Assembly: GCA_021811385.1 (NCBI GenBank)
Contig: JAJZPC010000014.1
Coordinates: forward strand, 1 to 45,944
Source of the DNA: Deltaproteobacteria bacterium
GTDB taxonomy: Bacteria > Desulfobacterota > Desulfobulbia > Desulfobulbales > Desulfurivibrionaceae
Direction of reading: 5' to 3'
DNA length: 45,944 nt
In this document: positions 1 through 45,944 of the stretch, in pieces
How the letters are laid out: each line of letters opens with the position of its first letter
Numbering within the stretch: position 1 is the stretch's first letter
Made by a program: the position numbers and the translations under genes
Notes under the pieces: generated by a model
The model's input: only the letters and a program-made list of their open reading frames with translations
Database searches by the model: none
What the model was told of the DNA's origin: nothing

Positions 1-1426
1 GGAGCACCATGCGGTTGAGCCAGGAATGGACCACCCCGTCGCCAGGGCGCAGGCTGATCCCGCCCCGTTCGCTGATGAAACCGGGCAGGGTCTGGTGGGT
101 CTTCACGTCCACCGGCTTGGGATAGGCGGCGGTGTGGCAGAAGGACTGCATCACCAGGGGCGCGGAGAATTTCAGGCAGGCCAGCTCCTTGATCTCGTCG
201 CGGGTCATGGGGCCGGTGGTGTCCTGGGAGCCCACCGAGGTCATCTTGGGCTCGCAGTACATGCCGGGCCGCACCCCAGGCAACCCGCAACCCTTGCCCA
301 CCATCTTCTGGGCCAGGGTGTAGCCCTTGCCACTGTCCTTGGGAACCTCCGGCTCCCGGAACAGGGTGGAGGGCGGCAGCCCCAACGCCTCGCGGGCCTT
401 GGCAGTCAAGCCCCGGCCGATGATGAGATTGACCCTCCCCCCGGCCTGAACCTCGTCGGGCAGGGTGGCGGGGGAGAGGCTGAAATTGACAATAATCTGC
501 CCATCCCGGCTGATGGTGCCGGTGCGGGTGTTGATGGTGATGATGTCGCCGGTCTCAAGGGAGGTCACATCGCACTGGATGGGCAGCATGCCCGAATCCT
601 CGGCGGTGTTGAAATAGATCGGCGCGATGGTGGAGCCCATGACCACCCCGCCGGTGCGCTTGGCCGGAACATACGGAATGTCGCGCCCCATGTGCCAGAG
701 CATGGAGTTGACCCCGGACTTGCGGGAGGAGCCGGTGCCCACCACGTCGCCCACATAGGCGATGGGGTGCCCTTTTTTCTTCAGCTCTTCGATAACCGCC
801 AGCGAGCCGGGCAACCGATTGCTCAGCATGGACTGGGCGTGCAAGGGGATATCCGGACGGCTCCACGCCTCGGAGGCCGGGGAAAGATCGTCGGTGTTGG
901 TCTCGCCCGGCACCTTGAACACGGTGACGGTGAGTTCCTCGGGCATGGGGGCGCGGGAGGTGAACCAGGTCGCCTCTGCCCAGTTGGCCACCACCTGCCG
1001 GGCATGGGGATTGCTCTTTACCTTGGCAGCCACATCCTTGAAGGAGTCGTAGACCAGGAGGGTGTTGGAAAGGGCGGCCACCGCATCCGGGGCCAGGGCT
1101 GCATCATCCAGCAGATCGATGAGCGGCTGCACATTGTAGCCGCCCAGCATGGTGCCCAAGAGCTGCACCGCAGCCTTCCTGTCGATGAGCGGCGAAACGA
1201 TCCTGCCTTGCGCTATTCCGGCCAAAAATTCGGCCTTGACCTTGGAGGCCTCGTCCACCCCCGGAGGCACCTGGTTGCTGATCAGGTCGAGCAGGGTTGC
1301 TTCCGTTCCAACGGCCGGTTTTTGCAGCAGCGCGACCAGGGCCGTGGTCTGGCCGGCGGAAAGGGGAAGGGGGGGCAGGCCAAGAGCGGCCCGCTCGGCA
1401 ACATGTTTTTGATACGCCTCAAGCAT
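1..1426 (-). CDS. acnB: Aconitate hydratase B (AcnB), 5' part only; runs off the left edge
   Basis: This is a bifunctional aconitase / 2-methylisocitrate dehydratase of the TCA cycle, a cytoplasmic 4Fe-4S enzyme. About 475 of the roughly 860 residues usual for the family lie in the window. The N-terminus (MLEAYQKHVAERAA) and internal blocks (GETNTDDLSPASEAWSRPDI, VGDVVGTGSSRKSG, EPKMTSVGSQDTTGPMTRDE, MQSFCHTAAYPKPVDV) match AcnB closely. They cover the N-terminal HEAT-like domain, the swivel domain and the start of the catalytic core. The cluster cysteines would lie beyond base 1 and cannot be checked. The start at 1426 is fixed by a strong AGGAGGT Shine-Dalgarno 7 nt upstream. The gene upstream on this strand is ftsH, but a terminator and a REPIN-like repeat separate them, so acnB is probably transcribed alone. 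Confidence 0.96.
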   Translation of the reverse strand, partial: MLEAYQKHVAERAALGLPPLPLSAGQTTALVALLQKPAVGTEATLLDLISNQVPPGVDEASKVKAEFLAGIAQGRIVSPLIDRKAAVQLLGTMLGGYNVQPLIDLLDDAALAPDAVAALSNTLLVYDSFKDVAAKVKSNPHARQVVANWAEATWFTSRAPMPEELTVTVFKVPGETNTDDLSPASEAWSRPDIPLHAQSMLSNRLPGSLAVIEELKKKGHPIAYVGDVVGTGSSRKSGVNSMLWHMGRDIPYVPAKRTGGVVMGSTIAPIYFNTAEDSGMLPIQCDVTSLETGDIITINTRTGTISRDGQIIVNFSLSPATLPDEVQAGGRVNLIIGRGLTAKAREALGLPPSTLFREPEVPKDSGKGYTLAQKMVGKGCGLPGVRPGMYCEPKMTSVGSQDTTGPMTRDEIKELACLKFSAPLVMQSFCHTAAYPKPVDVKTHQTLPGFISERGGISLRPGDGVVHSWLNRMVL

Positions 1427-1495
1427 GGGTACGACCTCCTTGCATAATAAGAAACCGGGATGGTTCGGTGATGCCCGGTCAGCTTTTCACATGAA

Positions 1496-1608
1496 ACTCC
1501 CCCTCCCTCGACGGGAGGGGGCTGGGGGGGTGGGTGAAGTTGGCAACGACCTCCCAACCGGCACCTTCCCCCTCTCCCTATCCCTCTCCCGCCAAGGGAG
1601 AGGGGACT
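1496..1608. repeat. REPIN-like palindromic doublet (copy A)
   Basis: Two G/C-rich REP-like half-elements lie in inverted orientation (about 1496-1539 and 1564-1608) with a short unique centre. Each half is a small hairpin (CCCTCCC, short loop, GGGAGGG) followed by a G-rich tail. The same arrangement recurs at 18366-18476 and 44085-44197, and in the ends of the DUF559 cassette at 5237-5606. It lies between ftsH and acnB, outside both coding regions. Confidence 0.85.
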
Positions 1609-1768
1609 TTCTTGTATTCTGCGCTTTTATTACCAGACCATGCCGGACATGGCCCGGTGATTTTTCTCAAACCAGATTCCTACCCTTGCCGGACACGACC
1701 TGTCAAGCAGAACCTGAAGGCAGAATAGTATGGGAAAATGTCCCATTGGCACGCAGCCGAGCTTCCTT

Positions 1769-1809
1769 AATAACAAAAAGAAAGGCGGCAGGAGTTTCCC
1801 CCTGCCGCC
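1769..1809 (-). terminator. Rho-independent terminator of ftsH
   Basis: A perfect 9-bp stem (GGCGGCAGG at 1784-1792 with CCTGCCGCC at 1801-1809) is followed on the minus strand by a T-rich run (TTTCTTTTTGTTA). It begins 28 nt beyond the ftsH stop codon and should end that operon. Confidence 0.85.
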
Positions 1810-1837
1810 CAATGCATTCATTGCCTTTCCGTAATTA

Positions 1838-3610
1838 TCAACCAGCCGCCATCAACCGCTCGATATCCTCGCTGCCGATGGTTTCCTTTTCCAGCAAATC
1901 CTTGGCCATGGCCTCCAGGATCGTCCGGTTCTCGTTGAGCAGCCGGGTTGCCGTATCCCTGGCCTCGGTCACCAATCCGGTCACGGCCTGGTCGATGCGC
2001 ACCGCTGTTTCCCCGCTGTAGGGTTGTCTGCTCCGCCCCATTTCATCGGGTCCGGCCACGTTCAACAGGCCGATCTCCTTGCTCATCCCCCATTCGCAGA
2101 CCATCTTCCGGGCGATGTTCGAGGCGCGTTCGATGTCGTTGCCCGCTCCGGTGGTGACATCGCCGAAGACGATCTCCTCGGCCACCCTCCCGCCCAAGAG
2201 GATGCAGAGGTTGTTCATCAGCCAGGAGCGGGACTGGGAATGCTTTTCGTCGGTGGGCAGCTGCATGGTCAGCCCCAGAGCGCGGCCCCGGGGGATGATG
2301 GTCACCTTGTGCACCGGATCGGTGCCGGGCAGCAGCCGGGCGACCAGGGCATGGCCCGCCTCGTGGTAAGCCGTGAGTTCCTTGTCCTTGCCGGTGAGGA
2401 TCATGCTGGTGCGCTCCGCCCCCATCATCACCTTGTCCTTGGCTTTTTCCATGAGGGCCATGGAGATCCTGCCCACCTCGAAACGGGCCGCCATCAAGGC
2501 TGCCTCGTTGACCATATTGGCCAGCTCGGCCCCGGAAAATCCAGGGGTGCCCTTGGCGATGATCGCCATATCCACATCGTCCTCCAGCTGGACCTTGGCG
2601 GCGTGGACCTTGAGAATCTTTTCCCTGCCCCGCACATCGGGAAGAGGCACGACAATCTGCCGGTCGAACCGGCCCGGCCGCTTGAGGGCCGGGTCCAGGA
2701 TGTCGGGCCGGTTGGTGGCCGCGACGATGATGACCCCGGCATTGGCCTCGAAGCCGTCCATCTCCACGAGCAACTGGTTCAGGGTCTGCTCGCGCTCGTC
2801 GTTGCCCCCGCCGGTGCCTGCCCCGCGCTGCCTTCCCACCGCATCGATCTCATCGATAAAGATGATGCAGGGCGCCTTTTTCTTGGCCTCCTTGAACAGA
2901 TCCCGCACCCGGCTAGCGCCGACGCCCACATACATCTCGACAAAATCCGAGCCGCTGATCGAGAAAAACGGCACCTGGGCCTCCCCGGCAATGGCGCGGG
3001 CGAGCAGGGTTTTTCCCGTGCCCGGCTCGCCGGAGAGGAGCACGCCCTTGGGAATCTTGGCCCCCACCCGGGTAAAGATGCCTGGGTCGCGGAGAAAATC
3101 AACGATCTCGCCCAGCTCGTCGCGGGCCTCTTCAATGCCGGCCACATCGGCAAAGGTTATCTTGGATTCCTCGCCCTCGATGAGGCGGGCCCGGCTCTTG
3201 CCGAAGGTCATCAACCCCTTGCCGCCCCCGCCCTGCTGCTGGCGCATGAAATAGAGGCCAAGCCCGACCAGGACGATCATGGGCAGCCAGGAGCCGATGA
3301 TACTGACCAGCCAATGGGGCTCTTTTTTCTTTTCCACCTGGAGGGTGACCCCCTCCTTCATAAAGGGCTTCACCTGCTCCAGATTGTCCGGCAGCACGGT
3401 CTTGAAGCGGTTGCCCACCAGATCCTGGGCCTCTGCCACATTCTCGGTGATGGTGACCCGGCTCACCTTGCCCGAGTTGACGCTTTCCAGAAAATCGTTG
3501 TAGCTGATCTGGTTGACCGGCTCGCCCGCGGGATTGAAGAGATTGATCAACAGCAAGCCCACCAGGGCGATGACCAGCCAGATGGACAGGTTCTTGTAAA
3601 ATTGGTTCAA
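1838..3610 (-). CDS. ftsH: ATP-dependent zinc metalloprotease FtsH
   Basis: Membrane-anchored AAA+ protease for quality control and regulated proteolysis, 590 residues (E. coli FtsH has 644). In order: TM1 about 9-27, periplasmic segment about 28-100, TM2 about 101-124, AAA+ domain from about 150 with Walker A GEPGTGKT (194-201) and Walker [10 protein letters not shown] (248-256), then an M41 peptidase domain with zinc motif HEAGH (416-420) and third-ligand candidate Asp492. The Walker A has Glu where FtsH usually has Pro. The open frame continues 21 codons upstream, but a TTG at 3608-3610 has GGAGG 6 nt before it and begins the canonical [10 protein letters not shown] sequence, so I take TTG as the start. 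It lies 63 nt after the MerR gene, probably in one operon with it. Confidence 0.95.
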
Positions 3611-3673
3611 GGCATACCTCCGGGTTGGATTTTTACACTGTTGTACACGATGCGGGCGGAAAGACGCAAGCAA

Positions 3674-4081
3674 TCAGGCGGACATTGTCCGGTCGCCGAG
3701 GGGCGCGATCTTTTTCGGCACCAACCCGCTGGACATGAAGGCCGTGCAGAGTTTCCGTTTTTCAAAGGGGCAGCCGGCAATGTTCCAGCAGGGGGTGTAT
3801 TGCAGCAGCTTGTGGATAGCGGCCAGGCTGATCCCGTGCTCGTGGATCATGGAGCGCAGGCAGGAAACCCATTTCAGGTTGTCCAGGCTGTAATAGCGCC
3901 ACTTGCCGTGCCGGACCGGGGACAACAGCCCGTCGCTCTCATACATCCGCAGGGTGCGCGGGGTTATGGCCAGCATCTCGGCGGCGGCGCTGATGGTGAA
4001 CACGGCCTGGTTATCGGCCAGCAAAGGATGGACAAAGCTGGGGGCGGAGGTTTCAATGGTGGTCCGGGAAGGTGCGTTCAT
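3674..4081 (-). CDS. MerR-family transcriptional regulator with C-terminal cysteines
   Basis: 135 residues. After a disordered N-terminus of about 25 residues comes a MerR winged-helix domain (VFTISAAAEMLAITPRTLRMYES, about 28-50, then a wing segment RHGKWRYYS). A short dimerisation helix follows, then a Cys-containing tail, CWNIAGCPFEKRKLC. HspR-like MerR proteins lack an effector domain; here the clustered Cys could bind metal or sense redox, which is inference. The start ATG at 4079-4081 follows GAGGGT. It sits between a small membrane protein gene (15 nt upstream) and ftsH (63 nt downstream), so its likely target is this operon. No convincing operator was found. Confidence 0.85.
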   Translation of the reverse strand: MNAPSRTTIETSAPSFVHPLLADNQAVFTISAAAEMLAITPRTLRMYESDGLLSPVRHGKWRYYSLDNLKWVSCLRSMIHEHGISLAAIHKLLQYTPCWNIAGCPFEKRKLCTAFMSSGLVPKKIAPLGDRTMSA

Positions 4082-4096
4082 GGTGTACCCTCGTGA

Positions 4097-4294
4097 TCAA
4101 GAGATGTTAAGGGGCATGGGCCCGTCGATTTTCAGGGAAAAAACCGCGATGATGGCGGGCACCGCCGCGAAAGGCCCCATGAGCAGCGACATGACAAAGG
4201 AGCTGACAAACCAGAAGGTTTCGGCTAGCTTGCCAGTGGCATCGGCAACAATCGGGGCTACGTCTTTTTTTTCGCTGTGGAGTGTGTTTTTCAT
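4097..4294 (-). CDS. Small membrane protein, unknown function
   Basis: 65 residues: a polar N-terminus (MKNTLHSEKKDVAPIV) followed by a hydrophobic region (about 27-56, probably one or two membrane segments) with small residues. AGGAGGT lies 7 nt before the ATG, which strongly supports translation. It is the first gene of an apparent operon with the MerR regulator and FtsH. I do not recognise the family. Its place before an FtsH gene suggests a membrane substrate, adaptor or stress-induced peptide, but that is inference only. Confidence 0.75.
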   Translation of the reverse strand: MKNTLHSEKKDVAPIVADATGKLAETFWFVSSFVMSLLMGPFAAVPAIIAVFSLKIDGPMPLNIS

Positions 4295-4593
4295 GGCCGA
4301 CCTCCTGTCTCGGATGTCCTGGGCGGCGCAGAATCATTTCGTACACCGCTTTGCTCTTATGTATACGCAAGGGGTATGCCAAGGATGAGGCGGAAGGGTT
4401 GCCGGGAACAGACGCGAAGATTTTTTTCACGGAAAAACAAAGAGCTGCATCCATGAAAAAAATTATTTATAGGGAAGCTTGAACAAGGATGCAAGAAATA
4501 ATCAACCACAAGAGGGCTACAAATGATCCATTTCGCGAACCGGCATGGATCATATTGCGCCCAAGATACCCCCTGCCGTTTCATCACTGAACC

Positions 4594-5292
4594 ATGACCG
4601 ATACCAAACAATGCCGCCAATGCGGAACCTGCTGCCGGAAAGGCGGACCAGCGCTGAGCCGGGAAGATCTCGACCTTGTCCGCCAGGGATACATCCGCCA
4701 CGATCAGCTGGTCACCATCCGGCAAGGGGAGATGGGGTACAACCCGGCCACCGGCAAGCTTGAGCCGGTACCGGTGGAACTGCTCAAGATCCGGGGGCAG
4801 GGGAACGGCTGGACCTGCCTCTTCCTGGCCGAGGCAAACAACGGCTGCACCATCTATGCGCACCGCCCCACAACCTGCAGGATTCTAGAGTGCCGGCAGC
4901 CGGAAGCGCTCCTGGCCACCATCTACCAGAACACCCTGCGCCGCGCCGACCTGGTCAACCCCAACGACCCGATCCTTGCCGAAATCGACCGCCACGAACG
5001 GGCATGCCCTGGCAAGGAATTTACCGATCTGCTTGCGGACACGGGACAGGACTCCCTCGTCCGGCTCAACGAAATGATCCGCGCCGATCTGGCCATCAGG
5101 AATGAGGTTGCCCACAAGGCAGGAATTTCGCTGGAGCTGGAGTTTTTTCTCTTTGGCAGGCCGCTGTTCAAACAGCTCACAGGGTCCGGGATAGAGTGTG
5201 TCGAGGAAAACGGGGAGATTCGTTTGGAGAGGCAGAACTCCCCTCGCCCACTCGTGGGAGAGGGGTCGGGGGAGAGGGTCCATGAGCGCTGA
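4594..5292 (+). CDS. YkgJ-family Cys-cluster protein with 3' end replaced by repeat sequence
   Basis: 232 residues. The N-terminus has CRQCGTCCRKGG (residues 7-18), the CxxCxxCC pattern of the YkgJ/UPF0153 family, thought to bind zinc or an Fe-S cluster. Further Cys occur in a WTCLFL context, at GCTIYAHRPTTCR and at LECRQPE, as in the family. The last 19 residues or so (NSPRPLVGEGSGERVHER) are translated from the left inverted repeat of the DUF559 cassette starting at 5237, so the native C-terminus has been replaced or truncated. The stop codon lies 11 nt inside the DUF559 gene. No clear Shine-Dalgarno precedes the ATG. Upstream (4295-4593) is a divergent intergenic region with no other gene seen. 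Confidence 0.85.
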   Translation: MTDTKQCRQCGTCCRKGGPALSREDLDLVRQGYIRHDQLVTIRQGEMGYNPATGKLEPVPVELLKIRGQGNGWTCLFLAEANNGCTIYAHRPTTCRILECRQPEALLATIYQNTLRRADLVNPNDPILAEIDRHERACPGKEFTDLLADTGQDSLVRLNEMIRADLAIRNEVAHKAGISLELEFFLFGRPLFKQLTGSGIECVEENGEIRLERQNSPRPLVGEGSGERVHER

Positions 5293-5606
5293 AAAAGTGC
5301 TCCTCAATGCCAAGACACTCCGCGCCAACCAGACTGAAGCGGAACAGCGGCTGTGGCATCACCTGCGGGCACACCGTTTCATGGCTTTGAAATTCAAGCG
5401 GCAAAAACCCATGGGGCGCTATATCGTGGACTTTGTCTGCGTGGAACGGCAGTTGATTATTGAGATCGATGGCGGTCAACACGCCGAACAGGCGGAATAT
5501 GACCGGCATCGGGATGCGTGGTTGCGCAGCCAAGGCTATCTGGAACAGATACGGAGCGCAATCGCCCTCTCCCCCGGCCCCTCTCCCACAGGTGGGCGAG
5601 GGGAGT
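5237..5606 (+). mobile_element. 370-bp DUF559 cassette bounded by 42-bp inverted repeats
   Basis: The outermost 42 nt on each side (5237-5278 and 5565-5606) are inverted repeats with 39 of 42 positions matching. Each contains its own small hairpin (CTCGCCCAC / GTGGGAGAG on the left) and then a G-rich tail, the architecture of the REPIN-like doublets elsewhere in the window. Between them lies one gene, the DUF559 nuclease. The cassette lies across the 3' end of the ykgJ-like gene. No target-site duplication is evident. Mobility is inferred from structure only. Confidence 0.7.
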
Positions 5607-5608
5607 AA
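5282..5608 (+). CDS. DUF559 (Vsr-like, PD-(D/E)XK-type) endonuclease-domain protein, shortened
   Basis: 108 residues. Family features present: TEAEQRLWHHLRAHRF, then FKRQKPMGRYIVDFVC (conserved Asp) and LIIEIDGGQH (conserved Glu and Asp), a restriction-endonuclease-like core related to Vsr. In most DUF559 proteins the Gly-Tyr near residue 90 is followed by a strand with V-x-R-F-W and a short helix. Here SQGY runs directly into LEQIRSAI, so roughly 15-20 residues appear deleted in frame. The C-terminal ALSPGPSPTGGRGE is encoded by the right inverted repeat. I chose the ATG at 5282 because the longer frame upstream is repeat-encoded. Function unknown; possibly an endonuclease that moves its own repeats. 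Confidence 0.8.
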   Translation: MSAEKVLLNAKTLRANQTEAEQRLWHHLRAHRFMALKFKRQKPMGRYIVDFVCVERQLIIEIDGGQHAEQAEYDRHRDAWLRSQGYLEQIRSAIALSPGPSPTGGRGE

Positions 5609-5633
5609 GACCCAGGCCCCAGGCAACCAAGCT

Positions 5634-6329
5634 CTACTTCACCTCACGCACCATGATCTCTTCGGACCAGTCGTTGTGCTCGAACTGCTCGTGATCCGGC
5701 TTGGCAGGTTTTTCCTCGCTCAACCTTTGCTTCACCCACTTGAGCACCTGCTCGAACTCCCCGGCCATCTCGGCCAGGGCGCGTCCCCGGTGGCTCACCC
5801 GGTTTTTTTCCTCCATGGAGGCTTCGGCAAAGGTCTTGCCCAAGGTGGGGCAGTAAAAAATCGGATCATAGCCAAAGCCATCCTCGCCCCTCGGCGCGGT
5901 GAGCAGCTCCCCTTCGCAGGTTCCTTCGTAGGTCAGGGCCGGGCCGGAAGGCACGGCGATGGAGATGACGCAGTGGAAGGCGGCCTTGCGGTTGGCAACC
6001 CCTTCCATATCCTTGAGCAGCTTGGCGGTGTTCTCCGCATCGCCGGCATTCTCCCCGGCATAGCGGGCCGAATACACCCCCGGCGCGCCATGCAACGCTT
6101 CCACCGCCAGGCCGGAATCATCGGCGATACACGGCAACCCCAGAACCTTGGCGGTGAAATGCGCTTTTTTGTAAGCGTTGTCGTCAAAGGTTTCGCCGTC
6201 CTCCACCACTGCGGGGATGGGGCCGAAATCGGCCAGGCTGCGGATCTCCACCGGAAAATCCTTGAGCAGCTCCCGGAACTCCTTGAGCTTTCCCTTATTT
6301 GTCGTGGCCAACACCAATATATTGAACAT
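5634..6329 (-). CDS. rdgB: RdgB/HAM1-type XTP/dITP pyrophosphatase
   Basis: Cytoplasmic house-cleaning enzyme that hydrolyses non-canonical purine triphosphates (dITP, XTP) to monophosphates. 231 residues. Family motifs: TTNKGKLKEF near the N-terminus, DDSGLAVEAL, GAPGVYSARYAG, EDGFGYDPIF and SHRGRAL. The ATG at 6327-6329 has AAGGAG 7 nt upstream; the frame stays open 22 codons further but without family similarity. The C-terminus is about 30 residues longer than typical, charged and rich in Glu/Lys (ending SEEIMVREVK). It converges on the DUF559 cassette, with 25 nt between them, and is probably monocistronic. Confidence 0.94.
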   Translation of the reverse strand: MFNILVLATTNKGKLKEFRELLKDFPVEIRSLADFGPIPAVVEDGETFDDNAYKKAHFTAKVLGLPCIADDSGLAVEALHGAPGVYSARYAGENAGDAENTAKLLKDMEGVANRKAAFHCVISIAVPSGPALTYEGTCEGELLTAPRGEDGFGYDPIFYCPTLGKTFAEASMEEKNRVSHRGRALAEMAGEFEQVLKWVKQRLSEEKPAKPDHEQFEHNDWSEEIMVREVK

Positions 6330-6519
6330 GATTTTTCTCCTTGTAGTCGCCGCCTGCGCTGCTGCCGCTGACACTGCCCAGGCAAGAATGATCATTTACC
6401 CGCATCCCCGCCGGAAGTCAATATGGTCCGCGGAAGACCAGGCGCGACAGGTCGCTTCGGGATCTGCTTTCTTCGCCCTTGTTTCCCGCGCCGGTCTCTG
6501 CATAAGATAATTACAGCAC

Positions 6520-6533
6520 TTGACCTAGGTCAA
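6520..6533. promoter_or_regulatory. CRP/FNR-family (FNR/DNR-like) operator palindrome
   Basis: TTGACCTAGGTCAA is a perfect 14-nt palindrome of the form TTGAY-N4-RTCAA, as bound by FNR, DNR and NnrR regulators. A possible -10 box CAATAC (6553-6558) would put the start site near 6565, so the site is centred about 39 nt upstream, near the class II activator position. It lies 85 nt before the CBS-domain gene. Confidence 0.65.
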
Positions 6534-6617
6534 TGATGGGAGCGGTTTTTTGCAATACGGTTCATCCTGCAACCGTCCCATGCGTCTCTTTTAATTCAGC
6601 ACAAGGGGGAACCGCTG

Positions 6618-7232
6618 ATGTCGCAACGAACCAGTCCCGGGCCCAACCCGGCAGAGCTTCTTTCGGACGAAGATGTCTACGAGGCGATGAAAAAAATCCC
6701 CGGCTATCTCGACATCTCGGCCGGGGATTTCAAGGAACTCTATCTCCTCGCCTATGAGCATGCGGAAACCCGGTTGTACAACAGCTTGCGTGTCGCCGAG
6801 ATCATGACCCGAGAGGTCATAACGGTCCTCCCCACCACTCCCCTGGCCGAGGCGGCGGCGCGCATGGCCAAACACCACATCACCGGCCTTCCCGTGGTGC
6901 ATGAGGATGGCACCGTGGCCGGCGTCCTCTCGGAGCAGGATTTTTTCCGCAACATGGGCGACGGCCACCAAACCTCCTGCATGGCGCTTATCGCCGACAG
7001 CCTTGCCTCGGGAGGCTGTCCAGCGCTCTGCATGCGCGGGAGGACCACGGGCGAAATCATGACCACCCCCGTGATCACGGTTTTAGAAAACGCCCTGCTG
7101 CACGAGGCAGGCAAACTGATGCGGGAAAAAGGCATCAACCGGGTACCGGTGACGGACAACAGGAACCGGCTGCTCGGCATTCTCACCCGCAGTGATCTCA
7201 TGCACGCCTTTCCGGAAAGGGGTACCCGATGA
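6618..7232 (+). CDS. CBS-domain-pair protein paired with an HPP-family transporter
   Basis: 204 residues: an N-terminal helical segment of about 60 residues (LLSDEDVYEAMKKIPGYLDI), then two CBS motifs (about 62-115 starting VAEIMTREVITV, and about 140-200 starting TTGEIMTTPVITV). CBS pairs bind adenine nucleotides and act as energy or ligand sensors. It overlaps the HPP gene by 4 nt (ATGA), so the two are translationally coupled. HPP domains are often fused to CBS domains, so this is probably the regulatory subunit split off as its own gene. Start ATG 6618 follows AAGGGGGA. Expression is probably controlled by the FNR/DNR-like site upstream. Confidence 0.88.
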   Translation: MSQRTSPGPNPAELLSDEDVYEAMKKIPGYLDISAGDFKELYLLAYEHAETRLYNSLRVAEIMTREVITVLPTTPLAEAAARMAKHHITGLPVVHEDGTVAGVLSEQDFFRNMGDGHQTSCMALIADSLASGGCPALCMRGRTTGEIMTTPVITVLENALLHEAGKLMREKGINRVPVTDNRNRLLGILTRSDLMHAFPERGTR

Positions 7233-7765
7233 ACTATTTTGACAAGATGCGCGGCACAACCACCAGCCCGCCCCGGGTCAGCCTGTCCGAGGTTTTCTGG
7301 TCCTGGACCGGCGCCTTTCTCGGCATTGCCGCGGTGGCGTTCATCAACTACAATCTCTTGCCCCAATCGGACCTGCTCATGCTGATCGGCTCCTTCGGCG
7401 CTTCGGCGGTCTTGATCTACGGCGCCATAAAAAGCCCCCTGGCCCAGCCGCGCAATCTCCTCGGCGGCCATGTGCTTTCGGCGCTGATCGGGGTGGCCAG
7501 CTACAAGATGCTGGCCCCGCACATGTGGCTGGCGGCGGCGGTGGCGGTGGCCACGGCCATCGCCGTGATGCACCTCACCAAAACCCTGCACCCGCCCGGC
7601 GGCGCCACCGCCCTCATCGCGGTGATCGGCAGCGAAAAGATCTACGCCCTGGGCTATCTCTACGCGATTTTTCCCGCCGGGGTCGGGGCGTGCATCATGC
7701 TGGTGATCGCGCTTCTGGTGAACAACATCCCGAAAACGAGGCGATATCCGGAATTCTGGTGGTGA
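7229..7765 (+). CDS. HPP-family integral membrane protein
   Basis: 178 residues with four to five hydrophobic segments and the hallmark LHPPGGATAL (about 111-120), preceded by FGASAVLIYG and SPLAQPRNLLGGH, as in PF04982. Some cyanobacterial and plastid HPP proteins transport nitrite; that role here is inference, supported only by an FNR/DNR-like operator before the pair. The start overlaps the CBS gene stop (ATGA). It is followed tail-to-tail by the SpmA/B-like gene, with a hairpin repeat fragment between them. Confidence 0.9.
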   Translation: MNYFDKMRGTTTSPPRVSLSEVFWSWTGAFLGIAAVAFINYNLLPQSDLLMLIGSFGASAVLIYGAIKSPLAQPRNLLGGHVLSALIGVASYKMLAPHMWLAAAVAVATAIAVMHLTKTLHPPGGATALIAVIGSEKIYALGYLYAIFPAGVGACIMLVIALLVNNIPKTRRYPEFWW

Positions 7766-7825
7766 GGCGAAAACGTAACTTTCCAACGCAGGGTGAAAAC
7801 TGAGGATCCACGATCGGTGACGGTG

Positions 7826-7867
7826 GCGCAGCGCCGTTTCACTGCTGCCGCAGATGCGGTGCTGCGC
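7826..7867. repeat. Hairpin fragment related to the 161-bp repeat
   Basis: An 11-nt arm (7826-7836) pairs with 7857-7867 with one wobble or mismatch. The loop shares a stretch of about 26 nt with part of the repeat upstream of gapA (near 27748-27773). It sits between the convergent HPP and spm-like genes, where it may also act as a bidirectional stop, although no T-run follows it. Confidence 0.55.
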
Positions 7868-7877
7868 AGCCGTTCCC

Positions 7878-9182
7878 TTAGAACCAAAGATTACAGACCG
7901 CCACCGAGGCGATGAGCCCGGCGGTTTCGCCGCAGAGCGCGGCAGGCAGGGCGTGGCGGGTGCGGTGCACCCCGACGGCCCCGAAGTAAACGGCCAGCAC
8001 GTAGAGGGTGGTTTCGCTGGAGCCCTGGATCACCGAAACCATGGCGGAGAGCAGGCTGTCCGGCGCTTGATTGATGATCTCGCTCATGAAGGCAAAGGAG
8101 CCGCTGCCGGAAAGGGGCCGCAAGAGCCCCATGGCCAGGGCCTCGGCCGGCATGCCCACCGCCTCGGTCAGAGGCGAGAGCACGGAAACCAGGATATCCA
8201 TGGCCCCGCTGGCCCGAAACATGCCGATGGCGACAAAGATCGCCACCATGAAGGGGATGATCCGAATGGCGGTGGAGAACCCCTCCTTGGCCCCGTCGGT
8301 GAGGGTTTCATAGATCCGCACCCCCCGCAGATAGCCGAAGATGAGCAAGCCGGAGATCAGGGCCGGGATCAGCCAGCTGGAGAGGCTGTTGAGGCTGGCC
8401 GCGGAAAAGGCCAGCGGCTCGGTGGCGCTCGCCAGCTGATACACCGCTCCTCCGGCAAAAACAGCAACCAGCAGCCGGACAAACCATTTCCCGGTGGTGC
8501 TCGGCGGATACAGCTCCGGTTCACCATTGAGCTCTGCCTCGATCGTTGCCGGCTCCTGGGTTGCCTGGACAACGACCGGCTCCATTCCGCTGTTTTTGCG
8601 GGCCAGCATCTTGGCCGCCACGATGGCGGTGATGGTGGAACAGGTGGTGGCGATCAGCGAAGGGATGAAGATGGCGGCCGGGCTCACCGAGCCTGCGGCG
8701 GCGCGGATGGTGATCACCCCCAGGGGCAGCAGGGTGACGCTGGAGGTGTTGATCGCCAAAAACAGGCACATGGCGTTGGTGGCCGTGCCCTTTTCCGGGG
8801 CAAGCTTTTCCAGCTCCTGCATGGCCTTGATCCCCATGGGCGTGGCCGCGTTGCCCAAGCCCAGGGCATTGGCCGCCATGTTCATGATCATGGCGCTCAT
8901 GGCCGGATGATCGTGGGGCACGTCGGGAAACAGACGGACCATCAACGGCCGCACCTTGCGGGCCACGATGCGCATCAGCCCCCCGGCCTCGGCCACCTTC
9001 ATGATCCCCAGCCAGAGGGCCATGGGGCCGATCAGGCCGATGGCCAGGACAACCGCGTCCTTGGCCGACTCGAACGAGGCCTTGGTCAGGGCGTCCATCC
9101 GGTTGGTGTAGGCGGCGGTCACCGTGGCCAGCACGACCAGGGACAGCCAGATGATATTGATAACCGAGGATTTCTGTTTCAT
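7878..9182 (-). CDS. SpmA-SpmB fused nucleoside-recognition-domain membrane protein
   Basis: 434 residues, polytopic. The N-terminal half resembles SpmA (INIIWLSLVVLATVTAAYTN; NALGLGNAATPMGIKAMQEL; FLAINTSSVTLLPLGVITIR) and the C-terminal half resembles SpmB (WLIPALISGLLIFGYLRGVR; FRASGAMD; GSGSFAFMSEII; GSSETTLYVLAVYFGAVGV). Both carry the nucleoside-recognition (gate) domain of PF07670. In Bacillus the separate proteins affect spore core dehydration; in non-sporulating Proteobacteria the fused form has no known substrate. A hydrophilic linker (about 205-235) joins the halves. I start at the ATG at 9180-9182; a GTG 9 codons upstream is possible. It is divergent from the YfiR-like gene. Confidence 0.88.
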   Translation of the reverse strand: MKQKSSVINIIWLSLVVLATVTAAYTNRMDALTKASFESAKDAVVLAIGLIGPMALWLGIMKVAEAGGLMRIVARKVRPLMVRLFPDVPHDHPAMSAMIMNMAANALGLGNAATPMGIKAMQELEKLAPEKGTATNAMCLFLAINTSSVTLLPLGVITIRAAAGSVSPAAIFIPSLIATTCSTITAIVAAKMLARKNSGMEPVVVQATQEPATIEAELNGEPELYPPSTTGKWFVRLLVAVFAGGAVYQLASATEPLAFSAASLNSLSSWLIPALISGLLIFGYLRGVRIYETLTDGAKEGFSTAIRIIPFMVAIFVAIGMFRASGAMDILVSVLSPLTEAVGMPAEALAMGLLRPLSGSGSFAFMSEIINQAPDSLLSAMVSVIQGSSETTLYVLAVYFGAVGVHRTRHALPAALCGETAGLIASVAVCNLWF

Positions 9183-9283
9183 GGTTCCCGCGCCCTGACC
9201 CCTCCGCACCCCATGGATGCGCCCAAAATGCTCCGTTCAGACGGACATGCCTCTTGCCGTAACCCTCAGGACACCCTAAAAAA

Positions 9284-9312
9284 TTGGCATCCTGCATGAT
9301 TTTGTTTATAAT
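9284..9312 (+). promoter_or_regulatory. Sigma-70-like promoter of the YfiR-like gene, probably leaderless
   Basis: TTGGCA (9284-9289), 17-nt spacer, TATAAT (9307-9312). The ATG of the DUF4154 gene is at 9318, only 5 nt after the -10 box, so transcription would start at or beside the start codon and no Shine-Dalgarno can be present. Confidence 0.7.
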
Positions 9313-9317
9313 TGATT

Positions 9318-9929
9318 ATGTTGCCGCCGCCAAGGACTTCTCCAGCATTGCGCAGCCCCCTGCCGCCCGTCGTTACCGCCGGGCTGTGTCAGACCCTGCT
9401 CCTGCTCTTCTTCCTTCTGCTCCTGACACCCCCGTCGGCGCGCGCTGCCGGCCCCGTTGCCGAATACGAGGTCAAGGCCGGCTTCCTGTTCAACTTCTTC
9501 AACTTCATCACCCTGCCCGGTGGCGCGCCCCCGTCGCATCCGCTGTTGCTGGTCGTCCTGGATACCGGCCCCGTTGGCGCGACCATCGCCGAAGCCCTGG
9601 GCAATGAAACCGTCCTTGGCCGTCCCCTCAAGGTGCTCAAGAGCCACAACCCAGATGACGCCCTCAAGGCGGACATGGTCTTCATTCCCGCCGCCTTTCC
9701 GGGAAAACACGCCTCGCTGCTCTCCGCTCTTTCGGGCCGGCCGGTCATCACCGTCGGGGAATCCCCGGACTTTCTCAGCGCCGGAGGCATCATCAATTTC
9801 GTGCGGCAGGACAACAAAATCCGCTTTGAGATCAATCCCCAGGCCGCCCAACGGTCCGGGCTCAAGATCAGCTCCCAGCTTCTGCGGCTGGCGATCATCA
9901 AAGCCGAATCCAGGAACATCGCGCCATGA
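9318..9929 (+). CDS. YfiR/HmsC-like periplasmic protein (DUF4154)
   Basis: 203 residues: a signal peptide with a long Leu-rich core ([17 protein letters not shown], cleavage probably after residue 43 or so), then a DUF4154 domain ([77 protein letters not shown]). In Pseudomonas YfiR is a periplasmic repressor of the membrane diguanylate cyclase YfiN. Here the partner gene, overlapping by 4 nt (ATGA), is a hybrid histidine kinase with a periplasmic sensor loop, so YfiR-like control of a kinase is a reasonable inference. The ATG at 9318 sits directly behind a strong promoter without a Shine-Dalgarno. Confidence 0.88.
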
Positions 9930-12286
9930 AAGCAAAACGTCTCCACTCCATCCGCCAGAAGCTGCTGCTGATCATCATGCTGACCTGCGGGATCACCTTG
10001 CTTTTTGCCTGCCTCACCCTGTTTGCCTACGAATGGTACTCCTTCCGCCAGCACCGGGAGGAGAGGCTCGCGGTGCTCACCTCGGCCATCGCCGCCAACG
10101 CCACGGCGGCCATCGCCTTTGCCGACCAAGAGGCCGCCGCCCAAACCCTTGCCACCCTGGGGGCGGACCCCAACATTGCCTATGGAGCCATCATCACCCC
10201 GGCCGGGATCTTTGCCCAGTTCAGCAAGCACGCAAAACCCTTGCCCCATGATCTGAGCCCCGAGGCCCTGCCCCTCACAAAGGCGGCCTTTCAGCAAGGG
10301 CATGTCGATCTTGCCCGGGAGATCCGGTTGGACGACAGGCTCATCGGCTGGATCTTTGTCCATGCCGACCTTGCCGACGAACAGATCATGATCCGACGCT
10401 ACCTGCTGGTCGTCGCCGCCGTGCTTCTGCTTTCGGCCTTGGTCGCCCTGCTGATCTCCTCCAGGCTGCAACGGCTGATCACCCATCCGATCCTTGCCCT
10501 TTCCGGGGTGATGAAATACGTCTCCCGCGATAAGGATTATACCCTCAGGGCCGAAACCGGAGGCGACGACGAGATTGCCACCCTGGCCCGAGGCTTCAAC
10601 CAGATGCTCGACCAGATAGAGGCCCGGGACCAGGCCCTGCTCCAGGCCCAGGACAGCCTGGAAGAGAAGGTCCGCGCCCGTACCCTCGATCTCCTCGCGG
10701 CCAAGGAGGCGGCCGAAGCGGCCAACCGCGCCAAGTCCGATTTTCTTGCCAACATGAGCCACGAGATCCGCACCCCCATGAACGGGGTCATCGGCATGAC
10801 CCAGATGATGCTCGAGACAAAGATCAATCCCGAACAACGGGAATATCTCGAGTTGATCGATCAGTCCGCCAACCGGCTCCTGGAGGTGATCAACGACATC
10901 CTCGATTTTTCCAAGATAGAGGCCCACAAGCTTGAGCTGCGGCATCTTCCCTTTCCGCTGGAGCAGAATGTGGAAAACACCGTCCAGGAGCTGGCGGTGA
11001 AGGCCCAGGAAAAGGGGCTGGAGCTGCTCTGCAATATTGCCCCGGAGACCCCGGCCATGGTGGTGGGCGACGCGGTGCGGTTGCATCAGATCCTCACCAA
11101 CCTTCTCGGCAACAGCCTCAAGTTCACCGAGCAGGGGCATGTGGTGGTCGGGGTGCGGTTGGCAAAGGAATCGCCCGGCAGGGTGGAGCTGCTTTTTTCC
11201 GTAAGCGATACGGGGATCGGCATTCCCAAGCAGCAGCTGGGTTCGATCTTCAACCCCTTTGCCCAGGCGGACACCTCGCTTACCCGCAAGTACGGCGGCA
11301 CCGGGTTGGGGCTCTCCATCACCTCCCGCCTGGTCAACCTCATGGGCGGCAAGCTCTGGGTGGAGAGCGAAGAGGGCAAGGGCTCCACCTTCTTCTTCAC
11401 CGCCGCCTTCGATACGACCGAGGAGACCACCACGCAAGAAACCATTGCCCCGCCGGAAAATCTCGCGGGCAAATCCGTGGTCGTCGTGGATGACAACGGG
11501 ATCAACCTGAAGATCCTCGAACAGATGCTTGGCGGTTTTGGCATGCGGGTGCGCTCCTTTTCCCGGAGTCAGGAGGCCCTGGACGCTCTCAATGGCCGGA
11601 CCGGCCCCGTTGATCTGGCTCTCATCGATGTGCACATGCCCCACATGGACGGCTTTACCCTGGCCGGACAGATGCGGCGGCACGCCCAGCTCAAGAACAT
11701 CCCGATCTGCATCCTCACCTCTGCCGGACACAAGGACGATGCCGCCCTGTGCCGCGAGCTCGGCATCGAAGGCTACCTGCTCAAGCCGTTCCGCCGCCAG
11801 GAACTCCTCCGGGAACTCGGCAAATGCCTGGGCCAGGAAAGGCCGAGACAGGAGAAGGCCGCGCCCGTCGCCGACCCAACCCCACGGACGACCAAAAACA
11901 TCCACGTCCTGCTCGCCGAGGACAATCCGGTGAATCAGCGGCTCATGCAAAAGCTTCTGGAAAAGGAAGGGCATCAGGTCGTCATTGCCGACAATGGCCA
12001 GGAGGCCATGACCCTGTATGGCCAGGAACAGTTCGACCTGATCCTGATGGATATCCAGATGCCGGTCATGGACGGCTTCGAGGCCACCGCCGCCATTCGC
12101 GCCGCAGAGCAGGGGAGCGGCCGCCATGTGCCGATCATCGCCCTGACCGCCCACGCCATGAAAGGGTACAGCGAGCAGTGCCATGCCGCCGGCATGGACG
12201 CCTATATCTCCAAACCGATCAATATCGGCGAATTCAGGAAAACCCTTGCCGAACTTATCCATGACCAGGCCAACCACCATGCCTGA
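9926..12286 (+). CDS. Hybrid sensor histidine kinase with CHASE8-like sensor, HAMP and two receivers
   Basis: 786 residues. Order: TM1 about 13-34; periplasmic domain about 35-150 ([19 protein letters not shown], the pattern seen in CHASE8-type sensors of YfiN and related kinases); TM2 about 158-178; HAMP about 178-232; coiled coil; HisKA with phospho-acceptor His279 in [10 protein letters not shown]; HATPase (N box [11 protein letters not shown] boxes DTGIGIP and GGTGLGLS); REC1 about 512-628 ([11 protein letters not shown]); REC2 about 660-775 ([11 protein letters not shown]). No Hpt domain or output domain is present, so phosphate must pass to another protein. It is coupled to the YfiR-like gene before it and precedes a TonB receptor by 28 nt, suggesting a module that senses envelope or ligand state. 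Confidence 0.94.
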
Positions 12287-12314
12287 AAACAGCACGACCG
12301 AAACGAGGTTCCCC

Positions 12315-14355
12315 ATGCGCCACCCACAACCCCGCCCCGGCCGCTTCCGGACACCCGCCATCCTGGCCGCCATCCTGCTTGCCAACCCAGCCCCGGGCCA
12401 GGCCACGCCCGCCAAGATCACCCAGCTCTCGCTGGAGCAGTTGCTGGAAACGGAGGTCACCTCGGTCTCCAAAAAATCGGAGCCGCTCGCCACCGCGGCC
12501 AGCGCCGTTTTCGTCATCAACCAGGAGGATATCCGCCGCTCCGGAGCCACCTCCATTCCCGAGGTGCTGCGCATGGCGCCCGGTCTCCAGGTGGCGCGGA
12601 TCGACGCCAACAAATGGGCGATCACCAGCCGGGGCTTCAACGCCTTTTCCGCCAACAAACTGCTGGTGCTCATGGATGGCCGCACCCTGTACAACCCGCT
12701 TTTTTCCGGAGTCCTCTGGGATACCCAGGACACCGTGCTCGAGGACATCGAACGGATCGAGGTCATCCGCGGGCCCGGGGCCAGTCTGTGGGGGGCAAAC
12801 GCGGTCAATGGCGTGATCAACATCATCACCAAGCACTCGGCGGATACCCAGGGCGGGTTGCTCACCGCGGGAACCGGCTCCGAGGAACAAGGGTTCGGCT
12901 CCGTCCGCCATGGCGCCAAGATCAATGACCACACCACCTACCGGGTGTACGGCAAAACATTCTCCCGCGACGATCTGGAGCTTGCCGACGGCAACGAGGC
13001 CAGTGACGACTGGTACCAGTGGCGCGGCGGCTTCCGGGTGGACAGCAAGACCCCGGACTCCCCCTATTCCTTCACCATTCAGGGCGGTGGCTACAACGGA
13101 TATTCAGACGCCACGACAAACATCCCCTCGACAACCCCGCCGTTCTCGACCGATATCTACAATCCCAGCAACGTCAGAGGTGCGGACCTCCTGACCCGGT
13201 TGACCAGAAAGGGAAAAGACGACTCGGAGATGTCGTTGCAGGCCTATTACGATCGCGAAAGGAGCAATGACCGCGTGTTGGGCGACGACCGGAGCACGGC
13301 TGACATCGAATTCCAGCACCGCTTCCAGGCAACTTCGAAACAGGAGCTGACCTGGGGGTTGGGCTTCCGCTACACCCATGACGTCCTGGAAAACAGCCGG
13401 ACCATCTCCTTTGATCCGGCCGGCACCAGCGATGTATTGCTCAGCGCCTTTATCCAGGATGAAATCACCCTGGTCGATGACCTTTTCCGGCTCACCCTGG
13501 GCTCCAAGTTCGAGCACAACGACTTCACCGGCTACGAGGTCCAGCCCAGCGGCCGTCTGCTCTTTACCCCGCACAAACACCACACCTTCTGGACCGCGGT
13601 GAGCCAGGCGGTGCGAACCCCCTCGCAAGCCGATCGCGATGTGCGGATAAGCAGCTCCATTGTTCCCAGTGAATATCTTTCCCTGCCGCCTGGAGATTTG
13701 GCGGAGATTACCATCAGCGGGAACAAGGAGTTCGAGTCCGAAAAGCTCACTGCCTACGAAATCGGCTACCGGACCCGGGTGCATGAAAAGCTCGCCTTTG
13801 ATCTGACCGCCTTTCTCAACGATTACAGCCGGTTGCGGACAATCCCCCTGGCGGGAGGGACTTTCTCCTTTACCGGCGATCCCGCCTTGCCCTATCGGTT
13901 CGACTATAAAGACGGCAACACCATGGCAGGGAACACCCATGGCTTCGAGCTGGTAGCCGATGCCAACCCGCTGGAGTGGTGGCGGCTGCAACTGGCCTAC
14001 ACCTTTCTGCGCATGGATCTGCGGGAGAGCCGGCCAGGGCCTGCTGGCAAGCGAGGATGCCGAAGGGGAAAGCCCCCGCAACCAGATCTCGCTGCGATCC
14101 ATGATGAACCTGAACCCCAGCGTCACCCTGGACACCTGGCTGCGGTATGTGGACAATCTGCCCACCTATGGCATCGACAGCTATGTGGCGCTCGACGCCC
14201 GGATCGGCTGGCAGGCTCGGCCGGATCTGGAACTCGCCCTGGTGGGCCGGAATCTGCTCGATAGCGCCCAGCCCGAATTCGGCTATTTGTTCATCAATAC
14301 CATTCCCTCGGAAATCGAGCGCAGCGTTTATGCCAAGGCAACCTGGAATTTCTAG
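12315..14355 (+). pseudogene. TonB-dependent outer-membrane receptor, single-base frameshift near the 3' end
   Basis: Signal peptide (residues 1-30, ending ANPAPGQA), then a plug domain (LSLEQLLETEVTSVSKKSEP; VFVINQEDIRRSGATSIPEV; LVLMDGRTLYNPLFSGVLW; IEVIRGPGASLWGANAVNGV) and a beta-barrel. This is an iron/cobalamin-type receptor related to IutA/FepA-like proteins with an unknown ligand. The frame is intact to about 14029, where one extra C in a CCGGCC context shifts it. After that point the barrel continues in the next frame (GQGLLASEDAEGES; LALVGRNLLDSAQPEF; ERSVYAKATWNF), ending in the normal C-terminal Phe at 14355. Without the shift the protein would be about 679 residues. Read as is, the frame ends at 14264. 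A recent mutation or a sequence error are equally possible. Start ATG 12315 (GAGG upstream); ATG 12279 is an alternative. Confidence 0.85.
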
Positions 14356-14395
14356 GACAATATCGCCGCCGGGGCAGGGCAGGCCGTTTTTATTC

Positions 14396-14425
14396 TTGTA
14401 CATTTCCCTTGCCTTCGAGCATAAT
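14396..14425 (+). promoter_or_regulatory. Candidate promoter of the PAS-GAF kinase
   Basis: TTGTAC (14396-14401), 18-nt spacer, CATAAT (14420-14425), in the gap after the TonB receptor and 68 nt before the kinase ATG. Sequence match only. Confidence 0.4.
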
Positions 14426-14493
14426 CAGAATTCACGGCGCAGCCACCTAACCTGCGCATACCCTTCGGAACCGATGCGAGGCCCCCGCAAGAC

Positions 14494-16878
14494 ATGACCA
14501 CAACGCCCCCCCTCCAGACGGCTTTCGACCCCCACCCCCCCTCCTCCTCCGATATTCTTGAAATGGTCACCAGCCACATCGGGGCAGGGCTTGCCATCAT
14601 CTCCCGCGACTATACAACCCTCTGGACCAACAAGGTCATGGAGGATATCTACGGCAATACCGTGGGCAAGACCTGCTACAGCACGTATCAGCAGCAGGAA
14701 ACCATCTGCCCATGGTGCGGGGTTCGGGAGGTCTTTGAACAGTCCCGGGAACGGGTGGTCAGGGAGGTGGTCAGCCGGGACAAAAACGGGGATCATCTCG
14801 ATTTGGAAATCATCGCCACCCCGATCCGCGATACACAGGGGACGATCATCGCGGCCTTGGAGCTGGTCCTGCCGATAACCGAACGAAAACAGAAGGAAAA
14901 GGCCCTGTCCGAACTGCTCGCCTTCTCGCAAAGCCTGACCAGCACCGTTGACCTGAACAGTCTCTACCGAAAGGTCACCAGCCTGTCCAAGGAGTTGCTG
15001 GATCTTGATTTCTCCACCCTGATGTTGATGAGCGATGACCAGAGCGGACTGGTTATCCGCGACACCCTGGGCTTCCCGGAGCAGACCATCGGCAATTATG
15101 CCCTGCTCAAGGGCCAGGGGCTCTCCACCCATGTGGTGCTGACAAAAAAACCAGCCGTGGTGCTGGATTTTCAGCAGGAAACCCGGTTTGAAATCCCCTC
15201 CCTGGTTGTGGAAAAGAATATCCGTTCCGCGCTCTGCGTGCCCATGATGCTGGGCGAGGAGATCTTCGGGGTGCTGATCGGCCACACCTTGCAACCCCGG
15301 ATCTTCGGCGAAGAGGCGAGCATCTATCAGAGCTTTGCCAACCAGGCGGCGATGGCGATCAAGAACGCCATGCACATGCATTCCCTGCAGGCCTCGGAAA
15401 AAAAGGTCCGGGCCCTGTTTGACAATACCAACGATGCGATTCTGATCTACAGCCTGGAATGCCGTCTCCTCGAGGTGAACCGCGCGACCTGCGAACGGTT
15501 GGGCTACACGCGGGAAGAACTCCTGGCCCTGCCCATAACCCAGCTCGTTGCCCCGCCGTATATCCCTCTGGTCAAGGAGCGCGTCGAGCGGCTGAAAAAT
15601 GAGGGTACGGCCATCTTCGAGTCCGCCCATCGCAAAAAAGATGGCTCCATTCTCCCCATCGAACAGAGCTGCAGCCTCATCGACTATGACACCCGGACGG
15701 CAATCCTCTGCGTCTCCCGGGATATCTCCGAGCGGAAGCGGATTGACGAGGAACGCCTCCGGACCCAGAAGCTGGAATCCCTCGGGGTCTTGGCCGGGGG
15801 CATTGCCCACGATTTCAACAATCTGCTCACCGGCATCCTCGGCAATCTTTCCCTGGCCAAGGCAAATCTGCCGGAAAGCGGAGAGGTGGCGGAGCGATTG
15901 GCCGAGACGGAAAAAGCCACCCTCCGGGCCAAGGATCTGACCCAGCAGCTCCTCACCTTTGCCAAGGGCGGAGCGCCGATCAAAACAGAAGCCTCCCTGG
16001 CCGGACTCATCCAGGATGCGGCCGGTTTTGCCGTACGCGGCACCAAGGCGGTGTGCGAATACGATTTTGGGGAGGATCTCTGGCTGGCCGAGGTGGACAG
16101 GGGCCAGCTGGGCCAGGTTTTGCAGAACCTGGTGATCAACGCGGTCCATGCCATGCCGGAGGGCGGCACCATCCGCCTTGCGGCCCGCAACCTCACCGTC
16201 GACAAGGACGAGCCGCCGCTGACGCAGGGCAAATATGTGCTGATCACCGTCAGGGATCATGGGCTCGGCATCCCGCCGGAGCATCAGGCAAAGATCTTTG
16301 ACCCCTATTTCTCCACCAAGCAGAACGGCAGCGGTTTGGGGCTGGCAGTGGTCTACTCCGTCATCGCCAGCCACGCCGGCCACGTCACCGTGGAATCGGA
16401 ACCGGGCAAGGGCACACTCTTTTCCATCCATCTCCCCTCGACCGGCAAAAGCCCCCTTGCGGAAAAGCCCGCCCGGATAACAGCGTTGCCGACCAAGGGC
16501 CAGGGCAAGGTGCTGGTCATGGACGACGAGGAACTCATCCGCAATGTTTCCACCGCCATGCTCAGGCAGTTGGGCTATGAGGCCCACGCCGCCAATGACG
16601 GTGAAGAGGCGATCACCCGCTATCTGCAAGCCCAAAAGGAAGGATGTCCCTTTGATCTGGTGATCATGGACCTCACCGTGCCCGGCGGCATGGGAGGCAA
16701 GGAGGCCATCACCCACCTCCGCCAGATCGACCCCCGGGTAAAGGCCGTTGTCTCCAGCGGATACGCCAACGACCCGATCATGGCGTCCTTCGGTGAATAC
16801 GGGTTTTGCGGGGTTGCCCCCAAGCCCTTCAGCCTCCAGGAACTTTCCGAATTATTGCAAATGATTTTAACTGGTTAA
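14494..16878 (+). CDS. PAS-GAF-PAS sensor histidine kinase with C-terminal receiver
   Basis: 794 residues, no membrane segments, so probably cytoplasmic. Order: PAS1 about 20-130, containing Cys61 and a CPWC motif (Cys72/Cys75); GAF about 145-290; PAS2 about 303-415; HisKA of the GGIAHDFNNLL type with His439; HATPase (NLVINAVHAMPEGG; DHGLGIP; SGLGLAVVYSVI); receiver about 672-790 with acceptor Asp in VIMDLTVPGGMGG. The Cys triad in PAS1 recurs in deltaproteobacterial kinases and could bind metal or act as a redox switch (inference). GCGAGG lies before the ATG. It is separated from the TonB receptor by 138 nt containing its own candidate promoter, so it need not belong to the upstream module. 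Confidence 0.93.
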   Translation: MTTTPPLQTAFDPHPPSSSDILEMVTSHIGAGLAIISRDYTTLWTNKVMEDIYGNTVGKTCYSTYQQQETICPWCGVREVFEQSRERVVREVVSRDKNGDHLDLEIIATPIRDTQGTIIAALELVLPITERKQKEKALSELLAFSQSLTSTVDLNSLYRKVTSLSKELLDLDFSTLMLMSDDQSGLVIRDTLGFPEQTIGNYALLKGQGLSTHVVLTKKPAVVLDFQQETRFEIPSLVVEKNIRSALCVPMMLGEEIFGVLIGHTLQPRIFGEEASIYQSFANQAAMAIKNAMHMHSLQASEKKVRALFDNTNDAILIYSLECRLLEVNRATCERLGYTREELLALPITQLVAPPYIPLVKERVERLKNEGTAIFESAHRKKDGSILPIEQSCSLIDYDTRTAILCVSRDISERKRIDEERLRTQKLESLGVLAGGIAHDFNNLLTGILGNLSLAKANLPESGEVAERLAETEKATLRAKDLTQQLLTFAKGGAPIKTEASLAGLIQDAAGFAVRGTKAVCEYDFGEDLWLAEVDRGQLGQVLQNLVINAVHAMPEGGTIRLAARNLTVDKDEPPLTQGKYVLITVRDHGLGIPPEHQAKIFDPYFSTKQNGSGLGLAVVYSVIASHAGHVTVESEPGKGTLFSIHLPSTGKSPLAEKPARITALPTKGQGKVLVMDDEELIRNVSTAMLRQLGYEAHAANDGEEAITRYLQAQKEGCPFDLVIMDLTVPGGMGGKEAITHLRQIDPRVKAVVSSGYANDPIMASFGEYGFCGVAPKPFSLQELSELLQMILTG

Positions 16879-16988
16879 ACATCTCCCCCTGTTCCTTTTC
16901 GCTCCGCCGGCAACAGGGACAATCCGCAAAGCAACAAAACATGCGCAAAAACAACGAGTTAAAAAAATCGTGCGCCCTGCTTTTTTTC

Positions 16989-17042
16989 TTGACACTTTCC
17001 CGCGCAATCAGCATAAACTGGTTCAGTCAAATACGCTGAACC
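16989..17042 (+). promoter_or_regulatory. Promoter and leader hairpin of the kamA-like operon
   Basis: TTGACA (16989-16994), 17-nt spacer, CATAAA (17012-17017). Three nucleotides further a perfect 7-bp stem (GGTTCAG 17020-17026 with CTGAACC 17036-17042) would lie at the 5' end of the transcript. About 80 nt of leader remain before the ATG at 17125. The hairpin may protect or regulate the mRNA; no known riboswitch was recognised. Confidence 0.5.
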
Positions 17043-17124
17043 GCTTGCGGATATCAGCGGTATCGTTTTGAATTTCTTTGATCTTTTTTCAGGCAACACC
17101 GAAGATTCAGCAAGGAGAAAAGCG

Positions 17125-18345
17125 ATGCAGCAAAAAGTTGTACACCTTGAGGAGCAAGAGGAACCTCCGGGGTGTTGCCCCAGCCCCGCCGCCTTTGAGT
17201 TTTCCGACCAAACCCCTTCTCCCGCCTTCCGCCAACGCCATTTCCCCTTTGCCACGGATGATGACTGGCACGACTGGCGCTGGCAGCTTCGCAACCGCAT
17301 CACCAGTCTCAAAAAACTCGGCAAGTTCATAGACCTTTCGGACAGCGAGCGGCAGGCCATGGCCTTCAATGGCGCGACCCTGCCCCTGGCCATTACCCCC
17401 TATTACGCCGGCCTCATCTCCCCTGACGATCCGAAACAGCCGCTGCGGCGCACCATGGTGCCGACGGTCAATGAAATGCTGGTCTCGCCCGGCGAGGAAC
17501 ACGATCCCCTGGGCGAGGACAACCACAGCCCGGTGCCCGGCCTGGTGCATCGCTATCCCGACCGGGTTCTCTTTCTGGTCACCGATTATTGTTCGAGCTA
17601 CTGCCGCTACTGCACCCGCTCCCGGATGGTCGGCCGCCGCAAGGGGCACAGCCTGTCCCGCTGGCGGAAAGCCATCGCCTACATCGCGGCCAATCCGGGG
17701 ATCCGCGACGTGCTGCTTTCCGGCGGCGACCCGCTGACCATGCCCGACGAACAGCTGGACTGGCTGCTCGGCCGGTTGCGCCGGATCCCGCATGTGGAGA
17801 TGATCCGCATCGGCACCAAGGCGCCCATGGTGCTGCCCCAGCGCATCACCCCCGAGCTGGTGGGTATGCTGAAAAAACATCACCCGCTGTGGATGAGCAT
17901 CCACTGCACCCATCCCGACGAGCTGACCCCGGAGGCGACCAGGGCCTGCGCCATGCTCGCCGATGCGGGCATCCCCCTGGGCAGCCAGACCGTGCTCCTT
18001 TCCGGAATCAACGATTCCCTGGACACCATGCGCAGGCTCATGCACGGACTGGTCAAGATCCGGGTCAAGCCCTATTACCTCTACCAGTGCGATCCCATCA
18101 TCGGCTCGGCCCATTTCCGCACCCCGGTTTCCAATGGGTTGGAGATGTACCAAGGACTGCGCGGCCACACCTCGGGCTATGCGGTGCCCAATTATGTGAT
18201 CGACGCGCCGGGCGGCGGCGGCAAGATCCCGCTCATCCCGGAAACCGTGGTCGGTCGCGAGGGCAACGATCTTTTGATTAGAAATTACGAAGGCAAGGTC
18301 TACCGCTACCCCGATGTGATCGGCACGGCAGGCCGGGCAAGCTGA
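17125..18345 (+). CDS. KamA-family radical SAM lysine 2,3-aminomutase
   Basis: 406 residues. Predicted to convert L-lysine to beta-lysine using a 4Fe-4S cluster, SAM and PLP. Visible: the radical SAM triad C156-SSY-C160-RY-C163; the PLP lysine Lys367 in DAPGGGGK; and Asp323 (YQCD) and Asp360 (IDAPGGGG), 37 residues apart, corresponding to Asp293 and Asp330 that bind the substrate side-chain amine in clostridial KamA. Glutamate 2,3-aminomutases replace these two, so lysine is the likely substrate. The C-terminal Cys cluster that binds structural zinc in the clostridial enzyme is absent; the protein ends soon after VYRYPDVIG. Start ATG 17125 has AAGGAG upstream. It leads a run with two ATP-grasp ligases and acetyl-transfer genes; a REPIN-like repeat separates it from them. 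Confidence 0.9.
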   Translation: MQQKVVHLEEQEEPPGCCPSPAAFEFSDQTPSPAFRQRHFPFATDDDWHDWRWQLRNRITSLKKLGKFIDLSDSERQAMAFNGATLPLAITPYYAGLISPDDPKQPLRRTMVPTVNEMLVSPGEEHDPLGEDNHSPVPGLVHRYPDRVLFLVTDYCSSYCRYCTRSRMVGRRKGHSLSRWRKAIAYIAANPGIRDVLLSGGDPLTMPDEQLDWLLGRLRRIPHVEMIRIGTKAPMVLPQRITPELVGMLKKHHPLWMSIHCTHPDELTPEATRACAMLADAGIPLGSQTVLLSGINDSLDTMRRLMHGLVKIRVKPYYLYQCDPIIGSAHFRTPVSNGLEMYQGLRGHTSGYAVPNYVIDAPGGGGKIPLIPETVVGREGNDLLIRNYEGKVYRYPDVIGTAGRAS

Positions 18346-18365
18346 TACGGTTATGCCCGGATCGA

Positions 18366-18476
18366 ACACCCCCTCCCTCGACGGGAGGGGGCCAGGGGGT
18401 GGGTGAAGCCCCAATCTGCCGGGCTCATAGCTGATTCCCCCTCTCCCTAACCCTCCCCCCGAGGGGGGAGGGAACT
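18366..18476. repeat. REPIN-like palindromic doublet (copy B)
   Basis: Inverted REP-like halves (18366-18408 and 18434-18476) share the hairpin-plus-G-tail architecture of copies A and C. The left-half core CCCTCCCTCGACGGGAGGG is identical in A, B and C. It lies in the 175-nt gap between the kamA-like gene and the first ATP-grasp gene, probably inside the transcript. Confidence 0.85.
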
Positions 18477-18520
18477 TGCTCGCCTTTTGCTAACTGCCCT
18501 GTAACCAAGGAAAAAACCAT

Positions 18521-19504
18521 ATGCTGATTGGAATGACCTACGACCTGCGGAGCGACTATCTGGCCGCGGGGTACGGAGAAGAGGAAACCGCCGAGTTCGA
18601 CCGGGAATCCACCATCGCGGCCATTGACCACGCCCTGCGGAACATGGGCCACGAAACCGTGCCCATCGGCAATTTCATGGGCCTCATGCCCCGGATTCTG
18701 GCTGGCGAGCGGTGGGATCTGGTATTCAATATCTGCGAGGGGCTATACGGCTTTGGCCGGGAAGCCCTGGTGCCCGCCCTGCTGGAGGCGCACCGGATTC
18801 CCTATGTCTTTTCCGACCCGTTGGTTCTGGGCTTGACGCTGCACAAGGGGATGAGCAAACACGTGGTCCGGGATCTCGGCATCCCCACCCCCGCCTTTAA
18901 GGTGGTGAAAAGCTCGGCGGATGTGGCTGGCGTGATTCTGCCCTATCCGGTCTTTGCCAAGCCCGTGGCCGAAGGGACCGGCAAGGGCGTGACCCCGGCC
19001 TCCAAGATCAGCACTGCCGAAGAGCTGCACGTGGTCTGCGCCGAGCTGTTGCAGACCTATAACCAGCCGGTGCTGGTGGAGGTCTTCCTGCCGGGCAGGG
19101 AGTTCACCGTGGGTATCGTGGGCAACGGCGCTTCCGCCCGATCCATCGGGGTGATGGAGGTGGTTCTGCTGCCCGATTCCGAGCCGGAGGTCTATTCGTA
19201 CCACAACAAGGAATTCTGCGAAGAGCTGGTGGAATACCGCAAGGTGGACGACCCGGAGGCCCGGCAGGCGGAGGCAACCGCCCTGGCCGCCTGGCGCGGG
19301 CTGGACTGCCGGGACGGCGGGAGGGTGGATCTGCGCTCCGACGCCAACGGCATCCCCAATTTCATCGAGGTCAACCCCCTGGCCGGACTGCATCCCGAAC
19401 ATTCCGACCTCTGCATCATCGCCACCAAGTACGGGATCACCTATCAGGAGCTGCTCAGCGAGATCGTCGCCGCCGCCATTGCCCGGCTCGGGCTTGAACC
19501 ATGA
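18521..19504 (+). CDS. ATP-grasp ligase, D-alanine-D-alanine ligase-like (first of pair)
   Basis: 327 residues. Ddl-like layout: N-terminal domain (WDLVFNICEGLYGFGREALVP; LLEAHRIPYVFSDPLVLGL), central ATP-binding domain (LHKGMSKHVVRDLGIPTPAF; YPVFAKPVAEGTGKGV; PVLVEVFLPGREFTVGIVG) and C-terminal metal-binding part (GGRVDLRSDANG, then FIEVNPLAGLHPEHSDL). It should activate a carboxylate with ATP and join it to an amine. The substrates are probably not two D-Ala, because this is an extra pair beside an aminomutase. AAGGAAAA lies before the ATG. Its stop overlaps the start of the second ligase by 4 nt (ATGA), implying coupled translation and perhaps a complex. Confidence 0.88.
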   Translation: MLIGMTYDLRSDYLAAGYGEEETAEFDRESTIAAIDHALRNMGHETVPIGNFMGLMPRILAGERWDLVFNICEGLYGFGREALVPALLEAHRIPYVFSDPLVLGLTLHKGMSKHVVRDLGIPTPAFKVVKSSADVAGVILPYPVFAKPVAEGTGKGVTPASKISTAEELHVVCAELLQTYNQPVLVEVFLPGREFTVGIVGNGASARSIGVMEVVLLPDSEPEVYSYHNKEFCEELVEYRKVDDPEARQAEATALAAWRGLDCRDGGRVDLRSDANGIPNFIEVNPLAGLHPEHSDLCIIATKYGITYQELLSEIVAAAIARLGLEP

Positions 19505-20502
19505 AGCACCCCAAGGTCGGGATCATCCACAACGAGCCGATCCCCCAAGGTGAGCCGAACTGGGAATCCTCCGCCGATGTCCTGGCCCAGGTGGAGGCCA
19601 TCGAGACCGCGCTCACCGAACTGGGCCAGCCCCATGCACGCATCCCCTTTACCCGCGATCTGTCCCGCTTTGTCAGCCAGGTGCAGGCGGCAGGGATCAC
19701 AAAAGCCTTCAACCTCTGCGAGTCGGTGGACGAAGACCCGCTCCTCATCGGCCACCCGGCCGCGGTCCTCGAACTGCTCTCCATCCCCTTCACCGGCTCC
19801 TCGGCCATGGCGCTGCTGCTCTCCACGGACAAGCTCACGGTAAAAAGATTACTCACCGCCTCCGGTCTGCGCACCCCTGCTTTTTTCCTCTACGAGGGCA
19901 GCGAGGTGCTGCGGCCCGCGGGGCTCAATTTCCCGGTGATCCTCAAGCCCCGCTTCCAGGACGCCTCCATCGGCATCGAGCAGGAATCGGTGGTGGAAAA
20001 CAGCAGTGACCTGCTGCCCCGGCTGGAAGAGCTCTACGGGCGGTACGGCGCCATTCTGGTGGAGGAGTATGTCGCGGGCAGGGAGTTCAATGTTTCGCTC
20101 TTCGGCTATCCCCAGCCCCGGGTCATGCCCCTGGCGGAGATCGATTTCTCCGGCTTTCCCGCCGACCTGCACCGGATCGTGAGCTACAAGGCCAAATGGG
20201 ACGAGGATTCCTTCGAATATCACAACACCCAGCGGATTTTTCCGGACAACCTGCCCGAAGTCTTGCAACAGACCATGCGACGCATGGCCCAGGAGTGTTT
20301 TGGACTCTTCGGCTTGCGCGATTATGCCAGGGTGGACCTGCGCCTTGATCAGCAGGGTCGCCTTGCCATTCTGGAAATCAACGCCAATCCCTGCCTGAGC
20401 CCGGATGCCGGGTTTCCCGCCGCCGTGGCCAAAAGCGCGATGGGCTACACGGAGATGATCGGGGAATTTGTCCGGCTGGTCTCCTCAAGGGCCACCCTGT
20501 GA
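19501..20502 (+). CDS. ATP-grasp ligase, D-alanine-D-alanine ligase-like (second of pair)
   Basis: 333 residues. Ddl-like segments: AFNLCESVDEDPLLIGHPAAV, SIPFTGSSAMALLLSTDKL, GLRTPAFFLYEG, FPVILKPRFQDASIGIEQES, AILVEEYVAGREFNVSLFG, then YARVDLRLDQQGR and ILEINANPCLSPDAGF, where Asp, Glu and Asn bind metal. The N-terminal glycine-rich Ddl signature (GGxSxE) is missing and starts VGIIHNEPIPQGEPNW instead, so the first-substrate pocket differs. It overlaps the previous gene by 4 nt and the next acetyltransferase by 4 nt (GTGA). The tight packing argues for one pathway with the flanking genes. Confidence 0.88.
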   Translation: MKHPKVGIIHNEPIPQGEPNWESSADVLAQVEAIETALTELGQPHARIPFTRDLSRFVSQVQAAGITKAFNLCESVDEDPLLIGHPAAVLELLSIPFTGSSAMALLLSTDKLTVKRLLTASGLRTPAFFLYEGSEVLRPAGLNFPVILKPRFQDASIGIEQESVVENSSDLLPRLEELYGRYGAILVEEYVAGREFNVSLFGYPQPRVMPLAEIDFSGFPADLHRIVSYKAKWDEDSFEYHNTQRIFPDNLPEVLQQTMRRMAQECFGLFGLRDYARVDLRLDQQGRLAILEINANPCLSPDAGFPAAVAKSAMGYTEMIGEFVRLVSSRATL

Positions 20503-20972
20503 TCACCATCCGTCCCATTGCCGCGGAAGACCGCGCCCAGCTTCTGCGCCTGGTGGAACGGCAGGATAATTTCAATAGCCAGGAGGTGGCGGTGGCCATC
20601 GAGGTCATCGACGACACCCTGAACCCGGCCAAGAACGATTATTCCATCCTCGTGGCGGTAAGCCAGGGGCAGGGGGTGGCGGGTTTTATCTGCTACGGGG
20701 AAATCCCCATGACCGACCGCCGCTTCGACCTGTACTGGATCGCGGTGGACCCGGACCTGGGCAGGCAGGGGGTGGGGCGGCGGCTGCTTGCCCGGATGGA
20801 GGCGGAGCTGGGCAGTCAGGGTCCGGCCAAGGTTTACGTGGACACCTCCTCCACGCCTGGCTATGATCGGGCTCGCAGCTTTTACGAAAAAAACGGCTAC
20901 CGAGTGGCCTGCGTGCTCCAGGACTTTTACCGGGACGGCGACGACAAGGTCATCTACCTCAAGGAGTTGTGA
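20499..20972 (+). CDS. GNAT-family N-acetyltransferase
   Basis: 157 residues, a complete single GNAT domain: MITIRPIAAEDRAQLLRLVE at the start, the acetyl-CoA-binding motif A (LYWIAVDPDLGRQGVGRRLL, with the R/Q-x-x-G-x-G/A loop as GRQGVG) and a late YDRARSFYEKNGY. It starts with GTG overlapping the stop of the second ATP-grasp gene. In archaeal and some bacterial ablAB operons an acetyltransferase follows lysine 2,3-aminomutase and makes N-epsilon-acetyl-beta-lysine. A similar step here is possible but not shown by sequence. Confidence 0.88.
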   Translation: MITIRPIAAEDRAQLLRLVERQDNFNSQEVAVAIEVIDDTLNPAKNDYSILVAVSQGQGVAGFICYGEIPMTDRRFDLYWIAVDPDLGRQGVGRRLLARMEAELGSQGPAKVYVDTSSTPGYDRARSFYEKNGYRVACVLQDFYRDGDDKVIYLKEL

Positions 20973-21083
20973 CCTCGTTTGTTTAAAACGCAGACTTCGA
21001 CGAAAGCCGCGATTACAGCGGGAAGCAAAAGCGACCGGCGACAATTCCTCCTTCATAACTTTGATGGACTCGTAACAACAGCC

Positions 21084-21156
21084 CTTCGACAGGCTCAGCA
21101 CGAACGGACGTTGTCTTAAACGCATTGATATTCCGTTCGTGCTGAGCCTGTCGAAG
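21084..21156. repeat. Perfect 24-bp inverted repeat in the acetyltransferase-deacetylase gap
   Basis: Arms 21084-21107 and 21133-21156 are exact inverted repeats (core TTCGACAGGCTCAGCACG) with a 25-nt loop. As RNA this is a very stable hairpin. The same core is a widespread intergenic repeat in many unrelated bacterial genomes, from general familiarity. It lies inside the presumed operon and could stabilise the upstream message. Confidence 0.85.
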
Positions 21157-21163
21157 CACCTGT

Positions 21164-21189
21164 TTGAAGCACATTCGGAGTTATTACGA
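21164..21189. repeat. 26-bp repeat shared with 43769-43794
   Basis: The 26-nt stretch beginning TTGAAGCACATTC and ending GTTATTACGA matches the copy at 43769-43794 at 25 of 26 positions. Here it directly precedes the GNAT-deacetylase start codon; the other copy overlaps the 3' end of the DUF3343 gene. Confidence 0.8.
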
Positions 21190-21196
21190 GGCAATC

Positions 21197-22945
21197 ATGT
21201 TCAGAATCCGCCGGATCTACGACGACACCCTGGCCATCGACCGCGAAACCATCGATCAGGTGCGGCAGATCCTGCGCAGCCAGTTCTCGGCCATATCGGA
21301 AAGCGAGATCAACAGTCTGGCCCAGAAGCTTTCCAACCCCCTGAAGTACCGCTTCCGCACCATCCTCTTCGTTGCCGACGACATGAAGCCCAGGGTCAAG
21401 GGGTTTGCCCTGCTCAACCATGCCCCGGACCTTTCCTTCTGCTTTCTCGACTTCATCTCGGTGGACCCGAAGGCTGCGGCCGGCGGGGTCGGCGGCGCCC
21501 TGTACGCACGGGTGCGGGAGGAGGCCCGGTCCCTGGGCAGTGACGGAATTTTCATGGAGTGCCTGCCCGATGAACCGAAGATCTGCCGGGAACCGGCCAC
21601 GGTGAAGCAGAGCCGGGCCCGGCTCAGGTTCTACGAGCGCTACGGCGCCTTGCCCATCATCAATACGGCCTACGAAACGGTACTCAAGCCGGAGTACGAT
21701 TGCCCGCCCTATCTGGTTTACGACGATCTCGGCAGCACCACCCCCCTTGCCAGGGACAGGGCACGGGAGGTAGTGCGCGCCATCCTCATCCGCAAGTACG
21801 GCAAGGATTGCCCCAAGGGCTATATCGACATGGTGGTGGAGTCCTTCCGCGACGACCCGGTGGAGCGCCGTGCCCCCCGCTATATCAAGACGGAACCGAT
21901 CAAGGTGCATCCGGTCAAGTCGCTGGAAAAATTGATCGCCCTTGTCGTCAACGAAAAGCACGATATCCACCATATCCGGGAGCGGGGCTACGTGGAGGCG
22001 CCGGTGCGCATTGCCTCCATCCTCAAGGGGATCGAGCCCACCGGCCTGTTCGAGCGCATCCCGTCCCGCCATTTTTCCGAACGGCACATCAAGAAGGTGC
22101 ATGACCCGAAATTTGTCGAATACCTCAATCAGGTCTGCACCACCCTTGAGCCCGGGAAATCGGTCTACCCCTATGTTTTTCCCATCCGCAACGCGGCCAG
22201 GCCGCCCAAGGATCTGCCGGTGCGGGCAGGCTACTACTGCATCGACACCTTCACCCCCTTGAACCACAACGCCTACAAGGCGGCCAAGGGCGCGGTGGAC
22301 TGCGGCCTGACTGCGGCTCAGCTCCTTGAGAAGGGCTACCGCCTGGCCTATGCCCTGGTCCGGCCCCCTGGGCACCATGCGGAACGGCGGTTATTCGGCG
22401 GCTTCTGCTATTTCAATTCGGCCGCCATTGCCGCCAATTATCTCAGCCGCGAGGGCAGGGTGGCGGTGCTTGATATCGATTACCACCACGGCAACGGCAC
22501 CCAGGATATCTTCTATCAACGCAACGATGTGTTGACCCTCTCGATCCACGGGCATCCCAGCTTTGCCTATCCTTATTTCTCCGGCTTCAGCGACGAGGTG
22601 GGGGAGGCGGCGGGGAGGGGGTTTAATCGCAATTACCCCCTGCCGGAAACGCTGGACGGCGCGGGCTACCGCCCGGTGCTGGCCAAGGCGCTCAAGCGTA
22701 TCCGCGCTTTTAAGCCGCATTTTCTGGTGGTGGCGCTGGGGTTTGATCCGGCCGAAAAAGATCCGACCGGCACCTGGTCGCTCACTGCGGCGGATTTCGA
22801 GGAAAACGGCCGGATGCTCGGCAGCCTGCGGTTGCCCACCCTGATCGTGCAGGAGGGGGGCTACCGGACCCGTTCGCTGGGCACCAATGCCCGCCATTTT
22901 TTCCTGGGTCTCTGGATAGGCATGCACGGAAATAATCACCCCTGA
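21197..22945 (+). CDS. GNAT acetyltransferase fused to a class II HDAC / acetylpolyamine amidohydrolase-type deacetylase
   Basis: 582 residues. The N-terminal part (about 1-165) is GNAT-like (LDFISVDPKAAAGGVGGALY; RLRFYERYGALPI). A linker (about 165-270) leads to a zinc deacetylase domain with a complete active site: PPGHHA (His393/His394), zinc ligands Asp428 and His430 in LDIDYHHGNGTQ, Asp517 in ALGFDPAEKDPTG, and catalytic Tyr556 in QEGGY. The layout resembles acetylpolyamine amidohydrolases more than eukaryotic HDACs, so the substrate is probably a small acetylated amine or lysine derivative. One protein could then add and remove an acetyl group. The ATG at 21197 has ACGAGG before it. It follows the GNAT gene by 224 nt filled with repeats and may have its own promoter. 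Confidence 0.9.
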   Translation: MFRIRRIYDDTLAIDRETIDQVRQILRSQFSAISESEINSLAQKLSNPLKYRFRTILFVADDMKPRVKGFALLNHAPDLSFCFLDFISVDPKAAAGGVGGALYARVREEARSLGSDGIFMECLPDEPKICREPATVKQSRARLRFYERYGALPIINTAYETVLKPEYDCPPYLVYDDLGSTTPLARDRAREVVRAILIRKYGKDCPKGYIDMVVESFRDDPVERRAPRYIKTEPIKVHPVKSLEKLIALVVNEKHDIHHIRERGYVEAPVRIASILKGIEPTGLFERIPSRHFSERHIKKVHDPKFVEYLNQVCTTLEPGKSVYPYVFPIRNAARPPKDLPVRAGYYCIDTFTPLNHNAYKAAKGAVDCGLTAAQLLEKGYRLAYALVRPPGHHAERRLFGGFCYFNSAAIAANYLSREGRVAVLDIDYHHGNGTQDIFYQRNDVLTLSIHGHPSFAYPYFSGFSDEVGEAAGRGFNRNYPLPETLDGAGYRPVLAKALKRIRAFKPHFLVVALGFDPAEKDPTGTWSLTAADFEENGRMLGSLRLPTLIVQEGGYRTRSLGTNARHFFLGLWIGMHGNNHP

Positions 22946-22949
22946 ACCC

Positions 22950-22995
22950 CGAAAAAAGAAAGCCCCTTTTCCAGGGAGGGGGAAAAGGGGCTTTC
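22950..22995 (-). terminator. Terminator of the peroxiredoxin transcript (possibly bidirectional)
   Basis: A perfect 15-bp stem (22958-22972 with 22981-22995, core AGCCCCTTTTCC) has an 8-nt loop. On the minus strand it is followed by TTCTTTTTTC, a normal U-tract, so it terminates the peroxiredoxin message 190 nt after its stop. On the plus strand it starts 12 nt after the deacetylase stop but lacks a T-run. Confidence 0.8.
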
Positions 22996-23032
22996 AGGGG
23001 TGGGGAAGAGAGAGGGGGGGAAAAAATTACAC

Positions 23033-23179
23033 AACTATCCAGCTTGATGCCGGAATTGAACGAAAACCACGGCATGTAACTGTTCAGCAGCGCCACAGAT
23101 GCGCGGAAAAGGTCTGCGAAGTGTGCTGTTGCACATGAGCAGGCCGATGACAAAGCAGATGTGGTGGTGCTGGACAGTT
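23033..23179. repeat. 147-bp element with 11-bp terminal inverted repeats (copy 1)
   Basis: Ends AACTATCCAGC (23033-23043) and GCTGGACAGTT (23169-23179) are inverted repeats with one mismatch. An internal copy of the end (ACTGTTCAGCAGCGCC) pairs with the right end to give a long imperfect hairpin. Much of the element matches 27687-27847, including a stretch containing AAGTGTGCT and GCACATGAGCAGGCCGATGA. It is in the 3' untranslated region of the peroxiredoxin gene. Confidence 0.8.
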
Positions 23180-23185
23180 ACAAAA

Positions 23186-23797
23186 TTACTTCAGGGCTTC
23201 ATACACATGCCCGACCAGCTTGGGTCCGGGGGTCAGGGTCTTGTCGCCTGCTTCCCAACGGGCCGGACAGGCCTCGGCGGGATGGGCCGCTACATAGACG
23301 CTGGCTTTGAGTTTCCGCAACAGCTCCTTGGCGCTGCGGCCGACATTGTAAAAATTCACCTCGGAGGCGACCAACTTGCCCTCCGGGCTGATGATAAAGG
23401 TGCCGCGCAGGGCCAGGCCGGTACCGTAGTCATAGACGCCGAACAACTTGGACACCGTGCCGGTGGGATCTGCGGCCATGGGATATTTGGCCTTTTCCAG
23501 GAATTTCTCCTCCCGTTTCCAGGCCAGATGGGTATACACGGTATCGGTGCTCACCGTGATCACCTCGCCGCCCGTTGCCTTGATATTGTCGTATTCGTCA
23601 GCCAGGTCGCCCAACTCGGTGGAGCAGACAAAGGTAAAATCAGCCGGATAGAAGACCAGCACCGTCCATTTGCCGGCCTTTTTCAACTGCTCCAGGGAAA
23701 CGGTGCCGAAGCCGTAATCGGTCGGCTCATAGGTTTCCATGGTAAAATCCGGCACATTCTGACCAACCTGCAACCCGCCGCAACAAGTATCACCCAT
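23186..23797 (-). CDS. Typical 2-Cys peroxiredoxin (AhpC/Prx1 family)
   Basis: 203 residues. Reduces hydrogen peroxide and organic peroxides in the cytoplasm. Peroxidatic Cys in FYPADFTFVCSTEL (about residue 53), resolving Cys near the C-terminus in EACPARWEAG (about 175), plus Arg in ALRGTFIISPEG. The N-terminal MGDTCCGGLQVGQ has an extra CC pair not used in the normal mechanism. The start at 23797 follows GGAGA and begins the conserved region; the frame stays open upstream over the promoter. No AhpF lies beside it. A Fur/PerR-like palindrome overlaps its promoter. Confidence 0.94.
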   Translation of the reverse strand: MGDTCCGGLQVGQNVPDFTMETYEPTDYGFGTVSLEQLKKAGKWTVLVFYPADFTFVCSTELGDLADEYDNIKATGGEVITVSTDTVYTHLAWKREEKFLEKAKYPMAADPTGTVSKLFGVYDYGTGLALRGTFIISPEGKLVASEVNFYNVGRSAKELLRKLKASVYVAAHPAEACPARWEAGDKTLTPGPKLVGHVYEALK

Positions 23798-23846
23798 GAC
23801 ATATCTCCATCGTAAAAGGGATGAGCAAAGAAAATCAACTCGTGTT

Positions 23847-23881
23847 TGATAAAAATTATCATTTGTATAAATCAAAGTCAA
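23847..23881 (-). promoter_or_regulatory. Peroxiredoxin promoter with overlapping Fur/PerR-like box
   Basis: On the minus strand: TTGACT (23876-23881), then TAATTT (23853-23858) at 17-nt spacing or GATAAT (23855-23860) at 15. The palindrome TGATAAAAATTATCA (23847-23861), six-base arms around AAA, overlaps the -10 region. Size and arm composition resemble Fur-superfamily sites such as PerR boxes. Peroxide-responsive repression is the natural reading, by inference. Confidence 0.6.
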
Positions 23882-24049
23882 ACCTTTTTTATCCTGCTTC
23901 CGCAAAAAATTAAAATGTCTTTTTGTTTCAAGTGATTACCTAAAAGCAAAACTCCCCATGGGGCTTGTAACATGGGACGCGACCCCAAAAAAGCCAAGGT
24001 GATTTTTACCGCATCACGGTCAACCGCGGAAAAGAAACAGAGGCCGCGC

Positions 24050-24078
24050 TTGACACCCCACCTATCTTCCCGTAAATT
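24050..24078 (+). promoter_or_regulatory. aroK promoter, probably leaderless
   Basis: TTGACA (24050-24055), 17-nt spacer, TAAATT (24073-24078). The aroK ATG starts at 24085, 6 nt after the -10 box, so transcription should begin at or next to the A of ATG. No Shine-Dalgarno is visible. Confidence 0.7.
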
Positions 24079-24084
24079 CTCTAT

Positions 24085-24669
24085 ATGTTCACACCGCGGA
24101 GAAAAATAATCCTCACCGGTTACCGGGCCACCGGCAAAACCCTGGTCGGTCTTACACTGGCCGAGCACCTGCACCTCGACTTCATCGACATGGACGAGCT
24201 GCTCGTGGCCAGGGCAGGGCAGTCCATCCGTCAGATCGTCGCCGAACAGGGGTGGGGGCAGTTCCGCCTCCTGGAGCGCGATCTGCTGGCCGAAATGATT
24301 TGCCGCAAGGACGCGGTCATTTCCACCGGCGGCGGGGCGATCCTCCATCAGGATATCTGGAACCTCCTGCGGCAGACAGGCCTCACCGTCTGGCTCACGG
24401 CGGACATCGACACCATCTGCCGCAGGCTGGCCGAGGATGCAAGCAGTACAGAGCAGCGGCCCGCGCTCACCGACTCGGACCTCTATGTCGAGGTGGCCCA
24501 GGTGCTGGCCGAGCGGGATCCGCTCTATGAAAAAGGTTCGCACCTTGCCGTGGACACCAGCAACAAAACCGCGGGCGAAATCGTGCATATTATTGAAACG
24601 GCCCTGGGTGACGACGGGTTTCTTCGCGATGTCGAAGCCTCGCTCCCCAAGGATCCCATATTCTGTTAG
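24085..24669 (+). CDS. aroK: Shikimate kinase
   Basis: 194 residues. Phosphorylates shikimate at the 3-hydroxyl, the fifth step of the chorismate pathway, using ATP. Walker A GYRATGKT (about 12-19), shikimate-binding DFIDMDELL, and STGGGAILH with the GGG motif; a lid-like RPALTDSD segment follows. It is about 20 residues longer than typical at the C-terminus (ALGDDGFLRDVEASLPKD). It precedes aroC by 9 nt, so two consecutive-pathway genes are co-transcribed. The ATG at 24085 lies 6 nt after a strong -10 box, implying a leaderless mRNA. Confidence 0.93.
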   Translation: MFTPRRKIILTGYRATGKTLVGLTLAEHLHLDFIDMDELLVARAGQSIRQIVAEQGWGQFRLLERDLLAEMICRKDAVISTGGGAILHQDIWNLLRQTGLTVWLTADIDTICRRLAEDASSTEQRPALTDSDLYVEVAQVLAERDPLYEKGSHLAVDTSNKTAGEIVHIIETALGDDGFLRDVEASLPKDPIFC

Positions 24670-24678
24670 GTGTAAATA

Positions 24679-25734
24679 ATGGCTGGAAATACCTTTGGCT
24701 CTCTTTTTCGCGTAACCACCTGGGGCGAATCCCACGGCACCGGCGTGGGCGCCACCATCGACGGCTGCCCCCCCGGGCTGCCGCTCACCGCCCAGGATAT
24801 CCAGGCGGAGCTGGACCGCAGACGGCCCGGCAAAGGCGGGCCTGCCGCCAGCCCCAGAAAGGAACCGGACGCGGTGGAGATCCTCTCCGGGATCTTTGAA
24901 GGCAAAACCACCGGCACCCCCATCGCCCTGGCCATTTTCAATAAGGATGCCCACAGCAAATCCTACGACAATCTCAAGGATATCTTCCGGCCGGGGCATG
25001 GCGACATCACCTATCTCGCCAAATACGGTCTCCGCGATCACCGGGGCGGCGGCCGGGCCTCGGCCCGAGAAACCGCGGGCAGGGTGGCGGCCGGGGCCGT
25101 GGCCAAAAAACTCCTCGGCCTGCACGGTATCACGGTTACGGCCTACACCGTGGCCTTGGGAGGCATCGCCACCGCCAAACGCCATCTGGGCGAAATCAAC
25201 GACAACCCCCTGTTCTGCCCGGACAACGAGGCTGCCGCCAAAATGATCAGCCATATCGAGACGGTGCGCAAGGAGGGTGACACCCTGGGCGGCATTGTCG
25301 AGATTCTCGCCACCGGCTGCCCCGCAGGGTTGGGCGAGCCGGTGTTCGAGAAACTCGATGCGGCCCTGGCCTGCGCGCTGATGTCCATCGGCGCGGTCAA
25401 GGGGGTGGAGATCGGCGCCGGCTTTGCGGCCGCCGGGATGCGGGGCTCGGAAAACAACGATGTCATCCTGCCCGAGGGTTTTGCCACCAACAACAGCGGC
25501 GGTATCCTGGCCGGAATCTCCAACGGCGATGCGATCGTGGCCAGAGTGGCGGTCAAGCCCATCCCCTCCATCGGCAAAGAGCAGCAGACCATCAACCTGG
25601 CCCACGAGCCGGTCACGGTCAGCATCGGCGGCCGGCACGACATCTCCGCCATCCCCCGGATCATCCCGGTCTGCGAGGCCATGGTGGCCCTGACCCTGGC
25701 CGATCATCTGCTCCGGCAGAAGGCCATTGCCTGA
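24679..25734 (+). CDS. aroC: Chorismate synthase
   Basis: 351 residues, full length for the family. Converts 5-enolpyruvylshikimate-3-phosphate to chorismate with reduced FMN. Conserved blocks: GNTFGSLFRVTTWGESHG at the N-terminus, CPPGLPL, RPGHGDITYLAKYGLRDHRG, GGGRASARETAGRVAAGA, MSIGAVKGVEIG, NNSGGILAGISNGD and GGRHDISAIPRIIPVCEAM. The ATG at 24679 follows aroK by 9 nt, within one operon. Confidence 0.97.
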   Translation: MAGNTFGSLFRVTTWGESHGTGVGATIDGCPPGLPLTAQDIQAELDRRRPGKGGPAASPRKEPDAVEILSGIFEGKTTGTPIALAIFNKDAHSKSYDNLKDIFRPGHGDITYLAKYGLRDHRGGGRASARETAGRVAAGAVAKKLLGLHGITVTAYTVALGGIATAKRHLGEINDNPLFCPDNEAAAKMISHIETVRKEGDTLGGIVEILATGCPAGLGEPVFEKLDAALACALMSIGAVKGVEIGAGFAAAGMRGSENNDVILPEGFATNNSGGILAGISNGDAIVARVAVKPIPSIGKEQQTINLAHEPVTVSIGGRHDISAIPRIIPVCEAMVALTLADHLLRQKAIA

Positions 25735-25758
25735 CCACACACGAACAACGGAATCGCC

Positions 25759-25992
25759 ATGAAACATCTCTCCCTGCTCGCCTGCCTCTCTCTCGTTATT
25801 TTCTGCACCGGTTGTTCATCAAAGGAACAGGTGTACGAACATATTTACGAGGGGCTCAAGATGCGTGAGCGGATGGCGCAGCACCCGCTTGATATCGCTT
25901 CACAAGAACAGATCTCCTATGATCGATACAAAAAAGAAACAGAAACTGATCGCGAACCAGAGCCTCCTCTCCCCGGCGAACTCGCGCAATAA
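25759..25992 (+). CDS. Small predicted lipoprotein
   Basis: 77 residues. A signal peptide with a lipobox ending FCTGC (Cys at residue 19) is followed by a short charged mature part (KEQVYEHIYEGLKMRERMAQ; ending EPEPPLPGELAQ). It lies 24 nt after aroC and 49 nt before the glycogen synthase gene. I do not recognise the family. Similar short lipoproteins with a YxxIYEGLxMR-like stretch may exist in relatives; I cannot check. Confidence 0.7.
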   Translation: MKHLSLLACLSLVIFCTGCSSKEQVYEHIYEGLKMRERMAQHPLDIASQEQISYDRYKKETETDREPEPPLPGELAQ

Positions 25993-26041
25993 TGAATCCT
26001 GCTTTCACATAAACACACAGCCCCTTTTAACCGGAGAAGTC

Positions 26042-27655
26042 ATGGCCCCTGAGTCTCGCCCTTCCATGAAAATCAGCAACGTCTGGATGCTGACCCGCGA
26101 GTACGATGGGCTTGCCGGGGCCGGCGGGGTCAAGGATGTGGCCCGGCAACTGGCCGAGGCCCTGGCGCGCTCGGGCCGCAAGGTCAGCGTGGTCCTGCCG
26201 CTCTACGGCTTCATGGACCCGGGTCAGCTGGGCTTCACCCCCCTGGATCTGGGTTTTGACATCGACATGGATTATACCGGGGAACCGCGCCGGGAGTATG
26301 TGCGGGTCTTCGCCAAAACGGCACAACCGGCCGCCAAAAAAGGGACGCTTGCCATCTACCTGATCGACGCGGCCCGCTATCTGGAAAAAAAGAGCGTCTA
26401 CACGTACACCGCCGAGGACGAAGCCCTGGACCCTTTCCACCGCCAGGGCTCGGGCCATTTCGACTACTTCGCCATGAACATCCTGCTGCAAAAGGCTGCG
26501 GCCGCCCTGATGATCCGCTTGGGCGAGCGGCCCGATATCATCCACTGCCACGACGGCCACACCGCCATCCTCCCGGCCATGCTCCGCGAGAGCGAAGGAT
26601 GGCGCCATTACTTTGCCAAAACCGGCTGCGTGGTGACCATCCACAACGCCGGGACCGGCTACCATCAGGAGGTGGGCGACCTGCCCTTTGCCGAGGCGAT
26701 CACCGGGCTGCCCGGAGCGCTGATCAACACCAACCTGCTGGACGGCAACTTCGACCCCTTTCTCGTTGCCTCGCCCTATGCGGTGATGAATACGGTGAGC
26801 GAAAACTATGCCCGGGAGCTGCGGGAAACCGACGACGACGCGCTGACCGGCATGCTCGGCCACCGGCTCCTCGCCCGGGGCGTGGTGCTCAAGGGCGTGA
26901 CCAACGGCATCAACCCGGCGGACTTTGACCCGAGCAGGCCGAAACCCCTGGGCCTTGCCGCCCCCTTCAACCCGGCGACCGGCGACCTGGCGGGCAAGGC
27001 GAAATGCCGCCGGAGCCTGATCAAGGATCTGGCCCAACGCAACCTGAAAACGGTCCGCCAGACCGGCTCCCTGGACGATCGGACCGGCACCCCCCTGTTC
27101 ACCTTTGTCGGCCGTTTCTCCTCCCAAAAGGGGGTGGACAAACTCCTGGGCGCGCTGGAAACCCTGCTGCCCCTGGACCAGAACTTCCAGGTCCTGATCC
27201 AGGGCTCGGGCACCAAGGAGATCGAGGCGGCCCTGGCCGGGCTGGCCGCTTCCCGCAAAAACCAGGGCCGCATCTGCCTGCTCAGGGGCTACGACCAGCA
27301 GCTTGCCAACCGCATCTACGCGGCGGGCGACTTCTTTCTCATCCCCTCGCGCTATGAGCCCTGCGGCCTTACCGACTACATCGCCCAGCTCTTCGGCAAC
27401 CTGCCCATCGTCCATCACATCGGCGGCTTGGTCAAGGTGAGGGACGGGGAAACCGGCTTTGCCTATCCGGAGCACAAGTCCGCCGCCCTGATGGGCGCCA
27501 TGCAGAAGGCCCTGCAGATCTTCCGCGACAATCCCAAAAAGATCCAGGCCATGCAGAAAGCCGCTGTCAAAGCGATTCACGACACCTATACCTGGGATAA
27601 AGTGCTGACCCATTATTTATCGCTTTATCGCGAGGCGCTTTCGCAGGTACAATAA
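26042..27655 (+). CDS. glgA: Glycogen/starch synthase, GT5 family
   Basis: 537 residues. Transfers glucose from a nucleotide sugar to growing alpha-1,4-glucan. N-terminal GT5 domain (HFDYFAMNILLQKAAAALM; DIIHCHDGHTAILPAML; VTIHNAGTGYHQEV) and C-terminal GT-B half (TPLFTFVGRFSSQKGVDKL; VLIQGSGTKEIEAAL; PSRYEPCGLTDYIAQLFGNL, with the catalytic-pocket Glu; GGLVKVRDGETGF). The usual N-terminal KxGGL loop reads GAGGVKDV here, lacking the lysine that contacts ADP-glucose, so sugar-donor use may differ. GGAG precedes the ATG. No other glycogen genes are adjacent; gapA follows. Confidence 0.9.
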   Translation: MAPESRPSMKISNVWMLTREYDGLAGAGGVKDVARQLAEALARSGRKVSVVLPLYGFMDPGQLGFTPLDLGFDIDMDYTGEPRREYVRVFAKTAQPAAKKGTLAIYLIDAARYLEKKSVYTYTAEDEALDPFHRQGSGHFDYFAMNILLQKAAAALMIRLGERPDIIHCHDGHTAILPAMLRESEGWRHYFAKTGCVVTIHNAGTGYHQEVGDLPFAEAITGLPGALINTNLLDGNFDPFLVASPYAVMNTVSENYARELRETDDDALTGMLGHRLLARGVVLKGVTNGINPADFDPSRPKPLGLAAPFNPATGDLAGKAKCRRSLIKDLAQRNLKTVRQTGSLDDRTGTPLFTFVGRFSSQKGVDKLLGALETLLPLDQNFQVLIQGSGTKEIEAALAGLAASRKNQGRICLLRGYDQQLANRIYAAGDFFLIPSRYEPCGLTDYIAQLFGNLPIVHHIGGLVKVRDGETGFAYPEHKSAALMGAMQKALQIFRDNPKKIQAMQKAAVKAIHDTYTWDKVLTHYLSLYREALSQVQ

Positions 27656-27686
27656 TTCCGCGCCTTCGGGAAAAAACGACAGAAAA

Positions 27687-27847
27687 AACTGTCCAGCTTG
27701 GAACCGGAAAGTTGGAAAAACCACGGACCGTAGCTGTTCAGTAGCGCCGCTTCACTGCTGCCGCAGATGCGCGGAAGAGGCCTGCGAAGTGTGCTATTGC
27801 ACATGAGCAGGCCGATGACAAAGCAGGTGCGGTGCTGCTGAACAGTT
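27687..27847. repeat. 161-bp element with 11-bp terminal inverted repeats (copy 2)
   Basis: Ends AACTGTCCAGC (27687-27697) and GCTGAACAGTT (27837-27847) are inverted repeats. It matches the 147-bp copy at 23033-23179 but has about 14 extra nt in the middle (TTCACTGCTGCCG region), the part also found at 7826-7867. It ends 20 nt before the gapA start, so it occupies its 5' leader or promoter region. Confidence 0.8.
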
Positions 27848-27867
27848 ACACACACAAGGAGACTGGC

Positions 27868-28872
27868 ATGGCGATACGGATAGGCATCAACGGTTTTGGC
27901 CGCATCGGCCGCAATATCTTTCGGGCCATTGACAAAGATCCCCTCTTTGCCGATATCGAGGTCGTTGCCATCAACGACCTGACCAACAACGCCACCCTGG
28001 CCCATCTGCTCAAGTACGACTCGATCATGGGCGTGTACGATAAAAGCGTGACTTCCACCGAGGACGGCATTGTGGTCAACGGCCGCCAGGTCAAAATCTT
28101 CAATCACCGCAATCCCGCCGAAATCCCCTGGGGCGCGCTGGGGGTCGAGTACGTGGTCGAATCCACCGGTCTTTTCACCGATGGGGAAAAAGCGGCCATG
28201 CACCTGGAGGCCGGCGCCAAGAAGGTGGTGATCTCCGCCCCGGCCAAGGGCAAGGTCAAAACCATCGTCATGGGGGTCAACGAGGACGAATACAACCCCA
28301 CCGAAGACCACATCATCTCCAACGCCTCCTGCACCACCAACTGCCTGGCGCCCATGGTCAAGGTCATCCTCGACCGCTTCGGCATCAAGACCGGGTTGAT
28401 GACCACGGTCCACTCCTACACCAACGACCAGTGCATCCTCGATTTCCCGCACAGCGACCTGCGCCGCGCCCGGGCCGGAGCACTCTCCATGATCCCCACC
28501 AAAACCGGAGCCGCGGCCGCTGTCTCCCTGGTTATCCCCGAACTGAAAGGCAAGTTCGACGGCCTGGCCGTGCGGGTACCCACCCCCAACGTCTCCCTGG
28601 TGGACGCGGTCATGGAGGTGGAAAAACCGACCACGGTGCCGGAGGTGAACCAGGCCCTCAAGGAGGCGGCCAACCGCTATTTGGGCTATTCCGAAGAGCC
28701 CCTGGTCTCCATCGACTACCAGGGCAACCCGCACTCCTCGGTGGTGGACGCCCTGTCCACCAAGGTGATCGGCACCTCGGTCAAGGTGTTGTCCTGGTAC
28801 GACAACGAATGGGGCTACTCCAACCGGGTGCTGGATTTGATCTTGATGATGGAGAGCCAGAAGCCGTTGTAA
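27868..28872 (+). CDS. gapA: Glyceraldehyde-3-phosphate dehydrogenase, type I
   Basis: 334 residues, normal length. NAD-binding INGFGRIGRNIFR at the N-terminus; active-site Cys in SNASCTTNCLAP (about residue 153) with the catalytic His in TTVHSYTNDQ; C-terminal SWYDNEWGYSNRVLDLI. The residue after the second NAD-binding strand region reads INDLTNN, typical of NAD-dependent enzymes. AAGGAGA lies before the ATG at 27868. Glycolytic or gluconeogenic. The leader region is occupied by the 161-bp repeat, so its promoter may lie within or upstream of that element. Confidence 0.97.
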   Translation: MAIRIGINGFGRIGRNIFRAIDKDPLFADIEVVAINDLTNNATLAHLLKYDSIMGVYDKSVTSTEDGIVVNGRQVKIFNHRNPAEIPWGALGVEYVVESTGLFTDGEKAAMHLEAGAKKVVISAPAKGKVKTIVMGVNEDEYNPTEDHIISNASCTTNCLAPMVKVILDRFGIKTGLMTTVHSYTNDQCILDFPHSDLRRARAGALSMIPTKTGAAAAVSLVIPELKGKFDGLAVRVPTPNVSLVDAVMEVEKPTTVPEVNQALKEAANRYLGYSEEPLVSIDYQGNPHSSVVDALSTKVIGTSVKVLSWYDNEWGYSNRVLDLILMMESQKPL

Positions 28873-29215
28873 TCTCCGATAAAAAGCGGGGGGCAAACCT
28901 TGGACGAACGACCGGAAGACTTACTGCAACAAGGGTCTTGCCGCCTGCTTCAAAACAGGAACAACGACGTAACATGGCCGGCACGGAGAAAAACAAGGCA
29001 TTTCGCTGTATTTCTGGAAAAAATACTCGACATCTTGGAATAAAACAGAGATAACAATGCGATAATAGAGCCAAAAAAATACAATTGCCTCTGTGCCAAG
29101 TGTGGCTGTGACCGGACGCGTTCTGGTAAACCAAGAAAATCCCCATGCTCCGGTGCATAGCAAATTACATATTCCAAAACCGAAGGAGAGAATCAAACCA
29201 AGGGAGGAAGTGAGA
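28873..29215. other. 343-nt intergenic region between gapA and the H1-like gene
   Basis: No convincing gene, RNA or strong terminator is seen. It is AT-richer than its surroundings from about 28990 on, and probably holds the promoter and a leader for the H1-like gene, though I could not settle on -35/-10 boxes. A Shine-Dalgarno AGGGAGGAAG lies directly before 29216. Confidence 0.5.
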
Positions 29216-29566
29216 ATGGCAAAGGTTACTGCAAAAGTTGCACCGAAGAAAACCGCAAAACCCGCTCCGGCAAAAAAAGCCGCAGCCAAGCCTGCTGCAA
29301 AGGCTGCTGCCAAACCGAAAACCGCTGCAAGCGCTAAAGCAAAGGCTCCTGCCAAAAAAGCTGCGGCCAAGCCTGCTGCAAAGGCTACAGCAAAGGCTCC
29401 CGCCAAGAAAGCTGCGGCCAAGCCTGCTGCAAAGGCTACAGCAAAGGCTCCCGCCAAAAAAGCGGCGGCCAAGCCTGCTGCAAAGGCTACAGCAAAGCCG
29501 GCAGCAAAAAAAGCACCGGCAAGGGCTGTGAAAGCCGCTGCTGCCAAAAAGCCCGCAAAGAAATAA
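29216..29566 (+). CDS. Histone H1-like Lys/Ala/Pro-rich DNA-binding protein
   Basis: 116 residues, almost entirely Ala, Lys and Pro (AKKAAAKPAAKA-type repeats), strongly basic and predicted disordered; resembles the C-terminal tail of histone H1 and bacterial Hc1/AlgP-like proteins. It probably binds DNA or RNA non-specifically and compacts the nucleoid. Three 17-residue units (AKAPAKKAAAKPAAKAT) are encoded by nearly identical 51-bp direct repeats, so length may vary between strains. Start ATG 29216 with AGGGAGG before it. A strong 12-bp hairpin follows the stop. Confidence 0.88.
   Translation: MAKVTAKVAPKKTAKPAPAKKAAAKPAAKAAAKPKTAASAKAKAPAKKAAAKPAAKATAKAPAKKAAAKPAAKATAKAPAKKAAAKPAAKATAKPAAKKAPARAVKAAAAKKPAKK
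29339..29491 (+). repeat. Three tandem 51-bp units inside the H1-like gene
   Basis: Units 29339-29389, 29390-29440 and 29441-29491 each begin GCAAAGGCTCC and end AAGGCTACA, and differ at only a few positions. Each codes for 17 residues. A minisatellite of this kind is prone to slippage that preserves the frame. Confidence 0.9.
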
Positions 29567-29577
29567 CAGGCCTCTTC

Positions 29578-29615
29578 GGAGCAGGTCGGGGGGCTTTGCT
29601 GCTCCGACCTGCTCC
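29578..29615 (+). terminator. Strong hairpin after the H1-like gene
   Basis: A perfect 12-bp stem (GGAGCAGGTCGG 29578-29589 with CCGACCTGCTCC 29604-29615) with a 14-nt loop, starting 12 nt after the stop codon. No T-run follows, so it may work as a processing or stability element rather than a classical terminator. Confidence 0.55.
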
Positions 29616-29702
29616 GTCCTCGCCTCCTCGCGTCACGCTTATAACAGTTCACATCCCGCCGCCTCGTTGCTGTAATCTTTTGCGCAGCCGATCAGGATTG
29701 CC

Positions 29703-32700
29703 ATGACCACCGAACACACCCCGCCGGAACTGGAATCGGACGCGCTCAAGGCCAACCTCCTTGAAACCGCCGTGGATTCGGTGACCATCGATGACTCGCT
29801 GCTCCCGCTCCTTGATATCGTCAATAATTACAAAGGGATAAGCAAGAACATCGAGGCCCTGCTGTACGAGGTCAGCCATCCGTTCCGCAACTGGAAGATG
29901 ATCCTGCCCCGGCTCCGCTCCTTTGTCCTCAAGAATATCGATCATTATTTCCGGCACGAGCAGGGGCCCCAGGCCTTTACCCTCTTCTGCGGGATCTTTC
30001 TCGGGGCGGTGGAGGATGGCCGCAAGAACGAACCGTTGCTGGCCACGGCCATGGAGTGCCTGCTGGCCTATGTGGACAAGCAGACCTCCCTGCTCACCCC
30101 CGACACCCTGCCCCGGTATCAAAACGCCCTGACCGGCTGTTTTGAGCAGCTCCACGACCTGGATGACGAGATCCTGCTTTTCCTGGTTCAGGGCCACCAT
30201 CCCCAAGGCAAGATCCTGACCCGGCTGCACCAGCTCTGCCTGGCCACGCCCGGCTGCACCTGTGAGCCCGGCGCGGCCAGGCTTCTGCAAAAGGCCCTGA
30301 CCCTCAACTACCGGTACTGGCTGGGCGAAGAGGATCCCTTTACCTGGTTTACCGGGCAATGCGGGGATCTCTGCATGGGCTGGCGCTCCGGCTCGTTGTT
30401 CAACGCCATCTCCCACCAGAGGCTGGAGGAGCATCTGGCCGCCGTCACCCGGATCGATCCGGCCGCTCCCGGGGCGTTGTCCGCACTGCTTGCCCTGCCC
30501 AACCACATGGACATCGTCCGGCTCTACAAAGAGGCGCCGGACCGGCTCGGGGAGGAGATCGCCAGCGAAGCCCTGCCCGTGGACCGCTTTGCCGAAAACC
30601 GCAAGCTGCTTTTCCTCTTTCGGATCATGGACACGGCGGGGTTGGGACTGATCCACGAGGAAACCCTGCGCGAGATCAACCGCAGCCTGGTCCAGCTCAT
30701 CCGCCAGCAGACCTTTGAGGAGATCGAGCGCTTCCTGCTCACCACCCTGGCGCTCCTCAAGGCCAATGTCAAAAAATACCCGCACACCTCGCTGCAATGC
30801 ATCCAGGTTCTGGGCTCCGAGGTGTTCCATCGCGGCAACAGCCGGCTGGTGGAGACCTTTCTCTTTGAAACGGTGCGGTTCGGCTTCCAGTACGCCAACT
30901 TTCAGGGGCTCAACGACGATTGGCAGCCCATCACCAATCCGGCCCACCTGGACAACATCCGGGTCTGGCTCAGCCTGATCATGCAGGAGCCCAAATGGTG
31001 CTCCACCCTGTTTTCCGCCCTGATCATCAATCTCAAGCTCTCGGGCACCTGCGTCAAGGATACCGATCTCTTCCAGCGCGACATCACCCAGCTCCTGAAC
31101 CACCCCATCGAGCCCATCTACAACCTGGCCAAGCAGTTCGCCAAGTTGATGCCGGTTTTTTTCAATGAAATCGGGGCGGAAGGGCAGCTGCGCGATGTGT
31201 CCACCGAGCTCGACGAGATGCACCGCCGCAAGGACCGGCTCATCCATTTCCTGCGCAAACAGGCGCACGTGGAGTCGAGCAACCTGATCGTCGATTTCAT
31301 CGAGGCGATCTTTTTGTTTTGGCAGACCCTGGACAAATCCACCCTGGCGCCCTATCTGCCCGAGGAGGTGCTCAAGGAGGTGACGACCCGGGGACCATTT
31401 GTCGACGACCTCCACACCCTGATGAACCGGGTGCTCAACGACAGCCCCATCACCAAGATCGAGGAATTGCTGACCTGGGACGACCACCGCCGCGACACCT
31501 GGCTGGCCGGACAGCAGGGGCTCAGGCCGGAAGAGATCCGCCGCTTCACCCTGATGATCGAGATGTACCAGCTCTGCCACCAGAAGTACAACCTGGGGGT
31601 GGCGGAGATCCGCCACCAGCTGCATCTCGCCGCAAATTCCGGCTTCCCGGAGATGGAGCAGCTGCTGGGCGATCTGGAGATCTGCGACACCTTCCAGTGC
31701 CTGGAGGCGCTGCTCGACACCCTGGAGCAGCTGAAAGAGACCATCCAGAGCCCGGAGAAATTCGAGGCCAAGGAGGATATCTACTACAAGCGGCACATCG
31801 CCGTGGACATCCCCTCGGTCTATGGCCGCTACCGGGAGAAGAAATTCGACGCCCTCGGCCTCACCTTCCGCTTGGAAAACCTGGCCAACGTCTATCTGGA
31901 AAAGCTGCCCGAAACCGTCAACCTCGCCTTCATCACCCGGGCCACCTTCATCCGGATCATGAAATGCCTGCGCCTCTACCTGCGGGCCCTGAAGATCGAC
32001 GGCATCACCAGCCGGCGGCTGGAAACCTACATGTCGCTCCTGACCAGCTCCTTCAACATCAAGCGGTTCTCCTACACCCAGTACCTCGACATCTTCCGGG
32101 GCTTCACCGAGGGGGTGAAGGACATCATCTACACCTATTACACCAACATCCACGAGAACAACCTCTCCATCATCATCCCCAAGATCGGCGAGGCCAACCT
32201 GCTGCCCAAACACCGCTCGCTCTGGGAGCCGGAAGACCTGCCCGGCAACATCCTCAGGCTTTCGGAAACCTTCATGCGGGATCTCATCGCCGGAACCTTC
32301 GGCCTCCAGCATCTGGACAACTTCATCACCCGCATCTACCAGACCCTGGAGCATCAGAAGGAGATCCTGAGCGAGGAGGATCTCGACCTTTTGATGACCT
32401 ACAACCCGGACCGGGCGGTGAGCAGCCTGCACCTCAAGAACCACCACACCAACAACCTGATCCTGCTGGGCAACAAGGGCTTCAACCTCACCGTTTTGGC
32501 CACGGACAACAAACCCGTGCCCCCCGGCTTCATCATCACCACGGAGATCTTCCGCTGCTGGCCGGTGGTCAAGGGGTTTTACAAGGCCCACGACGAGTTC
32601 ATGGGACAGATCAAAAAATCCCTGGCCGAGATGGAAAAAAAGAGCGGCCGGCGCTTCGGCGATCCGGCCAACCCGCTGCTCCTGTCGGTGCGCAGCGGCG

Positions 32701-33971
32701 CGGCCATCTCCATGCCGGGGATGATGGCCACCATCCACAACGTGGGGCTCAACGAGGAAATCAGCCGGGGGTTTGCCGGATCCTCGGGCGAAGGGTATCC
32801 GCCCTCCTGCAAGATCGACTACCTGGCCTGGGACAACTACCGGCGCTTTCTCCAGTCGTGGGCCATGGCCGAGGGCATGGAGCGGGAGGTGTTCCAGACC
32901 CTGATGAACGAGGCCAAGAATCGTTACGGCATCGCGGTGAAAAAGGATTTTTCCGCAACCCAGATGCGGGAGCTGGCCCTGGAATACCAGGAAAAGATCC
33001 GCTCAGCCGGCATCTGCATCCCGGCCGAGCCGTGGGACCAGCTCACCGGCGCGGTGGAGCTGGTGCTCAACTCATGGTATGCGCAGAAAACCCAGGAATA
33101 CCGGGGGTTGATGGATGTTTCCGAGGCCTGGGGCACGGCGGTCATCGTCCAGGCCATGGTTTACGGCAATCTGGGGCCGGAATCGGGCAGCGGCGTGCTC
33201 TTCACCGCCCACCCCTACCGCAAGGTGAGCCGGGTGGCCCTGTGGGGCGATTACGCCACCGGCGACCAGGGCGAGGATATCGTCAGCGGCCTGGTCGCAA
33301 CCCAGCCCATTTCCGTGGAACAGGCGGAATTGGACGGCCGCCCGGAAGAAAACAGCCTGGAGAGACGATTTCCCAAGGTGTACGAACGGCTGCTCGGTAT
33401 TGCACGGGAGCTGGTCTATGAAAAGCGTTGGAACCCCCAGGAGATCGAATTCACCTTTGAAGGGTCGGAGGAAGAGAACCTCTTTCTCCTCCAGACCAGG
33501 GACATGATCACCATCAAGAAACGGGAAAAATTCGCGGTGTTCACCGAGGGCAAGGCGCTGGATAAGGCGTTGCTCGGCTTCGGCATCGGCGTTTCCGGCA
33601 GCGCCCTCTCGGGCCGCGCCGTGTTCACCGCAGCCAATATCAGGCAGCTCAAGGAGGAAGATCCCGCTACCCCGCTGATCCTCATCCGGCAAGACACCGT
33701 GCCCGAGGATATCAAAGAGATCGCCATGGCCGAGGGGCTGCTCACCGCGCGCGGCGGTCAGACCTCGCATGCGGCGGTGGTCACCATCCGGCTGGAAAAA
33801 ACCTGCGTGGTGGGGTGTAACGCCCTGAAGGTATACGAAGCGGAAGAACGCTGCGAGATCAATGGCCGCAAGATCCGTTTCGGCGACGCGATCAGCATCG
33901 ACGGGCGAAAGGGTCTGTTTTTACAAGGCGCCCACCCCGTGCGGGAAGAGGTGCAGATCCTGCCGCTCTAG
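29703..33971 (+). CDS. Large PPDK-like protein: N-terminal helical region, ATP-grasp and phosphohistidine domains
   Basis: 1422 residues. Residues about 1-900 are alpha-helical and match nothing I recognise. From about 919 a pyruvate phosphate dikinase ATP-grasp domain begins (LLGNKGFNLTVLA; LLLSVRSGAAISMPGMMATI; VQAMVYGNLGPESGSGVLFT), then a swivelling phosphohistidine domain with TARGGQTSHAAVV (His about 1356). It ends shortly afterwards (HPVREEVQILPL), with no C-terminal PEP/pyruvate-binding barrel. So it could phosphorylate its own His from ATP and pass the phosphate to an unknown acceptor, as in rifampicin phosphotransferase-like variants, rather than make PEP. The acceptor site may lie in the N-terminal region. 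The stop overlaps the convergent receiver gene by 4 nt. Start ATG 29703 with a weak AGGA. Confidence 0.85.
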   Translation: MTTEHTPPELESDALKANLLETAVDSVTIDDSLLPLLDIVNNYKGISKNIEALLYEVSHPFRNWKMILPRLRSFVLKNIDHYFRHEQGPQAFTLFCGIFLGAVEDGRKNEPLLATAMECLLAYVDKQTSLLTPDTLPRYQNALTGCFEQLHDLDDEILLFLVQGHHPQGKILTRLHQLCLATPGCTCEPGAARLLQKALTLNYRYWLGEEDPFTWFTGQCGDLCMGWRSGSLFNAISHQRLEEHLAAVTRIDPAAPGALSALLALPNHMDIVRLYKEAPDRLGEEIASEALPVDRFAENRKLLFLFRIMDTAGLGLIHEETLREINRSLVQLIRQQTFEEIERFLLTTLALLKANVKKYPHTSLQCIQVLGSEVFHRGNSRLVETFLFETVRFGFQYANFQGLNDDWQPITNPAHLDNIRVWLSLIMQEPKWCSTLFSALIINLKLSGTCVKDTDLFQRDITQLLNHPIEPIYNLAKQFAKLMPVFFNEIGAEGQLRDVSTELDEMHRRKDRLIHFLRKQAHVESSNLIVDFIEAIFLFWQTLDKSTLAPYLPEEVLKEVTTRGPFVDDLHTLMNRVLNDSPITKIEELLTWDDHRRDTWLAGQQGLRPEEIRRFTLMIEMYQLCHQKYNLGVAEIRHQLHLAANSGFPEMEQLLGDLEICDTFQCLEALLDTLEQLKETIQSPEKFEAKEDIYYKRHIAVDIPSVYGRYREKKFDALGLTFRLENLANVYLEKLPETVNLAFITRATFIRIMKCLRLYLRALKIDGITSRRLETYMSLLTSSFNIKRFSYTQYLDIFRGFTEGVKDIIYTYYTNIHENNLSIIIPKIGEANLLPKHRSLWEPEDLPGNILRLSETFMRDLIAGTFGLQHLDNFITRIYQTLEHQKEILSEEDLDLLMTYNPDRAVSSLHLKNHHTNNLILLGNKGFNLTVLATDNKPVPPGFIITTEIFRCWPVVKGFYKAHDEFMGQIKKSLAEMEKKSGRRFGDPANPLLLSVRSGAAISMPGMMATIHNVGLNEEISRGFAGSSGEGYPPSCKIDYLAWDNYRRFLQSWAMAEGMEREVFQTLMNEAKNRYGIAVKKDFSATQMRELALEYQEKIRSAGICIPAEPWDQLTGAVELVLNSWYAQKTQEYRGLMDVSEAWGTAVIVQAMVYGNLGPESGSGVLFTAHPYRKVSRVALWGDYATGDQGEDIVSGLVATQPISVEQAELDGRPEENSLERRFPKVYERLLGIARELVYEKRWNPQEIEFTFEGSEEENLFLLQTRDMITIKKREKFAVFTEGKALDKALLGFGIGVSGSALSGRAVFTAANIRQLKEEDPATPLILIRQDTVPEDIKEIAMAEGLLTARGGQTSHAAVVTIRLEKTCVVGCNALKVYEAEERCEINGRKIRFGDAISIDGRKGLFLQGAHPVREEVQILPL

Positions 33972-34369
33972 GAGACCTTTTTGACTTTTTTGTGCTGGTG
34001 GTGATACCCGACCACGGTTTCGGCCAGGGTTTTTACCTGAAAGGGCTTGAGCACATAGCCCTGGATGCCCAGCTTGGCGCAGGCTACGATGTCCTGCTTG
34101 TCGGTGACTGCGCTGACCATGATCACCGTGGTGGTTGTGTCGTGCAGGGTCTGCCGGATGGCCTGCAAGGTCTCGAAACCGTTCATGTGCGGCATCATGA
34201 TGTCAATCAGGATGATGTCCGGGCGCCAAGCCTTGTAGGCAACCAGGGCCTCCTCGCCGTTGGTGACCTGCCGGGATTCAAACTGTTCCTCGTCCCGGAA
34301 GGCGATCTGGAAAAGATGACGGGTTACCTCCTCGTCTTCGGCAATCAGAATCTTCAGTTTTTCAGCCAT
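33968..34369 (-). CDS. Single-domain response regulator (receiver only)
   Basis: 133 residues, a stand-alone CheY-like receiver: acidic pocket (ILIAEDEEVTR), phospho-acceptor Asp in IILIDIMMPHMNGFETL (about residue 56), Thr/Ser in IMVSAVTD and Lys in YVLKPFQVKTL. The tail is a basic HHQHKKVKKVS. There is no output domain, so it acts by protein contact or in a phosphorelay, possibly with one of the three hybrid kinases nearby. I start at the ATG at 34367-34369. It converges on the PPDK-like gene with a 4-nt overlap of the stops. Confidence 0.92.
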   Translation of the reverse strand: MAEKLKILIAEDEEVTRHLFQIAFRDEEQFESRQVTNGEEALVAYKAWRPDIILIDIMMPHMNGFETLQAIRQTLHDTTTTVIMVSAVTDKQDIVACAKLGIQGYVLKPFQVKTLAETVVGYHHQHKKVKKVS

Positions 34370-34557
34370 GTTCCCGCCACCCGGTGCCCTGTTGTAAAAA
34401 GAGTTGGTGTGTCGCCCTGTTATGGGGGGATCACCAAGAAAAACGCTCAGAATGTATGCACATTCTTTCGCAAAGGCAAGCGGTATTTGCCTGCAACGGA
34501 TACAAAACACGCCGCAAAACCAGGCATAAGGGTTGAGCGCGCTCCTCTGCCGTCAGC

Positions 34558-35406
34558 TTATTCCGCGCGAAAGGGATCCCGCACTGCGCCATCCCCGTCG
34601 AGCTTGCAGGCCAATATTTCCGGATCATGATAAAAAAGAAACCAGGCATCCCTGCCGAGGGCCTGGCCCAGAAACCGTTCCTTGGCCGCGATGGAATCAA
34701 GGGGGAAATTATCGTAGGCCATGATCCAGAGCGGGTTGCCGTAGACGGGCATGGGCAGGAGATCGCCCAGATGCAGGGCAATCCCGCCCCCTGATTCGAG
34801 CCAGACCGCCTGATGTCCCCTGGTGTGGCCGCCGGTGCGCTCCACCCGTATGCCTTCCACCACCTCGCCCTGGCCATCGATCAGATGCAGGTTTTTCCCC
34901 TCTGCCAACCCGGCGAAGTTTTCCGGCCAGTAGGCGCTGGCCGAGCGTTTGTTGGGGGACAGCACATCCTCCCACTCCTGCCGTTGCAGGTAATGCATGG
35001 CCGCGGGAAAGGTCAGCTCCAACCCGCCTGTTTCGCCCAGCATGGTCACCCCTCCGGCATGGTCGAAATCGCCGTGGGTGAGGATGACATGGCTGATCGA
35101 TTCGCGGGAGAGCCCCAGCCGAGCCAAGCCGGCCAAAAGATCCCACTGCCGCCGCACCCGGAAGATTTTCCTCTGCTTGTCCGTCAGCTTGTTTCCAAGG
35201 CCGGTTTCGATGAGCACATTGCCCTGAGGGGTTTGCACCAGCATGGGCGAATCCGCCAGCCGCACATGATTGTCCGGGGTGGAGGCGCATTTCTTTTCCC
35301 AGAGCACCCTGGGCACCACCCCGAACATGGAGCCGCCGTCGATCTCGAACTCCCCGCCCTGCAACCAGTGGATCGTAAAAGCGCCAAGCCTGAAACCCTG
35401 AGACAT
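34558..35406 (-). CDS. MBL-fold metallo-hydrolase
   Basis: 282 residues. Metallo-beta-lactamase fold related to lactonase/hydrolase types: VLIETGLGNKL, THGDFDHAGG (about 107-116), GGHTRGHQAVWL with His, and LHLGDLLPMP with the bridging Asp. In the HxHxDH motif the second His is Asp (H-G-D-F-D-H), a variant seen in some members that may change metal binding. The substrate is unknown. The ATG at 35404-35406 has GAGGAG before it. It is divergent from the DUF523 gene, with only 39 nt between start codons. Confidence 0.88.
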   Translation of the reverse strand: MSQGFRLGAFTIHWLQGGEFEIDGGSMFGVVPRVLWEKKCASTPDNHVRLADSPMLVQTPQGNVLIETGLGNKLTDKQRKIFRVRRQWDLLAGLARLGLSRESISHVILTHGDFDHAGGVTMLGETGGLELTFPAAMHYLQRQEWEDVLSPNKRSASAYWPENFAGLAEGKNLHLIDGQGEVVEGIRVERTGGHTRGHQAVWLESGGGIALHLGDLLPMPVYGNPLWIMAYDNFPLDSIAAKERFLGQALGRDAWFLFYHDPEILACKLDGDGAVRDPFRAE

Positions 35407-35409
35407 CGT

Positions 35410-35439
35410 TTGTTCTCCTCGTTTTATTCATGCTACAAT
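35410..35439 (+). promoter_or_regulatory. DUF523 gene promoter, probably leaderless
   Basis: TTGTTC (35410-35415), 18-nt spacer, TACAAT (35434-35439); the ATG is at 35446, 6 nt after the -10 box, and no Shine-Dalgarno is present. The -35 box is weak. The same geometry is seen before aroK and the YfiR-like gene. Confidence 0.5.
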
Positions 35440-35445
35440 ACTTCC

Positions 35446-35943
35446 ATGGACACCCCAATCACAATCGGAATCAGCGCCTGTCTCCTCGGCAAAAATACCC
35501 GCTACGACGGCGGCAACAGGCAGGAGCCCTTGCTCGTGGAGACCTTGCGCCAATCCGTCACCCTGATGCCGCTCTGCCCGGAGGCGGAATGCGGGCTGGG
35601 CATCCCCCGCGAGCCCATGCGCCTTGAGGGAGATCCGGAAAACCCGAGGCTGATGACCACCGTCAGCCGCCGCGACCTGACCGGACCGATGCGGAACTGG
35701 TGCCTGCACCGGCTGGACACCCTCCCGGACAAGGGTGTCTCCGGCCTGATCCTCAAGGCCCGCTCCCCCTCCTGCGGCAAACGGGTGGTGGTGCAGGGGG
35801 CAGGGGAGAACGCATACAGCCCCGGGCTTTTTGCCCGGCTGGTCATGGAGCGCTTTCCCTCCCTGCCCATCGCCGACGAGGAGGAGCTGCGCGATCCGGC
35901 CCGGCTGGCGGATTTTCTTGCCCGCTTGCCTTGGGGCGGCTGA
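35446..35943 (+). CDS. DUF523 protein, TudS-like (thiouracil desulfurase family)
   Basis: 165 residues, the usual length. Three conserved Cys positions: ISACLLGKNTRYDGGN (Cys12), LCPEAECGLGIPREP (Cys44/Cys49) and ARSPSCGK. In characterised members such Cys bind a 4Fe-4S cluster that removes sulfur from 2-thiouracil without redox change. The substrate here is not known. The ATG at 35446 is directly behind a -10 box with no Shine-Dalgarno. The kinase-like gene follows 80 nt downstream. Confidence 0.9.
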   Translation: MDTPITIGISACLLGKNTRYDGGNRQEPLLVETLRQSVTLMPLCPEAECGLGIPREPMRLEGDPENPRLMTTVSRRDLTGPMRNWCLHRLDTLPDKGVSGLILKARSPSCGKRVVVQGAGENAYSPGLFARLVMERFPSLPIADEEELRDPARLADFLARLPWGG

Positions 35944-36023
35944 TCCGGGCAAGGACGAGGCTGCCGAAAAAAGTGTCTTTTCCCCCCTGTTCGGTGCTAC
36001 CATAAGCCAGGAGGATCATGTTG

Positions 36024-37025
36024 ATGGCCCACCCTGCCGCCCCCCTGCAAGAAGCGAAAATCCGCGCGCTCATCGCCGCACATGCCGGTCCGGACCGGGT
36101 TCCGGTGCGTTTCAAGATCATTACCGACACCAGCGATTTCTTCCGGGTGGAGTACAACGACGTGGTGGTGCTCGGCGGTGTTCCGTATTGGGTCAAGCGC
36201 TATGAAAAGGAGGGCCGCTTCGGCATCGACGACGAACCGAAATATTGGGTCCGCAGGGCCATCGACCTGACCACCGGCGCCACCAAGATCATCAAACTGG
36301 TCTTCCACGAACAGTTCGAGGCCACGGTGGGCGAGGTGAAGATCACCTGCTTCCGCAGCCCGAAAAAGGAGGCGCGGGTGCTCGATCTGGTGGCGGGCCA
36401 CAAAAATTTCATGCACGGCCACTGGGTTCTGGACGCGGCCGGCAACAACGTGCGGATCCTGGAGTTCATTCGCGGCCCCCGTTTCGACGACGTTGTGGCG
36501 GGCTACGGCACCGACCATCACGACTACTTCCACAACTACTTTCCCAAAGTGCTCGATCAATACCTCGATCTGCTCCTGGCCATCCAATTCCTGCACGACC
36601 ACGGCGAAAAGCACGGCGACATCCGGCGCGACCACATCATCTGGGACGACGAGACCCAGGCAAACCGCTGGATCGATTTCGACTACAACTATGAGCAGAG
36701 CGAATCCGTGTTCGGCTTCGATCTGCAGGGGCTGGGCAACATCCTCATCTTTCTGGCCGGCCGCGGCGATGTGCTGGTGGGCGATCTCTACCACGACCAG
36801 CGGGAACTCTTCGATACCCTCTGGGGCGAGGATCTGAGCATCGCCTACAAAAACCGGGTGGCCAACCTCAAAAAGATCTATCCCTACATCCCGGATTCCT
36901 TAAACCGGGTTTTGCTGCACTTTTCCTTCGGCGCGAACATCTTTTACGAAACCACCGGCCAGATGCTGGACGACTTGGCCAAGGCACGGGCGGACATGGT
37001 GAAGCTTTCAGGGAGGCGGGTATGA
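36024..37025 (+). CDS. Protein-kinase-fold protein (eukaryotic-like kinase homologue)
   Basis: 333 residues. Catalytic-loop-like HGDIRRDHIIWDD (about 197-209) in place of HxDxxxxN, with His where Asn is usual; a following WIDFDYNY takes the place of DFG. An N-terminal lobe with YWVKRYEKEG may hold the ATP lysine, and FEATVGEVKITCFRSPKKEARVL may hold the helix-C Glu. It could be active or a pseudokinase. I place the start at the ATG at 36024, 9 nt after AGGAGG; the ATG at 36018 is only 3 nt from it. It overlaps the universal stress gene by 4 nt, suggesting the two act together. Confidence 0.8.
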   Translation: MAHPAAPLQEAKIRALIAAHAGPDRVPVRFKIITDTSDFFRVEYNDVVVLGGVPYWVKRYEKEGRFGIDDEPKYWVRRAIDLTTGATKIIKLVFHEQFEATVGEVKITCFRSPKKEARVLDLVAGHKNFMHGHWVLDAAGNNVRILEFIRGPRFDDVVAGYGTDHHDYFHNYFPKVLDQYLDLLLAIQFLHDHGEKHGDIRRDHIIWDDETQANRWIDFDYNYEQSESVFGFDLQGLGNILIFLAGRGDVLVGDLYHDQRELFDTLWGEDLSIAYKNRVANLKKIYPYIPDSLNRVLLHFSFGANIFYETTGQMLDDLAKARADMVKLSGRRV

Positions 37026-37510
37026 GCGAAGACGATTTCGGCGATTTGCGCCGCAGGGACACGGAACGCCACCTGCTGGCCGCAGTGGACGAATCCGACA
37101 ATTCCAAGCGGACGGTGATGTTTCTGGCTGATTTTTTCAGTGATTCCCCGAATGTTTTTATCACCCTGCTCTCCATCATCCCCGAGCCTTCCGAGGATTT
37201 CTTCCCCACCGAAACGGAGCGCCAGGCATGGTTGCAGGAAAAAGAATCCCAGATGCAAAAAACCCTGGCCGGGTACAAGGAACTCCTCATCGGCGCCGGC
37301 TTTCAGGATGGCCGGATCGAGAGCCGCCTCTCCATCCGGCCCTGCACCTCCATCGGCGACGCCATCCTGGAGGAGCAGGAAAAGCTCCGCTGCTGCATCG
37401 TGGTGGTGGGCCGCCGGGGCATCTCCCATAGCGAGGAGTTTGTCTTTGGCTCCACCTCCAGCAAGATCCTGCATCATGCCAAACACTGCGCCGTCATGGT
37501 GGTGGAATAA
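37022..37510 (+). CDS. Universal stress protein (UspA family)
   Basis: 162 residues. UspA-type fold: HLLAAVDESDNSKRTVMFL at the N-terminus, a central helix (QEKESQMQKTLAGYKELL), and the C-terminal ATP-binding-type motif VVVGRRGISHSEEFVFGSTSSKILHHA (G-2x-G-9x-G-S/T form), then CAVMVVE. It probably binds ATP. It is coupled to the kinase-like gene (ATGA overlap) and precedes alanine dehydrogenase by 12 nt. Confidence 0.9.
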   Translation: MSEDDFGDLRRRDTERHLLAAVDESDNSKRTVMFLADFFSDSPNVFITLLSIIPEPSEDFFPTETERQAWLQEKESQMQKTLAGYKELLIGAGFQDGRIESRLSIRPCTSIGDAILEEQEKLRCCIVVVGRRGISHSEEFVFGSTSSKILHHAKHCAVMVVE

Positions 37511-37522
37511 GGAGAACAGGCT

Positions 37523-38629
37523 ATGATCATCGGTGTGCCCAAGGAGATCAAGGAAAAGGAGTTCCGGGTGGGGATCGTGCCGTCCGGGGTCAAGGGGCTG
37601 GTGCAGGCAGGACACACGGTGCTGATCGAGCAGGGCGCCGGATCGGGCAGCGGCATCGCGGACGGGCAGTACCGCGCGGCCGGGGCCGGGCTGGCGCCCT
37701 CGGCGGCCGAGGTCTGGGCAAAGGCCGACCTGGTCATGAAGGTCAAGGAACCGCTGCGGCCGGAATATCCATTGCTGAAGCCCGGCCTGATCCTCTACAC
37801 CTACCTGCATCTGGCCCCGCTGCCGGAGCTGACCCAGGTGCTCCTCGATGCCCGGGTGACCGGGGTGGCCTACGAAACCGTGCGGCTCGACAACGGCGCA
37901 CTTCCGCTCCTTGCCCCCATGAGCCAGGTGGCAGGAAGGATGGCCATCCAGGCGGGCGCCCATTTTCTGGAAAAGGAGGCGGGCGGGCGCGGGGTGCTGC
38001 TGGCAGGGGTGCCCGGCGTGGCGCCGGGACATGTCACCATCCTGGGGAGCGGCACCGTAGGGGTCAATGCCGCCCAGATGGCGGTCGGGCTTGGCGCGGA
38101 GGTTTCCATGCTGGGCCGCAATCTGCCCAAGCTCGCGGAACTCGACAGCCTGTTCCGGGGCCGGGTCACAACCCTGGCCAGCAGCCAACAGGCCATCGAA
38201 GAAGAGCTTGCAAAGGCCGATCTGGTGGTGGGCGCGGTGCTGGTGGTGGGCGCATGCGCGCCAAAACTGATCAGCCGGAAGATGCTCGGTCTGATGCCGC
38301 AAGGATCGGTCATCGTCGATGTGGCCATCGACCAGGGCGGCTGCGCCGAGACCTCCCGCCCCACCTATCATTCCGATCCGGTCTACGAGGTGGATGGGAT
38401 CATCCACTACTGCGTGGCCAACATGCCGGGCGCGGTGCCGCGCACCTCCACCTTTGCCCTGACCAACGCCACCCTGCCTTATTGTCTGGCCATGGCCGAC
38501 AAGGGGTTCGACCGCGCCATGCGGGAAGACCGCGCCTTATTGCGGGGGGTGAATGTGCACCAGGGGAAACTCGTCAGCCGGGAGGTTGCCGACTCGCAGG
38601 GCAGGGAGTGGAGCGAGATTTCTTTCTGA
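37523..38629 (+). CDS. ald: Alanine dehydrogenase
   Basis: 368 residues, full length. NAD-dependent interconversion of L-alanine and pyruvate plus ammonia. N-terminal MIIGVPKEIKEKEFRVGI; catalytic Lys in VMKVKEPLRPEY and His in LYTYLHLAPLPEL; NAD-binding GSGTVGVNAAQMAVGLGAEV; C-terminal VDVAIDQGGCAETSRPTYH and NMPGAVPRTSTFALTNATLPY. GGAG lies before the ATG. It is third in a run after the kinase-like and universal stress genes; tail-to-tail with the DUF2238 gene, 34 nt apart. Confidence 0.96.
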   Translation: MIIGVPKEIKEKEFRVGIVPSGVKGLVQAGHTVLIEQGAGSGSGIADGQYRAAGAGLAPSAAEVWAKADLVMKVKEPLRPEYPLLKPGLILYTYLHLAPLPELTQVLLDARVTGVAYETVRLDNGALPLLAPMSQVAGRMAIQAGAHFLEKEAGGRGVLLAGVPGVAPGHVTILGSGTVGVNAAQMAVGLGAEVSMLGRNLPKLAELDSLFRGRVTTLASSQQAIEEELAKADLVVGAVLVVGACAPKLISRKMLGLMPQGSVIVDVAIDQGGCAETSRPTYHSDPVYEVDGIIHYCVANMPGAVPRTSTFALTNATLPYCLAMADKGFDRAMREDRALLRGVNVHQGKLVSREVADSQGREWSEISF

Positions 38630-38663
38630 CCGCGCCTTGCCGGAAAACCATGCTTGATCCCGT

Positions 38664-39269
38664 TCAGCCTTGGCTCCGCAACACTGCCAGTTGCCGGTCA
38701 TGGGTTTTTGCCAGCACAAGCAGGGCCAGGATCGCACCCAACAGGGCAAGCCCCATGTCCGACTGGGTATCCCAGATATAGCCCTGGGTGGCGAGAAAGG
38801 CGTCGGCCCCCGTGCCGGAAAGCACCGCCACCCCCCACTCCAGCAATTCGTAGAAGGCGCTGAGCGCCAGGCAGACGCAAATCACCAAAAAATTAAGCCA
38901 CCTCCGCCCGCTGACCACCGCCTTGCGGAGCAGGATCTCCCTGGCCACCATGGCCGGGATGAATCCCTGGGCGAAGTGGCCCACCTTGTCGTAGTTGTTG
39001 CGCGGCCATCCGAACACCTCCTTGAGCCAGTTGAAAAATGGCTCCTCGGCATAGGTGTAATGGCCGCCCTGCATCAGAATCAGGCTGTGGATCAGGATAA
39101 GGATATAGACGAGGGGGGTCAGGGGAAACCGGCGTCGGGTGACGACAAGCACTCCGCCCCCGATCAAGGCGGGAAGCACCTCCAGAAACCAGGTGTAGAA
39201 ATCTTTCGGCGCAATGGCGGACCAGATCAGCGCCGCCAGATACACAACCGCCCAACTCACCGCGCCCAT
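38664..39269 (-). CDS. DUF2238 (YjdF-like) inner-membrane protein
   Basis: 201 residues with five to six membrane segments. Family signature NNYDKVGHFAQGFIPAMVARE (about 94-114), then SAFYELLEWGVAVLSG and QGYIWDTQSDMGLALLGA with conserved Asp/Glu/His in or near the membrane. The function of the family is unknown. The ATG at 39267-39269 lies one nucleotide after the stop of the upstream gene, so translation is probably coupled. Confidence 0.88.
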   Translation of the reverse strand: MGAVSWAVVYLAALIWSAIAPKDFYTWFLEVLPALIGGGVLVVTRRRFPLTPLVYILILIHSLILMQGGHYTYAEEPFFNWLKEVFGWPRNNYDKVGHFAQGFIPAMVAREILLRKAVVSGRRWLNFLVICVCLALSAFYELLEWGVAVLSGTGADAFLATQGYIWDTQSDMGLALLGAILALLVLAKTHDRQLAVLRSQG

Positions 39270-39270
39270 G

Positions 39271-39867
39271 CTAATCCTTATCCTCCAAGTCGCTGAAATC
39301 GCGCCGGATCTTTTCCAAATGACTCCGATAGCCCTCGGCATCGCCGTACTCCAAAAATTTCCCATACCGGCTGTGCACGGAGGCCTGGAGGCGGGCATGC
39401 TTGATCGGGCACCAATACTGCTCGGTGCGGCCGGCGATCTCCCGGATATAGGCGATCAGCCCGTTGACATAGCTGCAATACATGCAGTTGAGCTTTTCGA
39501 TGAAGTTCAGATAGGCCAGGGCTTGATGATCGATGACGATATAGCGGCGCCGCTTTACCCTGGGGATGGAGTAGGCCCGGAAGCACACGGCCTGAAAAAC
39601 CGTAACCGACAGATCGAGAATCAGGGCCGGGATCAGGATGAACCAGATAAACGGCGCGGTGAGGATGTTGAGCAGGGGTGCCTCGGCCAGATAGCGGGAC
39701 AACCGCTGCATCAAGGCCCGATGCTGCTTTTTAACCTCCGCCTCGAAACGAACCTTGCGGCCGACCACGCGGTAGTAAAACTCCGCCTCCTTCTTTTCAA
39801 ACTCCTCAAGAAGCTCTTGTTCCAGCTTCTTCATTGCCTCGAGCAGGGCTTCTATCCGGTTATCCAT
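39271..39867 (-). CDS. Conserved hypothetical membrane protein with two Cys motifs
   Basis: 198 residues. N-terminal coiled coil rich in Glu/Lys (LLEAMKKLEQELLEEFEKKE), a hydrophobic hairpin (about 68-95, LLNILTAPFIWFILIPALIL), then basic RVKRRRY and a conserved-looking segment with NCMYCSYVNG and QYWCPIKHA, which could form a metal or disulfide site. I do not recognise a named family. GGAGAG precedes the ATG. It is directly upstream of the DUF2238 gene. Confidence 0.75.
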   Translation of the reverse strand: MDNRIEALLEAMKKLEQELLEEFEKKEAEFYYRVVGRKVRFEAEVKKQHRALMQRLSRYLAEAPLLNILTAPFIWFILIPALILDLSVTVFQAVCFRAYSIPRVKRRRYIVIDHQALAYLNFIEKLNCMYCSYVNGLIAYIREIAGRTEQYWCPIKHARLQASVHSRYGKFLEYGDAEGYRSHLEKIRRDFSDLEDKD

Positions 39868-39942
39868 CGCTCTCCTTGCGCCGTCTCTTCACTGCCGTTG
39901 CTCCGGATCGCTAACCGGAAAAGCCCTTCGCCTGTTACCCAC

Positions 39943-39980
39943 AAAAAAAGCAGGTTGGTCCACTTGGGCCAACCTGCTTT
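39943..39980 (-). terminator. Rho-independent terminator of the RRM gene
   Basis: A 12-bp perfect stem (AAAGCAGGTTGG 39947-39958 with CCAACCTGCTTT 39969-39980) and a 10-nt loop, followed on the minus strand by TTTTTTTGT. It begins 36 nt after the RRM gene stop. Confidence 0.88.
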
Positions 39981-40016
39981 GGAAATACCTCGCCTTGCCG
40001 CGCTTCCGTAACCGGA

Positions 40017-40292
40017 TCAATAGCTGGGGCGGCGGCGTTTCTTGTCTTTTTTCTTCACCTCGGCCTGGTTCACCTTGAGATCGCGGCCCTTGAGCGGCAT
40101 CTTGTTCAGAGCCTTGATCGCCTTATCCGCCTCGGAGTTGCTGGGCATCTCGATAAAGCCGAAACCCTTGGACTGCCCGGAAAACCGATCCTTGACCAGA
40201 CTGATGCTGGCGACTTCGCCGTATTGAGAAAAAAGCTCTTTCAGCTCTTCTTCGGTGACCCCAAAAGCAAGATTGCCGATATACATATTCAT
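40017..40292 (-). CDS. RNA-binding protein with one RRM domain
   Basis: 91 residues: a single RRM with RNP2 MYIGNLAFG (about 3-11) and RNP1 KGFGFIEM (about 44-51), then a basic tail (KKKDKKRRRPSY). Such small RRM proteins in bacteria often respond to cold and act as RNA chaperones. The ATG at 40290-40292 follows GGGAGGATG. It is flanked by its own terminator and by the terminator of the upstream kinase, so monocistronic. Confidence 0.93.
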   Translation of the reverse strand: MNMYIGNLAFGVTEEELKELFSQYGEVASISLVKDRFSGQSKGFGFIEMPSNSEADKAIKALNKMPLKGRDLKVNQAEVKKKDKKRRRPSY

Positions 40293-40400
40293 TGGTACAT
40301 CCTCCCTCATGTGCATGCATAACAACCGCTATCAAAAAACCCAACGCACAGAATTGGCGGATAGCGCAACGGCCAACAATTGGCCCATCCGGAGACGTGC

Positions 40401-40430
40401 AAAAAAATTAAGGGACCGGTGCGCGGTCCC
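40401..40430 (-). terminator. Rho-independent terminator of the selD-kinase unit
   Basis: A 7-bp stem (GGGACCG 40412-40418 with CGGTCCC 40424-40430) is followed on the minus strand by TTAATTTTTTT. It begins 141 nt after the hybrid kinase stop and separates it from the RRM gene. Confidence 0.75.
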
Positions 40431-40570
40431 TCATCACACATCTTCAGGTACTGTCACACGGAGCCGGCGCCTCGTAAAACGGGAAAACAACCGGTTCCGT
40501 TCCCTGTCTATAGCACGGATTGGGGTAAATACTCAAGCTTTTTCACGATTTTACACATAATGACAACAAG

Positions 40571-42463
40571 TTACGCAGAAGCGACGGGAAGCCATTGTCC
40601 CAGGAGCTTGCGCAAAAGCTCTTTTTTCACCGGCTTGGCAATATAGTCGTCCATGCCCGCCTCCAGACATTTCCGCCGGTCTCCCTCCATGGCATGGGCG
40701 GTCATGGCGATGATCGGCAGCCGCTTTCCCCCTTGGGGCTCCCGGCTCCGGAAGGCTTTCGTCGCCTGGTACCCATCCAGCACCGGCATCTGGCAATCCA
40801 TGAGCACCAAGTCGTAGCGGTTCTCCGCCAGTGCGGCCAGCGCCTGTTCCCCGTTCTCGGCAAGATCGACGGTCAACCCCATACCGGTGAGCATCTTGCC
40901 GGCCACCATCTGGTTGACCTTGTTGTCCTCCACCAGCAGAACATGGCCCAGCAAGGCGCCTTCCGCCTGGGCTTCCGCCTTTTTTTGCTCCTCGCTCTCC
41001 GCGGTCATGGCCGCCACGGGAAAGTCCAGCTCGCACCAGAAGGTGGAACCCCGTCCCGGCTCGCTCTCCACCCCGATCTTCCCGCCCATCATCAGGACAA
41101 GCTGACGGACAATGGCCAGACCCAGACCGGTGCCGCCGTACTTCCTGGTGGTGGAGCCGTCACCCTGGGTAAAGCTCAGGAAGAGATCCTTCTGTTTTTC
41201 CTCGGGGATGCCGATGCCGGTATCACGGACCTCAAGCCGCAGCATCACCCGGGAAGCGAAGGCGGACAGGCACAGCACCCGCACCCGCACCTCGCCCTGA
41301 TGGGTGAACTTGATGGCATTGGTCATGAAGTTGGTCAACACCTGCCGCATCCGGGTCGGGTCGCCCAAAAGCATCTCGGGCAGCCGGGGGTCGATCTCCG
41401 CGATCAGGGCGATATTCTTGGCCTGGGCCTGACTGGAGAGCAGGGTCACCAGCTCTCCAGTCAAAGCCCGCAGGCTGAAGGGGATATCCTCCAGCAGCAG
41501 CTTGCGGGCGGCGATCTTGGAAAAATCGAGGATATCGTTCAGGATGGACAGCAACGCCTCGGCCGAGGAATAGGCCGTTTTCACATAGTCGATCTGGTCT
41601 CCATCCATCCTGGTGTCCTGCAAAAGCTGCAGGGTGCCGAGGATGCCGTTCATGGGCGTCCTGATCTCATGGCTCATGTTGGCGAGAAACTCATCCTTGG
41701 CCCGGCTCGCTGCCTCGGCGGCGTCACGGGCCTGGATCAACTCGTCTTCCGTGGCCTTGCGCCGTTCGTTCTCGGTAATCAGCTCCAGGTTGAGGGCCTC
41801 GCTTTCCTCGCTGGCCTGCCTCAGGTTTGCCACCAGGGCATCGTTGGCAAAGCGCATCTCCAGGGCGGAGACCAGGGATTCCTGCACGCGGGTTGCCGAG
41901 TTGATGAGCATCAGGGTGTACAAAACGACGATGCTGGCCATGACGGTATAATACTGGCCGCCAAACTGCAGCAGCAGCCAGACAAAAAGCGACAGGGGAC
42001 AGAGAATGTACGCATAATAGAGCTTGCGCAGGGGGGAGAGGATGGGGATGGCGCCGGCGGTGAGCCCGGCAATAATAAAAAATACCGCCATCTGTTCCAT
42101 GATGGCATCAGGCTTGAAAAACAAGATCACGCCCAGCCCCCACATGATGCCGGTGAGGAAGACCATGAAGATATAGACCTGCACGCTGGCCAGGGTTCTG
42201 GGTTCGCTCTGTTTCTTCTTTCTGTGGTAAGAGAAGATGGCGGCAAGTTTGATGAGAAAAAGCACGGTCATGCCGGCCAGCCAGCCCTGCAAAACCTGGG
42301 GGGCAATCACCGGCCGCACCATGATGCTCAAGGCAACAGCCAGAATGAACGCCGTGATATTGCTGGAGTATCCGGAATCAAGCACCAGCCGGAGCAGCTC
42401 GTCCGTCACCGGCCCGCGGCACTCTTTTTCCCCGTGGCTGTAATCCAGAAAAAATGTGAGCAT
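40571..42463 (-). CDS. Membrane hybrid histidine kinase with one receiver
   Basis: 630 residues. An N-terminal membrane region with about six segments (about 34-190; such as [49 protein letters not shown]) and no obvious periplasmic domain, then a coiled coil (about 205-255), HisKA with His265 in [13 protein letters not shown], HATPase ([28 protein letters not shown]) and a receiver with Asp in [13 protein letters not shown]. No output domain. The start is uncertain: I use the ATG at 42461-42463, 22 nt after the selD stop, with a poor Shine-Dalgarno. The short gap suggests co-transcription with selD. Confidence 0.9.
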
Positions 42464-42485
42464 ACCGGATGCTATACCCTGTCCA

Positions 42486-43529
42486 TCAAATGATTTCAAT
42501 GGTTCCGGGTTTGCCTGCCACAACCTCGCCGATGATGCCGAAATCCAGGGGATAATCCCGCTTGCCCAGCCGCTCGGCAATGGAGTTGATCCCCTCGGGG
42601 GAGGCGGCAATGAGCAACCCGCCCGAGGTTTGCGGATCGACAAGGACCATCTCCATGGGGTCCAGCTCCTCCAAGGAGCTTTTCATATGCGGGGCGTAGA
42701 AGGCCTTGTTCTTGTGGGCCCCCTCCGGGATGATGCCCATGGAGGCATGGTGCAGGGTCTCGGGCAGGATCGGCACGGCCCGCGAGTCGATGCGGATGGC
42801 CACGCCCGAGGCCAGGGCCATTTCGTAGAGATGCCCCACCAGCCCGAAGCCGGTGATGTCGGTGCAGGCATGCGGACCCACGGTCTGCATGAGCTGGGCC
42901 GCCTCCCGGTTCAGGGTGGCCATGACCTGGGTGATCATGGCCTCGGTGCCCCGTGCGGCCACGCCGCCCTTGAGGGCGGTGGAGAGGATGCCGGTGCCCA
43001 GGGGCTTGGTAAGGAGCAGCAGATCGCCCACTTGAGCCCCGGAGTTGAGGATCACCCGGTTGGGATGCACCACCCCGGTTACGGAGAGCCCGTATTTCAA
43101 TTCGGGGTCTTCGATGGAGTGCCCGCCCACCAGCAAGGCCCCGGCTTCCTTGATCTTGTCCAGCCCGCCGCGCAAAATCTCCTGCAGAACGGACCTCCCC
43201 AGCTCCTTGATGGGAAAAGCCACCAGGTTCATGGCCAGGAGCGGTTTGCCGCCCATGGCGTAGACGTCGGAAAGCGCATTGGCTGCGGCCACCTGGCCGA
43301 ACTGGTAGGGATCGTCGACAATGGGGGTGAAAAAATCCACCGTCTGGATGAGGGCGGTGTCGTCGTTGAGACGGTACACCCCCGCATCCTCGCCCGTTGC
43401 CGCGCCGGCGATCAGGTTCGCATCGGTGGGCAGGTCAAGGCCGCACAATAATTGGTCCAGGTCCCCCGGACTCAATTTGGCGGCTCAACCAGCGGCTTTG
43501 ACGGTGCTGGTCAGTTTGAGTTTGGTCAT
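42486..43529 (-). CDS. selD: Selenide, water dikinase SelD, a selenoprotein with in-frame UGA
   Basis: 347 residues when the TGA at 43485-43487 is read as selenocysteine (codon 15). Makes selenophosphate from selenide and ATP for selenocysteine and selenouridine synthesis. The N-terminus reads MTKLKLTSTVKAAG-U-AAKLSPGDLDQ, in which Sec15 occupies the catalytic Cys/Sec position of SelD with the following Lys (AAK). Downstream blocks: GEDAGVYRLNDDTALIQTVD, ANALSDVYAMGGKPL, HACTDITGFGLVGHL and QTSGGLLIA. Conventional gene calling would start after the TGA at 43475 and lose the catalytic residue. A candidate SECIS hairpin follows immediately (43440-43484). Upstream on the strand is DUF3343; downstream is the hybrid kinase. 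Confidence 0.93.
43440..43484 (-). promoter_or_regulatory. Candidate bacterial SECIS hairpin in selD
   Basis: Starting directly after the UGA, GCCGC (43480-43484) can pair with GCGGC (43440-43444). Above this, TTG-A-GTCC pairs with GGAC-CAA around a loop GGGGGACCT. Bacterial SECIS elements lie immediately 3' to the UGA inside the coding region and present a short apical loop to SelB. The pairing was worked out by hand. Confidence 0.6.
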
Positions 43530-43605
43530 TGTTCCTTCCATAAATTGGGGCGGCGCAAGCCGTCCCTCCATTTTCCCCATTGTCACGCAGCCGAGCACCG
43601 GAGAG

Positions 43606-43760
43606 GCTGCCGAAAAAGGGCTTTGCACTGTTTGAGGCGCAGCCGAGTTTGCAAAGCCCCGGCAGCATCGAGGAGCACAGGGCATCCCGCCTTCGGCGGG
43701 ACAAGTGGCGGGGTGCCCTTTCTTTGGTTCGTTTCTTTGGGCAAGCAAAGAAATGAACAG
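43606..43760. repeat. Dispersed intergenic repeat between DUF3343 and selD
   Basis: Contains a hairpin CCCGCCTTCGGCGGG (43687-43701) and an inverted pair around TTTCTTTGG / CAAAGAAA (43720-43753). Sequences ending in this motif, with a short segment GGTTCGTTTCTTTGGGCAAG, recur between genes in many Proteobacteria from general familiarity. The first 15 nt (GAGGCTGCCGAAAAA) also occur at 35957-35971. Confidence 0.65.
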
Positions 43761-43768
43761 AAACCATA

Positions 43769-43794
43769 TTGAAGCACATTCAGAGTTATTACGA
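43769..43794. repeat. 26-bp repeat shared with 21164-21189
   Basis: Differs from the other copy at one base. It overlaps the 3' end of the DUF3343 gene and contains its stop codon (TTA, reading TAA on the minus strand), so the last two residues of DUF3343 come from the repeat. Confidence 0.8.
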
Positions 43795-44082
43795 ATCCAA
43801 CTTCCTCGGTATCTCGCGATAAACCCCTTCCGCTTCCTTACAAAAAATCCGGACAATATCGATCCCGGCTGCACCCAAAATAGACTGCACCGCTGCCAAT
43901 TGCGCCGGGGCAAAGGTTATGGCCATGCCGCAATCCCCGCTGATTTCCCGGGGCACAGGCACCACATCCAGGGCGATGTTGCCCTGTTTGAGCAGCTGTT
44001 CCGCCTTGAGCACATAGTGGATGGAAAAAAAAATAGCCACATACGATCCGGTCGGGTGGCATTCATTCTGGGCGACTGTCAT
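43789..44082 (-). CDS. DUF3343 putative Se/S carrier-like protein
   Basis: 97 residues. Matches the DUF3343 (Se/S-carrier-like) pattern: YVAIFFSIHYVLKAEQLLKQ, NIALDVVPVPREISGDCGMA with the conserved Cys-Gly, then FAPAQLAAVQSIL. The proposed role is to hold selenide or sulfide at the Cys and hand it on. It lies upstream of selD on the same strand, 259 nt away with repeat sequence between, which supports a selenium role. REPIN copy C begins 3 nt upstream of the ATG and provides the purine-rich ribosome site (GAGGGAGGGG). The last residues are encoded by another repeat. Confidence 0.85.
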   Translation of the reverse strand: MTVAQNECHPTGSYVAIFFSIHYVLKAEQLLKQGNIALDVVPVPREISGDCGMAITFAPAQLAAVQSILGAAGIDIVRIFCKEAEGVYREIPRKLDS

Positions 44083-44084
44083 GA

Positions 44085-44197
44085 AGCCCCCCCTCCCTCG
44101 ACGGGAGGGGGCGGGGGGGTGGGTGAACTTGCCGACAGCCTCACCTCCTGCACCTTCCCCCTCACCCTATCCCTCTCCCGCAAGGGGAGAGGGGGTT
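44085..44197. repeat. REPIN-like palindromic doublet (copy C)
   Basis: Inverted REP-like halves (about 44085-44128 and 44153-44197), same architecture as copies A and B. It abuts the DUF3343 start codon: on the minus strand its left half supplies the Shine-Dalgarno-like GGAGG about 10 nt before the ATG. Confidence 0.85.
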
Positions 44198-44275
44198 TTT
44201 TTGCATGTTGCAATTTTCTCATCGGGCAATGCCGGATTGCTGCTTTCATAGCTGAAAAAATCAGAGGCAGATACA

Positions 44276-45304
44276 TCAAACCTCCGCCATCTCCTCTTTC
44301 GAATCCCGGCCAAGCAGGGCCTGAACCGCCTCACCGCAGGGCTTGTCCTCGTAGATCATGGCATACACCTGCTCCAAAATAGGCATCTCCACCCCGATCT
44401 TTCGGGCCAGGGCCATGGCGGATCGGGTGGTTTTCACGCCCTCGGCAACCATCTCCATCTCGGCAAGGATCTGCTGCAATGTCTTGCCCTGCCCGAGCTT
44501 GAGACCAACCTGCCGGTTCCGGCTCAGATCCCCGGTACAGGTAAGGACCAGATCGCCCATGCCCGCCAGGCCGGAAAAGGTGAGGGGCTTGGCGCCCATG
44601 GCCACCCCGAGGCGGGTGATCTCGGCCAGCCCTCGGGTGATGAGGGCGGCGCGGGTGTTGGTGCCGTAGCCCAGGCCGTCGCAGATGCCCGCTGCAATGG
44701 CCACGATGTTCTTGAGCGCCCCGCCCAGCTCCATGCCGATCACATCGGTGCCTGCGTAGACCCGGAACCGTTCGGTGTGAAAGATATCCTGAAAAAACCT
44801 GGCCCCCTCGATGGTGGGGGCCGCGACCGTCACGGCGGTGGGGATGCCTGCGGCCACCTCCTTGGCAAAACTCGGCCCGGCCAGCACCCCGAGCTGCCCC
44901 TTGAAATCCGGACACAGTGAGGCCAGCACCTCACCCATCACCTGATTCATGGTGAGCAGGGTCTCGTTTTCAACGCCCTTGGTGGCGGAGATGATCGCGG
45001 CGTTGGGAGCCAGATGGGGAGCAAGGAGGGTGAACACCTCCCGGTAGACATGGGAGGGAACCACCATGACCACCACCGATTTCCCGGAAACAGCCTGGGC
45101 CAGATCAGCGGTGGGGCGCACCGTGGTGGGCAAGGGAAAGCCGGGGAGGTAGGTGGTATTTTCCCGATCCAGGAGGAGACCGGCCACATGCTCCGGCCGA
45201 TGGGCCCAGAGATCCACACTGAACCCCTTGTCGCCAAGGAGCTTGGCCAGAGCGGTTCCCCAGCTCCCTGCACCTATAACTGCTATCTCCCCGGGATGGC
45301 TCAT
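44276..45304 (-). CDS. gpsA: Glycerol-3-phosphate dehydrogenase [NAD(P)+]
   Basis: 342 residues. Reduces dihydroxyacetone phosphate to sn-glycerol-3-phosphate for phospholipid synthesis. NAD-binding IAVIGAGSWGTALAKLLGD at the N-terminus; PSHVYREV; ISATKGVENETLLTMNQV; LAGPSFAKEVAAGIPTA; catalytic Lys in ELGGALKNIVAIAAGICDG; FSGLAGMGDLVLTCTGDLSRN. The ATG at 45302-45304 is 7 nt after AGGAT. The 78 nt to the next gene upstream hold nothing else I can identify. Confidence 0.96.
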   Translation of the reverse strand: MSHPGEIAVIGAGSWGTALAKLLGDKGFSVDLWAHRPEHVAGLLLDRENTTYLPGFPLPTTVRPTADLAQAVSGKSVVVMVVPSHVYREVFTLLAPHLAPNAAIISATKGVENETLLTMNQVMGEVLASLCPDFKGQLGVLAGPSFAKEVAAGIPTAVTVAAPTIEGARFFQDIFHTERFRVYAGTDVIGMELGGALKNIVAIAAGICDGLGYGTNTRAALITRGLAEITRLGVAMGAKPLTFSGLAGMGDLVLTCTGDLSRNRQVGLKLGQGKTLQQILAEMEMVAEGVKTTRSAMALARKIGVEMPILEQVYAMIYEDKPCGEAVQALLGRDSKEEMAEV

Positions 45305-45382
45305 GGATATCCTGTGACTCTTTGTGATGTCGGTCAACCGCCTGGATCGCCCTGCGTCATCCGCGGGAGTGGCGAAATATTC

Positions 45383-45925
45383 TTATGTAATTTCCACACG
45401 ATACGTGCATGATTCATCTCCTTTGTTCCTGCACGGAGCTGAATCATCATGCTTGCACGTCAGATAGCGTCCTTCCGGAATGAATCTTCTGCCCATGCCC
45501 TCGATGATTCCTCTGTCGAACTCACAGGGATAAGGGTTATCACAGGTAAAAAGAAAAGAACCGTTCTGGGATTTCTGAAACATATAGTTGCCGATTTTTC
45601 CGCCTCGGTGATTCATGTAATACGCCGTGTTGATTGAAGCAAACGCTGTTTCAAGCGAGTCGATATCCGGCGGAAATTGCGCATCCAGGGGAATCCTTGC
45701 ACCGATGCAATACAAGGTGAATGGACCGACATCCTCGGCAATTTTTTTAAAAGCATTCAGCCATGCTTGCTGAGAATACCAATTTCCTTTTTCCGGGTTT
45801 GTGATTCCGTTTTCCTGCAAGATCCGCAAGGCCTTGTTTTTCGCCCCTCCCATCCCATTCACGAATGCGAGAACGGCTTGCCCGCTTACCTCAACACCAT
45901 CTTCAATTGATTGAAATTGAGTCAT
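45383..45925 (-). CDS. V4R-like small-molecule-binding domain protein
   Basis: 180 residues. The layout resembles 4-vinyl-reductase (V4R)/heme-NO-binding-like domains: helical N-terminus (NKALRILQENGI; WLNAFKKIAEDVGPFTLYCIG), a middle beta segment, and the characteristic end with clustered Cys (FTCDNPYPCEFDRGIIEGM; CKHDDSAPCRNKGDESCTYRV). Such domains bind small aromatic or metal-linked ligands and can be sensors. Base composition is visibly AT-richer than its neighbours. GGAAAA lies before the ATG at 45923-45925. The assignment is tentative; the ligand is unknown. Confidence 0.6.
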   Translation of the reverse strand: MTQFQSIEDGVEVSGQAVLAFVNGMGGAKNKALRILQENGITNPEKGNWYSQQAWLNAFKKIAEDVGPFTLYCIGARIPLDAQFPPDIDSLETAFASINTAYYMNHRGGKIGNYMFQKSQNGSFLFTCDNPYPCEFDRGIIEGMGRRFIPEGRYLTCKHDDSAPCRNKGDESCTYRVEIT

Positions 45926-45944
45926 TTATTTTCCATCAACAGCG

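Follow-up and report, generated by a model that had tools for sequence, protein, structure and literature searches.

We propose, with about even confidence, that a cluster of five neighbouring genes in the window (the whole 45,944-nucleotide stretch of DNA analysed here) encodes a small biosynthetic pathway for an amide of beta-lysine, probably with a polyamine, which is acetylated by a GNAT acetyltransferase and optionally deacetylated. Open reading frames and Pfam place all five genes on the + strand in the order kamA, ligase 1, ligase 2, gnat and GNAT-deacetylase fusion, and bear out the first-pass annotation as to the cluster, its gene families and the two 4-nt overlaps (ligase 1 with ligase 2, and ligase 2 with gnat). 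The features of the region are as follows.

14494..16878, + strand: hybrid histidine kinase with GAF/PAS (Pfam), upstream of the cluster, possible regulator
17125..18345, + strand: kamA, radical SAM/PLP aminomutase of the KamA family, probably a lysine 2,3-aminomutase; frame open from TTG 17068
18521..19504, + strand: ligase 1 (grasp1), predicted ATP-grasp amide ligase of the Ddl fold, with E22, E25 and D27 in a conserved acidic N-terminal loop
19501..20502, + strand: ligase 2 (grasp2), second predicted Ddl-fold ATP-grasp amide ligase
20499..20972, + strand: gnat, stand-alone GNAT acetyltransferase (Pfam PF13508/PF00583)
21084..21156, strand not given: palindromic repeat pair in the gap between gnat and the GNAT-deacetylase gene, outside the pathway
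21197..22945, + strand: GNAT-deacetylase fusion, N-terminal GNAT plus zinc deacetylase domain; frame open from TTG 21164

Within the kamA frame (17068-18345), the ATG at 17125 lies behind AAGGAG and is the better start, the same as chosen earlier; ATG 21197 is likewise the better start in the GNAT-deacetylase frame (21164-22945). This last gene and gnat do not overlap in the window, being separated by a gap of 224 nt; among near relatives this spacing varies between a few bases and about 230. The palindromic repeat within it has 48 matches in the genome at two or fewer mismatches, versus 0 for the reversed control, and is also found inside the corresponding gaps of loci L036 and L039. A near full-length relative of the histidine kinase precedes kamA in L037, L038 and L056, and pieces only in L040 and L043.

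The KamA protein has the Radical_SAM and LAM_C domains and scores 348 bits with the subfamily model TIGR00238 (cut-off 199.2), 481.2 bits with the AblA equivalog model TIGR03820 (below its cut-off of 525.4) and 473 bits against the L-lysine 2,3-aminomutase structure 2a5h. The CxxxCxxC triad (C175/C179/C182), the PLP lysine (K386) and the Asp pair D342 and D379 (numbered from 17068; D323 and D360 from 17125, as previously reported) are all in place, and an alignment of 76 related KamAs shows each of these residues, the triad included, conserved in 97% or more. We take the Asp pair to be the equivalents of the lysine-binding Asp293 and Asp330. By its sequence, the enzyme is thus probably a lysine 2,3-aminomutase. 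The score with the EpmB model, checked with regard to beta-lysylation of EF-P, was under its cut-off.

Ligases 1 and 2 match Dala_Dala_lig_C, PF07478 (86 and 87 bits), and their AlphaFold models (pLDDT 90.9 and 94.2) have the Ddl fold over their full length (best Foldseek E 4.7e-24 and 1.3e-26); the top PDB matches of ligase 1 are D-Ala-D-Ala ligases, with TM of about 0.75-0.8. Conserved in the two proteins are D270/E283/N285 and D279/E292/N294, respectively, presumably the Asp, Glu and Asn Mg ligands of ATP-grasp enzymes. The fold is shared with Ddl and Ddl-like L-amino acid ligases; however, ligase 1 lies far below every Ddl and Van cut-off compared and ligase 2 far below the Ddl cut-offs (best Ddl scores 132.7 and 124.2, against a curated cut-off of 243), and a true Ddl or vancomycin-type ligase was rejected on these scores. 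The two also differ from Ddl in occurring as a pair (in 75 of the 80 loci described below) and in the loops that we take to be their substrate loops.

The nearest solved structure to the stand-alone GNAT is 2r7h, a 'Putative D-alanine N-acetyltransferase of GNAT family' (96 bits). The fusion protein matches Hist_deacetyl PF00850 with 256 bits and, weakly, GNAT PF00583 (21.0 bits, cut-off 20.7). The closest relatives of its deacetylase domain are acetylpolyamine amidohydrolases (APAH), the best solved ones being 6phr (245 bits), 9gkz and 3q9b (225-245 bits over about 305 residues), with which the domain has the zinc and catalytic motifs in common; the HH, DxH, Asp and catalytic Tyr are H404 H405, D439, H441, D528 and Y567, conserved in 22 sequences. 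Unlike APAH, the domain is fused behind a GNAT domain, and the columns of Glu106 and Glu117 of M. ramosa APAH, which we take to be polyamine-binding residues, hold Pro and Phe. An invariant Asp361 lies two residues before the positions aligned to Glu106/Glu117. The fusion further differs from APAH in travelling with KamA (36 of the 37 fusion genomes) and ligase 1.

The first-pass annotation had staked its proposal on conservation of the neighbours in other genomes, and that conservation is there: the cluster content recurs within the genus and the order of the window genome and across phyla as judged by record titles, which is beyond what chance would give. Among 80 loci selected by ligase 1 only (the best 80 of at least 511), kamA adjoins ligase 1 in 77, ligase 2 lies beside it in 75 (one of them fused, L085), a GNAT is present in 65 and the GNAT-deacetylase fusion in 24, and the titles of records with the core set name 12 phyla. 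KamA was absent within 7 kb of ligase 1 in L100, L125 and L138. Ligase 2 was missing in L081, L100, L138 and L139, though there was sequence room for it; L081, L100 and L138 had no common replacement gene. Nor was ligase 2 observed in L188 or L204. The GNAT-deacetylase fusion stands without the other cluster genes in L049 and L053.

Genome-wide, ligase 1 was found in 134 of 395 genomes sampled from the window's phylum, about a third. KamA occurred in 132 of these 134 versus 134 of the 261 others (Fisher, 1.7e-26), and ligase 1 in 34 of the 37 bearers of the GNAT-deacetylase (Fisher, 1.4e-14), both p-values being inflated by phylogenetic non-independence. In the two remaining ligase-1 genomes (G334 and G391) no KamA reached the cut-off, and the co-occurrence includes families where KamA sits elsewhere in the genome. 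The three fusion bearers without ligase 1 have, respectively, a diverged cluster, ligase 2-GNAT with a piece of ligase 1, and a fusion gene between two kamA genes. Divergence was correlated for all ten gene pairs (r 0.70-0.90), and none of 1000 shuffles reached values as high. Parts of the cluster also occur as single open reading frames: ligase 1-ligase 2 (L085), ligase-ligase (L175, L176), ligase 2-GNAT (L116, L119, L206, L224) and GNAT-deacetylase-GNAT (L184). These single-chain fusions tie the cluster parts together.

The link to putrescine and spermidine synthesis had been missed in the first-pass annotation. In four families (f30, f33, f57 and f72), at least 15 genomes have a gene for pyruvoyl arginine decarboxylase (PvlArgDC) just upstream of the ligases and within 1 kb of ligase 1; of the 14 PvlArgDC-linked loci fetched, 11 also have an agmatinase gene upstream. 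In one case, from a MAG (L088), the cluster GNAT and agmatinase form a single open reading frame. A spermidine operon (agmatinase, speA, carboxynorspermidine synthase-like and nspC) stands beside the cluster in two loci, L235 and L080. This recurrent physical and fusion link suggests a polyamine as substrate or partner, and the kinship of the deacetylase domain with APAH points the same way. Against it count the Pro and Phe at the Glu106 and Glu117 columns and the fact that polyamine genes were near the cluster in only five of the 80 loci (best 80 of at least 511). Across the phylum sample the association of PvlArgDC with ligase 1 was only mild (85 of 134 genomes versus 95 of 261), and the gene is lacking in the window genome and in two others of its genus, G007 and G010. 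A single ancestral operon may underlie the four PvlArgDC families. Their ligase 1 has diverged, scoring 233-257 bits with the ligase-1 profile, and may therefore act on a different substrate.

In the pathway that we propose, KamA would convert L-lysine to beta-lysine, a step suggested by its active-site residues together with its near-strict co-occurrence with ligase 1. The two non-identical Ddl-fold ligases, nearly always paired, would then couple beta-lysine through one or two amide bonds to a partner, for which a polyamine derived from agmatine or putrescine is the likeliest candidate. The stand-alone GNAT would acetylate a free amine on the product or an intermediate, and the optional GNAT-deacetylase may remove or reset the acetyl group, thereby tuning the charge of a polycationic metabolite or recycling it. 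More tentatively, beta-lysine-polyamine amides built by such paired ligases could be a new and widespread class of metabolites in anaerobes of many phyla, a polycation distinct from spermidine and N-epsilon-acetyl-beta-lysine whose charge is set by acetyltransferase and deacetylase domains. If such an amide is indeed made, it would connect the fields of compatible solutes and polyamines, explain what hundreds of Ddl-like and deacetylase-like genes do, and provide a bacterial case in which one polypeptide both acetylates and deacetylates a small cation through separate domains. With linked operons present in several families, this can be tested directly. In agreement with the earlier statement that no published pathway with this gene set was known to its author, none is described in the literature searched (titles, abstract openings and passages of PMC3543383, PMC12316311, PMC11532494, PMC2922099, PMC8674449 and PMC9337991), most subscription papers and preprints being outside its scope.

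One of the closest known systems is ablAB, which makes the osmolyte N-epsilon-acetyl-beta-lysine. In both, the gene for a KamA-family enzyme that has the lysine-binding Asp pair precedes an acetyltransferase gene of the group. The cluster differs in the two ATP-grasp ligases in between and in a KamA under the AblA cut-off. Identity with ablAB is ruled out: neither cluster GNAT matched AblB (TIGR03827) at E <= 0.01, and AblB was found in 4 of the 16 genomes searched, there beside a second KamA. A cluster on the plasmid pTHIMO01 of Thioflavicoccus mobilis combines KamA and a Ddl-like ATP-grasp protein (30% identical to ligase 1) with SbnA, an ornithine cyclodeaminase-like protein and diaminobutyrate aminotransferase; it differs in having one ligase and diaminopropionate-type genes, and the annotation of the 13 kb inspected includes neither a GNAT nor a deacetylase.

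Acetylated dipeptide osmolytes do exist (NAGGN), and this precedent favours a different product, an N-acetylated beta-lysine di- or tripeptide serving as compatible solute, in which the ligases would add ordinary amino acids, the GNAT would neutralise charge and the deacetylase would recycle the compound when salinity drops. The NAGGN pathway presumably uses the same logic of GNAT plus ATP-grasp to make an acetylated peptide amide; to our knowledge it has no KamA and no deacetylase, and the cluster GNAT gave 15.5 bits with the Ngg model TIGR03103 (cut-off 569). The sensor kinase ahead of the cluster in the window, L037, L038 and L056 also fits an osmolyte, and the passages seen of PMC3543383 and PMC9337991 count in its favour. 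Nevertheless, we consider this product unlikely. Of the best 80 of at least 511 loci, 17 carry titles such as Lac Pavin, groundwater, fen, Alinen, UASB and sludge-digester (habitat being read from names), the remaining titles including marine sources; no riboswitch was found at Rfam gathering scores in seven sources; the 4 of 16 genomes mentioned above, one of them of the window's genus, have an ablAB operon apart from the cluster, complete with a KamA; and the agmatinase and spermidine-operon links and the GNAT-agmatinase fusion would be left unexplained. Of the original proposal, a beta-lysine metabolite or osmolyte with reversible acetylation, what stands is a conserved and dedicated pathway with KamA, two ligases and GNAT at its base; the osmolyte part is weakened, and reversible acetylation is possible but not core, the GNAT-deacetylase being present in only 34 of the 134 ligase-1 genomes.

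No better, in our estimate, are the prospects of the acetyl as a protecting group, whereby the GNAT would block one amine of beta-lysine, leaving the other for coupling by the ligases, and the deacetylase part of the fusion would unmask an antibiotic-like or signal pseudo-peptide. The joining of GNAT and deacetylase in a single protein, which in L184 includes both GNATs, would suit such a scheme, as would a small gene between ligase 2 and GNAT in three loci, which we take to be DMT-transporter-like and a possible exporter. Blocking of lysine N6 ahead of peptide ligation has been argued for other peptide-ligase systems in the passages seen of PMC2922099. However, the fusion is absent from 100 of the 134 ligase-1 genomes, so unmasking would be optional, and transporter-like neighbours occur in at most 10 of the 80 loci (best 80 of at least 511). 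Polyamine metabolism proper, with KamA giving a diamine precursor from lysine or a relative and the ligases and acetyl/deacetyl steps storing or detoxifying polyamines in the manner of gamma-glutamyl or glutathionyl conjugates, would account for the PvlArgDC-agmatinase operons with ligases, the spermidine operon neighbours and the agmatinase fusion, but is improbable, since no polyamine gene was found in 75 of these best 80 of at least 511 loci (the five others being L069, L080, L083, L088 and L137) and KamA is adjacent in 77.

As to regulation, riboswitch control was rejected after the negative search of the seven sources. A sigma-54 promoter before kamA was likewise rejected, scores in 75 loci being about those of shuffled sequence (score 7 was reached by two loci, against 0.7 expected). 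A family that we take to be response-regulator-like recurs near the cluster in 16 loci. Other recurrent neighbours, with names that we assign from sequence as presumptive, are mutM-like (17 loci), DUF47-like (13), PiT-like (10) and DMT-like (7); these are found mostly in loci with Syntrophales-type titles and are therefore taken as lineage context. The exception is the DMT-like gene inside the cluster in L098, L124 and L136.

The window, contig C16, comes from a 75%-complete genome (2.6 Mb, 108 contigs); the named relatives closest to this genome are deltaproteobacterial MAGs. The genes considered here are:

14494-16878, hybrid histidine kinase with GAF/PAS domains, immediately upstream of kamA
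17125 (or 17068) to 18345, + strand, kamA
18521-19504, + strand, ligase 1, Ddl-like ATP-grasp
19501-20502, + strand, ligase 2, Ddl-like ATP-grasp
20499-20972, + strand, GNAT (gnat)
21197 (or 21164) to 22945, + strand, GNAT-deacetylase fusion

The 4-nt overlaps described by the first-pass annotation are present at the ligase 1/ligase 2 and ligase 2/GNAT junctions. The gap between gnat and the fusion gene is 224 nt, with a palindromic repeat inside, and varies from a few bases to ~230 in near relatives. An 18-bp repeat, REP-like in character, forms an inverted pair there (21084-21156); it has 48 matches genome-wide, often in pairs ~55 bp apart, and also occupies this gap in loci L036 and L039. 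The upstream kinase is near full length in three fetched genus loci and present only in pieces in others.

KamA residues 58-418 align to the lysine 2,3-aminomutase structure 2a5h (473 bits). The residues for the radical SAM cluster and PLP, and the two Asp that bind lysine, were already noted in the first pass; at least 97% of 76 homologues retain them, and lysine is thus predicted as the likeliest substrate. Against the AblA model the protein scores 481 bits, below the 525.4 cut-off. A second, shorter KamA of this genome (G000:C58, 1857-2873; locus L058), below all equivalog cut-offs, lies between what we take from sequence to be universal-stress-protein-like and malic-enzyme-like genes. Both ligases have the Ddl fold (pLDDT 90.9 for ligase 1 and 94.2 for ligase 2) and score far below every Ddl or Van cut-off shown. 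The acidic N-terminal stretch of ligase 1, in which E22, A24, E25, F26 and D27 are invariant in 34 sequences, is an attractive candidate site for a cationic substrate. The structure closest to the stand-alone GNAT is 2r7h (96 bits). The deacetylase domain is closest to acetylpolyamine amidohydrolases (245 bits), with catalytic motifs intact; in the alignment it is without the polyamine-binding Glu106/Glu117 pair of the M. ramosa enzyme.

A ligase-1 profile scan of one genome per species (84,980 species) gave at least 588 matching stretches and at least 511 relatives. Since the best 80 of these relatives were chosen by ligase 1 alone, their neighbouring genes are an independent test. The co-occurrence that the first-pass annotation had suggested looking for is indeed found: KamA neighbours ligase 1 in 77 of the 80 loci (75/78 where there is room) and ligase 2 in 74 (67/71), with L085, where the two ligases form a single chain, in addition. 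GNAT is near ligase 1 in 65 (55/57) and GNAT-deacetylase in 24 (21/57), GNAT preceding the fusion in 14 loci and following it in 10. Locus titles name 12 phyla, an upper reading because many are 'Deltaproteobacteria' MAGs placed under Myxococcota by name look-up and bins can be contaminated. Pairwise gene divergence is correlated (r 0.70-0.90; 0/1000 shuffles as high), and the cluster genes therefore travel together. Single chains also join ligase to ligase in L175 and L176 (no kamA or GNAT match in the 15 kb of either), ligase 2 to GNAT in L116, L119, L206 and L224, and GNAT-deacetylase-GNAT in L184.

Among 58 near-relative genomes including the window's own, a fusion-level match occurs in 12/17 within the genus and 10/41 others. 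In the first 20 neighbourhoods fetched, the order kamA-ligase 1-ligase 2-GNAT-fusion holds where room allows, except in L054 and L055 (GNAT after the fusion), L050 (kamA interrupted by a stop, ligase 2 present only in part) and L049 and L053 (fusion alone).

In a set of 395 genomes from the phylum, 134 have ligase 1 (E <= 1e-60), 266 KamA, 37 the fusion (one deacetylase-only match removed from 38) and, among the matches listed, 180 pyruvoyl arginine decarboxylase (PvlArgDC). KamA occurs in 132/134 ligase-1 genomes versus 134/261 others (Fisher 1.7e-26, ignoring shared ancestry). Fusion genomes carry ligase 1 in 34/37 cases (Fisher 1.4e-14, likewise ignoring ancestry) and KamA in 36/37; conversely, 34/134 ligase-1 genomes have the fusion, sometimes on another contig (for example G153). 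Three fusion genomes gave no hit to ligase 1, and they are informative. The cluster of G294 is diverged; G127 combines a ligase 2-GNAT fusion with a ligase-1 ORF of just 75 aa; and in G353 (L226, G353:C244) a different kamA gene lies on either side of the fusion.

The first-pass proposal of a beta-lysine-containing peptide-like metabolite or osmolyte keeps its beta-lysine part, but it missed a link to polyamines, visible as arginine decarboxylase and agmatinase genes beside the ligases. At least 15 genomes (families f30, f33, f57 and f72) encode PvlArgDC no more than 1 kb from ligase 1, and each of the 15 has a KamA elsewhere. Agmatinase is upstream in 11 of 14 neighbourhoods fetched (all but that of G251), and L181, L193 and L194 have the decarboxylase only. 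The remote KamA gene directly follows a small gene, presumably MerR-like judging from its sequence, in the three such loci inspected, L211 (f72), L215 (f33) and L221 (f30). In L088 the kamA-ligase 1-ligase 2-GNAT-deacetylase cluster ends in a single ORF joining GNAT to agmatinase (TIGR01230, 221 bits; cut-off 174). Agmatinase, SpeA, carboxynorspermidine synthase-like and NspC genes adjoin the GNAT-deacetylase gene in L080 and L235 (genome G028, where all but the synthase-like protein exceed their cut-offs); L083 has two of these four, and L069 and L137 one each. Overall, 5/80 best loci have a polyamine gene, against a rough chance expectation of ~0.4/80 assuming one operon per 3 Mb. A search of the window's genome did not find PvlArgDC; an arginine/ornithine-decarboxylase-family protein of SpeA size is encoded outside the cluster.

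We infer the substrates, order and role of the steps as follows. KamA would convert lysine to beta-lysine; the ligase pair would make either two amide bonds or a single bond to one of two possible partners, a polyamine being the likeliest partner; GNAT would acetylate, and the fusion would deacetylate in an optional step. The product is thus probably a beta-lysine amide, and we suggest more tentatively that it contains a polyamine. An osmolyte, as made by ablAB operons, is a weaker reading because some bearers are of freshwater type and some have separate ablAB operons. The cluster is not ablAB: neither the stand-alone GNAT nor that of the fusion matches AblB, which was found in 4/16 genomes checked, always next to an additional KamA that is remote from the cluster. 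That the acetyl serves as a protecting group is also weaker, because the deacetylase is optional. The enzymes of the proposed beta-lysine amide pathway are individually of known kinds; we found no description of this gene set in the literature searched, and the combination is undescribed there.

L098, L124 and L136 have a 115-aa gene, which we take to be DMT-transporter-like, between ligase 2 and GNAT. The conjugative plasmid pTHIMO01 of Thioflavicoccus mobilis (L034, 2611-8092) carries a different KamA and Ddl-like ATP-grasp cluster with SbnA, ornithine cyclodeaminase-like and diaminobutyrate aminotransferase genes, possibly for a separate KamA-ligase natural product. Rhizobial plasmids, including pNGR234a (L035), carry Ddl-like ATP-grasp genes ~28-31% identical to ligase 1, the NGR234 copy being close to IS elements and a CapA-family gene.
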